From Apophysomyces variabilis (lineage: Eukaryota > Mucoromycota > Mucoromycetes > Mucorales > Mucoraceae): DNA of 64,000 nucleotides. The notes below the pieces were generated by a model, which worked only from the letters and a program-made list of their open reading frames with translations, had not been told where the DNA came from and ran no database searches. This document shows, piece after piece, positions 1 through 64,000 of this stretch. The stretch lies in contig MZZL01000386.1 of the NCBI GenBank assembly GCA_002749535.1, forward strand, positions 310,001-374,000. The letters are read 5' to 3'. The translations under genes were made by a program, and so were the position numbers. Position 1 is the first letter of the stretch. Each line of letters begins with the position of its first letter.

Positions 1-289
1 CGTCCTGTCAACCTTTCAAGTGTGATTGTGCGTTATTTTGGTTAATGAATGAGATGCTTTCAGTTCACTGCAAAAATTTAGGAATGCATAGTTTGCTCAG
101 AGCTTGTCATATTGATAGGACGTCCAAGACTGTACTTGAACGAACGTTTACTCAATGGTCGTACTGGTTAAACATACGCTAAGCGCGACGTAAAACCTCA
201 TCGCCTCATGTCATTGAAGTTCCAGGCGATCGTGCGGTTTGAGCATTAATGACGCACATTTTTAGCGCATGAATCGTATCTTTAGATGT

Positions 290-590
290 GGTCCCTTGCA
301 CGGTGATGTGCAGAGGTTGTAGCATAGAGATCTCAGTCAATATCGGACAACCAGGAATTGTGATGGATGGCATAATGATAATAAATGACTCCCTGCATAG
401 CTATTGTAAGGAGCGGAGCATCAAGAAAATGTAAGAGGTGTGTAACAACTCTGCAAGCAGATTGTACTACGTTATACGGTACTATCTGTTATATTGCTGC
501 CACCGATCTATAATAAGCACAGTTTCAAGTAGCAAACACGTCTCTGTCGCATATTAGAGAACCAGTTGTGCTGGCTCATCCGCGTTTAAT
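290..590 (+). repeat. Diverged dispersed repeat, copy A
   Basis: This stretch resembles 3870..4240 in the same orientation. Shared blocks include a GAGCGGAGCAT(C/G)AAGAAAAT core (411-431 here, about 4020 in copy B), a TGTACTACGTTA block (463-474 and about 4109) and a GGTTGTGCTGG-like block (about 564 and 4214). The copies are separated by indels and point changes, so this is an old duplication. The two copies bracket the kelch gene. No coding potential is evident in 1..952 outside this repeat; short open frames there look random. Confidence 0.5.
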
Positions 591-952
591 AAAAAGTTCA
601 CAATTATTGTAAGTAACAACAGCTCAGTGAATAGTTCTGTGAGCTTGTGTTGTAGTGCCTTTCATACTTATGCCTTGTATACCGCTTTGTTACCAAATTC
701 CAGGCTAAAGCAACGAAATTTTAGCTTGACTCAACGAAAGTGCCCGACGAGTATAAAGGGTATTAACGTCGATGGCAAAGCACAATGCTTATCTCATTTA
801 AAGAAGAGTTTTGGTTATTTTTCCATGAACATAGTCTAGCTCGGTTTATTAAGTTGATGAAAGCATGTTAATGCGATATTAAAGTAGTATAACGTAATGT
901 TTCCGTCTATCTATAGTACGATATGAGGTTTTGACAACATTGAATGATGCGT

Positions 953-3094
953 TCAACTTGTGTTGTCGGGCACAGCGTCTGGCTTCAGTGATCCCCGATG
1001 TCCTGTGCCCGAATCTGGCTTTTCGCACAGTGATACCTGCGAATTTGAGTGGCTAACAACAGGTGATTGTGAGAAAGGTTTATCCACTAAAGGTGATAAT
1101 GGATGTGATGTAAGGGCAGGCGATTGCCCCATCGGTTTATCCACAAGAGGAGATGGTAATATTGACGTCGCCATGAGCGGTGACGTTGACAGCGGCTTAT
1201 CTACAAGAGTCGGATGCGTTGATTCGGATGTTTGTGATGTGCTCCGGCCCTGCTTGTGAATCGATGATGAGGCATTTTTCTCAGGATCTGTGAAGGGATG
1301 TCCCGATGTATCCTTTTCATAGTTTTGCATGGTTTCCGCCTTTTTGCCATATTTTGCCTTCCTCTTTCGAAGAAATACGTAAGCTCCAATGGCAAGTCCA
1401 ATAAAGAGAACCTATATCATTATCCTATTAGGTCTGTATCCTCGCTTATGCTATTATCTTCTTACCGATCCGACGCTGCCTACGACGGCTCCAATGATAG
1501 TAGGCGTCTTATCAACGATAGGTGAAGGTGTCTGAGTTGGTTCAGGTATGGTAATATTTTTGATGGGGCTTGGAAGAACGTAATTAAGTGCGTTTGCGTT
1601 GTATTGTTCGCTCCAGGACATGTTATTCAGATTCAGTATAAACATCTGTGCAGGTATATAATCGTATGGTGCGACTGGCCCTATACCAAACAAAATAAGT
1701 AGCGTACTGTTGCCAATCATAACGGCTAGTCTCGTTGGAAAAAGGACACATTAGTACCATGTTTGTGCGGCCTACAAAGAGACCTCTGAATGTTACCTGA
1801 GTGACCATACAGTGCACCAGCCCCTGACGGTCCTTGAGGACTGTGCTGAGTCCACTGATTTTGAACTGTATCATACGTGTAGCAGTAATCAGATACCGTT
1901 GTGAAGTTGTTGGCTATTGGTTCGTTAAGCCTATCGATAAGCATTTCATACTTCAGTCTTACGCTCCGGCAGTGTGGCTGCCCCTCCATACACCAACAAC
2001 ATGTTTGTTCCCGGGACTGAAGACGGGTACACCTCGAGATTAAAATTTGTCATAGTTACATCATTCACTTACTCCAGGTTGTAGTATGCATACTGCGTTC
2101 GGATGGCGTTACGGAGCCTTGCGATTTGGTTAAGTTCCATTTATCAGCCGTGGTATCATAGACAAGGATGTCCTGCATGGATATGCTGTCGTTGGCACCG
2201 TATCCGCTAGTACCTCCAATAAAATATATTTTATTGTCTCCACCCATAGTTGCTGTGTGCCTGAACCGTACAATGGAATTACCCGGTAAAGGAGTTGACT
2301 GTGAGAAGGACCACTGAAACGTGGTATAATTGAGAATACGAAATGTCACATCCGCGCTTCGATTATTAAGAACACTATAAACAAAGGAGAATCAATCATT
2401 GCAAGCCAAAACACATTGGTCCTTACCTCCATCCACCCCAATAATAGATACTTTGTTTCGACTTCACGTAGTTTCCTGTGTGTCCAAAACTTTTTCAATG
2501 TTAGATCAAGATGAGGGAGCTTTAGCCATTTTTTTGCTATTTGTAATCGAACATACTATTGATCGATCCCCCCTGAAGGAATGGTACTCCAGTTCTGACC
2601 ATCAAATTTGGTTGTCTCGTTATTAAGAAGCCTGGTCATAAGAGTTTTTTTTCCATTAGCGGCATCTGTTAACACTGCAGCACCGTAACCAACACCGCCG
2701 TTGACCACTAAAGCTTGGTCGGGAATGGGAACCATTGCGAAATCAGCATTTGGTTCAAGTGTCATATTAGAGTTGCCGTCAAAGTCAAAGGGGTAGTCAT
2801 GATTGACTTGTGTCCAGTTTGACATTAGTTCGTCCCGGGTTAGGTTACGGGACACATCCAGTTTATAGAGCCCTTCATATGTTTCGGCTGGAAAACGGAA
2901 AACAAAAGTAAGAGGTATGCCACCATAGCAGTAAATCGTATTGTGTAGCAGAGTACATCCTTTTAACGTAGATTTAGTACATAATTCGGTGCTGATCATA
3001 GGTGATGACCTCCACATATTCGCCTGCCAGGATTAGCTGCATAGACAAGAAAATTGATGTTGAACAATACGATAATTGCAGCAAGGAATCGCAT
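953..3094 (-). CDS. Kelch-repeat, single-pass membrane protein
   Basis: The encoded protein starts with a signal peptide (MRFLAAIIVLF... at 3094). Kelch-type beta-propeller segments follow, with typical phrases such as NTIYCYGG, KIYFIGGTSG, NMLLVYGG and LLILFG. Then come a Thr/Pro-rich stalk, one transmembrane helix (IIGAVVG...IGLAIGAYVFL), a basic stop-transfer RKRKAK and a cytoplasmic tail. I infer about eight exons. Introns that restore the frame include 3009..2960, 1796..1726 (71 nt, TACTAAT branch) and one of about 56 nt before NMLLVYGG. The ligand is unknown; such proteins are common in Mucorales and are presumed to be cell-surface or endomembrane receptors. The tail carries a repeated SPLVDKP motif. 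Exon edges between 2350 and 2590 are the least certain part. Confidence 0.85.
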
Positions 3095-3869
3095 CAGAAA
3101 AAGAACGAAAAAAGAAAGAGCTAGGTCATCATTGTTTCTGTATAATTTGTATTTTTGTGTACAACTTGCATAGCGAATCTTCCGACTTGAATTTTTTTTT
3201 TTGCAAGATATGCCAAAGGAAAGGTTGCAGAGCTCGTGTAACCTTTCCCAAAGTTACTTTTGTTTTATTTCGCTTTTTGGCCGGATAATCATCCTTTACG
3301 CTGATTATCGATATTCATCTTCGCGTGGCTACCGATTGATTTATATGCACTCGATCACTAGTAAAAACTTAAAGCAGTTAGAATAAATTACAACTGCCTC
3401 TGGCAGAAAGAGGAGAAAGCTCTCTAATGGTTTGGCACAACGTTTTGCACACAAAAAAGGAGCGATACAAAGCATGTTGGAGATTTGTTCTCTGGTGACA
3501 CAGAGAAGAAATTTTAAGTTTGTGTGCATTTTAGACGAACAGTTGATTAAAAAAGGCGAACACATATACCCTGAGCATTTGCCGAGTGAAGCATTATCAA
3601 GCACCCGATCAGAGAGAAATAAAAGGAAGGAACTATGAGCTAGATTACATCGATTCTCTCTTTGTGTGAACGCGCTTTATCCTCATGCCTCTGAGATAAA
3701 GTGCGTTTGTTCACAACAGCGGACAACATATATTCCGCTCGAGTCTAGTCAGAGTAACAGAGTTATGAACGGGGTGTGACTATGGAAGTTTACGGGGGGT
3801 CCCCGATATTATCTCGATGTGGACTTGCAATCGTGATATCGAAACTCTTTCGTACTATAGTTGAAATGC

Positions 3870-4240
3870 ACGCGACCATGCTTTGCAGGGGTCATCTTCA
3901 GTGGATAGACCGTATCGGACTGTTATATATCTTCTTAAGAAATGTAATCCAACGTAAATGAACGTGGTATTGCATGCGGTAGTAGCTGTGATGGAACGTA
4001 ACATGATAACCCACGGTAACGAGCGGAGCATGAAGAAAATATAAGGAATTGAACTGTGTCCCTTATTGTGTGTCCAGTATGTCGCACATGATCTTTCAAG
4101 CAAGAGCTGTACTACGTTAAACATGATATCAGCTCATGTTGCTATCATCGGTATTTACGAATTTTTATTTCTGCATAACACAGTATACCTCTTCCTTAAA
4201 CCTACCATGATCAGGTTGTGCTGGATCGTCTGAAACGGAC
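3870..4240 (+). repeat. Diverged dispersed repeat, copy B
   Basis: This is the partner of 290..590, in direct orientation and about 3.6 kb away. It shares the GAGCGGAGCAT, TGTACTACGTTA and GGTTGTGCTGG blocks. No terminal inverted repeats or coding frame could be recognised. It may be an old non-autonomous element, or a segmental duplication that placed one copy on each side of the kelch gene. Confidence 0.5.
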
Positions 4241-6830
4241 TATTTATGGCTGAATAGTATGTAACAACTGTCTGTAATCCAAGGAAGAGTAATTCTATGG
4301 TTTCATACGCAGCATTATGTGTGAATTCAAGGTGAAGACACGGATCAACTCGAAATGCATCTGCATTTCGCAAGTGTATCAGAAAAAAATGCACGCTGCT
4401 ATAAGAAACAGAGTTCAGGGACTGAATAAGCAGCTGTCTGAATGAAAGAGCTGTCAAATGGAAGTGTCGGTTACAGATATTAGACACTACGGGAAGAAGA
4501 TACTCGTAGATCTTACTTAGAAACTGGAAAATGTCTGTAAAACTTCCAATTTTGACGGCATACAATGGTATCTTGGAGCTTGTCTACAGCCACTGAAAGA
4601 CTTGATGGAGATTTTATCAAGACCCGGTAAAATCTTCGTCAACGCATTCCAAAAGCGTGGTTAACTGTTCGTTGAGAGTTTGCCACGGTCACCAATTCTA
4701 CGCTTTTCAAAGATGCTATCACGGCTGTTTTCATGCCGTAACACCCATCTTTACGTTGAGCAAACATGAATTCCTACTTGCTTTTATTGCAGCAATAGAT
4801 GAAATCAAAAGCTTCTCAAATGGGCCTTTAAGAAAGCTTATTTGCGCTTGGTCTGTATCGGTTCGTTTACACGCTCGCGTTCCGCTTTTTCTTTACGAAT
4901 ATTTGTATCTTCCAAGTGTAAGAATGCCAAAAGAAAGAATTATCTCGGTTTCAGATAGCAAGTGTCCATAGAGATGGATCTGTCAAGCTTTGTGCGACCA
5001 GCGTTCTTGTAGGTATCGCATAGATAAATTGCGGGTCACAAGCATCTGTCTTGGCAAATATCTAGATCTCTACCTAAGTCTTAGTTGACCTACTCTATTA
5101 GCTAGGTTGTGTACTTTAGCAAACAAAAGGTAGGGTAAGGCCAAATAAAGCCGTCTCTGGTTTCTAATTAAGCAATTCATCAACGAATAAAAAGAACTGG
5201 ACAAAACCTTGGTACCAACCATACCATCCCTTATAATGCATGCCATGCAAATCAAAAAAAAACACTTGCTTACCTACTTTCGCTAGATGATATGAAGTGT
5301 AATCATTTCAATCTTTAAATTGCTTCCTATAAGATTTTTATGTACATTTCTAATTATTTTTCGTTTTCTTTGCATTGTTTTTGTCTCGCCACGTTAGTTC
5401 TGCTTGTGTATTTAGTTCTAGTTCAAAACTTTGAGGGTTTATTAGGGCCATTCCGACGTTTTTGATCGTCTGCTTCATTCATAACACAGTTCCTAGCCAA
5501 ACGTCTATAGACTATCTATTTAAACAGCAAAAGTTAATCCTCAAGGTGGTCTGGAAAAGAATGTAAGAGGAGAAACCAATGACGGTTGCTGTTACAAGAC
5601 GCCAATGAACTATCATCTTTGCTTTCCTGGACTGCTTCTTGCATTTCCCATACTGTAGAGCTGCTTTATCAATGTGCTAAATGAACGACCCTCATACATC
5701 CGCACTGCATACACATAAAGCAAAGCCCAAAGAAATGCATAAAGTGCTGTTTGTTTTCTCTTTACGTCGTAGCTTTATCGTTTTCTGCAGCTCACGTTAC
5801 ATTACCTGGAGATGGCAGGGGCCGAAAGACTAACTCGGAATTCGCCCTTGATCTTTTTGGGATACCTCTTTCTTTTTCTGGGTCTTGTGGTCTGCAGCTT
5901 TGGTTGATAGAGTCTAAGCGGACGTATTGAGTTTCACACATTGGTGTACTAATCAGATATATCATGTTCCCATGGAAACTCCTTGAATGGTTCAGAATAT
6001 GTTGCCATGCAATTTATAGCACAGATAGTGGTTTACTCTAGCACTTATAGATCGATCTGTATGACTTGATCCTGGTTTATTCACGTCTGACAGGATAGCT
6101 ATTCATTCTGTTTTATAGTTGGTCGATAGGATATCTTGTGTAGCTGGATATTAACCACATACGATCAAAACAAACAAGCAATACGTACTGGTTGTTTCCC
6201 TTTCATTCTCTTTGCAAGGCACCAGGTAGAGTTACGCTTTCATTTGGAAGCACACGTGATAAAAAGTCAAACGGTCCGTAATCCTGAGGATGAACCCTGT
6301 TATTTTCTTCCTTCTTTCTGGAAGGAAAGGGGATGTCATAGTGATTCCGTTACACGGAACGCAAAATGGCAAAATTTCTTTTTTTACCCTCGCTGCATGA
6401 CAACAGTTGGCGAACGGAGTACTAATTGGGCTAAGCGATGCCAACTTCTTCTCACTCTCTGTCTCACCAAGGCAACACATTGGTTTCTTGCTTAATCTAT
6501 GCAAAGCCCACTTGTGGAAGGGGACGGGGATATGTCAATTGTAGGTTATTTTCTGTCTAAAGAGAAGATACCATTTGTCAGGGATAGAACGAGAGAAAGA
6601 GAGAAAGAAAAAGAAAGCGTATATGCACGGCTAATGGCGGAGTGTACTGCTTAGTTTACTTTCCACCTCGGACCTCTTTTTTTTCTTTTTGATCCCTTCC
6701 CTCTCAACATCTGGAAGTAAATCTTCTCCTTCCCCTTAACTAGAGGAACAAAACCCCTTGAACAAAAAAAAGTACACCATCCCGTTAAGTTAACCATATC
6801 CGTTACTCTCTCTCTCTCTTTTTTAAACCC
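4241..6830. other. Gene-poor intergenic stretch
   Basis: I see no supportable gene. Open frames such as 4155..4565 (-), 4657..4971 (+) and 6136..6495 (+) have no recognisable domain, no splice-compatible neighbours and no codon pattern like the real genes nearby. Pyrimidine-rich tracts near 6660-6830 probably belong to the promoter or 5' leader region of the gene starting at 7072. Confidence 0.5.
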
Positions 6831-6837
6831 AATGGAC

Positions 6838-6844
6838 TATAAAA
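6838..6844 (+). promoter_or_regulatory. TATA box of the double-psi beta-barrel gene
   Basis: TATAAAA lies about 230 nt upstream of the start codon at 7072, and is followed by a long CT-rich leader. The same GGACTATAAAA string occurs at 42944..42954 before the second ML-domain gene, which supports its being a real core-promoter element in this genome. Confidence 0.55.
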
Positions 6845-7071
6845 TCTTACCTGCGAATCTCTCTTATCCAATCTTTCTCCCCCTTTTTTCATCTTTTCGT
6901 TGTTCTCCTCCTCGTCGTCGTTGTCGTCCTCTTCCTCCTTCTTCTTGCTTCTTTATATCATTTAATTTCCCTTTCTTTCAAATCGCTGCAAGTTCACGGA
7001 CACAACTATCCTAGTTTTGCTCCCTTTCAAACCCTGTCATTTTTAAAATCTCTGCTGATTCCCTTACTGCT

Positions 7072-7696
7072 ATGTTGCTATTCACGAATTTCCGAACTCT
7101 CATCGTTGCCGTTGTGATCGCCACAGCGACCACTGCAAACGCTTTGCCAGTCGAACGAGGTGTTGATGACATTATCAATGGGCTCTTTAATGGATTTGTC
7201 ACCTTTTTCCATCCGAAGACTGAAGGTGGAGAAATCGGTAAGCAAAAGAAAAGAACAACACACACGAGAAACCATATCTGACGACTCGTCTTTTCCCAAC
7301 TACGCTCAAAAAGGCGCCTGCGGACCCAAAGAAGATGATAACAGTAGAATCTGCGCACTGGTAAGAAATACATAATATAGCCGACTTTTTTCTCTCCCTT
7401 TCGTTTTCGCCTAATATGAGGAATCCTTATCCTATAGAACATACATCAATTTGGCAAGACTTCAAAGAGCAAATGGTGCAACAAAAAGGTTCAGCTCAAA
7501 CGAGGCAAAAAGACGACCATCTGCACTATCACCGATTCCTGTCCCGGATGCAAACAATGTAGGTTTTATTTTTTGGTAATAGTTCCATTTCCCCTAATGT
7601 CTTCCAATAGATAGCATTGATGCTACGCCTGCCGTCTTTAGAGATCTTGGTGACGAGGACGAAGGTGTTATTTCCGTTACTTGGCAAGTCATCTAA
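7072..7696 (+). CDS. Secreted double-psi beta-barrel (RlpA/barwin-like) protein
   Basis: Four exons, 7072..7237, 7314..7360, 7438..7558 and 7611..7696, total 420 nt and encode 139 aa. An N-terminal signal peptide (LIVAVVIATATTANA) is followed by a short linker. The barrel domain has GACGPK near its start, CALNIHQFG, then CTITDSCPGC and a VFRDLGDEDEG...VTW ending. This order (GACG, ALN, D-C-PGC, D/F-x-L, V-x-W) is typical of small expansin-like, barwin-related fungal secreted proteins with conserved cysteine pairs. Such proteins bind cell-wall polysaccharide or act as growth-related or effector-like secreted factors. No catalytic activity can be claimed here. All three introns are short GT...AG introns, and the final one splits a Tyr codon. 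Confidence 0.85.
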
Positions 7697-9087
7697 GAGC
7701 CCTCTCGGTCTCTCTCTTTCTTTTTCTCCATAGCCCCAAAAAAAGATGATGATTTTGTAAATTTACTGGACAACCAACTTTATTAATGATTTCTTCTGTT
7801 TCTCTTTCTTGTTGAAGAATTAAAACATCCGTTCGACATATATAAAAAAATTAGGCTTATTCAATCAATAATTTTTGTTCAAGGCACGAGTGATACGTTT
7901 TAGAGAAAAAAGCTTCATGATACAGTATGAAGGCCATGAATGATGCATTTGTGCTACTTTTTTTAACCATCTATGCTTTAAACAAGCGTAACAAAACGTT
8001 GCATTACTATCCTTAGTATTTTTTTTATTATTTAGCCATCTTACTGGTGACAAAAGAGTCCGTTGCACATAAAGCAAGATAGAGTTTAGAAATGATCAAT
8101 GAAAGGCACAATAAAAGAGAGAAATGTTAAAGAGTCATCTCGGAAAGAGAAACAGAGGAGTGAAAGGTAACCTTTTTTTTTTCTCATGATATCGTTATGC
8201 ATCAATTACGTTGTTTCTTTTTTTCTTGTTTCTCTTGCAAGTAAACACCCAGAAACGCACGACGCAGGAGAAAGAATGCTTACTTTGTATGGAAATGATA
8301 TTCGGTGCACGCCGTCACTAACAAGACAAGTTATGTAGAGAGTGGATATCACACTTCTGCAACAACTGCTAAGTTAGCACAGACATGCATCTGTCATACA
8401 TTACTCAAGAAAATATCGCTAGTTGATGGAAGCTAGTTATCCCTCTGCCGTCTTCATTGTGTTCGTTTGTTGGATATCACAAAAAGTAAAGGCTATCTCA
8501 GTTTATCCATTATGGACACAGACTTTGTAGCAAGATGAAAAGGCAATCCTTCCACGCATGGAACAATGTGTAACCAATGACAATGAAAGAAAAAATCAAG
8601 ATGAAAAAGGAACGGGAAAGGATGATGCAATAACATTTAACCTTTTTTTTTAAACACAAAGAGAGAGAAAGAAAGAGAAACAAGGAAATAAAAACAAATA
8701 AAGAACTTGATTATGCTTTTCTTTGACACTATCAAAAAATATATATGTATATCTATTCTTTCCCTCTTTAATAGATAAAGATAAACTGATATAGATGGAA
8801 ATTCTCAAATCATATATCTGTAGTGATGCACGATGCCGATCATCTAAATGGATTTTTTGAAACTTCTTGATGATTTGAATGTTTCGGAAATCGCGTGTGA
8901 AAAAAGAAAAAAAAATAGCAATGTAACAGTGTTACGGGACCAAAAGGAAATTAAGAATGAAAAAGATGTTTTTCAATCCATTTTGCTACGGTAAAAGTTT
9001 AAGAAGATCTGTCAAACACAGAAACGATCGTAATTTTTTTATGTTTTTTTATTTCTTATTTTTCTTTTTGTATGTGCACTGTATGTC
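7697..9087. other. Convergent intergenic region
   Basis: This AT-rich stretch holds the 3' flanks of the barrel gene (+) and of ert1 (-). It contains poly-purine runs and an AT microsatellite-like segment near 8736-8755. I see no gene. Confidence 0.6.
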
Positions 9088-10226
9088 TCAGCTGAGGATT
9101 GGTAAAAACTAGGAGAAATATAAATAGTTAATAGAAGAAAAATAAAGCCAAGATGACTTACATTGCCAATGATTACACTTGGTAAATCGAAGATATCCCG
9201 TTTGATCGTGAAACAGACGGCACAAGGGATTAATTTGTTTTGTGGTGTTTTCAGGATACAGGAATAAATGCAAGCCTTTTCTGCATTATCGAAAGCGTGC
9301 CTGGAAAAGTTCTCCCAATACTCCACTGCTGACCGGTTATCCATGAGCTATATTTGCATGATTAAGTTAAAAAACTTATTTTGCCAAGCCCAGTTTCGCA
9401 AAAGTTTGTACCTCATAGATATATTTTTTCTTATTGAGTAGTACATCTCTTGACCACTGTGTGAGCAAGGAGAATTCCTTTCCAACCAGACATATTTCTC
9501 CTGTTCGTCGCCAGACAACGGTCGGCGTACCGGAAAAACCGATCAATTTTTCGTACTCCTATAGCACAAATGAAACACATTAGCCTGTATGGAAAAGCGT
9601 CAATGTTTCTTGTCTTTTGGGCTTATTTACAAGTAGAGTTCGTTGGATACATTTTTCCATAAATATTAGATCATCCTCTGTCAGATTCATAATCAAAGCG
9701 AGAAATGAGGGACGAAATAAAGCCAATGCTTGACTAATCCTCTTCAATTCTTCTTGTCCCATTCTAGAACGCGCCAAATCAGTTTGCAAATAAAAAAAAG
9801 GGGGGAGGGGGAGAGCGCGGGGAAAGGGGAGATAGTGCAAAACGAGAAGTGTGGAGAAAAAAAAAAGGTAGGGAACACAACAGTGAACCTTTTCTTCTTC
9901 TTTAGGCTTACCTTTCTTTGACATATCGAATTAAATCGTGAAATCCTTGCGCATAGTTAAATGGTGCTTTTACAGTATCATAGATATCGGCCGGTGTCCT
10001 TTTCTTTTCATCCGATTTTTGTCCTGGTTGACCAACAGGCCGTGGTGATTTACTATTATGATTATTATTGTTGCGTTTCAGGATGGGCGGAGATGAATGA
10101 TTATTTTCGTTAGGGTGTGACAGCCGCGATCCAATCTCGGCATTGGTTGATGTCTCTGATGATGGCGATAGTAAAGATGATGTTGGTGCTGCTACTGCTG
10201 TTGTTACTGTTGTTGCTACTGCTGGT

Positions 10227-10261
<35 letters not shown>

Positions 10262-11126
10262 AAACGATGTAAACGGTAAGAAAGGGAATGAAGTGAAATC
10301 ATTCAATGCGAGATCAGGCGTCGTTGTAGCGGTAGAAGTAGGAATGTTGGCTGCCGTTACTGTTGTCGTTGTTATACTGGTTTTTGCTAAAAGTTCCTCA
10401 TGTAGCATGTTGCTGAGAATCCCATATTCCAGACCTGTTGATTCGGCACCGAACCCTAAATCATCCAAGGCAAGTAACTGTGTTAGGACGTTCGGACCTA
10501 GTATAGCATAAAAAAAAAGGTTTCAACATTAGCCCCATTTTTCTTGGTTTTTTTGTGTGTCCGGACCCATTGATTTTTGCGCCTGTTCTTGCGTCCAAAC
10601 TGAGGATAATAGGTTGGAGAGCAAAAGGGAATATGGGGAGAATGATGGAAAATTTTAATTGCCCGCCCTTTTTCTCTTTTTTCCTTTCAGGTTCTTTTCT
10701 CACCCCATACCTTCATTAGGCTTTGATTTTTTCTGTGGCACGTCTGTGCAAGCGTTTGCCAGGTCACGTTTTATACAATGATGGCAAGGTCGCGCTATAT
10801 AAGGTATTGGAAGGAAGTTCAATATTTGTTTTGGTGAAAGATGTTAAGACTCAAGGTTCGAGGAAAACCTACAGCCATCGCAAGTCAGCTGAGCCTAAAG
10901 AGTAAAAGAAAATAAAAGAGGAAGGGGGAACATGTTGTGTTGAATAGGTTTTCCATCTCTCTTATTTTTCTTTTTTAATACTTGGTTCCCGAAAGGTATT
11001 TACTCTTTGACAATGACAACACGATTCAGTATGTCTTCTTTTCTCGTTCTGTGGTACGGAATACGAGAAGAAAGGATGGAATTGCATATCTTGAAAGTCG
11101 TTTATAGGATCAAGACTCTGTGACAT
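9088..11126 (-). CDS. ert1: Zn2Cys6 transcription activator of gluconeogenesis (Ert1/AcuK type)
   Basis: This is a zinc-cluster regulator of the AcuK/Ert1/Rds2 family, which activates gluconeogenic genes such as PEP carboxykinase. The start at 11126 ([11 protein letters not shown]) precedes a DNA-binding domain assembled over three exons: CCHCQR, then AQLTCDG, then [16 protein letters not shown]. Together these give the six cysteines. The middle holds Ser/Thr/Asn-rich sequence and a run of 12 Gln. The C-terminal PAS-like domain is well conserved ([53 protein letters not shown]). It ends in FLPILS at 9088 after a last intron with a CTCCTAG acceptor. An upstream in-frame Met at 11264 was rejected because it leads through a poly-Phe leader. 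Confidence 0.93.
10226..10261 (-). repeat. CAA/CAG polyglutamine tract in ert1
   Basis: Twelve consecutive Gln codons, mixed CAA and CAG, lie in the disordered middle of the zinc-cluster regulator. The tract is likely length-polymorphic. Confidence 0.9.
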
Positions 11127-12753
11127 GACGAAGATAAGTAAAGAAAAAGCAGAGAAGTGAGAAAAGAGAAAACAAAAAAAAATGAGAAGAGGAAAAAAAA
11201 AGAAACAAGAAGGGAAAATTAAAAAGAAAAAGAAGCTCGTTTCCCCAATGCTGGTTGACGCCACATGACTCCAGGCTTCACTATGTCTTTGTGCAACTGT
11301 AAATGATCCCCGGATCCAAAAACTGCAAATAACAGAAGAGATGGAATTCCACCCTATATACGTATTCTCTACATCTTGCTTCTTCTTCGTCTTCGATAAT
11401 GAACTGCTTCACCCCTCGAGAATCATAGTCGGTATTTTAACAGAATAAAACAGAGAAAGAAAAAAGAAGAAAGGGGGCAATAAGGGGGGAGGAGGAAAAA
11501 GAAGAGGGGACAATCGCTCCAGCCATTGTCAGAAAAAAAAGGCCTACGAAAAATGATGACGCAAACAACACTTATTAAAAAGGCACCGTAGCGATTCCTG
11601 CGTTTGTAACATCGGAATGAACCCCACGCTTTCGGACCATGCCATGCTGCGCTTCATGTCCAAGTTGAAGGCACACTCATAAAGAAAGACACAGTCTTTC
11701 AAAAGACCATACAACATGTCCATACACGCACTCAATCAAGGGCCTCTGAAATCTAAGCTGTGCTGTTCCTGATTGCTGCCTGATACTAGGCCTTTTTCAG
11801 CCCAAATTGCATTATGTTGTTATAACCCCGATAAAGAAATCGTTTGGAATAGCTTGATTCCTAAAAATCTCTGAAGCAGTTAGCAGACCGGCTATTCTAT
11901 GACGAAGTTTGAAGTCAACCGGGGATAGTCGGTCAACGTACTTGTAATCGGTTTCCTTTGGGTATGTTTATAACCTTGAGGATTTAAGTTATCAAAGGTT
12001 GAAGTTAGCGAGGAAGCACAGAACGTGTCATTGGTCATCTCGCAGCCCAGTTACAGCCAACAATGCATCCTGTCATGCATCTAGGCTATCTTAAACCCGC
12101 CTATCAACACTTTGCTCGGCAAAGCAGTATTACAATCCCGGAGTGACCTTTTCTTTAGGTAAAATGCTCAACATATGAATGTGCTACATCATTATAAGGT
12201 TAAATCGAAGTAATACATTTACAAAGGAAACTAGACAAACGGTGAGCAGGTCTTTTCCGTATATTACCGGGGCAGAATTTACTATAAGGCTTGTAGGGAT
12301 GATGTTCATTTTGTCCAGCATTTCTTGGAGTTATCGCTCGTGATCGTTGCGCTAACTATCAAAGAAAAGCTGGTGGCCAACCAAACGATGATAAAATCCC
12401 AGATGATTCTTTTCTAGCGCCACATGTATTCCCCCAATCCATATATTGATTAACGGAACCCAGCTATTGTGAAATGTGGTAAAAAATAATGTCTACTCTT
12501 GGTTTTCACATGGTTGATCGTATTCGCCGATTTTACGGTGGGGTTGACCAATGACAGGTAGTATCTGGGTTGAAACTTCTTTGCTTACACATATCTACTC
12601 TTACTCATCCGAATTGTTCAAGCACGAAATTATCACAAGCATGTAAAATAAACCGCTTCTTTCGCTCCAATCTCTTTCACCTCTCTAATTAATCCTACCT
12701 CACTCCCTCCCTCTCTCTCTCGCTAAGCATTAGCTGTCTCTGTATCAAACACA
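11127..12753. other. Divergent promoter region of ert1 and the cyt b5-ACAD gene
   Basis: About 1.6 kb separates two divergently transcribed genes. Purine-rich tracts at 11130-11240 and 11450-11520 look like the CT-rich leader of ert1 read on the other strand. A CT-rich run at 12690-12725 precedes the ATG at 12754. No open frame of substance is present. Confidence 0.55.
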
Positions 12754-14585
12754 ATGAAGACTTATACTCCCGAGGAAGTGGCACAGCATAACACGGCCAA
12801 CGACTGTTGGATCATCGTCCAAGGCAAAGTTTTCAATGTGACCGAATTTCTGAACGATCACCCCGGTGGAAAAAAAGTCTTGCTCAAAGTCGCTGGGAAA
12901 GACGCCTCGAAACAATTCAAGTCTTTCCACAATGACGCCATTATGCAACGCGTTGGTTTGCCCATGCAAATTGGTGTCATTGGCACGGGCGAACCTGTCA
13001 AGGAGGCACCAGCACAAAAACAACAACAACCACCCAACGCTGCCGCCACCAACAGTGCTCCTTCTCCTCAGAAAGTCGTGTCGAACCAAACTGTTACTGT
13101 TTCCGCTGAAGAATCTCGGTTTGGTGAAGGTCTACCCTATGGTGACCCCACCTGGTATCAGGATTGGAACAGGTAAGCAAAAGATTATATTTCCTAGCCT
13201 GGCCTACTTACATTGTTTTTTTCCCTCAAGTCCTTACTATACGCCATCTCATATCCAACTTCGTAAAGTGGTTCGTGAATTTGTTGACAAGGAAATTACC
13301 CCTTTCTGCCATGAATGGAGCGAAGCCAAGGCTATTCCACGTGATGTTGTGAAACGGGCTGCCCAACTGGGTCTCTTGAATGCCGTTTCCGGTGCAGGCA
13401 AAATCAAATCGGCTCATGCTTTGATGAAATATCCTCTTCCCGGAGGCGTCAAACCAGAGGAATTTGATATCTTCCACGAGTTCATTTGTGTAGACGAGAT
13501 TGCTCGCTGCGGTTCTGGTGGTTTGATTTGGGCCTTGATGGGTGGCCTGGGTATCGGCTTGCCTCCGGTCATGAACTTTGCCTCGGATGAGATCAAGCAA
13601 AAGGTCGTTCCCCCTTGCTTGGCCGGTGAAAAGTTCATTGCATTGGCTATCACCGAACCCTCGGCTGGTTCGGATGTGGCCAACTTGAGAACCACGGCAA
13701 AGGATATGGGCGATCATTGGATTCTCAATGGCGAGAAGAAATGGATCACACAGGGTGCCTATGCTGACTTTTACACCGTGGCTTGCCGAACAGGTGGGGA
13801 AGGAATGGGCGGTGTCTCCCTTCTCTTGGTCGAACGCACCATGCCCGGTGTGAACGCACGTCAGATGGATGTGATGGGGATGTGGGGTTCAGGTACTTCC
13901 TACATTACCTTTGAAGATGTGAGTATCGGAAAGAGGAAAATCTTTGTGCATGATGTGACCGAAGGATGGCTTATTCTTTTCGTATTAGGTGAAAGTCCCT
14001 AAGAGCAACCTTATTGGCAAGTTGAATCAAGGCTTCAAATACATCATGCATAACTTTAACCATGAACGTCTTGGTATTGTCATGCAAGCTAACCGTCTGT
14101 CGCGTGTCTGCATTGAAGAGGCCTTCAAGGTAAAGAAAGACGAAAAAAGAGAAATGATCACTTTACTCACAGTACACATAAAAATGGTTTAGTATTCACT
14201 TAAGCGCAAGACCTTCGGTTTGCGATTGGCCGAACACGCTGTGATCCGTAACAAATTGGGTCATATGATCCGTCAATGTGAAGCTACCCATGCATGGCTT
14301 GAAAATGTCTTGTATCAAATCAAGACGCTTCCTCCCCAAAAGCAGCCCTTGTTGTTAGGAGGTCCTATTGCTTTGCTCAAGGCTCAATCCACCCAAACTT
14401 TCGAATTTTGTGCACGTGAAGCCGCTCAAATCTTTGGTGGCCTAGGCTACACACGTGGTGGTCAGGGTGAGAAGGTCGAGCGTTTGTATCGTGAAGTGAG
14501 AGCCTATGCCATTCCCGGTGGATCCGAGGAAATTATGCTTGATCTTGGTGTCAGACAAGCGCTGAAGACAGCTGCCAAGTTGTAG
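12754..14585 (+). CDS. Cytochrome b5-fused acyl-CoA dehydrogenase
   Basis: Four exons (12754..13172, 13231..13918, 13989..14129, 14193..14585; 1641 nt) encode 546 aa. Residues about 1-80 are a cytochrome b5 heme domain: [16 protein letters not shown], then the heme-ligand motif FLNDHPGG and the second ligand in FKSFHNDA. A Gln/Pro/Ala linker leads into a full acyl-CoA dehydrogenase: [10 protein letters not shown] and WITQGAYAD in the FAD/substrate region, and KRKTFG near the C-terminus. The end has GGSEEI where medium-chain enzymes have YEGT, so the canonical base is absent there. The Glu of NHERLGIV sits where long-chain and isovaleryl-type enzymes place theirs. The family likely oxidises fatty or branched acyl-CoAs. 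The b5 domain suggests electron transfer other than through ETF, which is inference. Confidence 0.95.
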
Positions 14586-15055
14586 ATTCCTTTTTTTTCT
14601 CTTTGTATGTAGACCTATAGAGTGCTTCCCTTACCCTTTTTCCCTCTTCAAGTACAAAAACAGAAAAACATTTTTAACTTATTTACCGTGGCAGAAAACG
14701 AGCTATGCCATACACCAGCACCTTCCTTAGCTCTCTCTCTCTCTCTTTGCTAGCGATGACTTGCTAGACTTTCTTATGCTTTCCTTTACCCCCGACAAAT
14801 AAAAAAGACATGCAATGTCATGTCTTGTTCAAATATTATTTTGGCACGAGATCAGTTCGTCTAGGTTTTGTTACTATGATAATATTTATACGCAAAAGAT
14901 ATCATTATCTCCATATCAAGATATCACTTTCATTTGAACGCATCCTGTATGCAAAACATATAGAGGGTTTTGTTTTCATTTTACAAGTTCATGCAGTGTC
15001 CCTTTTGAAGAAAGAACATAGATGAGTTTGCGGTTTGGAATGCATCAAAGGATAC

Positions 15056-18000
15056 TTACATTGTTGCCGCGAACATCATGGTGGCAGCTGCTCCTGCCGC
15101 TGCGCCTGAGTCTTCTTGATGTGAGTTGGAGGGTTCCTGAACCCCTGAATCTTGATCGTAGGTGTACGGTTTCCTTTGCTGCAGACCTTCCAAACCATAC
15201 GATGTCTTGCTACCCATGTTATAGGTTTCTGGCGGTGCATCATTCGGAGAATTTCCCAGGGGCTGGGGCGGCATAGCATACTGAATACCGAGCCGCTCGC
15301 TTTGTTCTTTCAATTCAAACATGAAATTATTGTGGCGTAACCATCTTCCATCGGCATCTTGCCAATTCTTGTTATGTTCAAAGTAGAATGTCATGGTGAT
15401 CTTGTTCTGGTTCTGGAACGAAATAATATTGGCCGAAGTGGCATTCGTGGTATACAAATGAGGTTGTTCATTGCACCATTCTCGCATATGATCTCGTAGA
15501 CGATGGATCTTCCAAGAAGGTGTGGAAAAATGGACATGAAGTTCTATACCAAACAAAGTGAGAACGAGTTCTCTTCCGTGCTTTTTTGTTTTAGTTTAAT
15601 CAAGTCTTTTTTGATGCATTACCAACAGTTTCGCCAGTGCGACCTGTTCGTCTGCAATTAATGATATATTGCGTTGCCAATACTGAATTTTTGGCATAGA
15701 CTACAGAACCATCCCACTTACTAATACAAAAGATATGGTTTTTGTTTTGCGTCAGATATCAGTAAGAAAAAATTGACCTCTCTCATTTGAACAATATCTG
15801 TAATAGAAAGAAAGGGTACTTACATAAATGTGGTTACTAGCAGACCCACCTTATGAACGATCCAGTTATTCGAATCAATAAAAACGCGATCGCCCGCATC
15901 AAATGGATGCTAACAGTTTTCGCTTGAATCACTATGCTGAATGGTTTCGCTTTAATCGTATATACGTACCGTTACGAAAACGAAGATGATGGATTCAAAC
16001 GCATCTTTGGCACTGTTGCCAAAGACGAAACTTGCAGCAATAAATGCACTCCACAATGGCATCAGCTCAACGCCAACATTCACACCAAAGGCTGCCATGA
16101 CAATAATCACCTATTGTGACCAGATCAAAAAGCAGAAAGCACTCTGTCAATGTTTCTTCTCAATGACAAAGAAATCAATTTCTTTTACCCATATCGCGAC
16201 AAAGACAACCATGAGAATGATGTCGAGTTTACCTGTTGCCTGGGAAAGGTCTCGCATTGATCGTGCTAGATTCTTACGCTCTCGATAGATCCTGATGCAC
16301 CCTGAACGCAGTTCTCGTTTACTGATGTCCTTGTTCCCGTCAAGATCAAACAGACGGAAAGCTTCCGCAGCTTCTTCGTGCGTATTGAAAAAGGGATACA
16401 GGTCCGCCTCCACGATAGAATCACGTGTGGCTTCTGGCCCAGTCAGATTATGATAGATTCGTTTGGCCAATGCCTTTGCCTGCTGGGACATGCTGTTCTG
16501 ATGATGATTGTGTGCCTGAGGCTGCTGTGACGATCGGAACTTTTTGTAACCGTCCTTGATAAATCTTCCTGGCACGGATCCGATCTCGCGTGTAGCGCCA
16601 AAGATTTCCTGACTTGTACGGGTCAAGCCAGTGCTGGCCCTTGAAAAGGCTGGACGCACCGCAGGAAAAGCATGATGGTTCGTTGTTGTATTATTATCGT
16701 TTTCTTTGGGTTCGGATGAACGTCGGTCGGATTTACTGCGTCTCAGTTTACGCGAGATATGACTGATGAAATCTACCGAATTGCTTCGTCTTGCACGTTC
16801 ATGCGGTTGTTGGTCTTGTCGCTGTTGTGATTCTGGATTCTCCTTTTCTATATCCGCTTCGTTTTCTTCATCCGATCGCAAGGGTGGAATAGCGATCAAG
16901 GTATCCATATTTTGTTTTGGGAATCGGACATTGCCCTTGGCTCGTTGTTGAAGACTGGACATAATGGACTTGGCTCCCCCCAGGCGTTGTTGGCCCAGGT
17001 CAGGGTGACCCTCATCTAAGGAGGCAGAGCGACTTGGGCTAGCATAAGCACCTGCAGCTAGTGCTTTAGGTTTTCTTCGGATGCGTTTAAGCAGAAATTC
17101 CTGGGGTGTCTTTCGTTTGACCCGTTTTAGCTTGTCAAGGATTTTTAACGCTCGATCATTTTCAGAGATACGGTCACCGTAAGCCTTCCTACAGAACAGA
17201 AAAGGTAGTTCAGTACATAATCACCTAAGAACAATGGGAAACCAAAAACAACATACTTGTGGAATGATGTAACTTGACAGAACAGAAAAGTAAGTTAGTA
17301 CCACGTTGTACAATATGAGATGCAACAGAAACTTTTTTTTACCTATCAACTGCAAGATGAACTTTTCGATAAACAGCAAAAGAGCCGCAAAGAAGCAACA
17401 TTCCCAGATATTATTAAAGACATTAATATAATAAGGTATTTCTTGTCCTTCAGGTCTTGGAGCCCGTTCTTTAATGAGGGACCATGAACCCCAGCTCCAG
17501 GCCGCGATCAGGACCAACTTGATATATGACCGCAGGGCCATGTAGTACTATAAAACCGGAGTGGGAAATTTAGTCAGCCCGCGTACGCCCCTTGCCCTTT
17601 TTCTCTTTTTGTTTGTTAAAGCTAAACGTACCGATAGACGCATCCGGAGAACCTCAGTTGAATGCGGTCGAAGGAAACCTACGAGCCGTTTGATAGACCA
17701 TGGAACAAACTCGACCCCCAGTTGAGAAATGAAACCGATACACCACATGAAGGCTAACCAGGTAAACCACACTTCCAAATTATAGGACAGCATCGTAACA
17801 CGATCACGATCGTTGTAAACAACAAAGACAGCCACATCGATGGCAATCAATATCAATGCAAAAAGGATAATGCAAGTCCAAGCAATGTATGATGAGTTTT
17901 GCGATAGACAGATAATGACGCTATTTTGCGCGAGAGTCCTTCTCCTTGAGTTTCGATCGTCTTTATCTTTCTTATCCAGCTCTTCGTCATCATCGTCATG

Positions 18001-18246
18001 ACCAGCCCAGTCAAATTCCTCTGCCAATGTACGACCATCGAAATCAGGAGCTGTGACAAGGGCTGGTCCTGCTAAGGCTTCAAGAGGAATGCTGGCCGGA
18101 ATACCGTCTTCTAATACGATTTCCTGCTGTTCATCGTCTGTGGTATTAGCAGAGGTCGTGGTAACCCCATTTTCAGGTATATCTGACATGTCTTTAGGCG
18201 TTTCCAAGGCAACTTCATGACGTTGCTCGTCGACTATTTTTGACAT
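15056..18246 (-). CDS. MscS-family mechanosensitive ion channel with EF-hand
   Basis: The start at 18246 gives an acidic N-terminal region (DDDDEELDKKDKDD) followed by several transmembrane helices. A long cytosolic linker of basic and Ser-rich sequence comes next. It contains one EF-hand loop (DLDGNKDISKRE, with good Ca-binding positions 1, 3, 5, 7, 9, 12) just before the pore helix. The pore and MscS beta domain read VIIVMAAFGVNVG, SFVFGNSAKDAFES, PFDAGDRVFID and KWDGSVVYAKNS. The C-terminal alpha/beta domain starts at ELHVHF and ends in an Ala/Met-rich tail (stop at 15056). This matches the fungal Msy1/Msy2 type, which act in ER or vacuole-related membranes and regulate Ca2+ and volume under hypo-osmotic stress. 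Multiple short introns are present; not all exon edges were resolved. Confidence 0.92.
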
Positions 18247-18864
18247 GATTTAGTAATAAATCGGACCGTTGGGTCGTCCAGTCGGAAGATCACGTAGGCA
18301 AAAACAATAAAACAATACAGAAATCAAATGTAGAAAAACAAGTAAAGGAAGATATGGATATAAAATATATTACACGAAAAAAAAGGAAGAAAAGAGAGAG
18401 AGAGAGAGCGAAGAAAAAAGAAGGTTATACAGCTTTATTCTTTTAATTGAGATTTATACATGGCGGCGCTTCAACAGCAAAAGATTGATGGAGTTATAGC
18501 TCATTGCTTCTTCATGTGAGGTGGGAAAAAGAGGAAAACGGATCGCTCAGAAAAAGGTTAGTCTTTGAGCAAATCCTTGTGTGTGATCAATTGCTATACA
18601 AGGGAAGGGCTGTCCCGAATCCCCGTTAGCAGGCATCACAGAAACAGAAAAGTTTTTTCATGCTTTCCCTTTTCACATTTCCGCCTCCGAACTAGACTCA
18701 ACATGTTAGTGAGTTTGTTATGGATCATTCACCCGGAATTTCCAAACGTTCGGAAATAATATAGCACAATACAACGGAAGAAGATAGAGATCGACATCAA
18801 TGTTCCTTTTTTTTCTGTCCTACAATTTTTATCTTTTATTAAACGATTAAGGTTTTGTTTTCTC
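18247..18864. other. Intergenic, MscS promoter and per1 3' flank reversed
   Basis: It contains a GAGA repeat near 18395-18408 and purine-rich tracts upstream of the channel start. I see no gene; the 18565..18759 open frame has no recognisable content. Confidence 0.5.
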
Positions 18865-19809
18865 TTATTTAATTTTCGTAGAGTCCATCATTTCGGATGA
18901 GGCATCCTGAATCAGGAATCGATAGAAGAATGGTATCAAAGGAATCGTAGCCGCATGCCAAAGAGAATGGGCATCCAGTGTGGCATACCACGGTGGGAAA
19001 TCAAAGACTTCTAAGCCCATGGCACAACTCACCAAGACAACAGATACACCCGCCATCCATGCATAGGGCCTGCAACGCTTTTTCCCCCAAGGTGTATATT
19101 GCAAAAGGGACCACCAAAGCCAGAGACTGGTCTGCAAAATCCCGACGATGATACATGCCGTCATATTGTAACCGTAATCAAACCGTTCCCGACAGCTAAG
19201 ATACGTGACATGCCCCACAAACAGAAGGCCACAGAAAGCCATCCAAGTCATCAAAAGACCGTGCGAACGAACATGGAAAATCCTTGTCACGCCCAGGAAC
19301 AGGCCATAGAGAATATAAAGCCCTGCGCTGAAATAGTCTAATTTCTCCGTCCAGCCAAAATCGCGCGTATGAAATACCGTGCTCCAGAGCCATGCATTCA
19401 TTCCCACGAGGGCCAATCCACGATAGTAAGGTTTCAACCAATACGTGTCCGGCACGGCTTGTCGGAGGATCCGAAGGTAGCGTAGATGCATCCACCCATT
19501 CAAGACGGAAAACAAGACGGACGCCGGCTCCTGCATGCCCCAGACACGTCGGAAAGGCCATTTGCCGTGAAACTGGTGCACTCTGTCTCCATGTGCTATG
19601 GCATGTGCTGTCAGTAACTGCATGCATTCGTACCGGCAATTATCGCGCGCAGTCCACCATGTCAACCGAAGGTGCGCGGGCAGTAATTTCCCCGCTTCCG
19701 TCAAAGCACAGTTGTCTACGCACAATTGGTATTCTGGTAAACGATCGCCACTGGATGCTGTACATAGACTTAACCAAGCTAGTAACAGGCAGAGGACAAG
19801 CTTGGTCAT
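18865..19809 (-). CDS. per1: Per1/PGAP3 GPI-anchor remodelling hydrolase
   Basis: A single uninterrupted frame encodes 314 aa. It has a cleavable signal peptide, a Cys-rich lumenal segment (LCVDNCALTEAG, NCRYECMQ) and about seven membrane helices. The CREST-superfamily residues are visible: an early Ser region, HTRDFGWTEKLDYFSAG (His and Asp), and the late pair DAHSLWHAATIPL. Per1/PGAP3 is the ER/Golgi phospholipase A2 that removes the sn-2 acyl chain of GPI anchors so that a longer chain can be installed. Length and topology agree with yeast Per1. The lack of introns is notable beside its intron-rich neighbours. Confidence 0.95.
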   Translation of the reverse strand: MTKLVLCLLLAWLSLCTASSGDRLPEYQLCVDNCALTEAGKLLPAHLRLTWWTARDNCRYECMQLLTAHAIAHGDRVHQFHGKWPFRRVWGMQEPASVLFSVLNGWMHLRYLRILRQAVPDTYWLKPYYRGLALVGMNAWLWSTVFHTRDFGWTEKLDYFSAGLYILYGLFLGVTRIFHVRSHGLLMTWMAFCGLLFVGHVTYLSCRERFDYGYNMTACIIVGILQTSLWLWWSLLQYTPWGKKRCRPYAWMAGVSVVLVSCAMGLEVFDFPPWYATLDAHSLWHAATIPLIPFFYRFLIQDASSEMMDSTKIK

Positions 19810-20241
19810 GGAGAAGAGCGAAAAGAAAAAAAGGAGCTACTGGATTCGGCAGGAGCAATGATGTCATGGTAGCAATTGGATAAATGGATGAGCCGAACAA
19901 AGAGAAAAAAGATAGCCACTTTTGTTTTTTAGCGTTCTCTACTTATTTTCCGGACACTCCATCAGTACGGGTATAACCGATAGAAGAAACCACTTTTTAA
20001 TGAATTTCTTGTACTATGTTACAAAACGATGTTTGGATAGATAACTTAGAAGAGATAGGGTTGTGGCGTCAAAATTTTTGGTCATATATTGCATCGGCTA
20101 GAGGTACCAACAGTAACTAATAGTACTTTCAGGTGGAGCGTACGTTTCCCTGAAGCGGAATTAACAAAATACTCCTCTTGTGGATAGCAATAAAAAGGAT
20201 GCCCAAGTCCAGTCAAGTTTGACCATGCAATGTTCATATAT

Positions 20242-23200
20242 TTACACACTGTTAAGGTTTTCCATCTTGTCTACGACGCTTTCCAACTCTGCAGTGTCAC
20301 TTTCCGGCAAAGAAATATCGCTGGCACCGTTCATCTGTAGTTTGATCGCCTCTAACGCTTGCTGGAGTGTTTTACCGGTACCTAAACCATTGTATTAGAA
20401 CGACGCACTTTTTCTTTAGCGAATAGAAGCCTACTGTCAATTGAGCTCAGAAAACGTATGAGTTCTTTGCATAATTCGTAGTCATTTTCATCCATTGCTT
20501 TTTTAAGCAGTCGTATGGTATCCTGAACTATGAATTAGTTTGGATGTACATGATCAAAGAATTAGCTTACCGTTCCGCCAACTGCTAATGGCTGCATTGT
20601 CTGGAGAATGATCAAATAGGATGTTGCTGTCCTCAATCGCCCATCTGCCAAACATAGCTAAGGAAATCGTGTTGTTAGAGACTACTCCACCAAATATTGG
20701 GACCTTTGGTTACCTCAAACAAATCTTTTGGTTTCCCTACGGCCGCGAATAAATGGCCCCAAAGTGCAACTTCTGTTTTCCTTGCGCAGCTCACAATGAC
20801 ATCTAGCGCATGAGGAAACTGGTCAAGAAACTTGATCACCAACGGCAAGATAGCATCTAGTACATGCTATAAACATCGGAAAGGAAACATAACACAAACT
20901 AATAAATTTACCTTCTTCTAACCGTTTATCCGTCTCCTCTTCCAATATAGTATGTAGTAGTATTTCTAATGCATGACCAAAGTAGACCAATTTTTCGTAC
21001 GCACGAGCAAAAACAACAGCATCCTCTTCAAGTCCACGCTTTAATAAGTAGCGCAGAACATGATGCAAAAAAAGTAAGGTCTATGAAAGAGTCGGTAAAA
21101 CATAAGGAATAAACAAAATCGAAAGATTACCTTTGTGCTCATTTTAAAAATCATATAACCCAGAGAATCTCTAGACACCATACTTTGTTCAATCCCTGCT
21201 ATTATCCCCTTCTCCAAAAGGACAGCTAAAAGGTTTCAGCACATAATCTGCTAATGAGAGAAAAACTTACAGTGAGGATAAAAATCAAGGGGGATATATA
21301 TGACATCTTCGATCAGTTGCTTCGGACTGTCTGTCTGCCACCGCGAATATCCGTCAATACCAACAATTGATGTAGACGGTGAAGTTGGTTCTGCGCCTAT
21401 ACGGTAGCCTAATGAATAAGGTCGTCCTATATTGGCCCTAGATGCCAGGAATCCGGGTGTTGTAGGCGTCGATGGCTCACTATCAGTAATATCGTGCGCA
21501 AACGAACGAAAATTATATTCATCACCACGTAGTAAATTGGTAAAAATCTATAAAACAGCAACTTATATAAAAGGGGAGTAACAAAGAAGAAAATTTACCT
21601 TTATGCCAGATCCCGTCACTGCCCATAGTGAGGTGCTCATGTTGGCAACACTTTTTCGTCCAACCCAGTAATACTCTATTTTATCTGCAAGAACATATAG
21701 TTCATACCGAATTGGAGGAGGAGTATTGCTCCCATAAAGGTCGGAATCATCATCATCATCCTACCAAAGAACATTAATAGATGTCGAAAAGATTCCGGTA
21801 ACATACAGCAACTCTGGGTATCAGCATAAGTAGCTTTCCGTCTACCAAAAGTATAATATTCGCCGACATCACATCATCAATTGTTGTGAACTGGTCTACA
21901 GAAATATGGCAGCTGTAAATATTTTTCGGGCATAGGTCGCTGACATGAATTTACCTCCACTATAACCGCTAAATAAACTAATACCACGCACGCGATTCAC
22001 TCGTGCCACGATACCGATGAGAGAGACTTGCCGTATCATTTCAAGATAAGCAGTACTTCCAGCCCCATTCGTTTTGTTCCCAGATCCGTTGTCGGCGTTA
22101 AGATGTATACTATATATTGTCAAGGTATTCTCGGTAGTGTAAACCAATAGATAACTGCCGCAAACATTTATATACACAGGTGCATGGTGGAGTACCTCTG
22201 TATGCAAGATGTATGCAGTATCCAAGTTTGTGTCTCGTGAATAAAGATGAATCTGGGACAACAGCTCAGTCCCTTTGGCATGGCTTATACTAAAACCTAC
22301 CTCATAGAATTTTTCACGTCCTGTCTGCGTAATTTCGCAAGCTGCGACTAAGAGGTGTTTATACCATACTAGTCCACCTCTTACTTGAAAGCGTTGTTCT
22401 TGCTGCTCGTTACCAAAGAGCTTCCACCGACCAGAAACAGTGTTATAATGCGCCAATCCTCGTCTTCCCGCAATGGCAATAAACTTCCCATCGATACCGA
22501 TGGACGCATACTAGTTGTTCCGATTAAGATACCTTCATCAACCTTAGGAACTGTGTTTTACTTACTCGGATTGGCCAATGATCTGTGATATACATTGTAG
22601 GGTACTGCACGACAAGATGCATTAGAAAGGTATATCGGTTACGTGTGCCTGTAGCTACCATGATATGTGTCCATGCAACAGCATCTGGGTCTATTGTAGT
22701 CGTGTTGTTGTCATGATGATCACCGCCATTATTGTATAGCAACAGTCGGTCGTCCATCTGCAACAATCCTCTTCGGGTGTTATCCTGCTTGATGTTAATA
22801 GGGCCTCTTTGTGTTCTCTATGTTTATCTTACCGAAGTATGGTAAGAAGTTGTTGCTGATTTCACAAATGGCAATATGAACAAGGCTATGTCAGTGTGCA
22901 ATGATTCTCTCTTCTCTGCCCGACCAATGTCGCTCAGTACAAACAATTGATGGTTTCCTAACCCCCAAAACTAGAACGCATAGAACGAAATCAAAGTTAA
23001 GCAAGCATTTTACTCTAATATTTTGTCTTTCAATACTATCGTAAGTAGAGCTCACCATTGAATGGACATTTTTGAGATATATATCCTGAGATATATCGGG
23101 CCTACCCTCAATGAACAATGTGTATCAACAACTCGCAATGAACACATCTTGCCGCTTCACTTTTTTCCTTTACCTTCTTGACTTAGTTCTGCTCATGTTT

Positions 23201-24840
23201 CCTTCTCTACCAGTTATATCCTCTAATTCGTTTGTAGAACACAATAGATTTCCATATACGCTCCATACAGCAAAACCACCGATTTCAAAACTTGCGGACA
23301 ATACATATCCATCTGATGTCCAAACTAAACTGTTTACTGGATTTTCGGGTATATCATCCCTAGCTGTAGTTGACCATATATCCGTCCCACCAACCGTTGT
23401 AGTCAACACATGCGACAGACTAGGTGTAGTTGAATAATTCTGAGCAGAGTAAATATAAACAGCACCACTGTGCATAGAAAAGAAGCGTTAACCAAGAAAA
23501 CATAGACTTACACAGCCATTGCCCATCGAAACACCCTTTCTTTGAAAGTATAGCCCATCTCATTTCGTTGATTACCTGCTTGTACCAATGGCAATAAGAG
23601 AGAACTTTGCATTGACAGCAACGGATACTGCTTTATGATTAGATTTAGTACCCTCCGGTTCATGAAAGCAACATCCAGTCCAATGGATCGCTTCAGTGAA
23701 TGATGGTACCGTCGGAGTCGATGTAGCATGAAATTCGCTTGAGGATGCTGTAGGTGATGTAGGTGATGTAGGTGACCTTGATGATACAGGGAACGGTGCG
23801 TCCGATGATGTCGACTTTTGAATAATTTAGAGGTAGCCGCATTGGTTGTGTCGTCGCTTACCATAACCGAGGCTTTGCTATCTCGTCTCGCAAAAGATGC
23901 ATTTTGTACAAAATATGCTCGACCTTCGTTAGTCATCCATATAGATATATTCATTGCTTTGTCATAAATGATAGTTGCCATTTGTTCTACAGGCCGTATG
24001 TTTCTGCATTAAGCTTATCGACTTTATCCTGGGGCATACCTGATTGGCTGAGGAATATATTTGCTTTCTTTAGGACTGACGTCTGTGTGGGATTTGCTTG
24101 ATGTGGGCTCCATGAAATACACTGGATCGCAGCGGGTTTTTGCGTTGCGATAATAAGCGTATCATCTGATGACGTTCCACTGAAGTCATTACGTTAAGTG
24201 TCAAATTATCGTCTTGCTATTGAACTATCCTACCAGAGGACGCCAGCATCCACTCGAATGGCTAGACGAAATTTTAGTACGAGGTTGCGCGGACCATTTC
24301 CTTCTCCGGGGCCCGTTACATATGCATGATGCGAGGTGGGAAAGTTAAAGCCGAACGTGCGCTGATCGAAGTTGAGGATCGCATAAAGTAGCAAATAGTT
24401 TTTGTCCGTCTGTTCAAAGAAGCCGTATAAGCATTAAATAAGGGTCATACATGATATGTTCGATACTGCACAAGAACGACGATGGCGGAAGCATCTGGTT
24501 TCCACAGAATAGATCGATTCTCTCCAAAGTCATGCAGGTGTTGTTCGGAACGTTCGATAAAGGACAAAACGGTAACGGGCTACACAAAGCGCTCTTAACG
24601 ATCTCTCAAATAGAAGTAAGACAACACTGTATATACCTTCACGGACCATAAATGAAGCGCGGAGTGAGTACAAGTGACGAAGAGCGACGCGTGGTGAGAG
24701 GGTTTTAAGGCAATGATATCGGAGGAGCGAGGAAAATGAGTATCGGAATGTGTCTCCGCATTTTTTGTAGCTAATGAAGCACTTTCTTGGAGAACGTTGC
24801 GGAGAGATAACTGGCTTGCGATGCCATTCAGCCAGTACAT
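20242..24840 (-). CDS. ric1: Ric1, Rgp1-Ric1 guanine nucleotide exchange factor subunit
   Basis: The start at 24840 ([13 protein letters not shown]) and the N-terminal WD40 half match Ric1: ALHLWSVK, then [21 protein letters not shown], then [16 protein letters not shown]...[11 protein letters not shown], then [22 protein letters not shown]. The C-terminal half holds the Ric1 alpha-solenoid domain ([32 protein letters not shown]) and ends with MENLNSV at 20242. With Rgp1 it activates the Ypt6/Rab6 GTPase for retrograde traffic to the Golgi. The gene has more than ten short introns. Some exon edges in 23500-24500 are not resolved, including a His/Leu-rich apparent frame at 23508..23981 that is probably partly a shadow frame. 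Confidence 0.9.
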
Positions 24841-24950
24841 TTCGTAAAGTGAGCCAAGAGATGAGGGATCACTTTGCGTGACGAAAAGGAAACGGAGTCA
24901 GAAAACTTCAACAACGCCAAAATGGAAAAAAATTCCCTTCTCTTACCACG
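24841..24950. promoter_or_regulatory. Short bidirectional promoter between ric1 and the NR2C2AP-like gene
   Basis: Only 110 nt separate two divergent start codons (ric1 at 24840 on -, the NR2C2AP-like gene at 24951 on +). Both promoters and leaders must therefore overlap. No TATA box is evident. Confidence 0.6.
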
Positions 24951-25477
24951 ATGACAAGCTTGCTCACGCCAGAAACTCGAATCAAGTAGCGTCTTGCAAA
25001 TGACAAGCTAGAAAAACTAGACTCAAACATGTCACAGGGTCAGCTCTGTTCTGAATCGCGACAACGGCAATTTCGGAAAGCAACACCTCATTGACGGTAA
25101 CGAAGAAACTTGCTGGAATTCTGAGCAGGTAAGAACCGACTGCTTAAACTCCCCTAAGCTTTTAAAATATAAAACCCGAATAGGGCACTCCACAACACAT
25201 TATTGTGGATTTCGGGTCGTCCGTTTCAATTCGCAGTGTTGTATTAACGTTCCAGGGAGGTTTCGTTGGAAAGACCTGTATTGCCCAAGGAAGTTTGGCA
25301 TCATCTCCGAACAATTATAACGTAGATCTTGGTTCCTTCTATCCTGAAGATATCAACTCGACCCAGACCTTCGACCTAAAGCCAAACGAGCCTGTGCAAA
25401 GACTGAAGATCATCTTTCAAGAGAGTACAGATTTTTACGGACGTATTACTTTATACAAGCTAGATATTCTCGGATAA
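24951..25477 (+). CDS. NR2C2AP/TRA16-like discoidin-fold protein
   Basis: Three exons (24951..24985, 25038..25128, 25184..25477; 420 nt) encode 139 aa, the same length as the human nuclear receptor 2C2-associated protein. Diagnostic stretches are SSVLNRDNGNFGKQHLIDG, EETCWNSEQGTPQ, LTFQGGFVGKTC, FYPEDINSTQTF and DFYGRITLYKLDILG. The fold is a stand-alone F5/8-type-C (galactose-binding-like) beta sandwich. The molecular role in fungi is unknown, since fungi lack nuclear receptors. The first exon is only 35 nt long and its intron splits the Lys codon after TPETRI. Confidence 0.93.
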
Positions 25478-25543
25478 AAACTATTATAGATCCTAATGAA
25501 TTACATACAATCCGTCCTGGGTATGCATTTCTTCTCATGAAGC

Positions 25544-26675
25544 TCATCGCGTAGCCACTCCTGACTGCTTCCTGTTCTCAAATCCATACTTGCCGATCCA
25601 TCCAATCACAACGACCAGTCCAATAACACAGGCACCCAGGTAGTACTGTGGAACCATTCTCCTGCCCATCGTCATGAGTCCACCCTTTGGAAGGTTTCGA
25701 CGGTTCAGTGTTATGATTAGAAGGCAGATTGTCCCAAGCACAAGTGTATAAGCCAATCCGACTATCACGATGGAAGAAAGTCAGTAAACTGCACGCAATC
25801 TTTGAAATAGGACACACCATATGTTCCTGCCGGGAATTCGATTGCAACCGCTCCAAGCAGTAGACCATAGATCACTAAACCAATAACCCATACAACTTTT
25901 GTTGATATAGGAAGGGGTCCATGGACTTGGTTGCGGAAAACAAAGAGCTGTACCCATGACATCCACATACCACCGGCTGCATACATATAATGAGCAATAT
26001 AATGCTCCCATAAATCCTCCATATACAGATAAATTTCATGCAGGACTGGATATTGGGCAACAAGATCCGGATGTGCTTCATTAAAATCTTGTACCGGATG
26101 CTGCGACATCGTGAGTTAGGATGATTTGTTCAGTATACACATGGTTATCCACCTTGAACATGCTTGCAGCAGTATGAACACCATGCCCTTGGACGAAAAT
26201 CGCAGCACCTAAGCTCCAAAGAAGCCACGCAACACTGCGTTCGCTTAAAGCACCCCCTATCCAAGCAGTGTTATATTAAATATATCCATCACTTGGATGT
26301 TTTGGACGTACAATAGTTTGAACGACCACCGGTGCTCATGATGTCCGCTCGGGTCATAATGAAGAGATTGAGAGGTAAAGTGATCAGTGGATCGAGCAGT
26401 CTCCAAAGCGTATTGCCCGGAAACCATGGTGTGATATAAGGAATTTTAGCCACCACAGGAATTAGTGTTAGTAGAAGTGTGGCTAATGCCGTTGCCAACA
26501 TTAACCATGCCAGACGATTATCTTCCACATGCTGTTCACGGTAAGCAACACGTGAAGGCAGTGGATTGGAAAGGTTCCCTATCGATGGCGGGTCCTCGAC
26601 ATCGTCAAAGGACTCATGCCGGTTGGCTGGGTTATGTGTGTAAATGGACGGTAGTGTGAAGTTATCTTGCTGCAT
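25544..26675 (-). CDS. Multi-pass membrane protein of unknown function
   Basis: Four exons can be joined in frame. The first (from 26675) ends in GGRSNY; the next is WGALSERSVAWLLWSLGA...HGVHTAASMFK; then HPVQDFNEAHPDLV...; then VGLAYTLVLGTIC... to the stop at 25544. Introns are about 50 nt, and one has an ATCCTAACTC branch site. A disordered N-terminus of about 55 residues precedes six or seven hydrophobic helices. Short motifs that could be conserved are QGHGVHTAA and LWEHYIAHYMYAAGG, rich in His and Glu in or beside membrane segments. I do not recognise the family and assign no function. His clusters near the membrane could bind metal, but this is speculation. Confidence 0.8.
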
Positions 26676-27228
26676 GTGTTATGCGTCTTCTTTTCTTTTT
26701 GGCCTTGTTTACTGTTATATGTTTAAGGACGACCTGGTTACGCCAATGCCAAGACCAAAAAAAAAAGACTGAAATACTTTTTCCATTATTGCAGCTAGCT
26801 ATTTCTACTTTCAGCAAGTTCGCTGTGTAAAAATATCCAGCATGCGAAGTGACAGACCGGCAAAGCCATACAAGGACCAAGCTTGGTAACTTTTTTTGGG
26901 TTCGGCAGCGCAGCTCCCGGCAAATCGTCCATGGCATCTATTTTAAAGAGGATTGCCGATTTACCGTTAGAACGCAGCGTATCTGCAAACACAACAGCTT
27001 TCTTTCTTTAGACCACCCTCCAGCTTTGAGTAGCAATGACGATTTGCTCGCTAATAGCATTACATAAGATCAACGTGTCTCTGGAAACTCCAACGTCTGA
27101 AAAGAACCAACACTCCATGTTACACAAACTGTTACCATGGTCTAATCATGGTTTATTGTTGAAATGCAAAGCAGTTAGGGGTTTATGCTCGCTTAGCACA
27201 ACGATGAGCGAAAAGAACAGCTGAAAGT
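26676..27228. other. Intergenic, no gene seen
   Basis: Promoter side of the membrane protein gene. No domain or splice-consistent frame is visible. It merges into the transposon-relic zone that starts at about 27.2 kb. Confidence 0.5.
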
Positions 27229-27330
27229 ATGTTTAAAAAAGCATGGAGCAGTGGTCGTCAGCGTATTCTTTCTGAAGAGCATAAGGAAGTTATTGTAGAA
27301 CGCGCTCACGAGAATCCATCGATTCATAGA
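27229..27330 (+). mobile_element. Tc1/mariner transposase N-terminal (HTH) relic
   Basis: The frame starting at 27229 reads MFKKAWSSGRQRILSEEHK then EVIVERAHENPSI. It resembles the second helix-turn-helix of Tc1/mariner transposases, whose usual form is roughly GRPRKLTEEH...L...ENPS. Similarity stops after about 34 residues and the rest of the transposase is missing, so this is a fragment. A matching C-terminal fragment lies on the same strand at 34755..34961. Confidence 0.5.
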
Positions 27331-27738
27331 GCATTTCATAAAGTAACTGCAAGGACACCCATGCACGAAGCGTGCTTGCTTCTATTGCCTTGATGGATTT
27401 TATTTCCACCATAGCCAGCACTGTTTCCGAACTCTAGTGCTGGTTTTTCACTGATAACCGCGTCATGACGCGTCTTACCGTTTTCAAAGGGAGATGGTAT
27501 TCGTCCAACGCAGATGAATGAGTTTGTCGGGGTCACTGATCAAACACGACAGAACTGGATCAAAACAAGTGCTCCATAATTCAGTTGCATTGATTCCCTT
27601 GTAGTCTTTTAAAGGAGGTTTTGGCAACTTTTGAATCCTTGATCAAGTAACATAACTGTCAATAAGCTCCTACAACTTCTGAAAATGTATAAGAAGTTGT
27701 ATCAATACATATAATATATGTGCTCTATTGTTTTTTGA

Positions 27739-28275
27739 ATACCGTCTCGAAAAAAGTCTCCAGAAGATGTGTCATGGTATAAAGACAGAATCACTACGCT
27801 GACATCTGATGAATTCTTCCGGCAATACCGCTTTCCCAACAAACGCGCAGTTTTACCACGATGTACCACGATCTTGAACAGACATTTGAATGACGAACTT
27901 CAAGCAGCTCGGTTATTGCAAGAATTTAGAAAATCCAAGAAGTCACTATAATGCGCATCCTTGTTTTTAAACCAAAAACATGAAGAGACACGAGCCGCGG
28001 TGCGCGAGATATGTGCGTCGTACGATCAATAAGTACCGGAAGAGGAGGCCGACACGCTTTTTGCTGAAGAAGGCGTTAAGCCAAACGAACAACAACACAA
28101 CCGGCAAGAAGAACACAGCCTCCAAGCCATTTCTACTATGAGAAATAGTGCCCAGCAAACAACCAATCACCATGCTCCCATAACTGCAAATGACTCGCAT
28201 TATGCTACCATATTGTCTGCCAATGAGCGCCATACAGCTTCTACTTCCGCAATTGCTTCTGATGATAGTCAATAG
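27739..28275 (+). pseudogene. Decayed coding region of unknown family
   Basis: One frame stays protein-like for 537 nt: VSWYKDRITTLTSDEFF and RQYRFPNKRAVLP first, then HEETRAAVREICASYDQ and VPEEEADTLFAEEG, then a Gln/Asn/His/Thr-rich tail ending ASDDSQ at 28275. It is broken by in-frame TAA codons at 27949..27951 and just after ASYDQ (28030..28032). There is no start codon at a plausible place. The DEFFRQYR phrase and the location suggest a transposon-derived protein, but I cannot name the family. A cryptic intron of about 45 nt (GTCACT...GAAGAG) could remove the first stop. Confidence 0.4.
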
Positions 28276-28928
28276 ATTGTGAACGACATGTAATGTCACA
28301 ATGCTATTCAAAATCTATAAAATGATGTCCGAAGGGTTCTTAGAGCGGGAGAGTTGCTCGCAACTTCACATAATATTTTTATGCACACACAGACAATCAT
28401 GCTTGTTGTAATGCTCCATTGCTGGCTCCATAATTTATTATAGGTTCCATTATTAGACCATGAACACGAAAAAAATTTAATTGTAAATGCATGATGAAAT
28501 CATAACTGTGGCATTTGTGATATGCCGAACCGCAAGAGTAAAATTGCAATCCGTATCGGACTCGGCAGAACCGCACCAAGAGTCGACTAATAAGAAGTTA
28601 CGGCTGCAAAAAGTACCTATTCTTTTCTTCATTTTCTTTATAATTGGGCGGGGGAATCAGCAGCGAACCGCCAACTCCCCCAAAGCAAAAATTCTGGTCT
28701 CGAGACACCCGAAGGCGTTCGCAGCAAAGCCGACCACCGCAGTGCAATGGCAATCAGCCTCACTGTGTGCCCAGCCTCCATGATCACCAGACACACGACC
28801 CAGGTAAGTATGAGTTGCAATCGTTGAAATTGGTGGTCATTTTATACTTTTTGTTCAAGCTCAGACGCAGTCCTCTTTCTGTGACTTTTGTTCGCCATTT
28901 GAAAGTTTGGTTTGTCCGATGCCCAAGC

Positions 28929-29038
28929 TTTGGCTGTTACTGGTTTATTCAAAAAGTTTTTGAAGATTTCATCCAAAATCGTTTGAAGATTCCGCCCAAA
29001 ATTGTTTGAAGATTTGGAGATAAAATTTATAAAAGAAT
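28929..29038. repeat. Left inverted-repeat end of the Fanzor element
   Basis: The sequence GTTACTGGTTTATT...GCCCAAAATTGTTTGAAG...GGAGA...AAATTT...AAGAAT matches the reverse complement of 34288..34393 over its whole length with indels. The central GCCCAAAATTGTTTGAAG is identical in both. This copy has an internal expansion in which about 22 nt, (A/C)TC(C/G)..CCAAAAT(C/T)GTTTGAAGATT, is tandemly repeated. Confidence 0.6.
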
Positions 29039-29172
29039 TTGCCAGTAATTGTTGGTGAGTATCCTCTGTTAAAATGAGATAGTGAGCTTGCCGATGTGAT
29101 CACCTGCGAAAGATAAACGTTAGCAAAACAATCCTAACTAGAAAAATTGGCTAATACACTTATCGTAAAAAC

Positions 29173-31605
29173 CTAAAAGTCCTCAGTGGGACCAACCGTA
29201 TTCGTAACGGCAGTATATTGATCTAATGAGGGCCGGGCAAACTCTCTTAGTCTTCCTTGCCCAGACCAAATCGACTCCGCAATCCAGAATAAATTCTTAC
29301 TGGCCAAAACATCTCTATCCCATAGCATCTTACAGTTTTTGCATACCAAGATGCTATAGTGAGAAACGCAATCGGCTGTGGTAAGCTTTTCCAGGGACCT
29401 GCATCTGCAGCTATGGCACGCCTAAACGACGTTTGTGAGCATGATTTTGCTGTCATCGCTTTAACTTACTTGCGAAGAAAGGTATTCATCGATCGTGAGC
29501 ACCAATAGTTCTTCGCGCTTTTCCCTCCGTTTCAAAGATCTCCATAAGATATTCATAACTCCCTATCGGTGTCCTTTGTAGTTGCATCGATCGTTGAACA
29601 TCCCGTCCCCAAATACAATGAGTGACACTTTCCTTTCAACAGTGAATTTCTTTTGCCTCCAGTGAGGTAAACGCTTGGTTTTGTTAAGCGTACTGCGTTC
29701 GGCAGATGTATTTGGCTGGGGAAGGCTATCAATTAGCTGTTAATTACTGCAGGTAACGAACTGTCATGCAGATAAATACTAACCTTTGGTGTAATGGATT
29801 GCCAACTTCTGAATCTTTATTGACCTGCTTCTTCCGATTTTTTCGCTTCCTTTTCCGGGCTTTTCTGTTTGATCTCGTCCGTTTCCGTCTACTACAGTTG
29901 TACTCTTTACCACCAAATGCTAGTATATTGACCATTTCCTCTCTTGCTGTTTGCACGCCTTCATATTCTCGAAATCGAGCTTCAGCTCGATGCGGACCAT
30001 AAAACTGGAAAAGCACGTCCATGTTGCCGAATATAGATCGTAGATAACCGTTGTAGGTTTCGATATGCGCTGTTTTTCCAGACTCTAATGAGGTTTCAAT
30101 GTTCTGTATACCCTGCTGCTCTTTTTCCTTCTCCATTTTATTCTGTCTATTCGGCGAACCGGTATACACATAATATTCTTTGGTTGAGTATCTCCTTATT
30201 TCATGAGGTTCTGATCCGCAGCCATAAGAAGCAGCAAAGACTTGATTGATGCCCGGATCAATCGCACATGGTACAAAATTGTCATAGATATGACTACCGT
30301 CAATGTCTTCAACAGAAAGGCTGACGTCCGTGACCACTGACTCTGTCTTTAGTGCGCGAGCGAACTGGAAGTCAATCGCGTAGCCATCGCTGAAGGTAAT
30401 AGTTTTGAAAGCGATTCGTCCACTGCTACCGAAATTTTGAAGCTGCTCCAGACTAACTAACATTCTTGAGAAATTTGGCTACAAATAATCGTAGTAAATA
30501 CCTGTCAAATCCCAGCTTGTGGAAATCAAAAACTTGATAAAACTGGGCAAGCTGGTCCTCATAGTCTTTTCGATGGCTGATGTTCGTTAACTGTTGAAGA
30601 GTCTTGGAATCAACGCAGATAAATCTCCAATGAGTTGAAAAAGACGGAGACAAAGAAAACAATCGCAGTAGATCCTTAAAACTATCTTTTGCCTTTTCAG
30701 ATTCTTGGTTTTTTGGAGCGTTTTGTTTTTGTTTGGCTTGTTCATGGTCTTGATTGTATTTGGTGAGTATATATGCCAACACTGGAATGTAGCTGCCTGG
30801 AGAAGCAGATAGTTTTTCCGCGTTTGTTTGCCATTCGGGCATCAATGTCGCAAACTCGCCACAAATGGTTTCTACAGCCCGATCAAAGTCCGAGACAGCA
30901 AGTTCTTCTTCGAAAGGCCAGTGATGATCACCTCTAGCAACGAGTTCATAAATATAGCCTCCTGCAATGGCTTTTGCTTTTTTTTTTGGGATAAGCTCTA
31001 TACATATGTAGTTAGTTGAGAGGTATGGACTATGCATGCTTTCATCTTACAAGTATTAGTTTTGTAAGTCGTCTCGAGATATAAAACTTTAGGCGGCTTT
31101 CAAAGTTTTCAGCGGCATTGTTGGAATACGTGGTGGCTAACGTGACACAGGCCGCGGAAACGGCATCACTGTAACCCGAAAAATTCCTAACAGGATAAAG
31201 AGCATTTGGATGGTTGTCCAAGAAAGCTCTCTAGTGATCACGTAGGTCTTGAGGAAAATTGGGGTTGCTGTTGCTAATATTGATGCCCATGATAAGCTGG
31301 CACGCCGAATACCAGAAGTTTTGAGTATAATTATAAGAAGGCACCGGCCTCTCACAGTTCGCAATAATGTACGAATTGACAAATAGCTGGGCACGGAAGA
31401 TAACTTCCCTAAGGAAGGCCGATAATCCAACGCCATTCTCCTGGAAAAACTCTCGAAATTCTGGACGCAGCACAGATGAAGCTGGTAACTTTCGAGTAAA
31501 AGTTTCATAATGATTGTCATTTAGTTTCTCCCCGATAACTCTCTTTTTTGTTTTGGAGGATTTCCTGCAATTCTTAGATGATCGATAACGCCGCAGCTCG
31601 ATCAT
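29173..31605 (-). pseudogene. Fanzor (eukaryotic TnpB-like RNA-guided nuclease), two in-frame TAG codons
   Basis: Five exons join perfectly in phase: 31605..31051, 30995..30502, 30452..29784, 29725..29470 and 29421..29173 (2223 nt, 741 codons including the stop). All four introns are GT...AG and 41-58 nt long. The protein has the Fanzor layout. A basic N-terminus is followed by a helical half and then RuvC-I CAIDPGINQVFAASYG (Asp codon at 30257..30259). Next comes the VFGDGMF strand where the classical RuvC-II glutamate is lost, then the relocated glutamate in TIDEYLSSQ. A zinc finger CHSC...CKNC and RuvC-III in WDRDVLASKN follow. A Lys/Arg-rich insert (about 29820-29880) lies between RuvC-I and VFGDGMF. 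Two TAG codons interrupt the frame, at 31233..31231 and 29565..29563. There are no frameshifts, so inactivation looks recent, or the stops are allelic or sequencing variants. Confidence 0.85.
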
Positions 31606-34287
31606 GGTTTGTTGAATTTATTTGAATTCGATGTCTCCTCCGCTTAGAGTTGTCTTCCACGTTCTTTTGCCGCTGAAAACTCTGCCTTCTCTGTAGCATT
31701 CAATTTTCTTTTTACTCCAACTTACACAGGAAGAGACATTATCAGAGATACCTTGCGGATTAAAAGCTGTATTAGCTTACCAAGTTTTTTTCCATGGCGC
31801 GCGTTCAATGGACATACTTTTTATCGTTTATTTGGATGGCCACTCTGCCCGCAGTCTTTGCAAAAGACTGAACATGATTTGTGTGCAATGATAAATAAAG
31901 GCTATTGATCAAGAAAAACTTGTCCCTTCTGTAAGACTCACCCTTCTTCTCGTTTTAATCGTTCTGCTTCTTGTTCGAAATATCTTCTGATTTTGCAAAG
32001 GCAGACGATATCTTGCCAGTTCCATTAATGGGAACGCGGAATCAAAGCTGTCAGTTTCGAGCAGCACCACTCAAAAACGGCTTGAAGCATAATGAGAAAA
32101 GACAACGCAAAAGAGATGTGATAGAATGTTCTTGCTACTTCTGTTGTCTCTTTTAACGTATGACGGCAATCTGAAACCGTCACATGCGTAATTGAACAAC
32201 TTTTGCTCTTCACTTATTAATGATGGTGTATCCAGACTATAAGTTCGTCGTCTTTACTTGGAAACAACTTTTTCCATTATGCCATTCAATGATCTATTCC
32301 TCGACATTCATAAATAAGACCTTCAAAAGTTTAAGACCGACTTTTTCATTTTTCTAACAAAAGCAAATTCTATTAAATCTTTTAAGCTGGTAGGTTGGAC
32401 AATTATTTTTAAACAGAGACGCATCATGCTTGAAACAAGAATGTCAAATTAAGCTTCAGGGTCTACGCTGCGCTACTAAATCAAGGTTATCAAAACCATA
32501 CAAGCACCGCTATACATGACTTTTAAGTTGTGTAGGCCTAACCGGTTTTCCGAAATTGTAAGTTACAAGCCGATATCACATACTTGACAGGTGAGTCGTG
32601 CCAAATGTCGCGTATGTGTAAATTATACAGTATACTGCTATATTCTACGATACTCATGTTTCTGTCAAAGAAGATTGCAATATCTAATTCTGAAATGCAT
32701 ACAAAGACACTTGTAGGTCAAGGAGATAAATCTTTATGACAAACCTTTGTTTGTGGCCTCCTCTACTATTTGAAACTTTTCTGTTCTTCTTAAATCATGC
32801 AAAGAGCAAAGGTGAATGGACTAATAAACTGATGGAAACGAAAAGGGTCAATAGGAGGTCTATGGAACCGTGTAATACGGAATCAGTCATTGATGATAAC
32901 CACTGAAGGAAAAACCAAGGAAAGTGGACGTGAAAAAGAGAGTGAGTATTATATTTGTGCTTGTCAAAATAAGTGTCTTCCCTGGCTGGATCCGAACTAG
33001 GTTTTTGCATTCAACGTTTTGTTTCGCACCCGGTTCACGCAAACCTATGATCTGGATTCTACAACTTTGTTAAATTTCGTCCATTGCACAAGGGGTGAGG
33101 ATGGATTCAATTAAAAAAAATATAACCATCAAAACTAGAGAAAGAGAATAGGAAGGTGCGGTATGTGATATTTAGTGTGGTCAACAATTGCATAACTGTC
33201 AAAGAGAAGGGAGCGATTATTTGACGGCTACTGTCAGTAAGGTTTCATTTACTTGATTTACGGGGATGGACCAGTGTGTATGAGATGAATGAATTGATCT
33301 AGAGATGATACAGGTGCGATGTGTCATTCTTGGTCATCTTCTGCTCAAAGAAGGGCCATTGCTACTATTCTTTGTACACTCATTGTTAACTTTACCACCA
33401 AAATATGAATTCATCGTTGTTTTAATTAGAAAGAAAAATCAAACTTTCCTTGATATGCATTCTGGATCGCATTTTATAAACAAAACAAGATCATATTTAG
33501 TGGAATTTTTAAGTCTTTCATTTTCTAATTTTTTGTCACTTATTGTTGTAATGACTGATTACGCCATGAATAGCGGTCCTAAACAGGAAGTACTACTCTT
33601 ATTTGTTGAACACAGCGGGGCAGCTATGGATGAGACCTCACGTATTGAGGAAGCTGATATGGTAGAATAAACAAAGGTTCCATGATTATTTTGTTCGTGA
33701 GAGAATCTACAAGATATCGAGAACAAGGGTCAGACGGTTGGGGAACCATGGCTTGCTTTAAATATCACGTAAGCCTCCATGAGATGTGTTATAGAATTAG
33801 CCGAAAGTAGAAAGTAGAAGTACAATTGAAAGCCAGCTATTTAATTAATCTGTGCTTAGAAGAATAAAGAAGAACTCTTTTTCAGCTGTATCAATTCTGA
33901 GCCTGGAATTGTAGTCCTATTATCCTCTACTACGATTCTAATCTAGTAGTCAAAAGCAGTATGTCTCGATGTAATGCTCAGTAATTCAAACTATTTACGT
34001 TGAAGATTACTATTGACTTTGTAATTGATATATTTGATAAGGTTCAACCTTTACTTACTGTCTTTCCAAACATCATACAGATATCTGGCGTTTTGCATTA
34101 CACAAACAAAATCGGCTACACTGTTTTTGGTGATATTCTCCAGTATCCTCAATAGCTTTAACCATTGGGTCGTTTGGAATTACCTTCTAATTAGTACGAT
34201 GGTTATTTATGACTTTGGGATGTAGTTGCACTTACCCTCTAAACGAGCACACGCTTTTGATTCAAAATCTCATATTGCGAATTTTTA
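31606..34287. other. Gene-free interior of the Fanzor element
   Basis: This AT-rich stretch of 2.7 kb lies upstream of the Fanzor start. The open frame at 33305..33670 (+, 121 aa) has no recognisable domain, and its hydrophobic stretches look like AT-rich translation. I see no transposase here. Confidence 0.5.
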
Positions 34288-34393
34288 ATTGTTTGATTAG
34301 ATGATTCTTCAAAAAAATTTGACTCTCCGATACTTCAAACAATTTTGGGCAAAACATTTGAAGAAACCCAATAGCCAGTCACTTTGCCAACGT
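34288..34393. repeat. Right inverted-repeat end of the Fanzor element
   Basis: Reverse complement of 28929..29038 with indels. In addition, CTTCAAA (34333..34339) and TTTGAAG (about 34357..34363) flank the central CAATTTTGGGC segment and can pair as a hairpin stem of 7 bp. Confidence 0.6.
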
Positions 34394-34754
34394 TGCCAAG
34401 CGTGAGTGTATTCCATTTTACTACAGCGAATTTACGGTGAAGTGTAGCAATGGATATAACAAACAAATGCATGAAAAACAATGCGATATGCTACTTGACA
34501 TATGTGATTAAGGTAGACTAATCTGCCTACGTGCCCGGTATGATCATGTCATAGAGTTGTTTCACTTGCATGTCAGTGAAGCAAAAAGCTGTCAATCTCG
34601 TTTCTGCTTTTTTTTTCCCCTTAAAAGTCTCTAACGTCGTACCTCACATATGAAATGGTTATTCTGTTTTATCCTTTTAATGTCTTCTACCTTCACCATA
34701 TTTTAAATCTACAGTCTGCAGCCCTCATCCTAAAGAAACCGCTAGTCAATTTCA

Positions 34755-34961
34755 ATGAAAGCTTCAATCACGCTTATCTTGAAGCAAATGTGTATCTTCG
34801 GTCCTAGAGCGGTAGTCAAACTTAAAAGAGCTGTCCAGGCGAGATTGGATGAGTTGGACTGGCCAGAGAGGGCAAAAGATATGAATCCGATGCAATCATG
34901 CAGCGCCTGTAGAATGGCAGGTTACTGCCAAGCCTTTCTTTATGCCGTAGCGAGTGTTTAA
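34755..34961 (+). mobile_element. Tc1/mariner transposase C-terminal relic
   Basis: The frame contains ELDWPERAKDMNPM, a clear form of the Tc1/mariner signature LDWPxxSxDxNPIE near the last catalytic residue of the DDE domain. It is preceded by FGPRAVVKLKRAVQARLD. After NPM the similarity stops and the frame ends at 34961. It is a degraded fragment on the same strand as the N-terminal fragment at 27229. Confidence 0.65.
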
Positions 34962-35514
34962 TTGGTGAATTGCTTCCGTTAATTAAAACTTCTCTTGCCT
35001 CAGTAAAACTGAGAGATGCAAAAGTTAATACGAAATTACAAAGTGTATCTTTCCTACTTCAGCGATTCTAAGCATAATTTCGTTAGACCATCACTCGTAC
35101 CCGTGATAGATTCTATAGTAACTTAAAATAGCATTTTAAATCATAAGACACAAATAGCAATTATCACATATATACTTACGAATAACCATGCTATTTAATA
35201 TATTGCTGACGTTCAAAAGACCTGCCAAAAGCAAGAAACCTCTGCTCTGGTCGAAGCAGAAGAGGAAGATAGAGAAGAGACACCCCGAAAAGGCCAGCCA
35301 GGCTTCCTCGAATGAAAACCAAGCCGGGCCGTAAACATTTGATGTCCAAACTCAGAAGTTAATTCACTTTTTCTGCCCTCCCTTGAACTCCCACGTCTCC
35401 CTGTTGCTTAGTTTTCTTTTGCGTGCAATCAACCGATAAGCACGCTCTTTTTCTATATTAAAGCATTGTAAAACAAACATAACGGAGAAAGGCTAGCTTT
35501 TTCAACTTCCCATA
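34962..35514. other. Upstream region of not4
   Basis: No gene seen. The CT-rich stretch at about 35380-35460 is probably the promoter and leader of the gene starting at 35515. Confidence 0.5.
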
Positions 35515-38500
35515 ATGGTTTCCGACGAAGAGGATTTGGATTGTCCTCTATGTATGGAGGAACTCGACATTGCCGATCGCAACTTCCGTCCGTGCCCTTG
35601 CGGTTATCAGGTAAAGACAAACTCTTTCTCTACATCTCAACTTACCGAGAATAGATCTGTCGTTTCTGTTGGCATCACATCAAAAGTAATCTTAACGGCC
35701 GATGTCCCGCCTGTAGACGGATGTACAGCGACCAGATTGTCGAATTCATCCCAGTAAGTGCGGAGGAAATCCTACGCATCAAGAAGGAAAAGAAAGAAAA
35801 AGAGCGGCAACAGCGAGAAATGAAAGACCCTAGCAGACGCCATCTGTCCAATGTCCGAGTTGTGCAAAAGAATCTCGTTTATGTACTCGGACTTGGCTCC
35901 AAACATGCAAGCGTCGAGGTAATATACAATTCTTTGAGTTATACTCATGTACTCAACGATTGAGTCCAGAATGAGATATTTAAGACATATGGGAAGATTA
36001 ACAAGCTCGTCGTAAGCAAACGATCTGCCAATTCCACGACACAGACTTCTATTGGTATTTACATCACTTATGCGCGAAAAGAGGATGCCGCGAAGGCTGT
36101 TGCTGGATTAAATGGATCCACGCATGACGGCAAACTGATTAGGTAAGACAATTTTTAACGGAGGCTCGGGTTAACGTTCTATACAGGGCTTCATACGGAA
36201 CCACAAAATATTGTACGTATTATTTACGGCATATGGCTTGTCCAAACCCAAATTGCATGTATCTTCACGAACCCGGCGATGATGTAGATAGTTATAATAA
36301 GGAAAACCCGACAGTAGGGTACGTATACTACGGAGAGCCAGGAAGCGGTTAGTAACGAGTCAAAATAGTAAACATCCTAGTACATCAACACAAGCGTATC
36401 CAAACAAGCGTCAAGCAGCAGCGAGTACAGCAGCAACGAATACAGCAACAGCGCCCATAGCGAAGCCACTTGCATCATCTTCATCGAATACGGCCGCACG
36501 AGCTTCAACCCAACCACGCACCTGGGCACCAATTCCAAAGGTTGTTCCGGTAAAACCCAAGCCAGCCACTCCCGAACCAAACCCGTCGTCACCTATACCG
36601 AATGAAGTGAGTAAATCTCCCGTAACGAAGACAGCCATTTCAGCAGCCAAAACCAAGAATGATATGGCTTCTCCTAAAGTTACCCAGGCGCCAAAACCCT
36701 CTGTATCAATAGAGAAAATGAAGTCAGCAACAGGACCAGTAAAGAGTATTCCCTCTTTGTCAAAGAGCGTCTCAGAAAGCTCCGTTAAAGCTGATGAAAA
36801 ACCTGCGCTTCCTGCGACAGCTTCGTGGGCAAATGGACCAAGTAACACTGCCAATCAGGACAACATCATTACGCCAGAGACGTTCGGCCCATCATTATCG
36901 GATGCATTAAGCGCTCCTCAAAAGCCTAAGCACACGACGTCGATATCTCGTAAGAAAGAGAAGAAGTTGAAGTCAAAGATGATGCGTCTTGAAGAATTTG
37001 AAGAAGCTGTAAAAGAAGCCAAGGTGGCAAAGGCAAAGGCAAAGCCGAAGAAAGAATGGGACGTAGTGACTATAAACCCAGCAGCTCCTGTTAAAGAACT
37101 GCCTAAACAAGAGGATACTACACCAACGGTAGATATAGCCGAGGTAAACAAGGAGGCTATTCCTGTGGTCGATGAGCAGAAACCGGGTATAGAAGAAGTG
37201 GATAAAGAGCAACCTGTGACGATGCAAAAACCGAATGCTAGTGATGAGCAGCAGGATGTCGATACTCGTTTGCAAGGAACAGAAGAGATTACGCCCTCTG
37301 CACAAGAGGAGGAAATAAAAATTATGGAAGAGGTCAATCCCACCGAAAGTTCAGCAGAAGAGGACGATAAACAAGCAGAAACTGTTCCTGACCTAAAGGA
37401 GACTAGCTCTTGGCCAATTGAGCAAGTTTCGGAAGAACCAGCGGTTACGAATGATGCTGCTAATGAAATCCTCGAGGATGAAATTGATAGAGCTGATGAA
37501 GAAATGATTGAGATCGGTCGCGGCCTAAACAGTGCTGGTGATGAAATTGTGAAGGCATTCGACGTAGCAGCCTATCTTAGAAGTGTGGATCGGACTGAAG
37601 ACACGAATCGATCGGTTCAAAAGCAAATCGAGGTCGAAGAATCGGAAAAAATGCAAGATGACGAACTCGATACCAGTAATGCTCAGGAACTTCCATCGCC
37701 ACTAGTTGCCATGGAGCGGTTCTCAGCGTTAGTAGATCAAGAATTGATGGCAGATTCACCGGAGCAACCTATGGAAGAGTATGATTTCAAAGCGTTAAGA
37801 CCGGCATTTATGAACGACCTACCTACACCTTCGAGCAATACGCATCGAACCGTCTTGCCTACAGGACCGCCACCCGGATTAGGTGTACCTCCAGGTTGGG
37901 GTACTCAGAACTTTGACCCATTCAACCGACAAGATCCTGCAATGATGCGTCGTTTACAGCATTCACAACAGATGCTTGAGGCTTCTGGACTGTTTCATGG
38001 TTTTGCTCCGCCAGTGCCACGATTTGGGTTCTCCCCAGATTTTCATCCCGGACACGCGCGTCCATCTTTTGCTGGGCAAGGCCCTCCAATGAACATGTTC
38101 AATCCCCAACACCCTCCTATGATGGGCCATCCTCCAATGGAGAGACCGGAATTAATGGGCCTTCCGCCAATGATGCCTCCACAAACGGAAAATCATGATA
38201 TAGCATCTCTTAGAGGCGATTTCCGAGGCATGCAGCTTCAGCAAGACGGCCGGGATTATACGAGAAAGGATTCTGTTACGTCAATGCAGGAAGATTTCCG
38301 GGCTATGTTTCCTCATGTAAATATCAGCTTTGGTCCTCTGCAAGACGAACCACCTAATCGATCTCCTGCAAAAGCTTTTGCAAAACCACATACGCCATCT
38401 AACGAAGAGCCAGATATGTATTTCCGGAGATTATCTCAGGGACAGCAAGATAAAGACATATCTGAACGAAAGGATCTGTCGAACGACATGCATCGTGCTC

Positions 38501-39619
38501 GACTTGACTCTTTCGCCAGCAGCAGACATTCTGAATCTAGTCCTGGACCATTATCGCAGGGAAAGGTTCTGGTAGGATTAAAGCAGTCAGACAGCGTGCG
38601 AGACGGGCGCTATCCACCCGGACTGTCTCAGTTTCCACCGAATGAGCATGAACAGGGACGCGTGCATAAGCCAGACGCTTACTTCGACGATGATGCAGCC
38701 CCTGCTCCTAGGATTTCGCAGCAAGAGCCATATTCACATCGACCTTCAAGGGATCAAATGCTTCTCTCAAGCCCGTTGCGACAGGAAACGTTTGGTCGAT
38801 CAGATGATGGATTTCAGGTACATGATGGAGGAAGCAGGTCTGAAGCAGCGGTTTGTAGAGAGGCACAGAATTTCTTTGGTGAATTCCTCCGAAAAGCTGC
38901 ATCATCAAATCAAAGTTATCATGGCGAGGAAGTCAATAATAATGGTAAGCTTTCCATTGCTACTATATGATTTATCTAACAACAACGCTACAGTGTCAAC
39001 TCCATTCCATGATCCCGCTATCATGTCAGTACGAGTAGGAGGAGCGCCAGAGCCGGTACCGGATATGGAAGGTAGCGCAAGATCACAGAATACCATACTC
39101 CAAATTTTGGGTGGGCATATGCAGCAACAGCAACAGCAACAGCAGCCACAGCAGCCACAGGGATTGCCAATGCGAAATCAGATGGATCTGTTTCCACCGG
39201 AATATGGGAGGATGTTTCCAGCCAATAATTATGCCCACAGATATGGCAATGAAGCAAACGGCAATAACGATCCAGAAATGCCGCTGGAACCGTTCAGTAT
39301 GTTTATGGGCCCCCCTCCAGCGCAAGCCCAATTCGGACTTCATCCTCAACAGCAACAACAGCACCAACAGCAACAGCTGGAATCTTTCCCACCACCGCCA
39401 CCTTTCCTCTCTGGTTTCAACGAGACGCCCATAGGAATGATGGGTCGTATGCCACCGCCTCCATCGGGTATGAGAGACGGACCCCCTTTCCATCATCAGC
39501 ACCACCCGATGATGGCTCCGCCACCATCTATGCCAGGTAGCGACATACCTTTTCCGCAAGGGCTTCATGGATTACCACCCGGTATGTTTCCAGGTCGTCC
39601 CAGCATCGAACGCCATTAG
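35515..39619 (+). CDS. not4: Not4/CNOT4 RING-RRM E3 ubiquitin ligase
   Basis: Six exons (35515..35610, 35655..35918, 35970..36142, 36187..36318, 36381..38944, 38994..39619; 3855 nt) encode 1284 aa. The N-terminal C4C4 RING reads DCPLCMEELDIADRNF, then RPCPCGYQICRFCW, then GRCPACRRMY. A coiled linker (ILRIKKEKKEKERQQ) and an RRM (LVYVLGLGSKHAS ... GIYITYARKEDA) come next. They are followed by a CCCH-type zinc finger (CTYYLRHMACPNPNCMYLH). The rest, about 1000 residues, is disordered and rich in Glu, Pro, Met and Gln with a polyQ run. Not4 is the Ccr4-Not subunit that ubiquitinates ribosomal and nascent-chain substrates. The tail is long for the family. It converges on the TPR gene 289 nt downstream. 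Confidence 0.95.
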
Positions 39620-39908
39620 TTTGTTGATAGTCTTGTCCTGTATTTGTTTTTTCTTTTTCTCTTTGTCTTATTCTATTTTTATGGCACAAGCAGGCTTACA
39701 CCAAGAACCATCATTTCTGAAAATTAATAAGATCTCACTGTGAACGCACAAAAAGTATAAGAAACTAATAACATGTTTGCAACTAAAAGAAAGCAAAGCA
39801 TCGAACTTGGCAACAGAGTACACATTTAAGTATCAATTTTCGTTGGTTCAATTACGATGAGTTTGTCTTTTTATTTTATACAGGCGTTTTCCACAGAAAA
39901 TAGCTTTT

Positions 39909-40765
39909 CTACGATGATGAGCTTTGAGTATTATTTACAAAGTTGACGCTGTAGCCACCACTGTTTGGGTCTTTCTGGAACTGGAAATTGTCTGTGGATA
40001 AACCAAACTTTCCCAATACGGTATTGCCCAAATCTTTCAGCTTGCCTAACATCTCCTCTTTTTCCTTTTCCATTTGGGTTTTGATGCGTGGCGGTAATCG
40101 TCGCTGTGCATCTTCACATTGCTTTCGGGTATAGGCCGTATCAGCAAGGGCTTGCAGTCGTTTGTAGTCCTCTAATGCATCGGATAGAGACGTATAAGAT
40201 CCAATTCTTTCATTCGCTTGAGCTCGTCGCAGTAAAGCTTTTTGATATTGTGGATCCAATTTCAAAGCTTGTGTACACATGTCTCTCGCCTCTTTGTATT
40301 TTTCCTAATAACCAATAAAAACACACACACATGCCGGATAACATTGAATCAGAAGTCCAGAACAAGGGTGAGAAGGGGGAGGAGAGAAAGGAACCAGTTT
40401 GTTACCATTTTCAGCTGGCATGCAGCAATATTCGCAAAGTACACCGCTCTTTCTTTGGGCTGACTGAGTGGACAAGTCATCAACGCGTTTTCGTATTCAT
40501 GAATGGCATCATCGTACTTGGCAACAGCAAAGTGCTTGTTGCCAGCCAGTTTGTAGTCATTGGCTTCGTTCATAAGGCGCTGACATGAACCTGGTGAGGA
40601 AAAAGATCGCCCCGTAGGTTTGGCATAATCTGGCTAACGCTAGTTTACCTCGAGTTCTTCCGGTTGATACTCTTCACTATCATAGAAGACATCGTCATCC
40701 ATAACGGTGACGTTCTCACATTGCTTTTTCACTGGTTCGTCTTGGATTTCCTCCACGATGGCCAT
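39909..40765 (-). CDS. ttc1: TTC1-like tetratricopeptide repeat protein
   Basis: The start at 40765 gives an acidic N-terminus (MAIVEEIQDEPVKK, then DDDVFYDSEEYQPEELE). The next exon begins RLMNEANDYKLAGNKHF after an intron ending GTCAG. The TPR units are visible: NDYKLAGNKHFAVAKYDDAI, AVYFANIAACQLKM, and in the last exon CTQALKLDPQYQKALLRRA and EDYKRLQALAD. The C-terminal region (KLKDLGNTVLGKFGLS, then FQFQKDPNSGGYSVNF) is the typical TTC1 ending. TTC1 proteins act as Hsp70/Hsp90 co-chaperone-type adaptors and have been linked to small-GTPase signalling. The gene is compact with two short introns. Confidence 0.93.
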
Positions 40766-41446
40766 GAGGTGTTATAAGACAAAAGAAGAAAATCCTGTGA
40801 CAGGAATGGGAAACGGTTTGGAGCACCATCTTTTTCCGGCTCCCGTGCAAGTCATCCAAGTAAAAAAGTCAGCTGTCACGCAAAAAGGCACCTGACCAGC
40901 ATTGAATAGCAGTGAAGGAAAAAAAAGGGTTATTGCGACGGAGAATTAGTGAACAGAGATAGTAGGGTTAAAACAATGAAATAGCCAGCTTCGGAACTTC
41001 CAGAAACTTGCAAGGGTTTTCAGATTAGTTCGGATTATCTGTTTTCTTTCTCGCGGATAGAAGTACGCCATGAATAGATCACGATGAACTTTTAGTAAAA
41101 GGCTGGTAAACATGGAAATTTTCTACGTTACATATCCGTCTTGTTCTGCTTCAACTGTCTCCCAGCCTGTGTGGTTAAACTAGTTAGAAAAGAAAAGAAA
41201 GAAGTGATCATAGAGATAGTCAACCATAGGCATTTCATGCTAATAAGTAGGGCGTTCTTGTGCCCAGTATTGCAACATTTTGACAAAGCTTGTTGTCATA
41301 GGACCATCACGGAACAAGCTCCGCCCAATCGGACTTCTCGATCCCCTTACATTTTCCCCAACACCCTTTTCTGTTCGGTTTCTGCTCTTCTTCTTTCCGT
41401 TGTTCTCTTTTTTTTTCTTTTTTGCTTCTTTTCTTTACACTTTGGA

Positions 41447-42162
41447 ATGATGCGCTCCCTGTTATCCATACTATGTTTACTGTTTTGTAGTGTTTCGGCA
41501 CAACTTATACAGCCTAGCTACTTTAGACAGACAACGGTGGCAACAGACTTGATCGAAGACTGCAGTAAGTGAAGCGTCTTTATTGGGGATAATGCGTTCT
41601 GATGCATCATCCTTCTATGATTAAAAAAAAGGCGATGATACCTATATCTTGGATATTAAAGACGTCACTTTAACTCCATCTTTCCCGGAGCCTGGGAAAG
41701 AGCTAAAAATTGAAGCATCTGGTGTCCTTAAGGAAGATGTACTGTCCGGAGCTTACGCCCAAGTTACAGTTAAACTTGGTCTAGTTAAACTCATACACAA
41801 GACATTTGATATCTGTGACGAGTTGGAGAAGAACGATGTCGAACTTAAATGTCCGATCAGGAAAGGACCTTTGAAGGTTAGAGAGAGAACAGTATTACAA
41901 TGACAAACCCACCTTATCTAAATCATGATATTCTTTCCGTAGCTTACACAAACTGTAAAGTTGCCCAAAGAGATCCCTCCGGTAAGTTAAGTCTGGGAAA
42001 AGCATAACCGATCATGAACGTGCATCTTACTTTCCAATCTTGTGATAGGGTGATTTCCGAGTTTTCGTTGAGGCGTACAATTATGACGACGAGCCTTTGG
42101 CCTGTCTGCGTGCCCACGTTGACTTTCGCAAACGAAGAGGCCATCTCATTTACCAGGAATAA
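41447..42162 (+). CDS. Secreted ML-domain lipid-binding protein 1 (NPC2/PITP-like)
   Basis: Four exons (41447..41564, 41632..41876, 41943..41981, 42049..42162; 516 nt) encode 171 aa. A signal peptide (MMRSLLSILCLLFC) precedes the ML (MD-2-related lipid-recognition) domain: LIEDCSDDTYILDIKDVTL, PGKELKIEASGVLKEDV, then the Cys pair region FDICDELEKNDVELKCPI and PKEIPPGDFRVFVEAYNYD. It is related to fungal phosphatidylglycerol/phosphatidylinositol transfer proteins and to NPC2, which carry a lipid in a beta-sandwich pocket. It is likely secreted or vacuolar. I chose the start at 41447 because it begins the signal peptide; upstream in-frame codons lead through a poly-Phe/Leu leader. Confidence 0.92.
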
Positions 42163-42947
42163 ACGAATAATACAAAGCTGAGGCTATGGCTCAGTTAAAG
42201 ATGGCCAGTATCTCTTAAGGAATATATTTTTTTGAGAGGGCGGGGGCAAGAAAGAGTGCAGGCCGGATCGATCTGATTTCTCGATCAAATCTGAAACCCC
42301 AACTCTATAAGATATATGTTGCGTTTTTTAAAGTTTTGCGGTTTGAATTAATATAATCATTGCTGGTCAAGTCAAGTAGAAGTTTCGTATATGCTGATGA
42401 ATAAATACAAGAAACCACTTGGATCATAACTTCTCATACTTCATATCGGCTCCACGTTGCAAATAAAATTTCAGCTGTTCACGCAAAAAGAAAGGCCCAT
42501 AGTCAGCATGCTTGACCTCAGGTTTCCTGTCTAGCTATAAGTGTCACGATTCCATTGGCGTTAAAGCCAACCATCATGCTTACAGAGAACGGTTTTAGCA
42601 AAACTTGTATGCTTCACCAACGTTAAACCATTACTATCGGATGATGTTTTCGACTTTTTAGTGACTAAACTGAGAAGGAAACCAAGGAATAAACAGGAGG
42701 AGCCGAATAGCAATCTCTAGGATGGCAGCTTGTTCTAAGCAAGAGGTTCCGTTTTGGGGTTCAATGGAGGGGTTGACCAAGAAACCCTTACCATGATGGC
42801 TGCTTACTCTGCTCTATTCACACGACAAGCTTATAAAACATGCCATTGCACGAGAACGGTATGAAATTTTCTGGAAGAATGCCAACATTCTGGCTTGTTA
42901 ATCAATGCGACTGTTAGGCAGCGACAGAATCACTTTCTATTGTGGAC
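42163..42947. other. Spacer between the tandem ML genes
   Basis: No gene seen. It contains the 3' flank of ML gene 1 and the promoter of ML gene 2. Confidence 0.5.
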
Positions 42948-42955
42948 TATAAAAA
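42948..42955 (+). promoter_or_regulatory. TATA box of ML gene 2
   Basis: TATAAAAA lies 59 nt upstream of the start codon at 43007, within GGACTATAAAA. The same string precedes the secreted barrel gene at 6834..6844. Confidence 0.6.
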
Positions 42956-43006
42956 CGCCCTTCGAATTATTTGATTCCATGATTTCCCCCAAAAGAAAAG
43001 TCTATA

Positions 43007-43722
43007 ATGCGTTCGCTTTATTCATTGTTGCTATTGTTTGTTGGTGGAATTTCTGCCCAAGCGACACCCAAATCACCCAAAGAGAGAGTGATTAATCCAT
43101 TGATCAATGATTGCAGTAAGTTCACCCTTGTTCAAGCCATAAACAAATAGATATCCTTTTGTGTTTCTGATATCAAGTTTTGCTTTTTTTTTTCTGAAAA
43201 ACCACAAGGCAGTGCTTCGGCTATATTGAAATTCAGCAATATCATCTTAGACCCCGCTGTACCTGAGAACGGAAAGCCAGTTAACATTCAACTCATCGGC
43301 ACGCTTAAGGAAGACATAGTTACTGGCGCAACTGCCAGTGTTGTGATTGTCCAGAACGGAAGGGTTATCTACAATGTCAATCACTATATTTGTCAGGAGC
43401 TAGCAAACTATAATGTCGGTATTACATGCCCAATTCCAGCGGGCGATTACAATGTAAGGAATCATAAAGGCTCTGTCAATAACATGTCGCCAAATAACAT
43501 GATTTCCTTCCCCAGATAACTCGGACGCTAAGTTTGAATCCCAGCATCCCCAATGTAAGACTCATTAATAAGAGACACTAGGCGGTTGATCTCACTTTTC
43601 TTTCTTCTTTTTCAAAAACATGATATTAGGCTAATTACCAGCTCTTTGTTTCGGCGCAAAATGCCGACCAAAAAGAAATTAGCTGCTTTAATGCCTATCT
43701 TGATATGACAAAACAACAATAG
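43007..43722 (+). CDS. Secreted ML-domain lipid-binding protein 2
   Basis: Four exons (43007..43115, 43209..43453, 43516..43554, 43630..43722; 486 nt) encode 161 aa. After a signal peptide (MRSLYSLLLLFVGGISA) the ML domain repeats the pattern of the upstream gene: INDCSSASAILKFSNI, NGKPVNIQLIGTLKEDIV, HYICQELANYNVGITCPI, then a short exon LSLNPSIPN and the last exon ANYQLFVSAQNAD...SCFNAYLD. The second and third exons have exactly the same lengths (245 and 39 nt) and phases as in ML gene 1, so the two arose by tandem duplication. Identity is modest, so the event is old and ligand preference may differ. It is likely a secreted lipid carrier. Confidence 0.92.
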
Positions 43723-46700
43723 GATAGCCATTTATTTAGCATTTCTCAAGTCTTATAAAGCACTAAATTAATGCAGAAAAAGAGTCCGGTGTTCTTTTTG
43801 CAAACAAAAGGAAGTGGAAGAAAAAGGAAGAAGAAAAGCTACAATATCATCTGGATTCTATCTGAACAGAGACCCTGCTGCGCATACCCAAGAAGGGAAT
43901 GCTGTGTTGTTCTAGCTATGGTCCAACAAACAATACTTTGAATTTAGTTTTGAAAGATCTTAAAAGAATCCATGATCCATTCCTGACATCACGTTGTTTT
44001 GACAATATACCTATCTCTCATCGGTAACAAAATACTGCTCTTAATACATAATCATATGAAAGAGCAGAACTTATGGTATGTAGCTTGCTTAAGAAAAAGA
44101 AAGGGTGCCTTTCATTTGGCGATGTCCCTATCTATCTTGTAGTACAACAAAGATAGTGGAGTATGATAAAGAAGTAACAGATTCAATGATTCTGTTCAAG
44201 CCAAACTTGCTTCATGTGTTTGCATCAAAACTCTATCATAAACTGTTTGGCTTATAGCAGCTAAGCACTCAAGCACATCATAAGCTATACTAAAGGATAG
44301 AGTTCAAAAACGAAAAAAATTGCCATTGGAAAATGACAGGAAAATCCCGGCCAATTTAAAGAGGGACAAGGCATCCTAATTCGCTTAGTCTTTATCTATG
44401 CATTTCATTTTCTCCTATACTTCACCGGGTGTGGCAATCGCTCGGAAAGTAATTCGAAATCGTAGATCTCGATATGCTACGAAGCCAAGCATGATCATCC
44501 ACTTCGTTGTTTGTAGCCGGTTTATCCTGTAAATTTCGGATGGTTCACAGTCTCTTGATTCGACACGCTCATATGCAAGAAAAACTTGATATAATCCAGT
44601 AAAATAACTGATTGACAAACAAAATAGCCATTCCTAATGTCATGCTATACCTGTAGTGAGCTTTAAGTACCTTCGTCATACCGGCATCCAGTGGCTACTG
44701 CTTGCTTGTAGCGTTCGCTGGTAGATGTTAAGAAACTCAATGTTGTTGGCGCAGATGTCCTTGTACTGTCATTGCTGTCAAGGAAGGGTTCCAAGAAATT
44801 GTCCACTATTAAATTTGCGCGTATGTTGGTATGTTTCATAGTTCAATAAAACCTTTTCAGATGGTTCCCGAAATTCACCTCTGTCATTCATACTGTGCGG
44901 TCGTTGCCATAGTTCAAGAATCTAAAATTAGCAGCTATTATATACAAGTGCGTAAGTGATAAGTGTACTATTGCCTTTATTTTGAAAGTAGGCAAGGCTC
45001 CCGTACTTTCCAGTTATAAGCAGCTTTCTTTTACCGGTACTGCCGGCGTTCAAACTCAAGGCTATCGTTAAACAGTTTTTATGTTTTGCTTCATGTTAGA
45101 AACAGGAGTGTCAAGGATATCGTTATTTCTGGAGTTGACACAATTAATCAAGCGCTGATTCTTCATGTTATAAACATCTTGCAGCTTGAACTAGCTGACT
45201 CTTTTTTTTGTATGTTTTCAAAGTACTATCTGTGCCTTCACCTTTCACACAAGCGGCTTCATGATGAAGTGTCAGTGCATCTGTCCACCCTATCAATGAT
45301 GAAAGGAACTTTGCAACCATTATTGAAATTAATAGTGAGTGCACTTTAACCGAAAGCCGGTTTTGCTTGCAGCTAGCGTTATCATCACCCAGTTTATTGG
45401 CTCTGCTCTCCTTTGATGTTAAGATGTCCATTTAGCGAATGAATTCCCTTTTTTCGTCGTTTGTCAAATCCGGCATGGTCTTCCCGTAAAATCCATCGAA
45501 ATTGTTGACTCAGTTGTTCTCCGTTTGACGTTGGATTCTGACTGCATCTGTTATCCAATAACCGGGAGATCTTTCGCCTATATAAACTTTTGTTTATATT
45601 CGTGTGCTTGCTTTCGTTGGCTGTTTGTAATAGACAGTCTACGGGTTTAGTTATATGCATCTTTAAGGTTTCCCGACTTGTAATGTGGGAGGAGTTCATT
45701 GCGCCAAAGCAATTAATGTCCCATGCGAATTGATAACGATTGAATCAAGAGCGTGTTCGTGCTTACAATTAAGCTTTCTATTAACATATTTTGGTTGAAA
45801 GTGATACCAGTAGTTTAGATAAGCGTTGATGGAGAAGATTCAGGCAGCGGTGTAACTATAGATCAAAAATGGCAGCTGTGCTCCTTAAACATGGACGACT
45901 TTATATTTGCGAAGACCTCAATGATAAGTATGTGAAAGAGATCCGCGTTTTGAAAAAGTTGGTTAAATACGTGGTGGATAAATAAAATTCCTAGAGGGCT
46001 CTAACCAGTGACCCTCCATTTTAGAAGGCCCATCCATTACACCTAGTGTATCCCCAGCGATGAAGTCAATGTACAGTAATATCTACCTGCCGAACGCTGA
46101 TATGAAACAGTTCATTCTATGAGAAGGCTCGCTCATGTATTGTGGTACCCTATTGAACATGGATGAAGACTCGCAGGCGCAAATGCCTTGTCCACCCACA
46201 GCAGGAATAACAACGCCATTAGTTCCATTCCATTGTTTTGTTTTTCTGGCGCCAAGGAAGTCCAAGTTGACTAGTTTTAAAAAAGTAACACGAGCAAACA
46301 ACAGGAAAACAAATAAAAAAAGGCCACATAATTCAGCAGCTTATTCAAATTGGAACAATGACTCAACAGGTGATAAAAAGCAGTTGGCTTCAAGCATGAA
46401 GTAAAATTTTTCTTTGTTTTTGCAATGGAAAACAGGTGAAATAGATCTGCGACCTGTTTCCAATCTATACACATGGTATATGTCATCTTATTTTCGCCTA
46501 TTATGATGACTCTACTTTGTCCTATGCATATGTGTGACATACACACGCACAGAGACAAAGAGAAGGAGAAACATGCGCTTTTGAACGTGCTGATGGGAAG
46601 AAAAAAAAAGAGGGCATTAAAAGGGAACTAACCTCAAAAATCAAAGTTATCCGTGAAAACTGAGCTGACCTTTTTCCTTTTCCATTGCGCCACACTATGT

Positions 46701-46791
46701 ATTTTCATATACAGAGAAAAAAAAACAAAAACGATATCCCTATTTTTTTTATTACTTATAATTATTGTTATACTAGTTCGCCAAAAAAAAA
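43723..46791. other. Gene-poor stretch with possible decayed coding pieces
   Basis: No intact gene. On the minus strand two adjoining frames look protein-like. One gives MNDRGEFREPSEKVLLNYE, read from about 44920 downwards. The other gives VDNFLEPFLDSNDSTRT... to a stop at about 44668. They may be remnants of one decayed gene or transposon. A tRNA-Arg-like sequence lies at 45988..46049. Other open frames, such as 45394..45699 (-), are not supportable. Confidence 0.45.
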
Positions 46792-48813
46792 TCATTTGTC
46801 TGATTTCCGAAAGAGTTTGGTTAGGCGATTGCCTGATTTCTTAAGACGGCTAGAAACTTTAGATGATACAGAGCGTTTGACGGTTGTGGGTAATGTTCCT
46901 GAGGACGTGGAGGTGGGTGGTGGCGGTGGTGGCGGAAGCGTTGTTGGGGACTGGTTTGAACTGACAATAGACTCTGGATATTTTGAGCTGTTGCTTTTTG
47001 TGCGTGATGATATCCTGAGACTTTCTTGACTTTTACGTTTCAATTTCTGCAGAAAACGGCTACTCCTTCGTGATTGTTGATCATCATGGATCGTGCTACT
47101 GCTACGTCGAGACGATTTGATGGAGGAGCGAGTGGCAGGAGGGGAGTTGTCCTCTCCTCCCTCTGTCTCTGTTGCTGTTACGGCCACCGCTGGAAAGGCG
47201 GATGATCGTGTTGTATCGATAGGAGAGTAAGAAGGAAGGACAACAGGTTCTTTGAGTGGATTCGGTATAACTTCCGAGTGGGAATGAGTCGTATTGGCGA
47301 TGGTATGGTGATGATTACTGTTACTGGAAATAGGAGGGATGGGAAGAACCTTGGTATCGTCATGTTGTTGTTCTTGCTGTTGCTTGCTTTCCTTCATACC
47401 GTTTGGATAGGTAGGCGGTGTCATTTGTTTTTCTTCTTGCTCTTCTTCATGATGGTGTTCCTGCTCCTGGCGAGATATTATCGGCTCCTCATTCTTGTTG
47501 TCGTCAGGAAAGTGACGATGGACAGCTATGGTAGCGTTTTGCGAAGTATGCTGAAGCGGTTCGTGTTCCTTATCATCATCAGCACCCGACTCCAGAGCAG
47601 AGCCCAATGGCTCTGTCTGTTTAGCATCGTCAGGCAAGTAACTATGCGTGGATGCGGCAATGTTCTGATATTCCGCAGCAGATAACAGCGACGGCTCGTC
47701 ATTTGTTTCTGGAATCTCTGGATTCGAAATAACGCCAATGGTTTGCTGATTCTGGTCACTGACAATCAATGCTGCTGGATGCTCATGCTTAAAAGGATCC
47801 TGTGCCGATATATTTGATGCTTTGGCACCGTCATCGATAGATGTAACTAACATAGGTTGAAGTGATGTGTCCACTGCTAGCTCAGTTGCTTGAGGTATAG
47901 TGTCTTCTTCTCTCGCTGCCGTTAATAATTCTCCATCTTTGGTCTCTGATAATGTATCTGTGGGTAGGTTTGCTTTTTCTGGTAGGTTAGATATTTCCAG
48001 GGCAGCTGCTTCCTCTGTCGTTGATGAATGGTTATCCAATGGTATATGGACATTATTTGCAGGCTCAACGGACGGTGTGTCTGCGCTCTTTGTCGCGCCA
48101 TAAGCATCTTTGTCGGTTTCTGTTGCTGAATCCGGAGCACGGTCCACTATGTTTTTGTCATTTTCTTCCTTGGTGATATTGTTGGGTGATACTGGGTTTT
48201 GACCAATTTCCGCCTCAGGAATGTTGGCGTTATCTGCGCGCAAATGGCGTTCTCTTTCTTTCTGCTCGTCCAAATGCGATGGTGCTTTATTCTCTTTGTC
48301 GGTTGATCGGCTAATCTCCGCAGATAAGGTCGTGTGATCCTCTACAGCGACTGGAAGCGGTTTCGCTGGCAAGTCTTCTTCTGGCTGTTGTGGGTGCTGC
48401 TTCTTTTCCTCCTCCTTCTCTTCTTTCGCTTTTCTCTCTTTCTCTTCATCCTCCGTGGCGTCGGCTTCATCGCATTGGATATCCTCTGCCGGCGGAGTAG
48501 GAGGAGCAAAGATCAAAGGCTTTTCCACAACAGGCTTAGTGGATTGAGTAGTTGTGATCGTAGTCTTGGCGGGGGCGTTCGTTTTCAGCCATTGGCGAAA
48601 GAGAGTAATATCTTCCACCAAGGCCAGTGAAAGAAGGATAATTAAGAGAACAACGAAACGGGCAGACAAGGCAATGAAACGGCCTAGTCGACCCAATGGT
48701 GTCTTTGTTTCCATAGCCATTAATTCAATAAAGTGTGTTGTCATGTCCATTGCCTGTAGTGGTCGTATCATAGCCACCACCAAGTATGCAAGAACAATAC
48801 CATAAAATATCAT
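46792..48813 (-). CDS. Acidic, Ser-rich membrane protein of unknown function
   Basis: Intronless frame of 673 aa from the Met at 48813. Two hydrophobic helices sit at the N-terminus (MIFYGIVLAYLVVAMI and FVVLLIILLSLALVEDI). A disordered region of about 500 residues rich in Glu, Asp, Pro and Gln follows. The C-terminus is Ser/Arg/Lys-rich (RSSIKSSRRSSST, RLKKSGNRLTKLFRKSDK) with a poly-Pro run. The frame is open to 48969, but that extension translates CT-rich leader sequence, so I prefer 48813. The basic tail resembles membrane-binding or phospho-regulated tails. I do not recognise a family. The protein may be an organelle-anchored scaffold, which is inference only. Confidence 0.75.
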   Translation of the reverse strand: MIFYGIVLAYLVVAMIRPLQAMDMTTHFIELMAMETKTPLGRLGRFIALSARFVVLLIILLSLALVEDITLFRQWLKTNAPAKTTITTTQSTKPVVEKPLIFAPPTPPAEDIQCDEADATEDEEKERKAKEEKEEEKKQHPQQPEEDLPAKPLPVAVEDHTTLSAEISRSTDKENKAPSHLDEQKERERHLRADNANIPEAEIGQNPVSPNNITKEENDKNIVDRAPDSATETDKDAYGATKSADTPSVEPANNVHIPLDNHSSTTEEAAALEISNLPEKANLPTDTLSETKDGELLTAAREEDTIPQATELAVDTSLQPMLVTSIDDGAKASNISAQDPFKHEHPAALIVSDQNQQTIGVISNPEIPETNDEPSLLSAAEYQNIAASTHSYLPDDAKQTEPLGSALESGADDDKEHEPLQHTSQNATIAVHRHFPDDNKNEEPIISRQEQEHHHEEEQEEKQMTPPTYPNGMKESKQQQEQQHDDTKVLPIPPISSNSNHHHTIANTTHSHSEVIPNPLKEPVVLPSYSPIDTTRSSAFPAVAVTATETEGGEDNSPPATRSSIKSSRRSSSTIHDDQQSRRSSRFLQKLKRKSQESLRISSRTKSNSSKYPESIVSSNQSPTTLPPPPPPPTSTSSGTLPTTVKRSVSSKVSSRLKKSGNRLTKLFRKSDK

Positions 48814-49069
48814 GGTGAAAGAATAAAGGGGAAAAGGGGAAATAAGAAAAAGTAAAATAACAAACGGAGGAAGTATAATATAAGAAAAAGAAGGTTGTTT
48901 TGGGCCAACCGACCTCCGAATTGGGTGTGGATCACTTTCCCCCTTTCTCTTTTTTTTTTTCTTTGTCACAAAAATGCGCGGCTATTTTATTTAGTTTCGA
49001 GCGCCGCTATGATTTCTGTACGCCTGTCACATGAAATGCATTAGATACCAAAATCGAATGTTGCTCCGT

Positions 49070-50928
49070 TTAGTTACCATGAATCCAGCCCGTGGCAAGC
49101 GAGTTGGATCGTTTACTCATTCTCTCCAATGCTGGATCGACACGACTCCCTCGCCTTGAAGCTGGTGTTAATTGTAATCGCCTCATACAAAGACTGGGCT
49201 CTTCACTTCGACGTCGCCCCTTTTCATCTATAATCCTCCGATGATACCGGTCTAATCGACTAATTTCACTCTGACTCGCACTACGCACACCAAGATACGT
49301 TCGTCGAGACTTCCCAGACCCAATGGTTCGCTCTTCAAGTTCATCAGGAATGACGATCATACCCGCTGCTACGCTCACGCGGCGACCAGTAGGATTGAGG
49401 ATCGGCCGATCCGGTAAGATCGTCGATGGTAACTGGCCTCTTTCTTCCGTACTTTCCACCTCTTCCGCCGCCGCTGCTTCCAAGGCCAACCATTCTTTTC
49501 GATTCTCGGCTAGCCGCTTGAGCAGTTCATCTGCTTTTGGAAACAAAGCCGCAAAGATCTCGAAATACGGACTTACTACAAAATCACCAAACTGTAGACT
49601 GATGGTTGTCTGACTCGTTTCATTACGATCCATGCTAGGTGACACGGGTAATCCATGCAGTCGTTCCGCATCGCCTTGACCAAAAAATTCTTCACATACA
49701 AGCTGAGACCACATGTGACATATCGGCCATGGCCTCAAGGCGTTACTAATATCGGCCGCGTGCAAAACTGTCTGGCATAGCAATTGACGCTTGTTGAAAT
49801 CAATTAGAAAAGTTGCTGGCTTGCATTTCGCTCCTTCTTCCCCACTTTTAGCTTCTGGTTCTTTTGTTATTTCGTCCTTTCCTTTTTCTTCTTCTTCTTC
49901 TTCTTCTTCGTTTTCTTCGTTTTCTTCCTCCTTAATGCACATATGATCCCGGAAATAGGATATGGGGCTTTTATCTCCTCGACTTGAAAACAGATCCCTT
50001 AATCTGTCGTCTTCTATATCATCCTCAGGAACCCCGGATTCTTCTCTTTCGTTAATGATTTCTATTAATGCAGTCATATTCTCCTGTAATTCATAGTGAA
50101 ATATCATATCCGTGGCCAAGATCATTTTGATTATAAATGACCGTAATTCCAGTTCGGTAGTAGGCACACCTATTTTGGTACTTGCATTTTGCACATGGCG
50201 TAACAATTGGTGTTTTGTAAGCAGATCCATCGTCAATGAGCATGAATAGCTTTCCAAAACGGATTTGTTATTGTATCGTACAGCAAGCTCTGTTTTCAAA
50301 TTGACCTGATAATTGTTGTTCTTCCCTGGCTAATCATATTTTCGCGAGCAAAGTCAGTTCGACGAGTTATACACGACACGCATCCTATTCACCAAGAGAC
50401 CCTTACATGACCAATGTCGTGACATAGAGCAGCAATCAGTAAGGCGGCCATATCCACACGTGACAAGTAATGTTCAACCTCGAAATGACATAGCATATGA
50501 TACAGCACCATTGTCACGTCAGCAGCATGATAAAATGAATGATAGGCGTTAGGGAGATACCCCTTATCTATATCCATCAAGAAATCGAGAAATTCAGATG
50601 GACTTATACCAAGAGCTGATAGTAAGTCAAGACGTTTGAAGAACCCGAGGATATAGCCATAGATTTCAGCGCGTGACTTGTCAAACAGCGTAACGTCCAC
50701 TGTGGGTTCGCATGGTCGGGTCGGATCAGCCATTTTGATCATTTTCTAACATGAGATGAATAAAACTGATGTCCTTCTGTTTTGTTTGTCACATGTCCTC
50801 CATCTCGAGGAATAAAAGCGTAAAAAACAACACTAAGCCAGACAAAGAAAAAAAAGGGAAAAAGTACGCACTCGCTCAATAACAAAGAGGTCTTGAGCCG
50901 ACAAAGTGTTGTGTCGAAGAATGAGCAT
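49070..50928 (-). CDS. Class I 3',5'-cyclic-nucleotide phosphodiesterase
   Basis: The HD-type PDE catalytic domain is clear: NAYHSFYHAADVTMVLYHML, then AALCHDIGH joined across an intron (50406..50330) to PGKNNNYQVN...YNNKSVLES, then ATDMIFHYE, and finally TVLHAADISNALRP. The His and Asp metal ligands (YHxxxHA, HDxxHP and HAADISN) are present. An insert rich in Glu (49840-49930) interrupts the domain, and a basic Ser/Arg C-terminal tail follows to 49070. Downstream exons are secure. The first exon (50928..50872, MLILRHNTLSAQDLFVIER) is tentative, but it gives an in-phase model of 551 aa, and more N-terminal exons may exist. The enzyme hydrolyses cAMP or cGMP and so tunes PKA-dependent growth and dimorphism. 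Confidence 0.88.
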
Positions 50929-52312
50929 AATGGAGTTCAGTAACAGTAATAACAGAAAATAAGAAAAAATGAGGCAAGGTAAGGGGGTGAAGTTGGCAAC
51001 CCGGGAGAAGTGGTACTGTGTCGCTCAGAAAAAAGTGGATCCAGTAGAACCGCTCGATCGTAACCAGTCACATGGAAGAACAGCCTTCATGCCGATTTTC
51101 CTTTTTCAAAAGGACACTGGGGTCGTTGTATCGGAGATAAGCAAGATGTTTGGAATCACGTAGGACTTTTGGCGTACGTAAAAAAAAAGTTTAGAACAGA
51201 AACGATCTTTTTTTCCAAATAGAAACTACATACGGGAACCTATGATCCCATATATAACAAGGGATTCAGCTGTATCCATCTTGAATAGCTCATACTGCGT
51301 GCGATATATTAAGATAATGCATCCTTACACCCTATTGGAGTGGTTCTATAATCTAGAAAGGAAAGACAATGGTATGTGTGTGTTCAGCAAGGTGTGGCTG
51401 AAGGGTACCGTGCAACCAAGACACACGAAAAATGTAACGGAGCCCATGTACAATTTTGCACCAATGAGGTTAGCTGAACCCAAGATTTCAGGGAACAACA
51501 ATAAGATGCATTTTTTTGTTGGCCCTTACTACTGCACTTCATCCTTACCTATGCGTATATGCCAATTCAGATGCATTGCATCTACCTTAATATGAAATTA
51601 GGAACAAAACTTAAAAGCCTACCCACATAGAGCCAATGATAGGGTGGGTGCACAGAAACACTTATCCTCAGTTAAGCACAAACTCCTCCACGAGTTGGGG
51701 AAAACGATCTAATGCAATGATTGAGGAGGCTGGAAAAGAACATTGTTGGTATTTTTCCTCCTTTTTCTGTCACGTTTTGTCATTGTTGAGATTTCACCCC
51801 TATAATTGGCTTTCCCTCACTTGTTGAGCAGTCGAATGGTAGAATGTCTTTAACCAAAAAAAATAGTATGCGCGAGCAACTTCGGTATCGTGCATACGTT
51901 CTAGGCATGGTGCATTCATGTTTTCAATTAGAGGGCTCATCTAAGATCACTCATGGATCACTTGTTTCCTTGAGAACGCCGATTTCCGAAGCTACAAAGC
52001 CAAAGCTCAGCTCCGAAACAATAATCTTCTTCTGCTTCCTCACTTTCACAAGCTGACATGATGATTGCTTTATATGCATTTCTTCTCCCTCCTTTTTTTC
52101 CCCTTTACTCAAGCAGAACGTACCCATGTTTATGGATGTGAAATTGGTTACCGTAAATCTCCTTTGATAATAAGTTATCTGTTCCTTTCTCTTGTTTCTT
52201 GTCCTGCTTTCAGCTTCATTCAAGTACTTCTTTTTCTCATAGAATCTGTGGGATCCTTAGCTTACACCGCTTTCCTTCTTTAAATGACAGAGTCCAGCTC
52301 AAAATATTAACG
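50929..52312. other. Intergenic, no gene seen
   Basis: Possible further upstream exons of the phosphodiesterase could lie near 50930-50960, because the frame before MLILR stays open through Leu codons. The rest, including 51242..51595 (+), has no recognisable coding content. Confidence 0.5.
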
Positions 52313-54172
52313 TCAATCTGTCTCCTCAAACCTAGTAGATCGGTCTGTTGCGCCTGAGATCGAAAGATCAGCATATCGTTGGATAAAGGTGGCATACGAT
52401 ATCTCAGTTTCGTGATGGGGTATCGACCATGACGGTTCAGCATCTTCATAGAAACTGTCCTGTTCTTCATCTTCGTCATATTCGCCTTCCAGCTCTTCCG
52501 TTTCCTCGTCTTCACTTTCCTCTATTGTCCGGAATCGTCCTTGCATATTGCTCGGCGTTCTACTACTACCGTTACCACTACTACTGTGTTGCGGCGATGG
52601 TTCATCAATAATGGCCTCCTCTGAGAAGGCTGCACCTCGGCTGCAGAAACAACATAGAAAAAGTTAATTAAACATGGAATGCCTGGATCCTTACCAGACA
52701 GGACATGTCGCCTTTACGCGTAACCATTCCTCGATGCAATGACCATGATATTCGTGTTTACATGGCATCATATACAACATCTTTCCATAACCAAAGTCTT
52801 CTTGGCATATAATGCACTCATTCAAGGTGTCTAAGAAGACAATACCATACAATAAACAATGCGTCCGTCAACCAAAGCGATTTACCGGGATCGCCTCTGG
52901 ACAACGTCCTCTTTCCAAGCTTGTCAACGATCTCGGATACCGTCGGTGTCTGCTGATCAGGCTGTCTACAAACATCCAGTACTTCATTAGATTTGTCCGA
53001 TTCAGCAAAAGAGGCTATACGCAGTACATACGCTTCTGTATAGCTTGAGAGCATATCCACGACCGTATCTAAGAAACTTCGTTCGTGTGTCTCCTCGGCT
53101 TCTACTTCTAAATAACCGTGGTAAATTCGGCTACATGCAGTTCAATGTAGCACATATTTAGCAAATGCATACAGAATGTAAAAACATACTCAAATATTTG
53201 CTCGATGCGAAGTAAAGGAAGCTGAAACACACTATTCTCTGATAATGGGTCATCATCATCTGTTTCTTCTTCTGCTGGAGGTGCTGTTTCTGTTTCTGTC
53301 TCTATATCTGCAGCTGTAATTTCTGTTAAAGTTGAGTGATGGAGAGAACTCGCGTTTCCCGTTTGTCGAGAACGAAGAAGGCTGATAACAAAATCATCCA
53401 TGTCCGAATCTTCTGCCGGAGAGGGCGACCGTTCGTACCGCAAATAAGATGGACGGTCGAGGCGATCTCCAATATCTATCGCTGTAGATGAACTCGACGG
53501 ACCAAACTCCTCTTCTACACAGATATTTTCATGTTCCATGGAAAAACCGTCCGTTATCATCACGGTTTACCTCTCCATCTCTGAATCTCTCTTTCTCGCT
53601 CGGCTTCCCTGTACGCAGGGTCATCCAGTGGATCGGAACTGTAAATCGGCTCCGATTCGTCATCCGCATCTTCTGTGTCTGCATGATAAAGACTTGTGTC
53701 ATAATTTCGCCAGTCTTGCCAATCCAGTGCATAGTTTGATAATGAGGCTTCACTGGCTTCGTCCGTGCGAGTCAAAGAGGTTGAAAGCTGGCTACCTACT
53801 ATATCATTCCACAAGCGATCAAGCATCTCATCATGGTCGGTATTATCGCCATCGTCCAAGTTAAGACTCTCTTGAAACCGTACTATTTCATTCGATAGCT
53901 CATCGTCCATCTAAAAGAAAAGTTCCAAGGCGATGTCAGATATCCTATACTTTCACTTTGTCTTTTTTGCTGGAATCCAGTATGTTGAACGCGTATTCTG
54001 TTTTGTTCTTTTTTTTTCCTTCTTCTCTTGTTCGCCCGCTACTTTTTTTTTTTGCTTAATGGAACATCACCTCTTCAACAAATTCGGAATCACATAACAC
54101 ACACTTCGGTGAAGGCGTGGTTATGGCAAGCGTTCGCAATTTGCATGAATGACAGTAATAACCTTGTGACAT
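52313..54172 (-). CDS. RNF126/RNF115-like E3 ligase: N-terminal zinc ribbon, C-terminal RING-H2
   Basis: The start at 54172 begins MSQGYYCHSCKLR...PKCVLCDSEFVEE, a CxxC...CxxC zinc ribbon like the one at the N-terminus of RNF126/RNF115. An intron (GTGATG...TTTTAG) joins it in phase to MDDELSNEIVRFQESLNL. A long acidic, Ser-rich middle follows. The RING-H2 domain reads NECIICQEDFGYG, then MPCKHEYHGHCIEEWLR, then ATCPVC; an intron splits the last Cys codon and leads to RGAAFSEEAI. The acidic C-terminus (EELEGEYDEDEEQ) ends at 52313. Such ligases ubiquitinate misfolded or BAG6-bound proteins. Without the first intron the ribbon exon would end FVEEVMFH-stop. An open frame also extends further upstream of 54172, so the start is less certain than the RING. 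Confidence 0.8.
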
Positions 54173-54830
54173 GAGTTCAAGAAGGAGCGAAGGATTGAGA
54201 CTTGGTATATCCGCTTGTTCACCAGCGGTGTTAAGCAGTTCGCGGACTAAAGGGGACTGTGAGACAGGCGGGCTTTACAGGATACAGACACCACATTAGG
54301 TGCACCAGAATCCCAATTCGTTTTTCCAGCCCTGCTTGCTTAGGATGCAATACTGTTGCTGCAGTATGCATGAGACAAATCCTTTGATAATTTTCATGAG
54401 TGGGCTAATTATTGGTACATACTGCTATCAATAGCTTTGGCGTTTGAAAGTGTCAGTTCCGAAGACATACCGAGAATCAAGGCCCAAACAATCCAGAACG
54501 CCGAAGCCCTCTTTGGGCTGCCCAGGAAATCACATGCATGATCAAGCAGCCATAACAGCTTATTGAAGAATTTTGGCTTGGTTTAAAACGAAACAGCAGC
54601 AATAAACTATACCTAGTGTACTTGACAATAACAACAAGATTAAATGTTGCTTTAATTGTGCTACCATTAGCCAAATAGAGCTACGTATACTTGCATGAAA
54701 ATACATACAATTATAAATGGTATATATACACAAAGAAGAAAGGTAAATGTGGAATAAGGATAAGTGATCCTGTTCATAAGGAAGAACTACTAACAATTTA
54801 AGGGATACTATGGTCATCCTTCTATAGTTT
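54173..54830. other. Spacer between the RING ligase and the decayed Fanzor
   Basis: In-frame sequence just upstream of 54172 (SPLVRELLNTAGEQ...) could be extra N-terminal coding sequence of the ligase. The remainder has no gene. It is the 3' flank of the Fanzor-like pseudogene, where a guide-RNA segment would once have been expected. Confidence 0.4.
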
Positions 54831-57710
54831 TCAAGTGGAAGCACGTCGTCGAAATTCTGATGGTCTTTCATCCTTATTGCTCATCATGTATAAAAATACT
54901 TCTCGGATATTCATGGCAGCCATATGATCGCGGTTCCAGTACATTGCCGTGTATGATTCTTTCTGACAAACCAACACAGCATATATCCCTGCGCCTTCTT
55001 GACCATTTGCATCCGGGCGCTCCTTGTTTTTGGAAGCTTTTTTCCTTGCAACGTGGGCATATTTCTGAAGTTAAGTATTCATCAACCATAAAGACATAGG
55101 TTGGCGACTGTCAAACAAAAAAAATTAGAAGTAAATAGCATGACCTTAGCATTACTTTTCTTCTAAAAGCTTGACGTTTTAATTCTTCAACTATCGCTTT
55201 CGTTGGGGCAGCCACCCAACCATGCATTGAACCTGAAAAAGTCCCATTGCTATAAGCAATTATTATAGGCCCGTTTCTTTCGTCTTGCTTTTCGTTGGGG
55301 CAATGAGCAACCCATTTCTTTTCATTCGGCTTTTTTCGATTCTGAGAACTGCCCATGTTGTATTTTTTGCTATCACATAAGAGACTCTTGGCTATTTCGG
55401 CTCTTCCTTTCTGTCTGCCGATATATGATTTGAATTTGAGTTTGTTATACCTAGACTATCGTTACATAACAGGTAATATAACAGCAATCCTACCTCAAAT
55501 CTCTGCTATAGAATTCGGTAATCATTTCGTAGTGCTGCATAACATATTTCACAGAGTCAGTGAGCTTCCGTAGCTCAGACGTTTTGAGAGACGGTATATC
55601 GTCGATCAACTTTTTGGCTTCAGGCTCGGCATCCATATACTGTTTTCGCCTCTGGTTTGCACGGTTATAACCACAGATGGAGTAGTACTCGGTAGTTGTG
55701 CTTGTGCGAACTCGGTGCGGTGATGAAGGGTTGCCATCCGCAGCCACAAACACGCTTGAAACTCCTGATCAACGCCCCAGATGACTGCATTATCGTATTT
55801 GCCTCTCAGATTGGCCGGAGTGAGAGGTTTCTTTTTAGGGTCAAACGGTTCCTTGTACTTCTTGAATACGAATTCCACGACCACCCCGTAAGTACGGATG
55901 ACGTCCCTTCAAGCACTTTCGTAATTCAACATATGAATGCCATTGTCTCACCAGAATATTGTCCTTTTAGTTTCTAGGCTTTCATAGGTAGGATAACCGA
56001 TTTTGGCCATGTCGAACAAATGATAGTACTCACGTCGAGTTTCCGAAGGGTTCACGGGCGTCTGATTGTCTCGTCTACCGGCTTGAAACAGAAGACGTGC
56101 CAATGCTTGATTGTCAACGGTAACATGTCGCATCTGAAAGCTGTAAACGGGCAGCATTGTAAACTTCCAGGTTCCCTTTGGATCGGCATATTTTTCCGGT
56201 GCGAACGTGTTGCTTTCAATGGCATTAATTGTTTCTTTGGTAAATGATTCAAGACTGGTCATTTCGGCTTCAGGGAGCGGTTTAAATCTCTTTGGGAGCC
56301 GAAGCTAAGATTCTTTTCTGATTGCTTCTCGAACTGCATACTTGAGACTTCATTGAAGTCGCTTAGATAGTGGGTTTGTGTTTACCAGCTGAAAACGGGA
56401 ATAGAATCAATATACCGAAACTTAAGAAACCGCAAAGTTAACTTACTTCTTCCATCATCCGGCGAACGTATGCTGTTGAAACATGGTTTTGTGGTTTACC
56501 TTCGGTAATAGCAATTTTTTGCTCAAATCCCTTTATGACTTGAAATAACCAGGGCAAAAACAAATGAGGTTTGGCACTCAAATGTTCTCGTCAATGGTGG
56601 TTATGCCAAGTGTAGAGCGAACCAATTTCATCAGTGATTCGGATATGTCAATAATGCCTTGATTTTTATCAATTGATGTAGGCCATTGACAATCAATGTC
56701 GCATAGCTTATTGTACATGTACTCCGCCATAGTAGTGCGATCTTTCACTGTTTTCTTAAAGTTTGCGCAGACGTGATTACGAATCGCCTCTTCGTATTCT
56801 TTGGCCGCACTTGAGACCACTGTCATGAATCCTTTCGACTTGAACTTGCTTTCTGGAAAATTACCAAGGGTCTCCTGGAAAGTGGCAAACGCGTTTTCCA
56901 GGCTTTCATCGGCATGATGTGCTTCGCCTGCAATTAATGCAAAAAGTGTGTAGCACAGCTGATGGGTGATCGGCGGGATCTCTTTTTGATTCGGAAAGTA
57001 GCTTTACCATGTAAAAGTTAGCAAAGAGAGACCCAACAAATGTCACGTCTCGCACATGCTTTACGCATTATCTGACATTTGCAACAAAGCTTGCGCTCCG
57101 GCAGGTGTTTGACAGCGACGCTTTGGTTACTCGCGTTTGCTTAAAGTTTTTTCGGAGGCTTCCTTTTTGTGGTAGGATCTTTACACAATTTGCTTGTGTT
57201 TCTCTGATGATCGGTCCCTCTGCAAGTGGGAACATCTTAATGCCTTGCCGCTTGACAACTTTTCCTGTACGCTTGCTTGTTGTAACTCTGCTTTTGCTTC
57301 ATATTTGCGCTTCTCTTTTCATACGCCTTTTCAGCCTTGATCAGAGATTTTGACTTCTTTACGGACGATGGACCTTCGACAACTTGCAAGCAAGTTACCG
57401 GAAGCATGGAAAAAAGCTAAATACCTGCTTCAGGAATGCTTTCAGTGTATTTGTGCAGTGAACTCTCTGTCTCATCATCATCTTTTTGTTGCGACATCGG
57501 CCGAGTCTGTAAGCTTTTCTTTTCCTTTCTTCTTTCTGGCAGTGGGGCCAACTTTGATCAAATCGCAATTTAGCTGCCAATATGCCACGGTCATAAAAGC
57601 ATTACTGCTTACCTGAATGTGTTTTGCGTTGAATGACAATAGGCGGCTGAAAGTCATCATCATCATCACCCTCTTCAATAGGTCTTTTTGAGGTTTTTAT
57701 CCTTATCCAT
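54831..57710 (-). pseudogene. Second, heavily decayed Fanzor (TnpB-like nuclease)
   Basis: Conserved blocks appear in order on the minus strand in changing frames. First come an acidic N-terminus (EEGDDDDDFQPP) and GKVVKRQGIKMFPLAEG...FKQTRVTKASLS with an in-frame TAA. The helical region YFPNQKEIPPI...KFKSKGFMTVV follows, then MTSLESFTKETINAIES. RuvC-I reads IWGVD then, after a lost base, VFVAADGN. PIIIAYSNGTFSGSMHGW comes next, then VDEYLTSEICPRCKEKSF with the relocated Glu and first Cys pair. After another one-base shift come VLVCQKESYTAMYW and NRDHMAAMNI (RuvC-III), with the stop at 54831. At least four single-base frameshifts and several stops occur. In the second zinc-finger half a Tyr stands where a Cys is expected. 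It belongs to a different lineage from the Fanzor at 29-31.6 kb. Some frameshifts could be sequencing errors, but the stops and the altered finger argue for decay. Confidence 0.8.
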
Positions 57711-59955
57711 CGTGGGATTGAAGCAAAATCTGTCCGCAGCTTTCAGATATAGACCTCCATTTTCGTTTAACCGGTCACTCGCTGGAGAATACAATACTGA
57801 TGTTAATTTGTTTGACTCGTGACAATATCCCACTCCTTCCTTCTTAACACCTCTCAGTCAACGGAACACTCATACAGCGTTGGAACTTTTACATACATTT
57901 TACCTAAACTTTCGATGCGTTCCATTAACTAACTGTTTTCTAAATTCATATTTATTGGAGAAAGCTGGCATAAAATAGACTAAAGAGGGTCAGTATCTGA
58001 AGATGACATGCCGGTGAGCCGAATATAGGCGATCTGACAGGTTATTACACCAACGGCTATATCTGCCTCCAGAATGAGGCAAAAGTCTATAATTAATGAG
58101 CGCGTACTATTAAAAATAGAGAGAGCAATTTGAGAATCTAGCTTACGGATAAAGCATAACACACTGACCAACTTTGAGACACAGCTTATGAGACTCTAGC
58201 CTACTAACATCAGCCCTTGCGTTGCTCTGCCATGACTGACATCAGGAACAATCTGTGATAAACTACTTACCCGCCTTAGTTCGCCCCAAGAGATATTAGA
58301 ACACGATTAACTAAATTATAATAGAGCATAGATTTCTTTCATCCTATACAACTGTCGATTTTTGGAATGTGTATGACGCTCAAGAATTCTCTTATGCATT
58401 ATTTTCATTAGTATATCTAGTTAACTGCTTACAAAAACGCAGATTTTCGCTATTCTTTTTTCCAATAGACATAAAATAGGTACCAGTTACTGACTTAGCC
58501 CTTGGGCATCGTGAAAAGAGGGATGCTTGCTGGCTACTGTTCTCGGCCCTTTGGGCCTCGCGTTGTATATTTTGTGCCGCGCGCTAATGACTGATTTTCT
58601 CAGCAATAGCGAAACAAACAGTGAAAGCTCTGTATACTCAGAATGTACCGCCCACAAATGATGAGGGTAGAATAATATCCCAGCAACCCAGCATTTAATC
58701 AGCTCTCAATCACAATGCGTAAAAAATTTCATAAAAGGCACCAATATCACCTTTACTTCAACTGCTTCTCATTAAGAAGGACTTTCTGAAACCAATAACG
58801 CCGATCATTAAGCCTATATAAATGACGTCTAACTACTACCACCTTGTTAATGGGAGCTGCATACGATGTTCCATAGGATGACGATGTCAAGCGGAGTACA
58901 ATGGTAGATTACAGCCGAAGATTGTGGTGAGATATGACATTTAGGCTGCCATAGACGATAAACACACTGACCTACTACTCCGACGTTGATCACAGAAGTC
59001 CTGGAAACCAGCTCGCTGAACGATTTTCTTCTAGACTATAAAAAAAACTTGTTCGATAACTGTAGTAACATTTTTGGCACAAATCTTCTTTCGATATGAA
59101 GAGGACCAGTTACTTGTTTTTGACTTGATTTTGGCGCGAAAGGAAAAAAGACTGGGCGATCTCTTTCTATGCATAAAGCCGAAAGCTGGCTCGTATACCG
59201 TCGTGCGAGAAGCATACGGAGTCTGCTGCTGACGAATAATTCGTCTTTGACTATTATTCCCTGCGCTCGCGAAATAACTGGTTCATTCCCATGTGTCGTA
59301 CGTTCAATTTATTGATAACCTTGGGTGGGCTGCAAGTTTCTCACGCTTTTCTGGGCGGCGCAATCCGGCGGTGCATGATGACCAAAAAAGTTTGGGCCTT
59401 CGGTTTCGATCAGTACATGGACGTCAGGAACGTCTACCTCGTTCCTTCAACATTAGAAAAGCCTCGCTTTGTAGGCCTTCAGTTTCTCATGTTACGGTAT
59501 ATCGACCACTAGATACATATTGCCATGATACAAGTTTACATGATCCCGTATCTCTTATTGACTACAGGCGCTTTTGCTTTCTTTCATTGATCTCAATACA
59601 CCCTGAACGCAGTGATATGGCATAGAGCTGTTTGTTGTTTCTGCTGTTCTCTGCAGACAGTGAGAAAACGACAGCCATGACGATTGGTTTGGTAAAACAG
59701 AGCTTATCTTGACTCCGATGAAATTTTCCTTCCCACGACGGGTTTGGGCGAACCCATCAAATGGAGAGAGAGGTCTGTGTTGGGTCGAGTCATACTAGGT
59801 CACGGGTTAATTAATGCCCATCCGAGGAATTCCCTATTTGAAAAAGACTCGGCTTATGATTGGCAGTGCGGGGAATAATAAAAAGCAGCCAAAAGTTCGC
59901 ACACTCTCCACGCTTGCATCCTAACTCTTTTTTTTTTTCCTTTATCGAATACACT
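57711..59955. other. Intergenic, no gene seen
   Basis: About 2.2 kb without a supportable gene. The frame 59293..59625 (+, 110 aa) is open but has no recognisable motif. A small perfect GGCCC-TTT-GGGCC palindrome lies at 58545..58557. The promoter of the downstream gene, with a T-rich tract, occupies the last few hundred bases. Confidence 0.5.
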
Positions 59956-61602
59956 ATGCTCGCTCGTCATTTCGTTCGTCAATCCTCATTGCTAGGTAGA
60001 GCTGTTCATGCTCGTACCATGGCTTCCAAAGCCAGTAACTTTGTTAAATACAACTGGGAAGACCCCTTGAACCTTGACAAACTCTTGACGGAAGAAGAGA
60101 AACTTGTCAGGTAGAGCCTATAAGCACGCATGAAATAAAATAGCATCGTTCATTGAAAAAATGATAGAGATGCCGCACGCGATTATTGCCAAGAGAAGCT
60201 CCAACCTCGTGTCCTGGAAGCTTACCGTCATGAGAGTAAGTCTTCTGGATAATTATATTATTTGTTCTTTTGCTTGACGTATCATGTAATGTAGAATTTG
60301 ACCGAGATATCATGTCGGAAATGGGTGAACTTGGATTTTTGGGATCGACCATTGAAGGTTATGGTTGTGCCGGTGTATCCTCCGTCGCCTATGGCTTGAC
60401 AGCTCGCGAAGTGGAAAGGTATAAAAATTAAAAGAAGTCTTTCAAAGCGTGGGAAAAGATGAGGTGTAACTAACGAAAATTTAATACACACAGAGTTGAT
60501 TCTGGTTACCGTTCGGCTATGTCTGTCCAATCATCCTTGGTGATGCATCCTATCAATGCTTATGGTACCGATGCACAGAAGGAAAAATACCTGCCTGACT
60601 TAGGTAAACATCATCTAGAAGAAACGGATTTATAAAATTGCAATCAATTCACCATGACTCTTCTCTACCTTTTTTCTTTTTTTAGCCAAGGGTGTTAAAG
60701 TTGGTTGTTTTGGTTTAACTGAGCCTAACCATGGCTCTGATCCTGCTGGCATGGAGACCACAGCCAAGAAAGTGAATGGTCATTATGTCCTCAATGGTAG
60801 CAAGACTTGGATCACCAACTCTCCTGTGGCCGATGTGTTCGTGGTGTGGGCAAAGAACTTAGATGAAGGCGGTGCTATTCGTGGATTTATCTTGGAAAAG
60901 GTAGGGAGGGCAATGCCAACGTCTTCTAGATTTAACCAAATCTGACAAATGGATGTCATAGGGAATGGCTGGATTGGAAGCACCTGCTATCAAGGGCAAA
61001 TTCTCGCTACGTGCATCCATCACCGGTATGATCATGATGGACAACGTAGAGGTGCCAGAAGAGAATATGTTACCCAACGTCAAGGGGCTCAAAGGTCCTT
61101 TTGGTTGTTTGAACAATGCCCGTTACGGTATTGCTTGGGGAGCTCTTGGCGCGGCAGAGTTTTGCCTAGCACAAGCAAGAGAGTATACTTTGGAGCGCAA
61201 GCAGTTTGGCCGTCCTCTCGCTGCCAATCAGCTCATCCAGAAGAAGTTGGCTGATGCTAATACGGAGGTAATGAAAAAGAAGGAGAAAAAGGAGCAAACT
61301 AATAAGGATGGGTGTAGATTGCCATTGGTTTGCAAGCTTGTATTCAAGTCGGTCGCTTGAAGGATTCTGGTGAACTCGCTCCAGAAATGATTTCCATGAT
61401 TAAGCGAAACTCATGTGGCAAGGCACTGAATATTGCTCGCGAATGTCGTGATATGCTCGGTGGCAACGGTATCTCGGACGAATATCATATCATCCGTCAT
61501 GCTGCCAACTTGGAGGCAGTCAACACTTATGAAGGCACCCATGATGTTCATGCTTTAATTCTTGGCAAAGCTATCACTGGCATCCCTGCTTTTAGCTCAT
61601 AA
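59956..61602 (+). CDS. gcdh: Glutaryl-CoA dehydrogenase, mitochondrial
   Basis: Seven exons (59956..60110, 60168..60235, 60295..60418, 60494..60603, 60686..60900, 60962..61267, 61318..61602; 1263 nt) encode 420 aa. An Arg-rich mitochondrial presequence ([20 protein letters not shown]) is followed by the acyl-CoA dehydrogenase fold: [68 protein letters not shown] and the signature [20 protein letters not shown]. In that signature the Glu of YEGT is the catalytic base. The HDVHALILG ending distinguishes glutaryl-CoA dehydrogenase from other members. It converts glutaryl-CoA to crotonyl-CoA in lysine and tryptophan degradation. The splice sites I placed keep the frame throughout. Confidence 0.95.
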
Positions 61603-62155
61603 ATTATACTGTAGACTTTACATATACGCTATTAGAGCCCAGAAAAAAAAATAAGAAGGAGTGTTTATGAACAAAACGTTTGAAAAACAATACATTAACA
61701 TATACCACAAGTTGTTGATCCGAAGGGATTTGTCTGATTTAACTTGCCTATGTACCCGTAATATTATCTTCATGCAGGAGAGTTTCCTATTACCCACACA
61801 AAGCCGTAACAGATCTTACTCCGTATGCACTGCTTATACAGCAATAACCATCAAAGTCATGCATAGTCTTTGACGTATTGTTTATTTTGGATCCACTTCC
61901 CAACAATAGGACAAGAATCTAAAAATCAGTAAGGAAAGTTTATGTCTCCGAGCTGGCTCGTGTGTGTGCACGAAAGCGTAATGGTGTGTATGTAATATTA
62001 GGGTGTGGGGCAGATCAGACCTCGGCGAGAAAAAAAAAAGGTAAGTGACACATTTGGATGGCCAAAAATTTCCTGCAGTCAAGTTTCGCATTTTTGGAAC
62101 TCCCTTTTTTCTCGTATTCTCTCTTCTCCGTTTAACTTGAACCTTTTTAAATGCC

Positions 62156-64000
62156 ATGATGAATCATCCCTCCATGGACCACAATCGAACTGACACGAGC
62201 GCTCATGTTATTGGAACAACTGGAGACGCACCCAAAGAACCTTGTTCTCGAAGGCGAATGTTGAGTGCTGAAGGAAACGGGATACTTCGTGATTCACCCG
62301 AACCTGACCACCCACCACCTTATGCTGGTCCCGACGAAGAACTCGCACAATCGAAAAAATCCTCTTCTGCATCCTCTAGTAACGGCTCCAATCGTCGTAA
62401 ATATCCAAGTTTCCCGGAAGGCACAAAGCCCCGACGAGTGATTGGGAATTATACACTCGTCAGCACCTTGGGATCAGGCTCGATGGGAAAGGTGCGATTG
62501 GCAGTGCATAATATCACAGGTGATAAGGTAGAGTATTAGAACGTGTGTTGATTTGGATCGAAAAAAGCACAGGAAACGAGGCCTTTTCCTGATCCTTGTA
62601 CATAGCTTGCGGTGAAAATTGTCCCAAAGGTGGGACGAAACAAGAAAGAAGGAAAAGATGAGAATCGCGAAATACGCACGATCCGTGAGGCCAGCATCAT
62701 GCTACTATTACATCATCCTTACATTGTCAGTTTGAAAGAAATGGTTGTTCTTGATTCATATAACTATTTGTTCATGGAATACGTGAATGGTGGCCAGTTA
62801 CTCGATTATATCATATCGCACGGGAAATTAAAAGAAAAACAAGCTCGAAGATTTGCACGTCAAATTGCGAGTGCACTAGGTGAGAGGAAAAAGAAACGCC
62901 TTAAGTTGCCTTTAAAGGGAACTCATTGTCATTTTACTTTAAACCACAGATTACTGCCATCGTAACTCTATTGTACATCGAGGTAAAAACAAAGAGCTCT
63001 ACTTTGTTTGTCAAGTTCAATCTGGCTGTAGATTTGAAGATTGAGAATATCTTAATCTCATCCTCGGGTCATATCAAAATCATCGATTTCGGACTTTCAA
63101 ACTTATTCTCGCCGCAATCTCACCTTTCAACATTTTGTGGTTCCCTTTACTTTGCCGCGCCAGAATTACTACATGCCAAAATCTATACAGGTCCCGAAGT
63201 GGACGTATGGAGTTTTGGCGTAGTTCTCTTTGTTTTGGTATGCGGAAAAGTCCCATTCGACGATCAGAATATGCCTGCATTGCATGACAAAATTAAACGA
63301 GGTGTAGTAGAATATCCGAGTCATTTGAGTTCAGGTAAAACTAGGGTGGAAAATGGAAAGAGAAATTGGAAAGAAAGGAAGAAGCCGGCTATTAAGTAAT
63401 ACAAACTGCTCACACTACATAGAATGCAAATCGTTGTTATGTCGAATGCTGGTGACGAATCCTAATCATAGAGCCACAGTTTCCGAGATTATTGTACACC
63501 CATGGATGAATCGAGGCTATGATAATCCTGTCGACAACCATTTGCCCGATCGCGCACCCTTAACCTTACCTGTGGATCCGGAAGTCATCAAGGGAATGAC
63601 TGGATTTGAATTTGGCACGGAAGCAGAGATTAGACAACAGCTTGAAGCAATTATCGTCTCGGAAGAATACCAAAAAGCAGCGAAAAAGTTGGCAACAAGA
63701 TCAGCAGAGTCACATCGGAACAGCAGTCAATCTCGGTTTAGTCATTCTCCCTTTGCAGAGAAGAGGTCATTTACGATGCCTAATGATGATCCACAGTCCA
63801 TCCCTTTGGCTTACCATCCGCTTGTATCGATTTACTACTTGGTCAAAGAACGTATGGATCGTGAGCGTCGCGGGGTGGAGAACGGGCCGTCTTCGTACAT
63901 CGGTGCTGGATCACTGGACGATATTACGTCGGCACGAATACCCAATATCTCTTTACCCGAGACGGCACATGCATCAAACGTTGTGGATCCATCGATGCTG
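62156..64000 (+). CDS. kin1: Kin1/MARK-type serine/threonine kinase, 3' end outside the window
   Basis: The start at 62156 ([10 protein letters not shown]) gives a disordered leader of about 95 residues. The kinase domain spans several exons: [15 protein letters not shown] (glycine loop), LAVKIVPK (ATP-binding Lys), [12 protein letters not shown], then [11 protein letters not shown] joined across an intron to DLKIENILI (catalytic loop), [23 protein letters not shown] (activation segment with the LKB1-type Thr), [16 protein letters not shown] and [11 protein letters not shown]. After the domain come [33 protein letters not shown] and a Ser-rich stretch, as in Kin1/Kin2. The coding frame is still open at 64000; the KA1 domain expected at the C-terminus is not in the window. 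These kinases control polarity and exocytosis at the cell cortex. Confidence 0.92.

Follow-up and report, generated by a model that had tools for sequence, protein, structure and literature searches.

A decayed transposable element carrying a predicted seven-exon Fanzor gene, probably a Fanzor1, in Apophysomyces variabilis, with open copies of the gene elsewhere in the genome

Introduction

A 64,000-nucleotide stretch of the genome of the mucoralean fungus Apophysomyces variabilis (contig MZZL01000386.1, positions 310,001 to 374,000; hereafter the window) contains a gene whose predicted product resembles Fanzor, and the question is whether this gene is a nearly intact one that was recently silenced or a relic, and, if a relic, of what. 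In the first-pass annotation, which used the sequence alone, it was described as a five-exon gene with all nuclease motifs and no frameshift at all, interrupted only by two TAG codons, so that either the copy had died very recently or an intact allele or paralogue existed. Our comparison with the other copies in the genome favours, with a probability of roughly 0.9, a different reading, in which a DNA transposon with inverted ends beside TA and a seven-exon Fanzor1 gene as cargo left a decayed copy at this locus, with intact siblings elsewhere.

Results and discussion

Identification of the gene as a Fanzor, probably a Fanzor1

The five-exon model was rebuilt from the sequence of the minus strand (31605-31051, 30995-30502, 30452-29784, 29725-29470, and 29421-29173). 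It comprises 741 codons including the terminal TAG, with GT/AG at all four introns and internal TAGs at 31233-31231 and 29565-29563 only, and RuvC-I, the RuvC-II glutamate, the zinc finger, and RuvC-III are located where they had been placed. When the best frame of each of these exons is taken, three stops remain, the terminal one included, whereas 1000 dinucleotide shuffles gave 26.3 on average and never fewer than 14; therefore, the openness of this model is not due to chance.

The first-pass assignment to Fanzor was borne out by two kinds of search. The read-through protein (with X at stops) matches the Pfam family PF07282, a Cas12f1-like TNB domain, with an E-value of 5.6e-8, and both the window reading and an intact paralogue score above the cut-off of that family. 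Against PDB, the window reading alone matched SpuFz1 weakly (0.0024), and a profile (A2) made from a five-row alignment of an intact paralogue, the window reading, and three distant relatives matched SpuFz1 at 1.9e-10 and GtFz1 at 4.8e-9, followed by LaTranC (8e-5 and 9.8e-5) and a chain named Transposase (0.0068). The match to SpuFz1 spans RuvC-I, RuvC-II, the zinc finger, and RuvC-III, where DPN (RuvC-I), the glutamate of DEY..S just before the zinc finger, and WNRD (RuvC-III) of SpuFz1 are aligned to the profile; the catalytic residues reported for SpuFz1 are D383, E541, and D606 (PMC11423790).

The window reading also conforms to the Fanzor motif D-X(125,275)-[TS]-[TS]-X-X-[C4 zinc finger]-X(5,50)-RD given in PMC3627910: in the five-exon numbering, D415 is followed by 240 residues and then S656-S657-Q-A-C660, and the zinc finger (CHSC at 660-663 and CKNC at 685-688) is followed by 5 residues and R694-D695. 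The signatures in PMC10711439 are represented by DPG at RuvC-I (AIDPG) and by an alternative glutamate 6 residues before the zinc finger (E-YLSSQA-C), but the gaps of the literal pattern in that source (120-160 and 12-18 residues) differ from those of the window reading (~235 and 21). The window gene is a Fanzor gene with all nuclease motifs present, probably of the Fanzor1 type. A protein search of ~5.8 billion predicted proteins yielded no match at E ≤ 0.001 among 7892 candidates.

Seven-exon structure of the family gene

In the genome searched (38.7 Mb, 126 contigs), at least 73 matches to PF07282 and at least 130 stretches matching the read-through protein were found. The gene region was aligned for 30 copies, namely the window copy and 29 paralogues, some of them partial, with the more distant C100 and C126 left out. 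This alignment predicts a family gene of seven exons, A to G (Table 1), so that the five exons annotated previously do not make up the whole gene; further exons lie upstream, and the family uses another frame at 31605. Judged by its splice signals, the putative first exon would read MLQAVFEW...LKREE, the ATG being our choice; it is open in the six young copies tested and in C59. From exon B on, intact copies encode 818 residues. Exon C contains the knuckle KPCPSCGGIDHSKSSSKNC, and exon B, upstream of it, encodes another, CKDCGQNGHPNKRYKAC. Pfam gives no domain for these zinc knuckles, which we call CCHC-like from their cysteine spacing, and we found no description of such N-terminal knuckles in Fanzors in the main texts of the open-access papers searched.

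Table 1. Predicted features of the Fanzor-carrying element (window positions, except for the last line)
Feature	Position	Strand	Basis and remarks
Fanzor-carrying transposable element, 5432 bp	28940..34371	-	Limits of homology among copies, inverted end repeats
Left-end inverted repeat, eroded	34325..34371	-	Inner limit approximate; base before flanking TA is C
Family exon A (first; putative start codon)	31942..32090	-	Splice signals, copies; here TAA 32027-32025 and one extra base before donor
Family exon B, first CCHC-like zinc knuckle	31781..31867	-	Alignment; here TAA 31823-31821
Family exon C, second CCHC-like zinc knuckle and N-terminal part	31051..31720	-	Alignment
Lesions in family exon C	TAA 31646-31644, TGA 31604-31602, 13-bp deletion 31579/31578, TAG 31233-31231	-	Alignment
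Family exon D	30502..30997	-	Alignment; here +2 near 30988
Family exon E, RuvC-I AIDPGINQVF at 30265-30236	29784..30452	-	Alignment, A2 profile
Family exon F	29470..29725	-	TAG 29565-29563; RuvC-II alternative glutamate in TIDEYLSSQ, 29496-29470
Family exon G	29173..29421	-	C4 zinc finger CHSC/CKNC, RuvC-III WDRD, terminal TAG; Pfam, alignment
Conserved 3' noncoding stretch, candidate omega RNA scaffold	28940..29172	-	Stop codon to right end, 233 nt
Right-end inverted repeat	28940..28985	-	Inner limit approximate; overlaps 23-bp tandem array 28952-29015
L054 element, shell 84-89% identical in DNA, Fanzor ~44% in protein	1554-6017 (locus L054)		Copy comparison

Damage in the window copy

Against the family frame, the description of a nearly intact gene could not be upheld. 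Numbered from exon B, the window copy contains TAA at codons 16 and 55, TGA at codon 69, and TAG at codons 197 and 705; the count of only two TAG codons thus missed the first three of these at least five nonsense codons. The copy further differs from the family by the 13-bp deletion and the 2-bp insertion, contrary to the claimed absence of frameshifts, and by an 18-bp in-frame length difference, and the putative first exon adds one more TAA and one extra base. The family frame is not open in this copy, which is unable to make the protein.

Several of these lesions are not private. The stops at codons 55 and 69 are present in the same 4 of the 30 copies, that at codon 16 also in 4 of 30 (three rows are gapped at these three codons), and TAG at codon 197 in 3 of 30. 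TAG at codon 705 is found in eight copies scattered over the tree, and a lysine codon in 22 of 30; the scatter suggests gene conversion among copies or recurrent change. The earlier alternative of very recent death or an intact paralogue therefore survives in its second half only: the lesions are common to several copies, which argues against very recent death, and the search of the same genome for copies lacking the stops recovered four, among the 30 aligned, whose frame is unbroken between exon B and the stop.

Two readings would keep the gene closer to life. A five-exon Fanzor gene that starts at 31605 and was lately stopped by two TAGs would account for the 741 codons and the four regular introns, but it is very improbable. 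Its ATG is out of the family frame, lies inside the conserved exon C knuckle, and overlaps an in-frame TGA; 13 bp are missing just after it, two bases are added in exon D, further nonsense codons lie upstream, and the lesions are shared among copies. The start of its second exon, 30995, is 2 nt downstream of the family acceptor at 30997. The deletion thus brings a chance ATG into phase and the downstream acceptor hides the +2, which together give the false look of an unshifted gene. Even less credit is due to the idea that the stops are read through or recoded and that the copy still makes protein. The presence of the codon-705 TAG in eight copies, above expectation for private decay, would fit recoding, but TAG also terminates the gene normally, codon 705 encodes lysine in 22 copies, a residue stands at this column in all three distant relatives of A2, and neither the deletion nor the +2 could be mended by recoding. 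The window copy serves as a caution that an out-of-frame ATG and a shifted acceptor are able to mask indels; by itself, it is an ordinary transposon relic.

Paralogues, age, and selection

The four open copies (on contigs C87, C93, C94, and C95) have all splice sites and are at least 99.3% alike, suggesting that the family is young and perhaps active. Nine young copies spanned exons B to G, with pairwise identities of 98.69-99.87%; four of them are open and five carry a single 1-nt insertion, identical in three. Identity of the window copy to the four open copies is 93.7-93.9%, and it reaches 97.28% with the closest sister (C70:254k), which is located on the same contig 85 kb away.

Differences at the first, second, and third codon positions number 41:39:61 between an intact copy and the window copy and 15:14:14 between the window copy and its sister. 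These proportions would be expected had the active line been under selection that ended before the last two copies parted; the gene would thus have been under constraint earlier, and none is visible since the split. By a crude estimate (NG86, no transition bias), dN/dS is 0.46 in the neutral-looking pair and 0.19-0.27 in young pairs, the latter on few changes. A second, distant set (L049, L050, L051, and L053) shows 94.9-96.9% DNA identity over 3.6-3.8 kb in the pairs compared, and also includes pieces that are open or nearly so, with 0 to 2 stops per locus.

The element and its ends

Homology among the copies ceases near window positions 34371 and 28940. Inverted repeats of the type TACTGGTTTATTCAAAAG form the ends, and TA adjoins both (28938-28939 and 34372-34373). 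Across the genome, there are 42 occurrences of an exact 16-base right-end word, versus 0 for the reversed control. TA is present beside 25 of 26 right ends detected with a pattern without flank (counted by eye) and beside 37 of 38 detected with a pattern that included TA; the base following TA at 37 right ends is A in 11, T in 14, C in 8, and G in 4. At the left end, C precedes TA in 9 of 11 copies (no flank in the pattern; one of these nine was irregular), in 4 of 5 exact left-end matches, and in 17 of 20 matches to a longer pattern that is biased by itself containing C. This one-sided preference would not be expected from a transposase that requires TA alone. A conserved CA lies to the left of the SpuFz1 element, and its adjacent motif is CATA (PMC10432273; one sentence of PMC11423790 swaps the adjacent motifs of SpuFz1 and GtFz1), which makes a trace imposed by the nuclease attractive; equally, the C may belong to the element.

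No transposase was recognized in the two frames (125 and 71 aa) scanned within the 5' half of the element in the window. As for the distinction from Fanzor2, which turns on whether a Fanzor1 is carried by a eukaryotic transposon other than IS607, inverted ends and TA were seen and these two 5' frames showed no domain. Among five young copies with matches at both ends, these are spaced at 6.9-7.1 kb in three, and at 8.5 and 12.2 kb in the others. A 9-bp duplication as the target-site signature was considered and rejected: TATCATAGC is present on both sides of C95:970k only and was not seen in the other complete copies, where TA was seen. The C41 and C59 copies have right-end-like sequences in direct orientation near their 5' part, perhaps owing to nested or tandem insertions.

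The 3' noncoding stretch and possible gene exchange within a shell

By analogy with the elements described in PMC10432273 and PMC10711439, the conserved stretch between the stop codon and the right end is likely to be the guide-RNA region, and the guide would be expected from the flank below 28938; its candidacy as an omega RNA rests on position, not on fold. In 11 further elements, this stretch is 79.9-94.2% identical to that of the window. Among distant elements that include the coding end, it is 84% (L054) and 78% (L052) identical, and the protein of the last exon only 51% and 43%. In L054, however, the 5' part corresponding to window positions 34349-32732 is also 85-89% identical, and its Fanzor shows ~44% identity to that of the window family over the protein. 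A shell kept around a different Fanzor points to gene exchange as much as to RNA constraint, and, because the 5' backbone is as conserved as the 3' stretch, conservation of the latter need not signify a guide RNA.

The consensus fold of the 3' stretch is weak (-5.0 kcal/mol, with compensatory change at 1 of 18 pairs); an earlier run gave -52.3 with another scoring, 40 rows, and the covariation bonus included, a value not comparable with -5.0. In two hairpins picked in this stretch, one pair changed on both sides, a number reached by 396 of 500 shuffles, whereas their double-change cells were reached by none of the 500. One of the pairs in the hairpin at columns 81-84/89-92 shows compensatory change in 9 of 31 sequences; the double-change cells of this hairpin exceed all shuffles and slid controls, but its pair count does not.

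Probable movement of dead copies and a possible mechanism

The window copy and its sister share the exon C TAA and TGA, the first TAG, and the +2, but their right flanks differ directly past the element end. An already dead gene was thus probably still copied, its ancestor having been broken before the two parted, and this would imply movement in trans (or gene conversion). A parallel would be the 'ghost' loci of PMC10432273. The scattered codon-705 TAG suggests that lesions may spread by gene conversion, and in that case their sharing would be weaker evidence for such movement. That the lesions came to be shared through conversion or through a duplicated segment, not through movement of a dead element, is a serious though less probable alternative: the codon-705 TAG and other lesions are common to separate branches, both copies lie on one contig, and homology to the sister stops at window position 32502, so that its left end is unseen. 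A duplicated segment, in particular, is at odds with right flanks that diverge exactly from the element end.

A mechanism consistent with these features can be outlined. In intact copies, the protein would bind an RNA from the 3' noncoding stretch that runs beyond the right end, with the flank past that end acting as the guide. The transposon-adjacent motif would lie beside the left end, C plus TA being the candidate. After departure of the element, the nuclease would recut the empty donor site and repair would restore the element. A transposase encoded elsewhere would do the moving, also of already dead copies such as the ancestor of the window copy. As a tentative and rather doubtful extension, all of these elements may be combined: a Fanzor1 family, young and possibly active, with two N-terminal knuckles and modular shells, whose dead copies move in trans and whose insertions are retained at a C-TA in the left flank, a trace of the nuclease's own motif and not of a symmetric TA target. 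The four open copies are nearly identical, and their right ends, flanks, and candidate guide-RNA region can be read; they offer a natural test of the part that a Fanzor plays in the persistence of its transposon and of whether living copies carry dead ones.

Comparison with known Fanzor systems

A close parallel is SPu-1/SpuFz1 of Spizellomyces punctatus (PMC3627910, PMC10432273; PDB 8gkh). It resembles the window family in its Fanzor1 motifs, in having inverted ends and putative TA duplications, in existing as many copies of which some are intact, and in the conservation of the noncoding stretch from the stop to the right end and of bases to the left of the 5' end. SPu-1 differs in being ~2.1 kb long with a single frame of 633 aa, whereas the window element is 5.4 kb long with seven exons and two N-terminal knuckles. 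Among other fungi, the MCi-, ROr-, and PBl- elements of Mucor, Rhizopus, and Phycomyces are also multi-copy Fanzor1 elements and, going by their description in PMC3627910, resemble the window family; ROr-4, PBl-3, and MCi-4 are described there as lacking a transposase of their own, and the 5' parts of MCi-2 vary between subfamilies, as in the window family. In contrast, duplications of 9 bp, 6 bp, or 11-12 bp are given for these elements, and MCi-2 and MCi-5 have no inverted ends (PMC3627910). PpFz1 of Parasitella parasitica and GtFz1 of Guillardia theta (PMC11423790; PDB 9cer) have the same nuclease layout as the window family. GtFz1 was matched by the family profile, and no chain named PpFz1 was among the five PDB matches of that profile; a cyclophilin-binding insertion has been described for PpFz1 (PMC11423790).

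Neighbouring genes

A U1 snRNA gene (28651-28811, minus strand; Rfam RF00003, 96.2 bits) is located 127 bp below the right end of the element on the same strand. The genome has one other U1 match, and the near upstream sequence is still common to both. An empty site was sought from the second U1 gene, but no match to the left flank was found. In L053, where a distant Fanzor element is located, a U6 match (3218-3338, minus strand) lies 11 bp below its right end. This sequence resembles the U6 gene L078 from the RNA start onward only, with no shared promoter, and is followed by LINE reverse transcriptase-like sequence (by eye); it therefore looks like a U6/LINE chimera, and the idea that Fanzor elements target snRNA genes was dropped. 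This U6 was the only match in an Rfam scan of 36 loci, and a tRNA scan of 50 loci (bacterial code) found a tRNA in L005 only, not in an adjacent position. Elsewhere in the window, the frames at 12854-13999, 18868-19836, 21899-22510, 49073-50329, and 62905-63396 match the acyl-CoA dehydrogenase, Per1-like, RIC1, cyclic-nucleotide phosphodiesterase, and protein kinase families, respectively.
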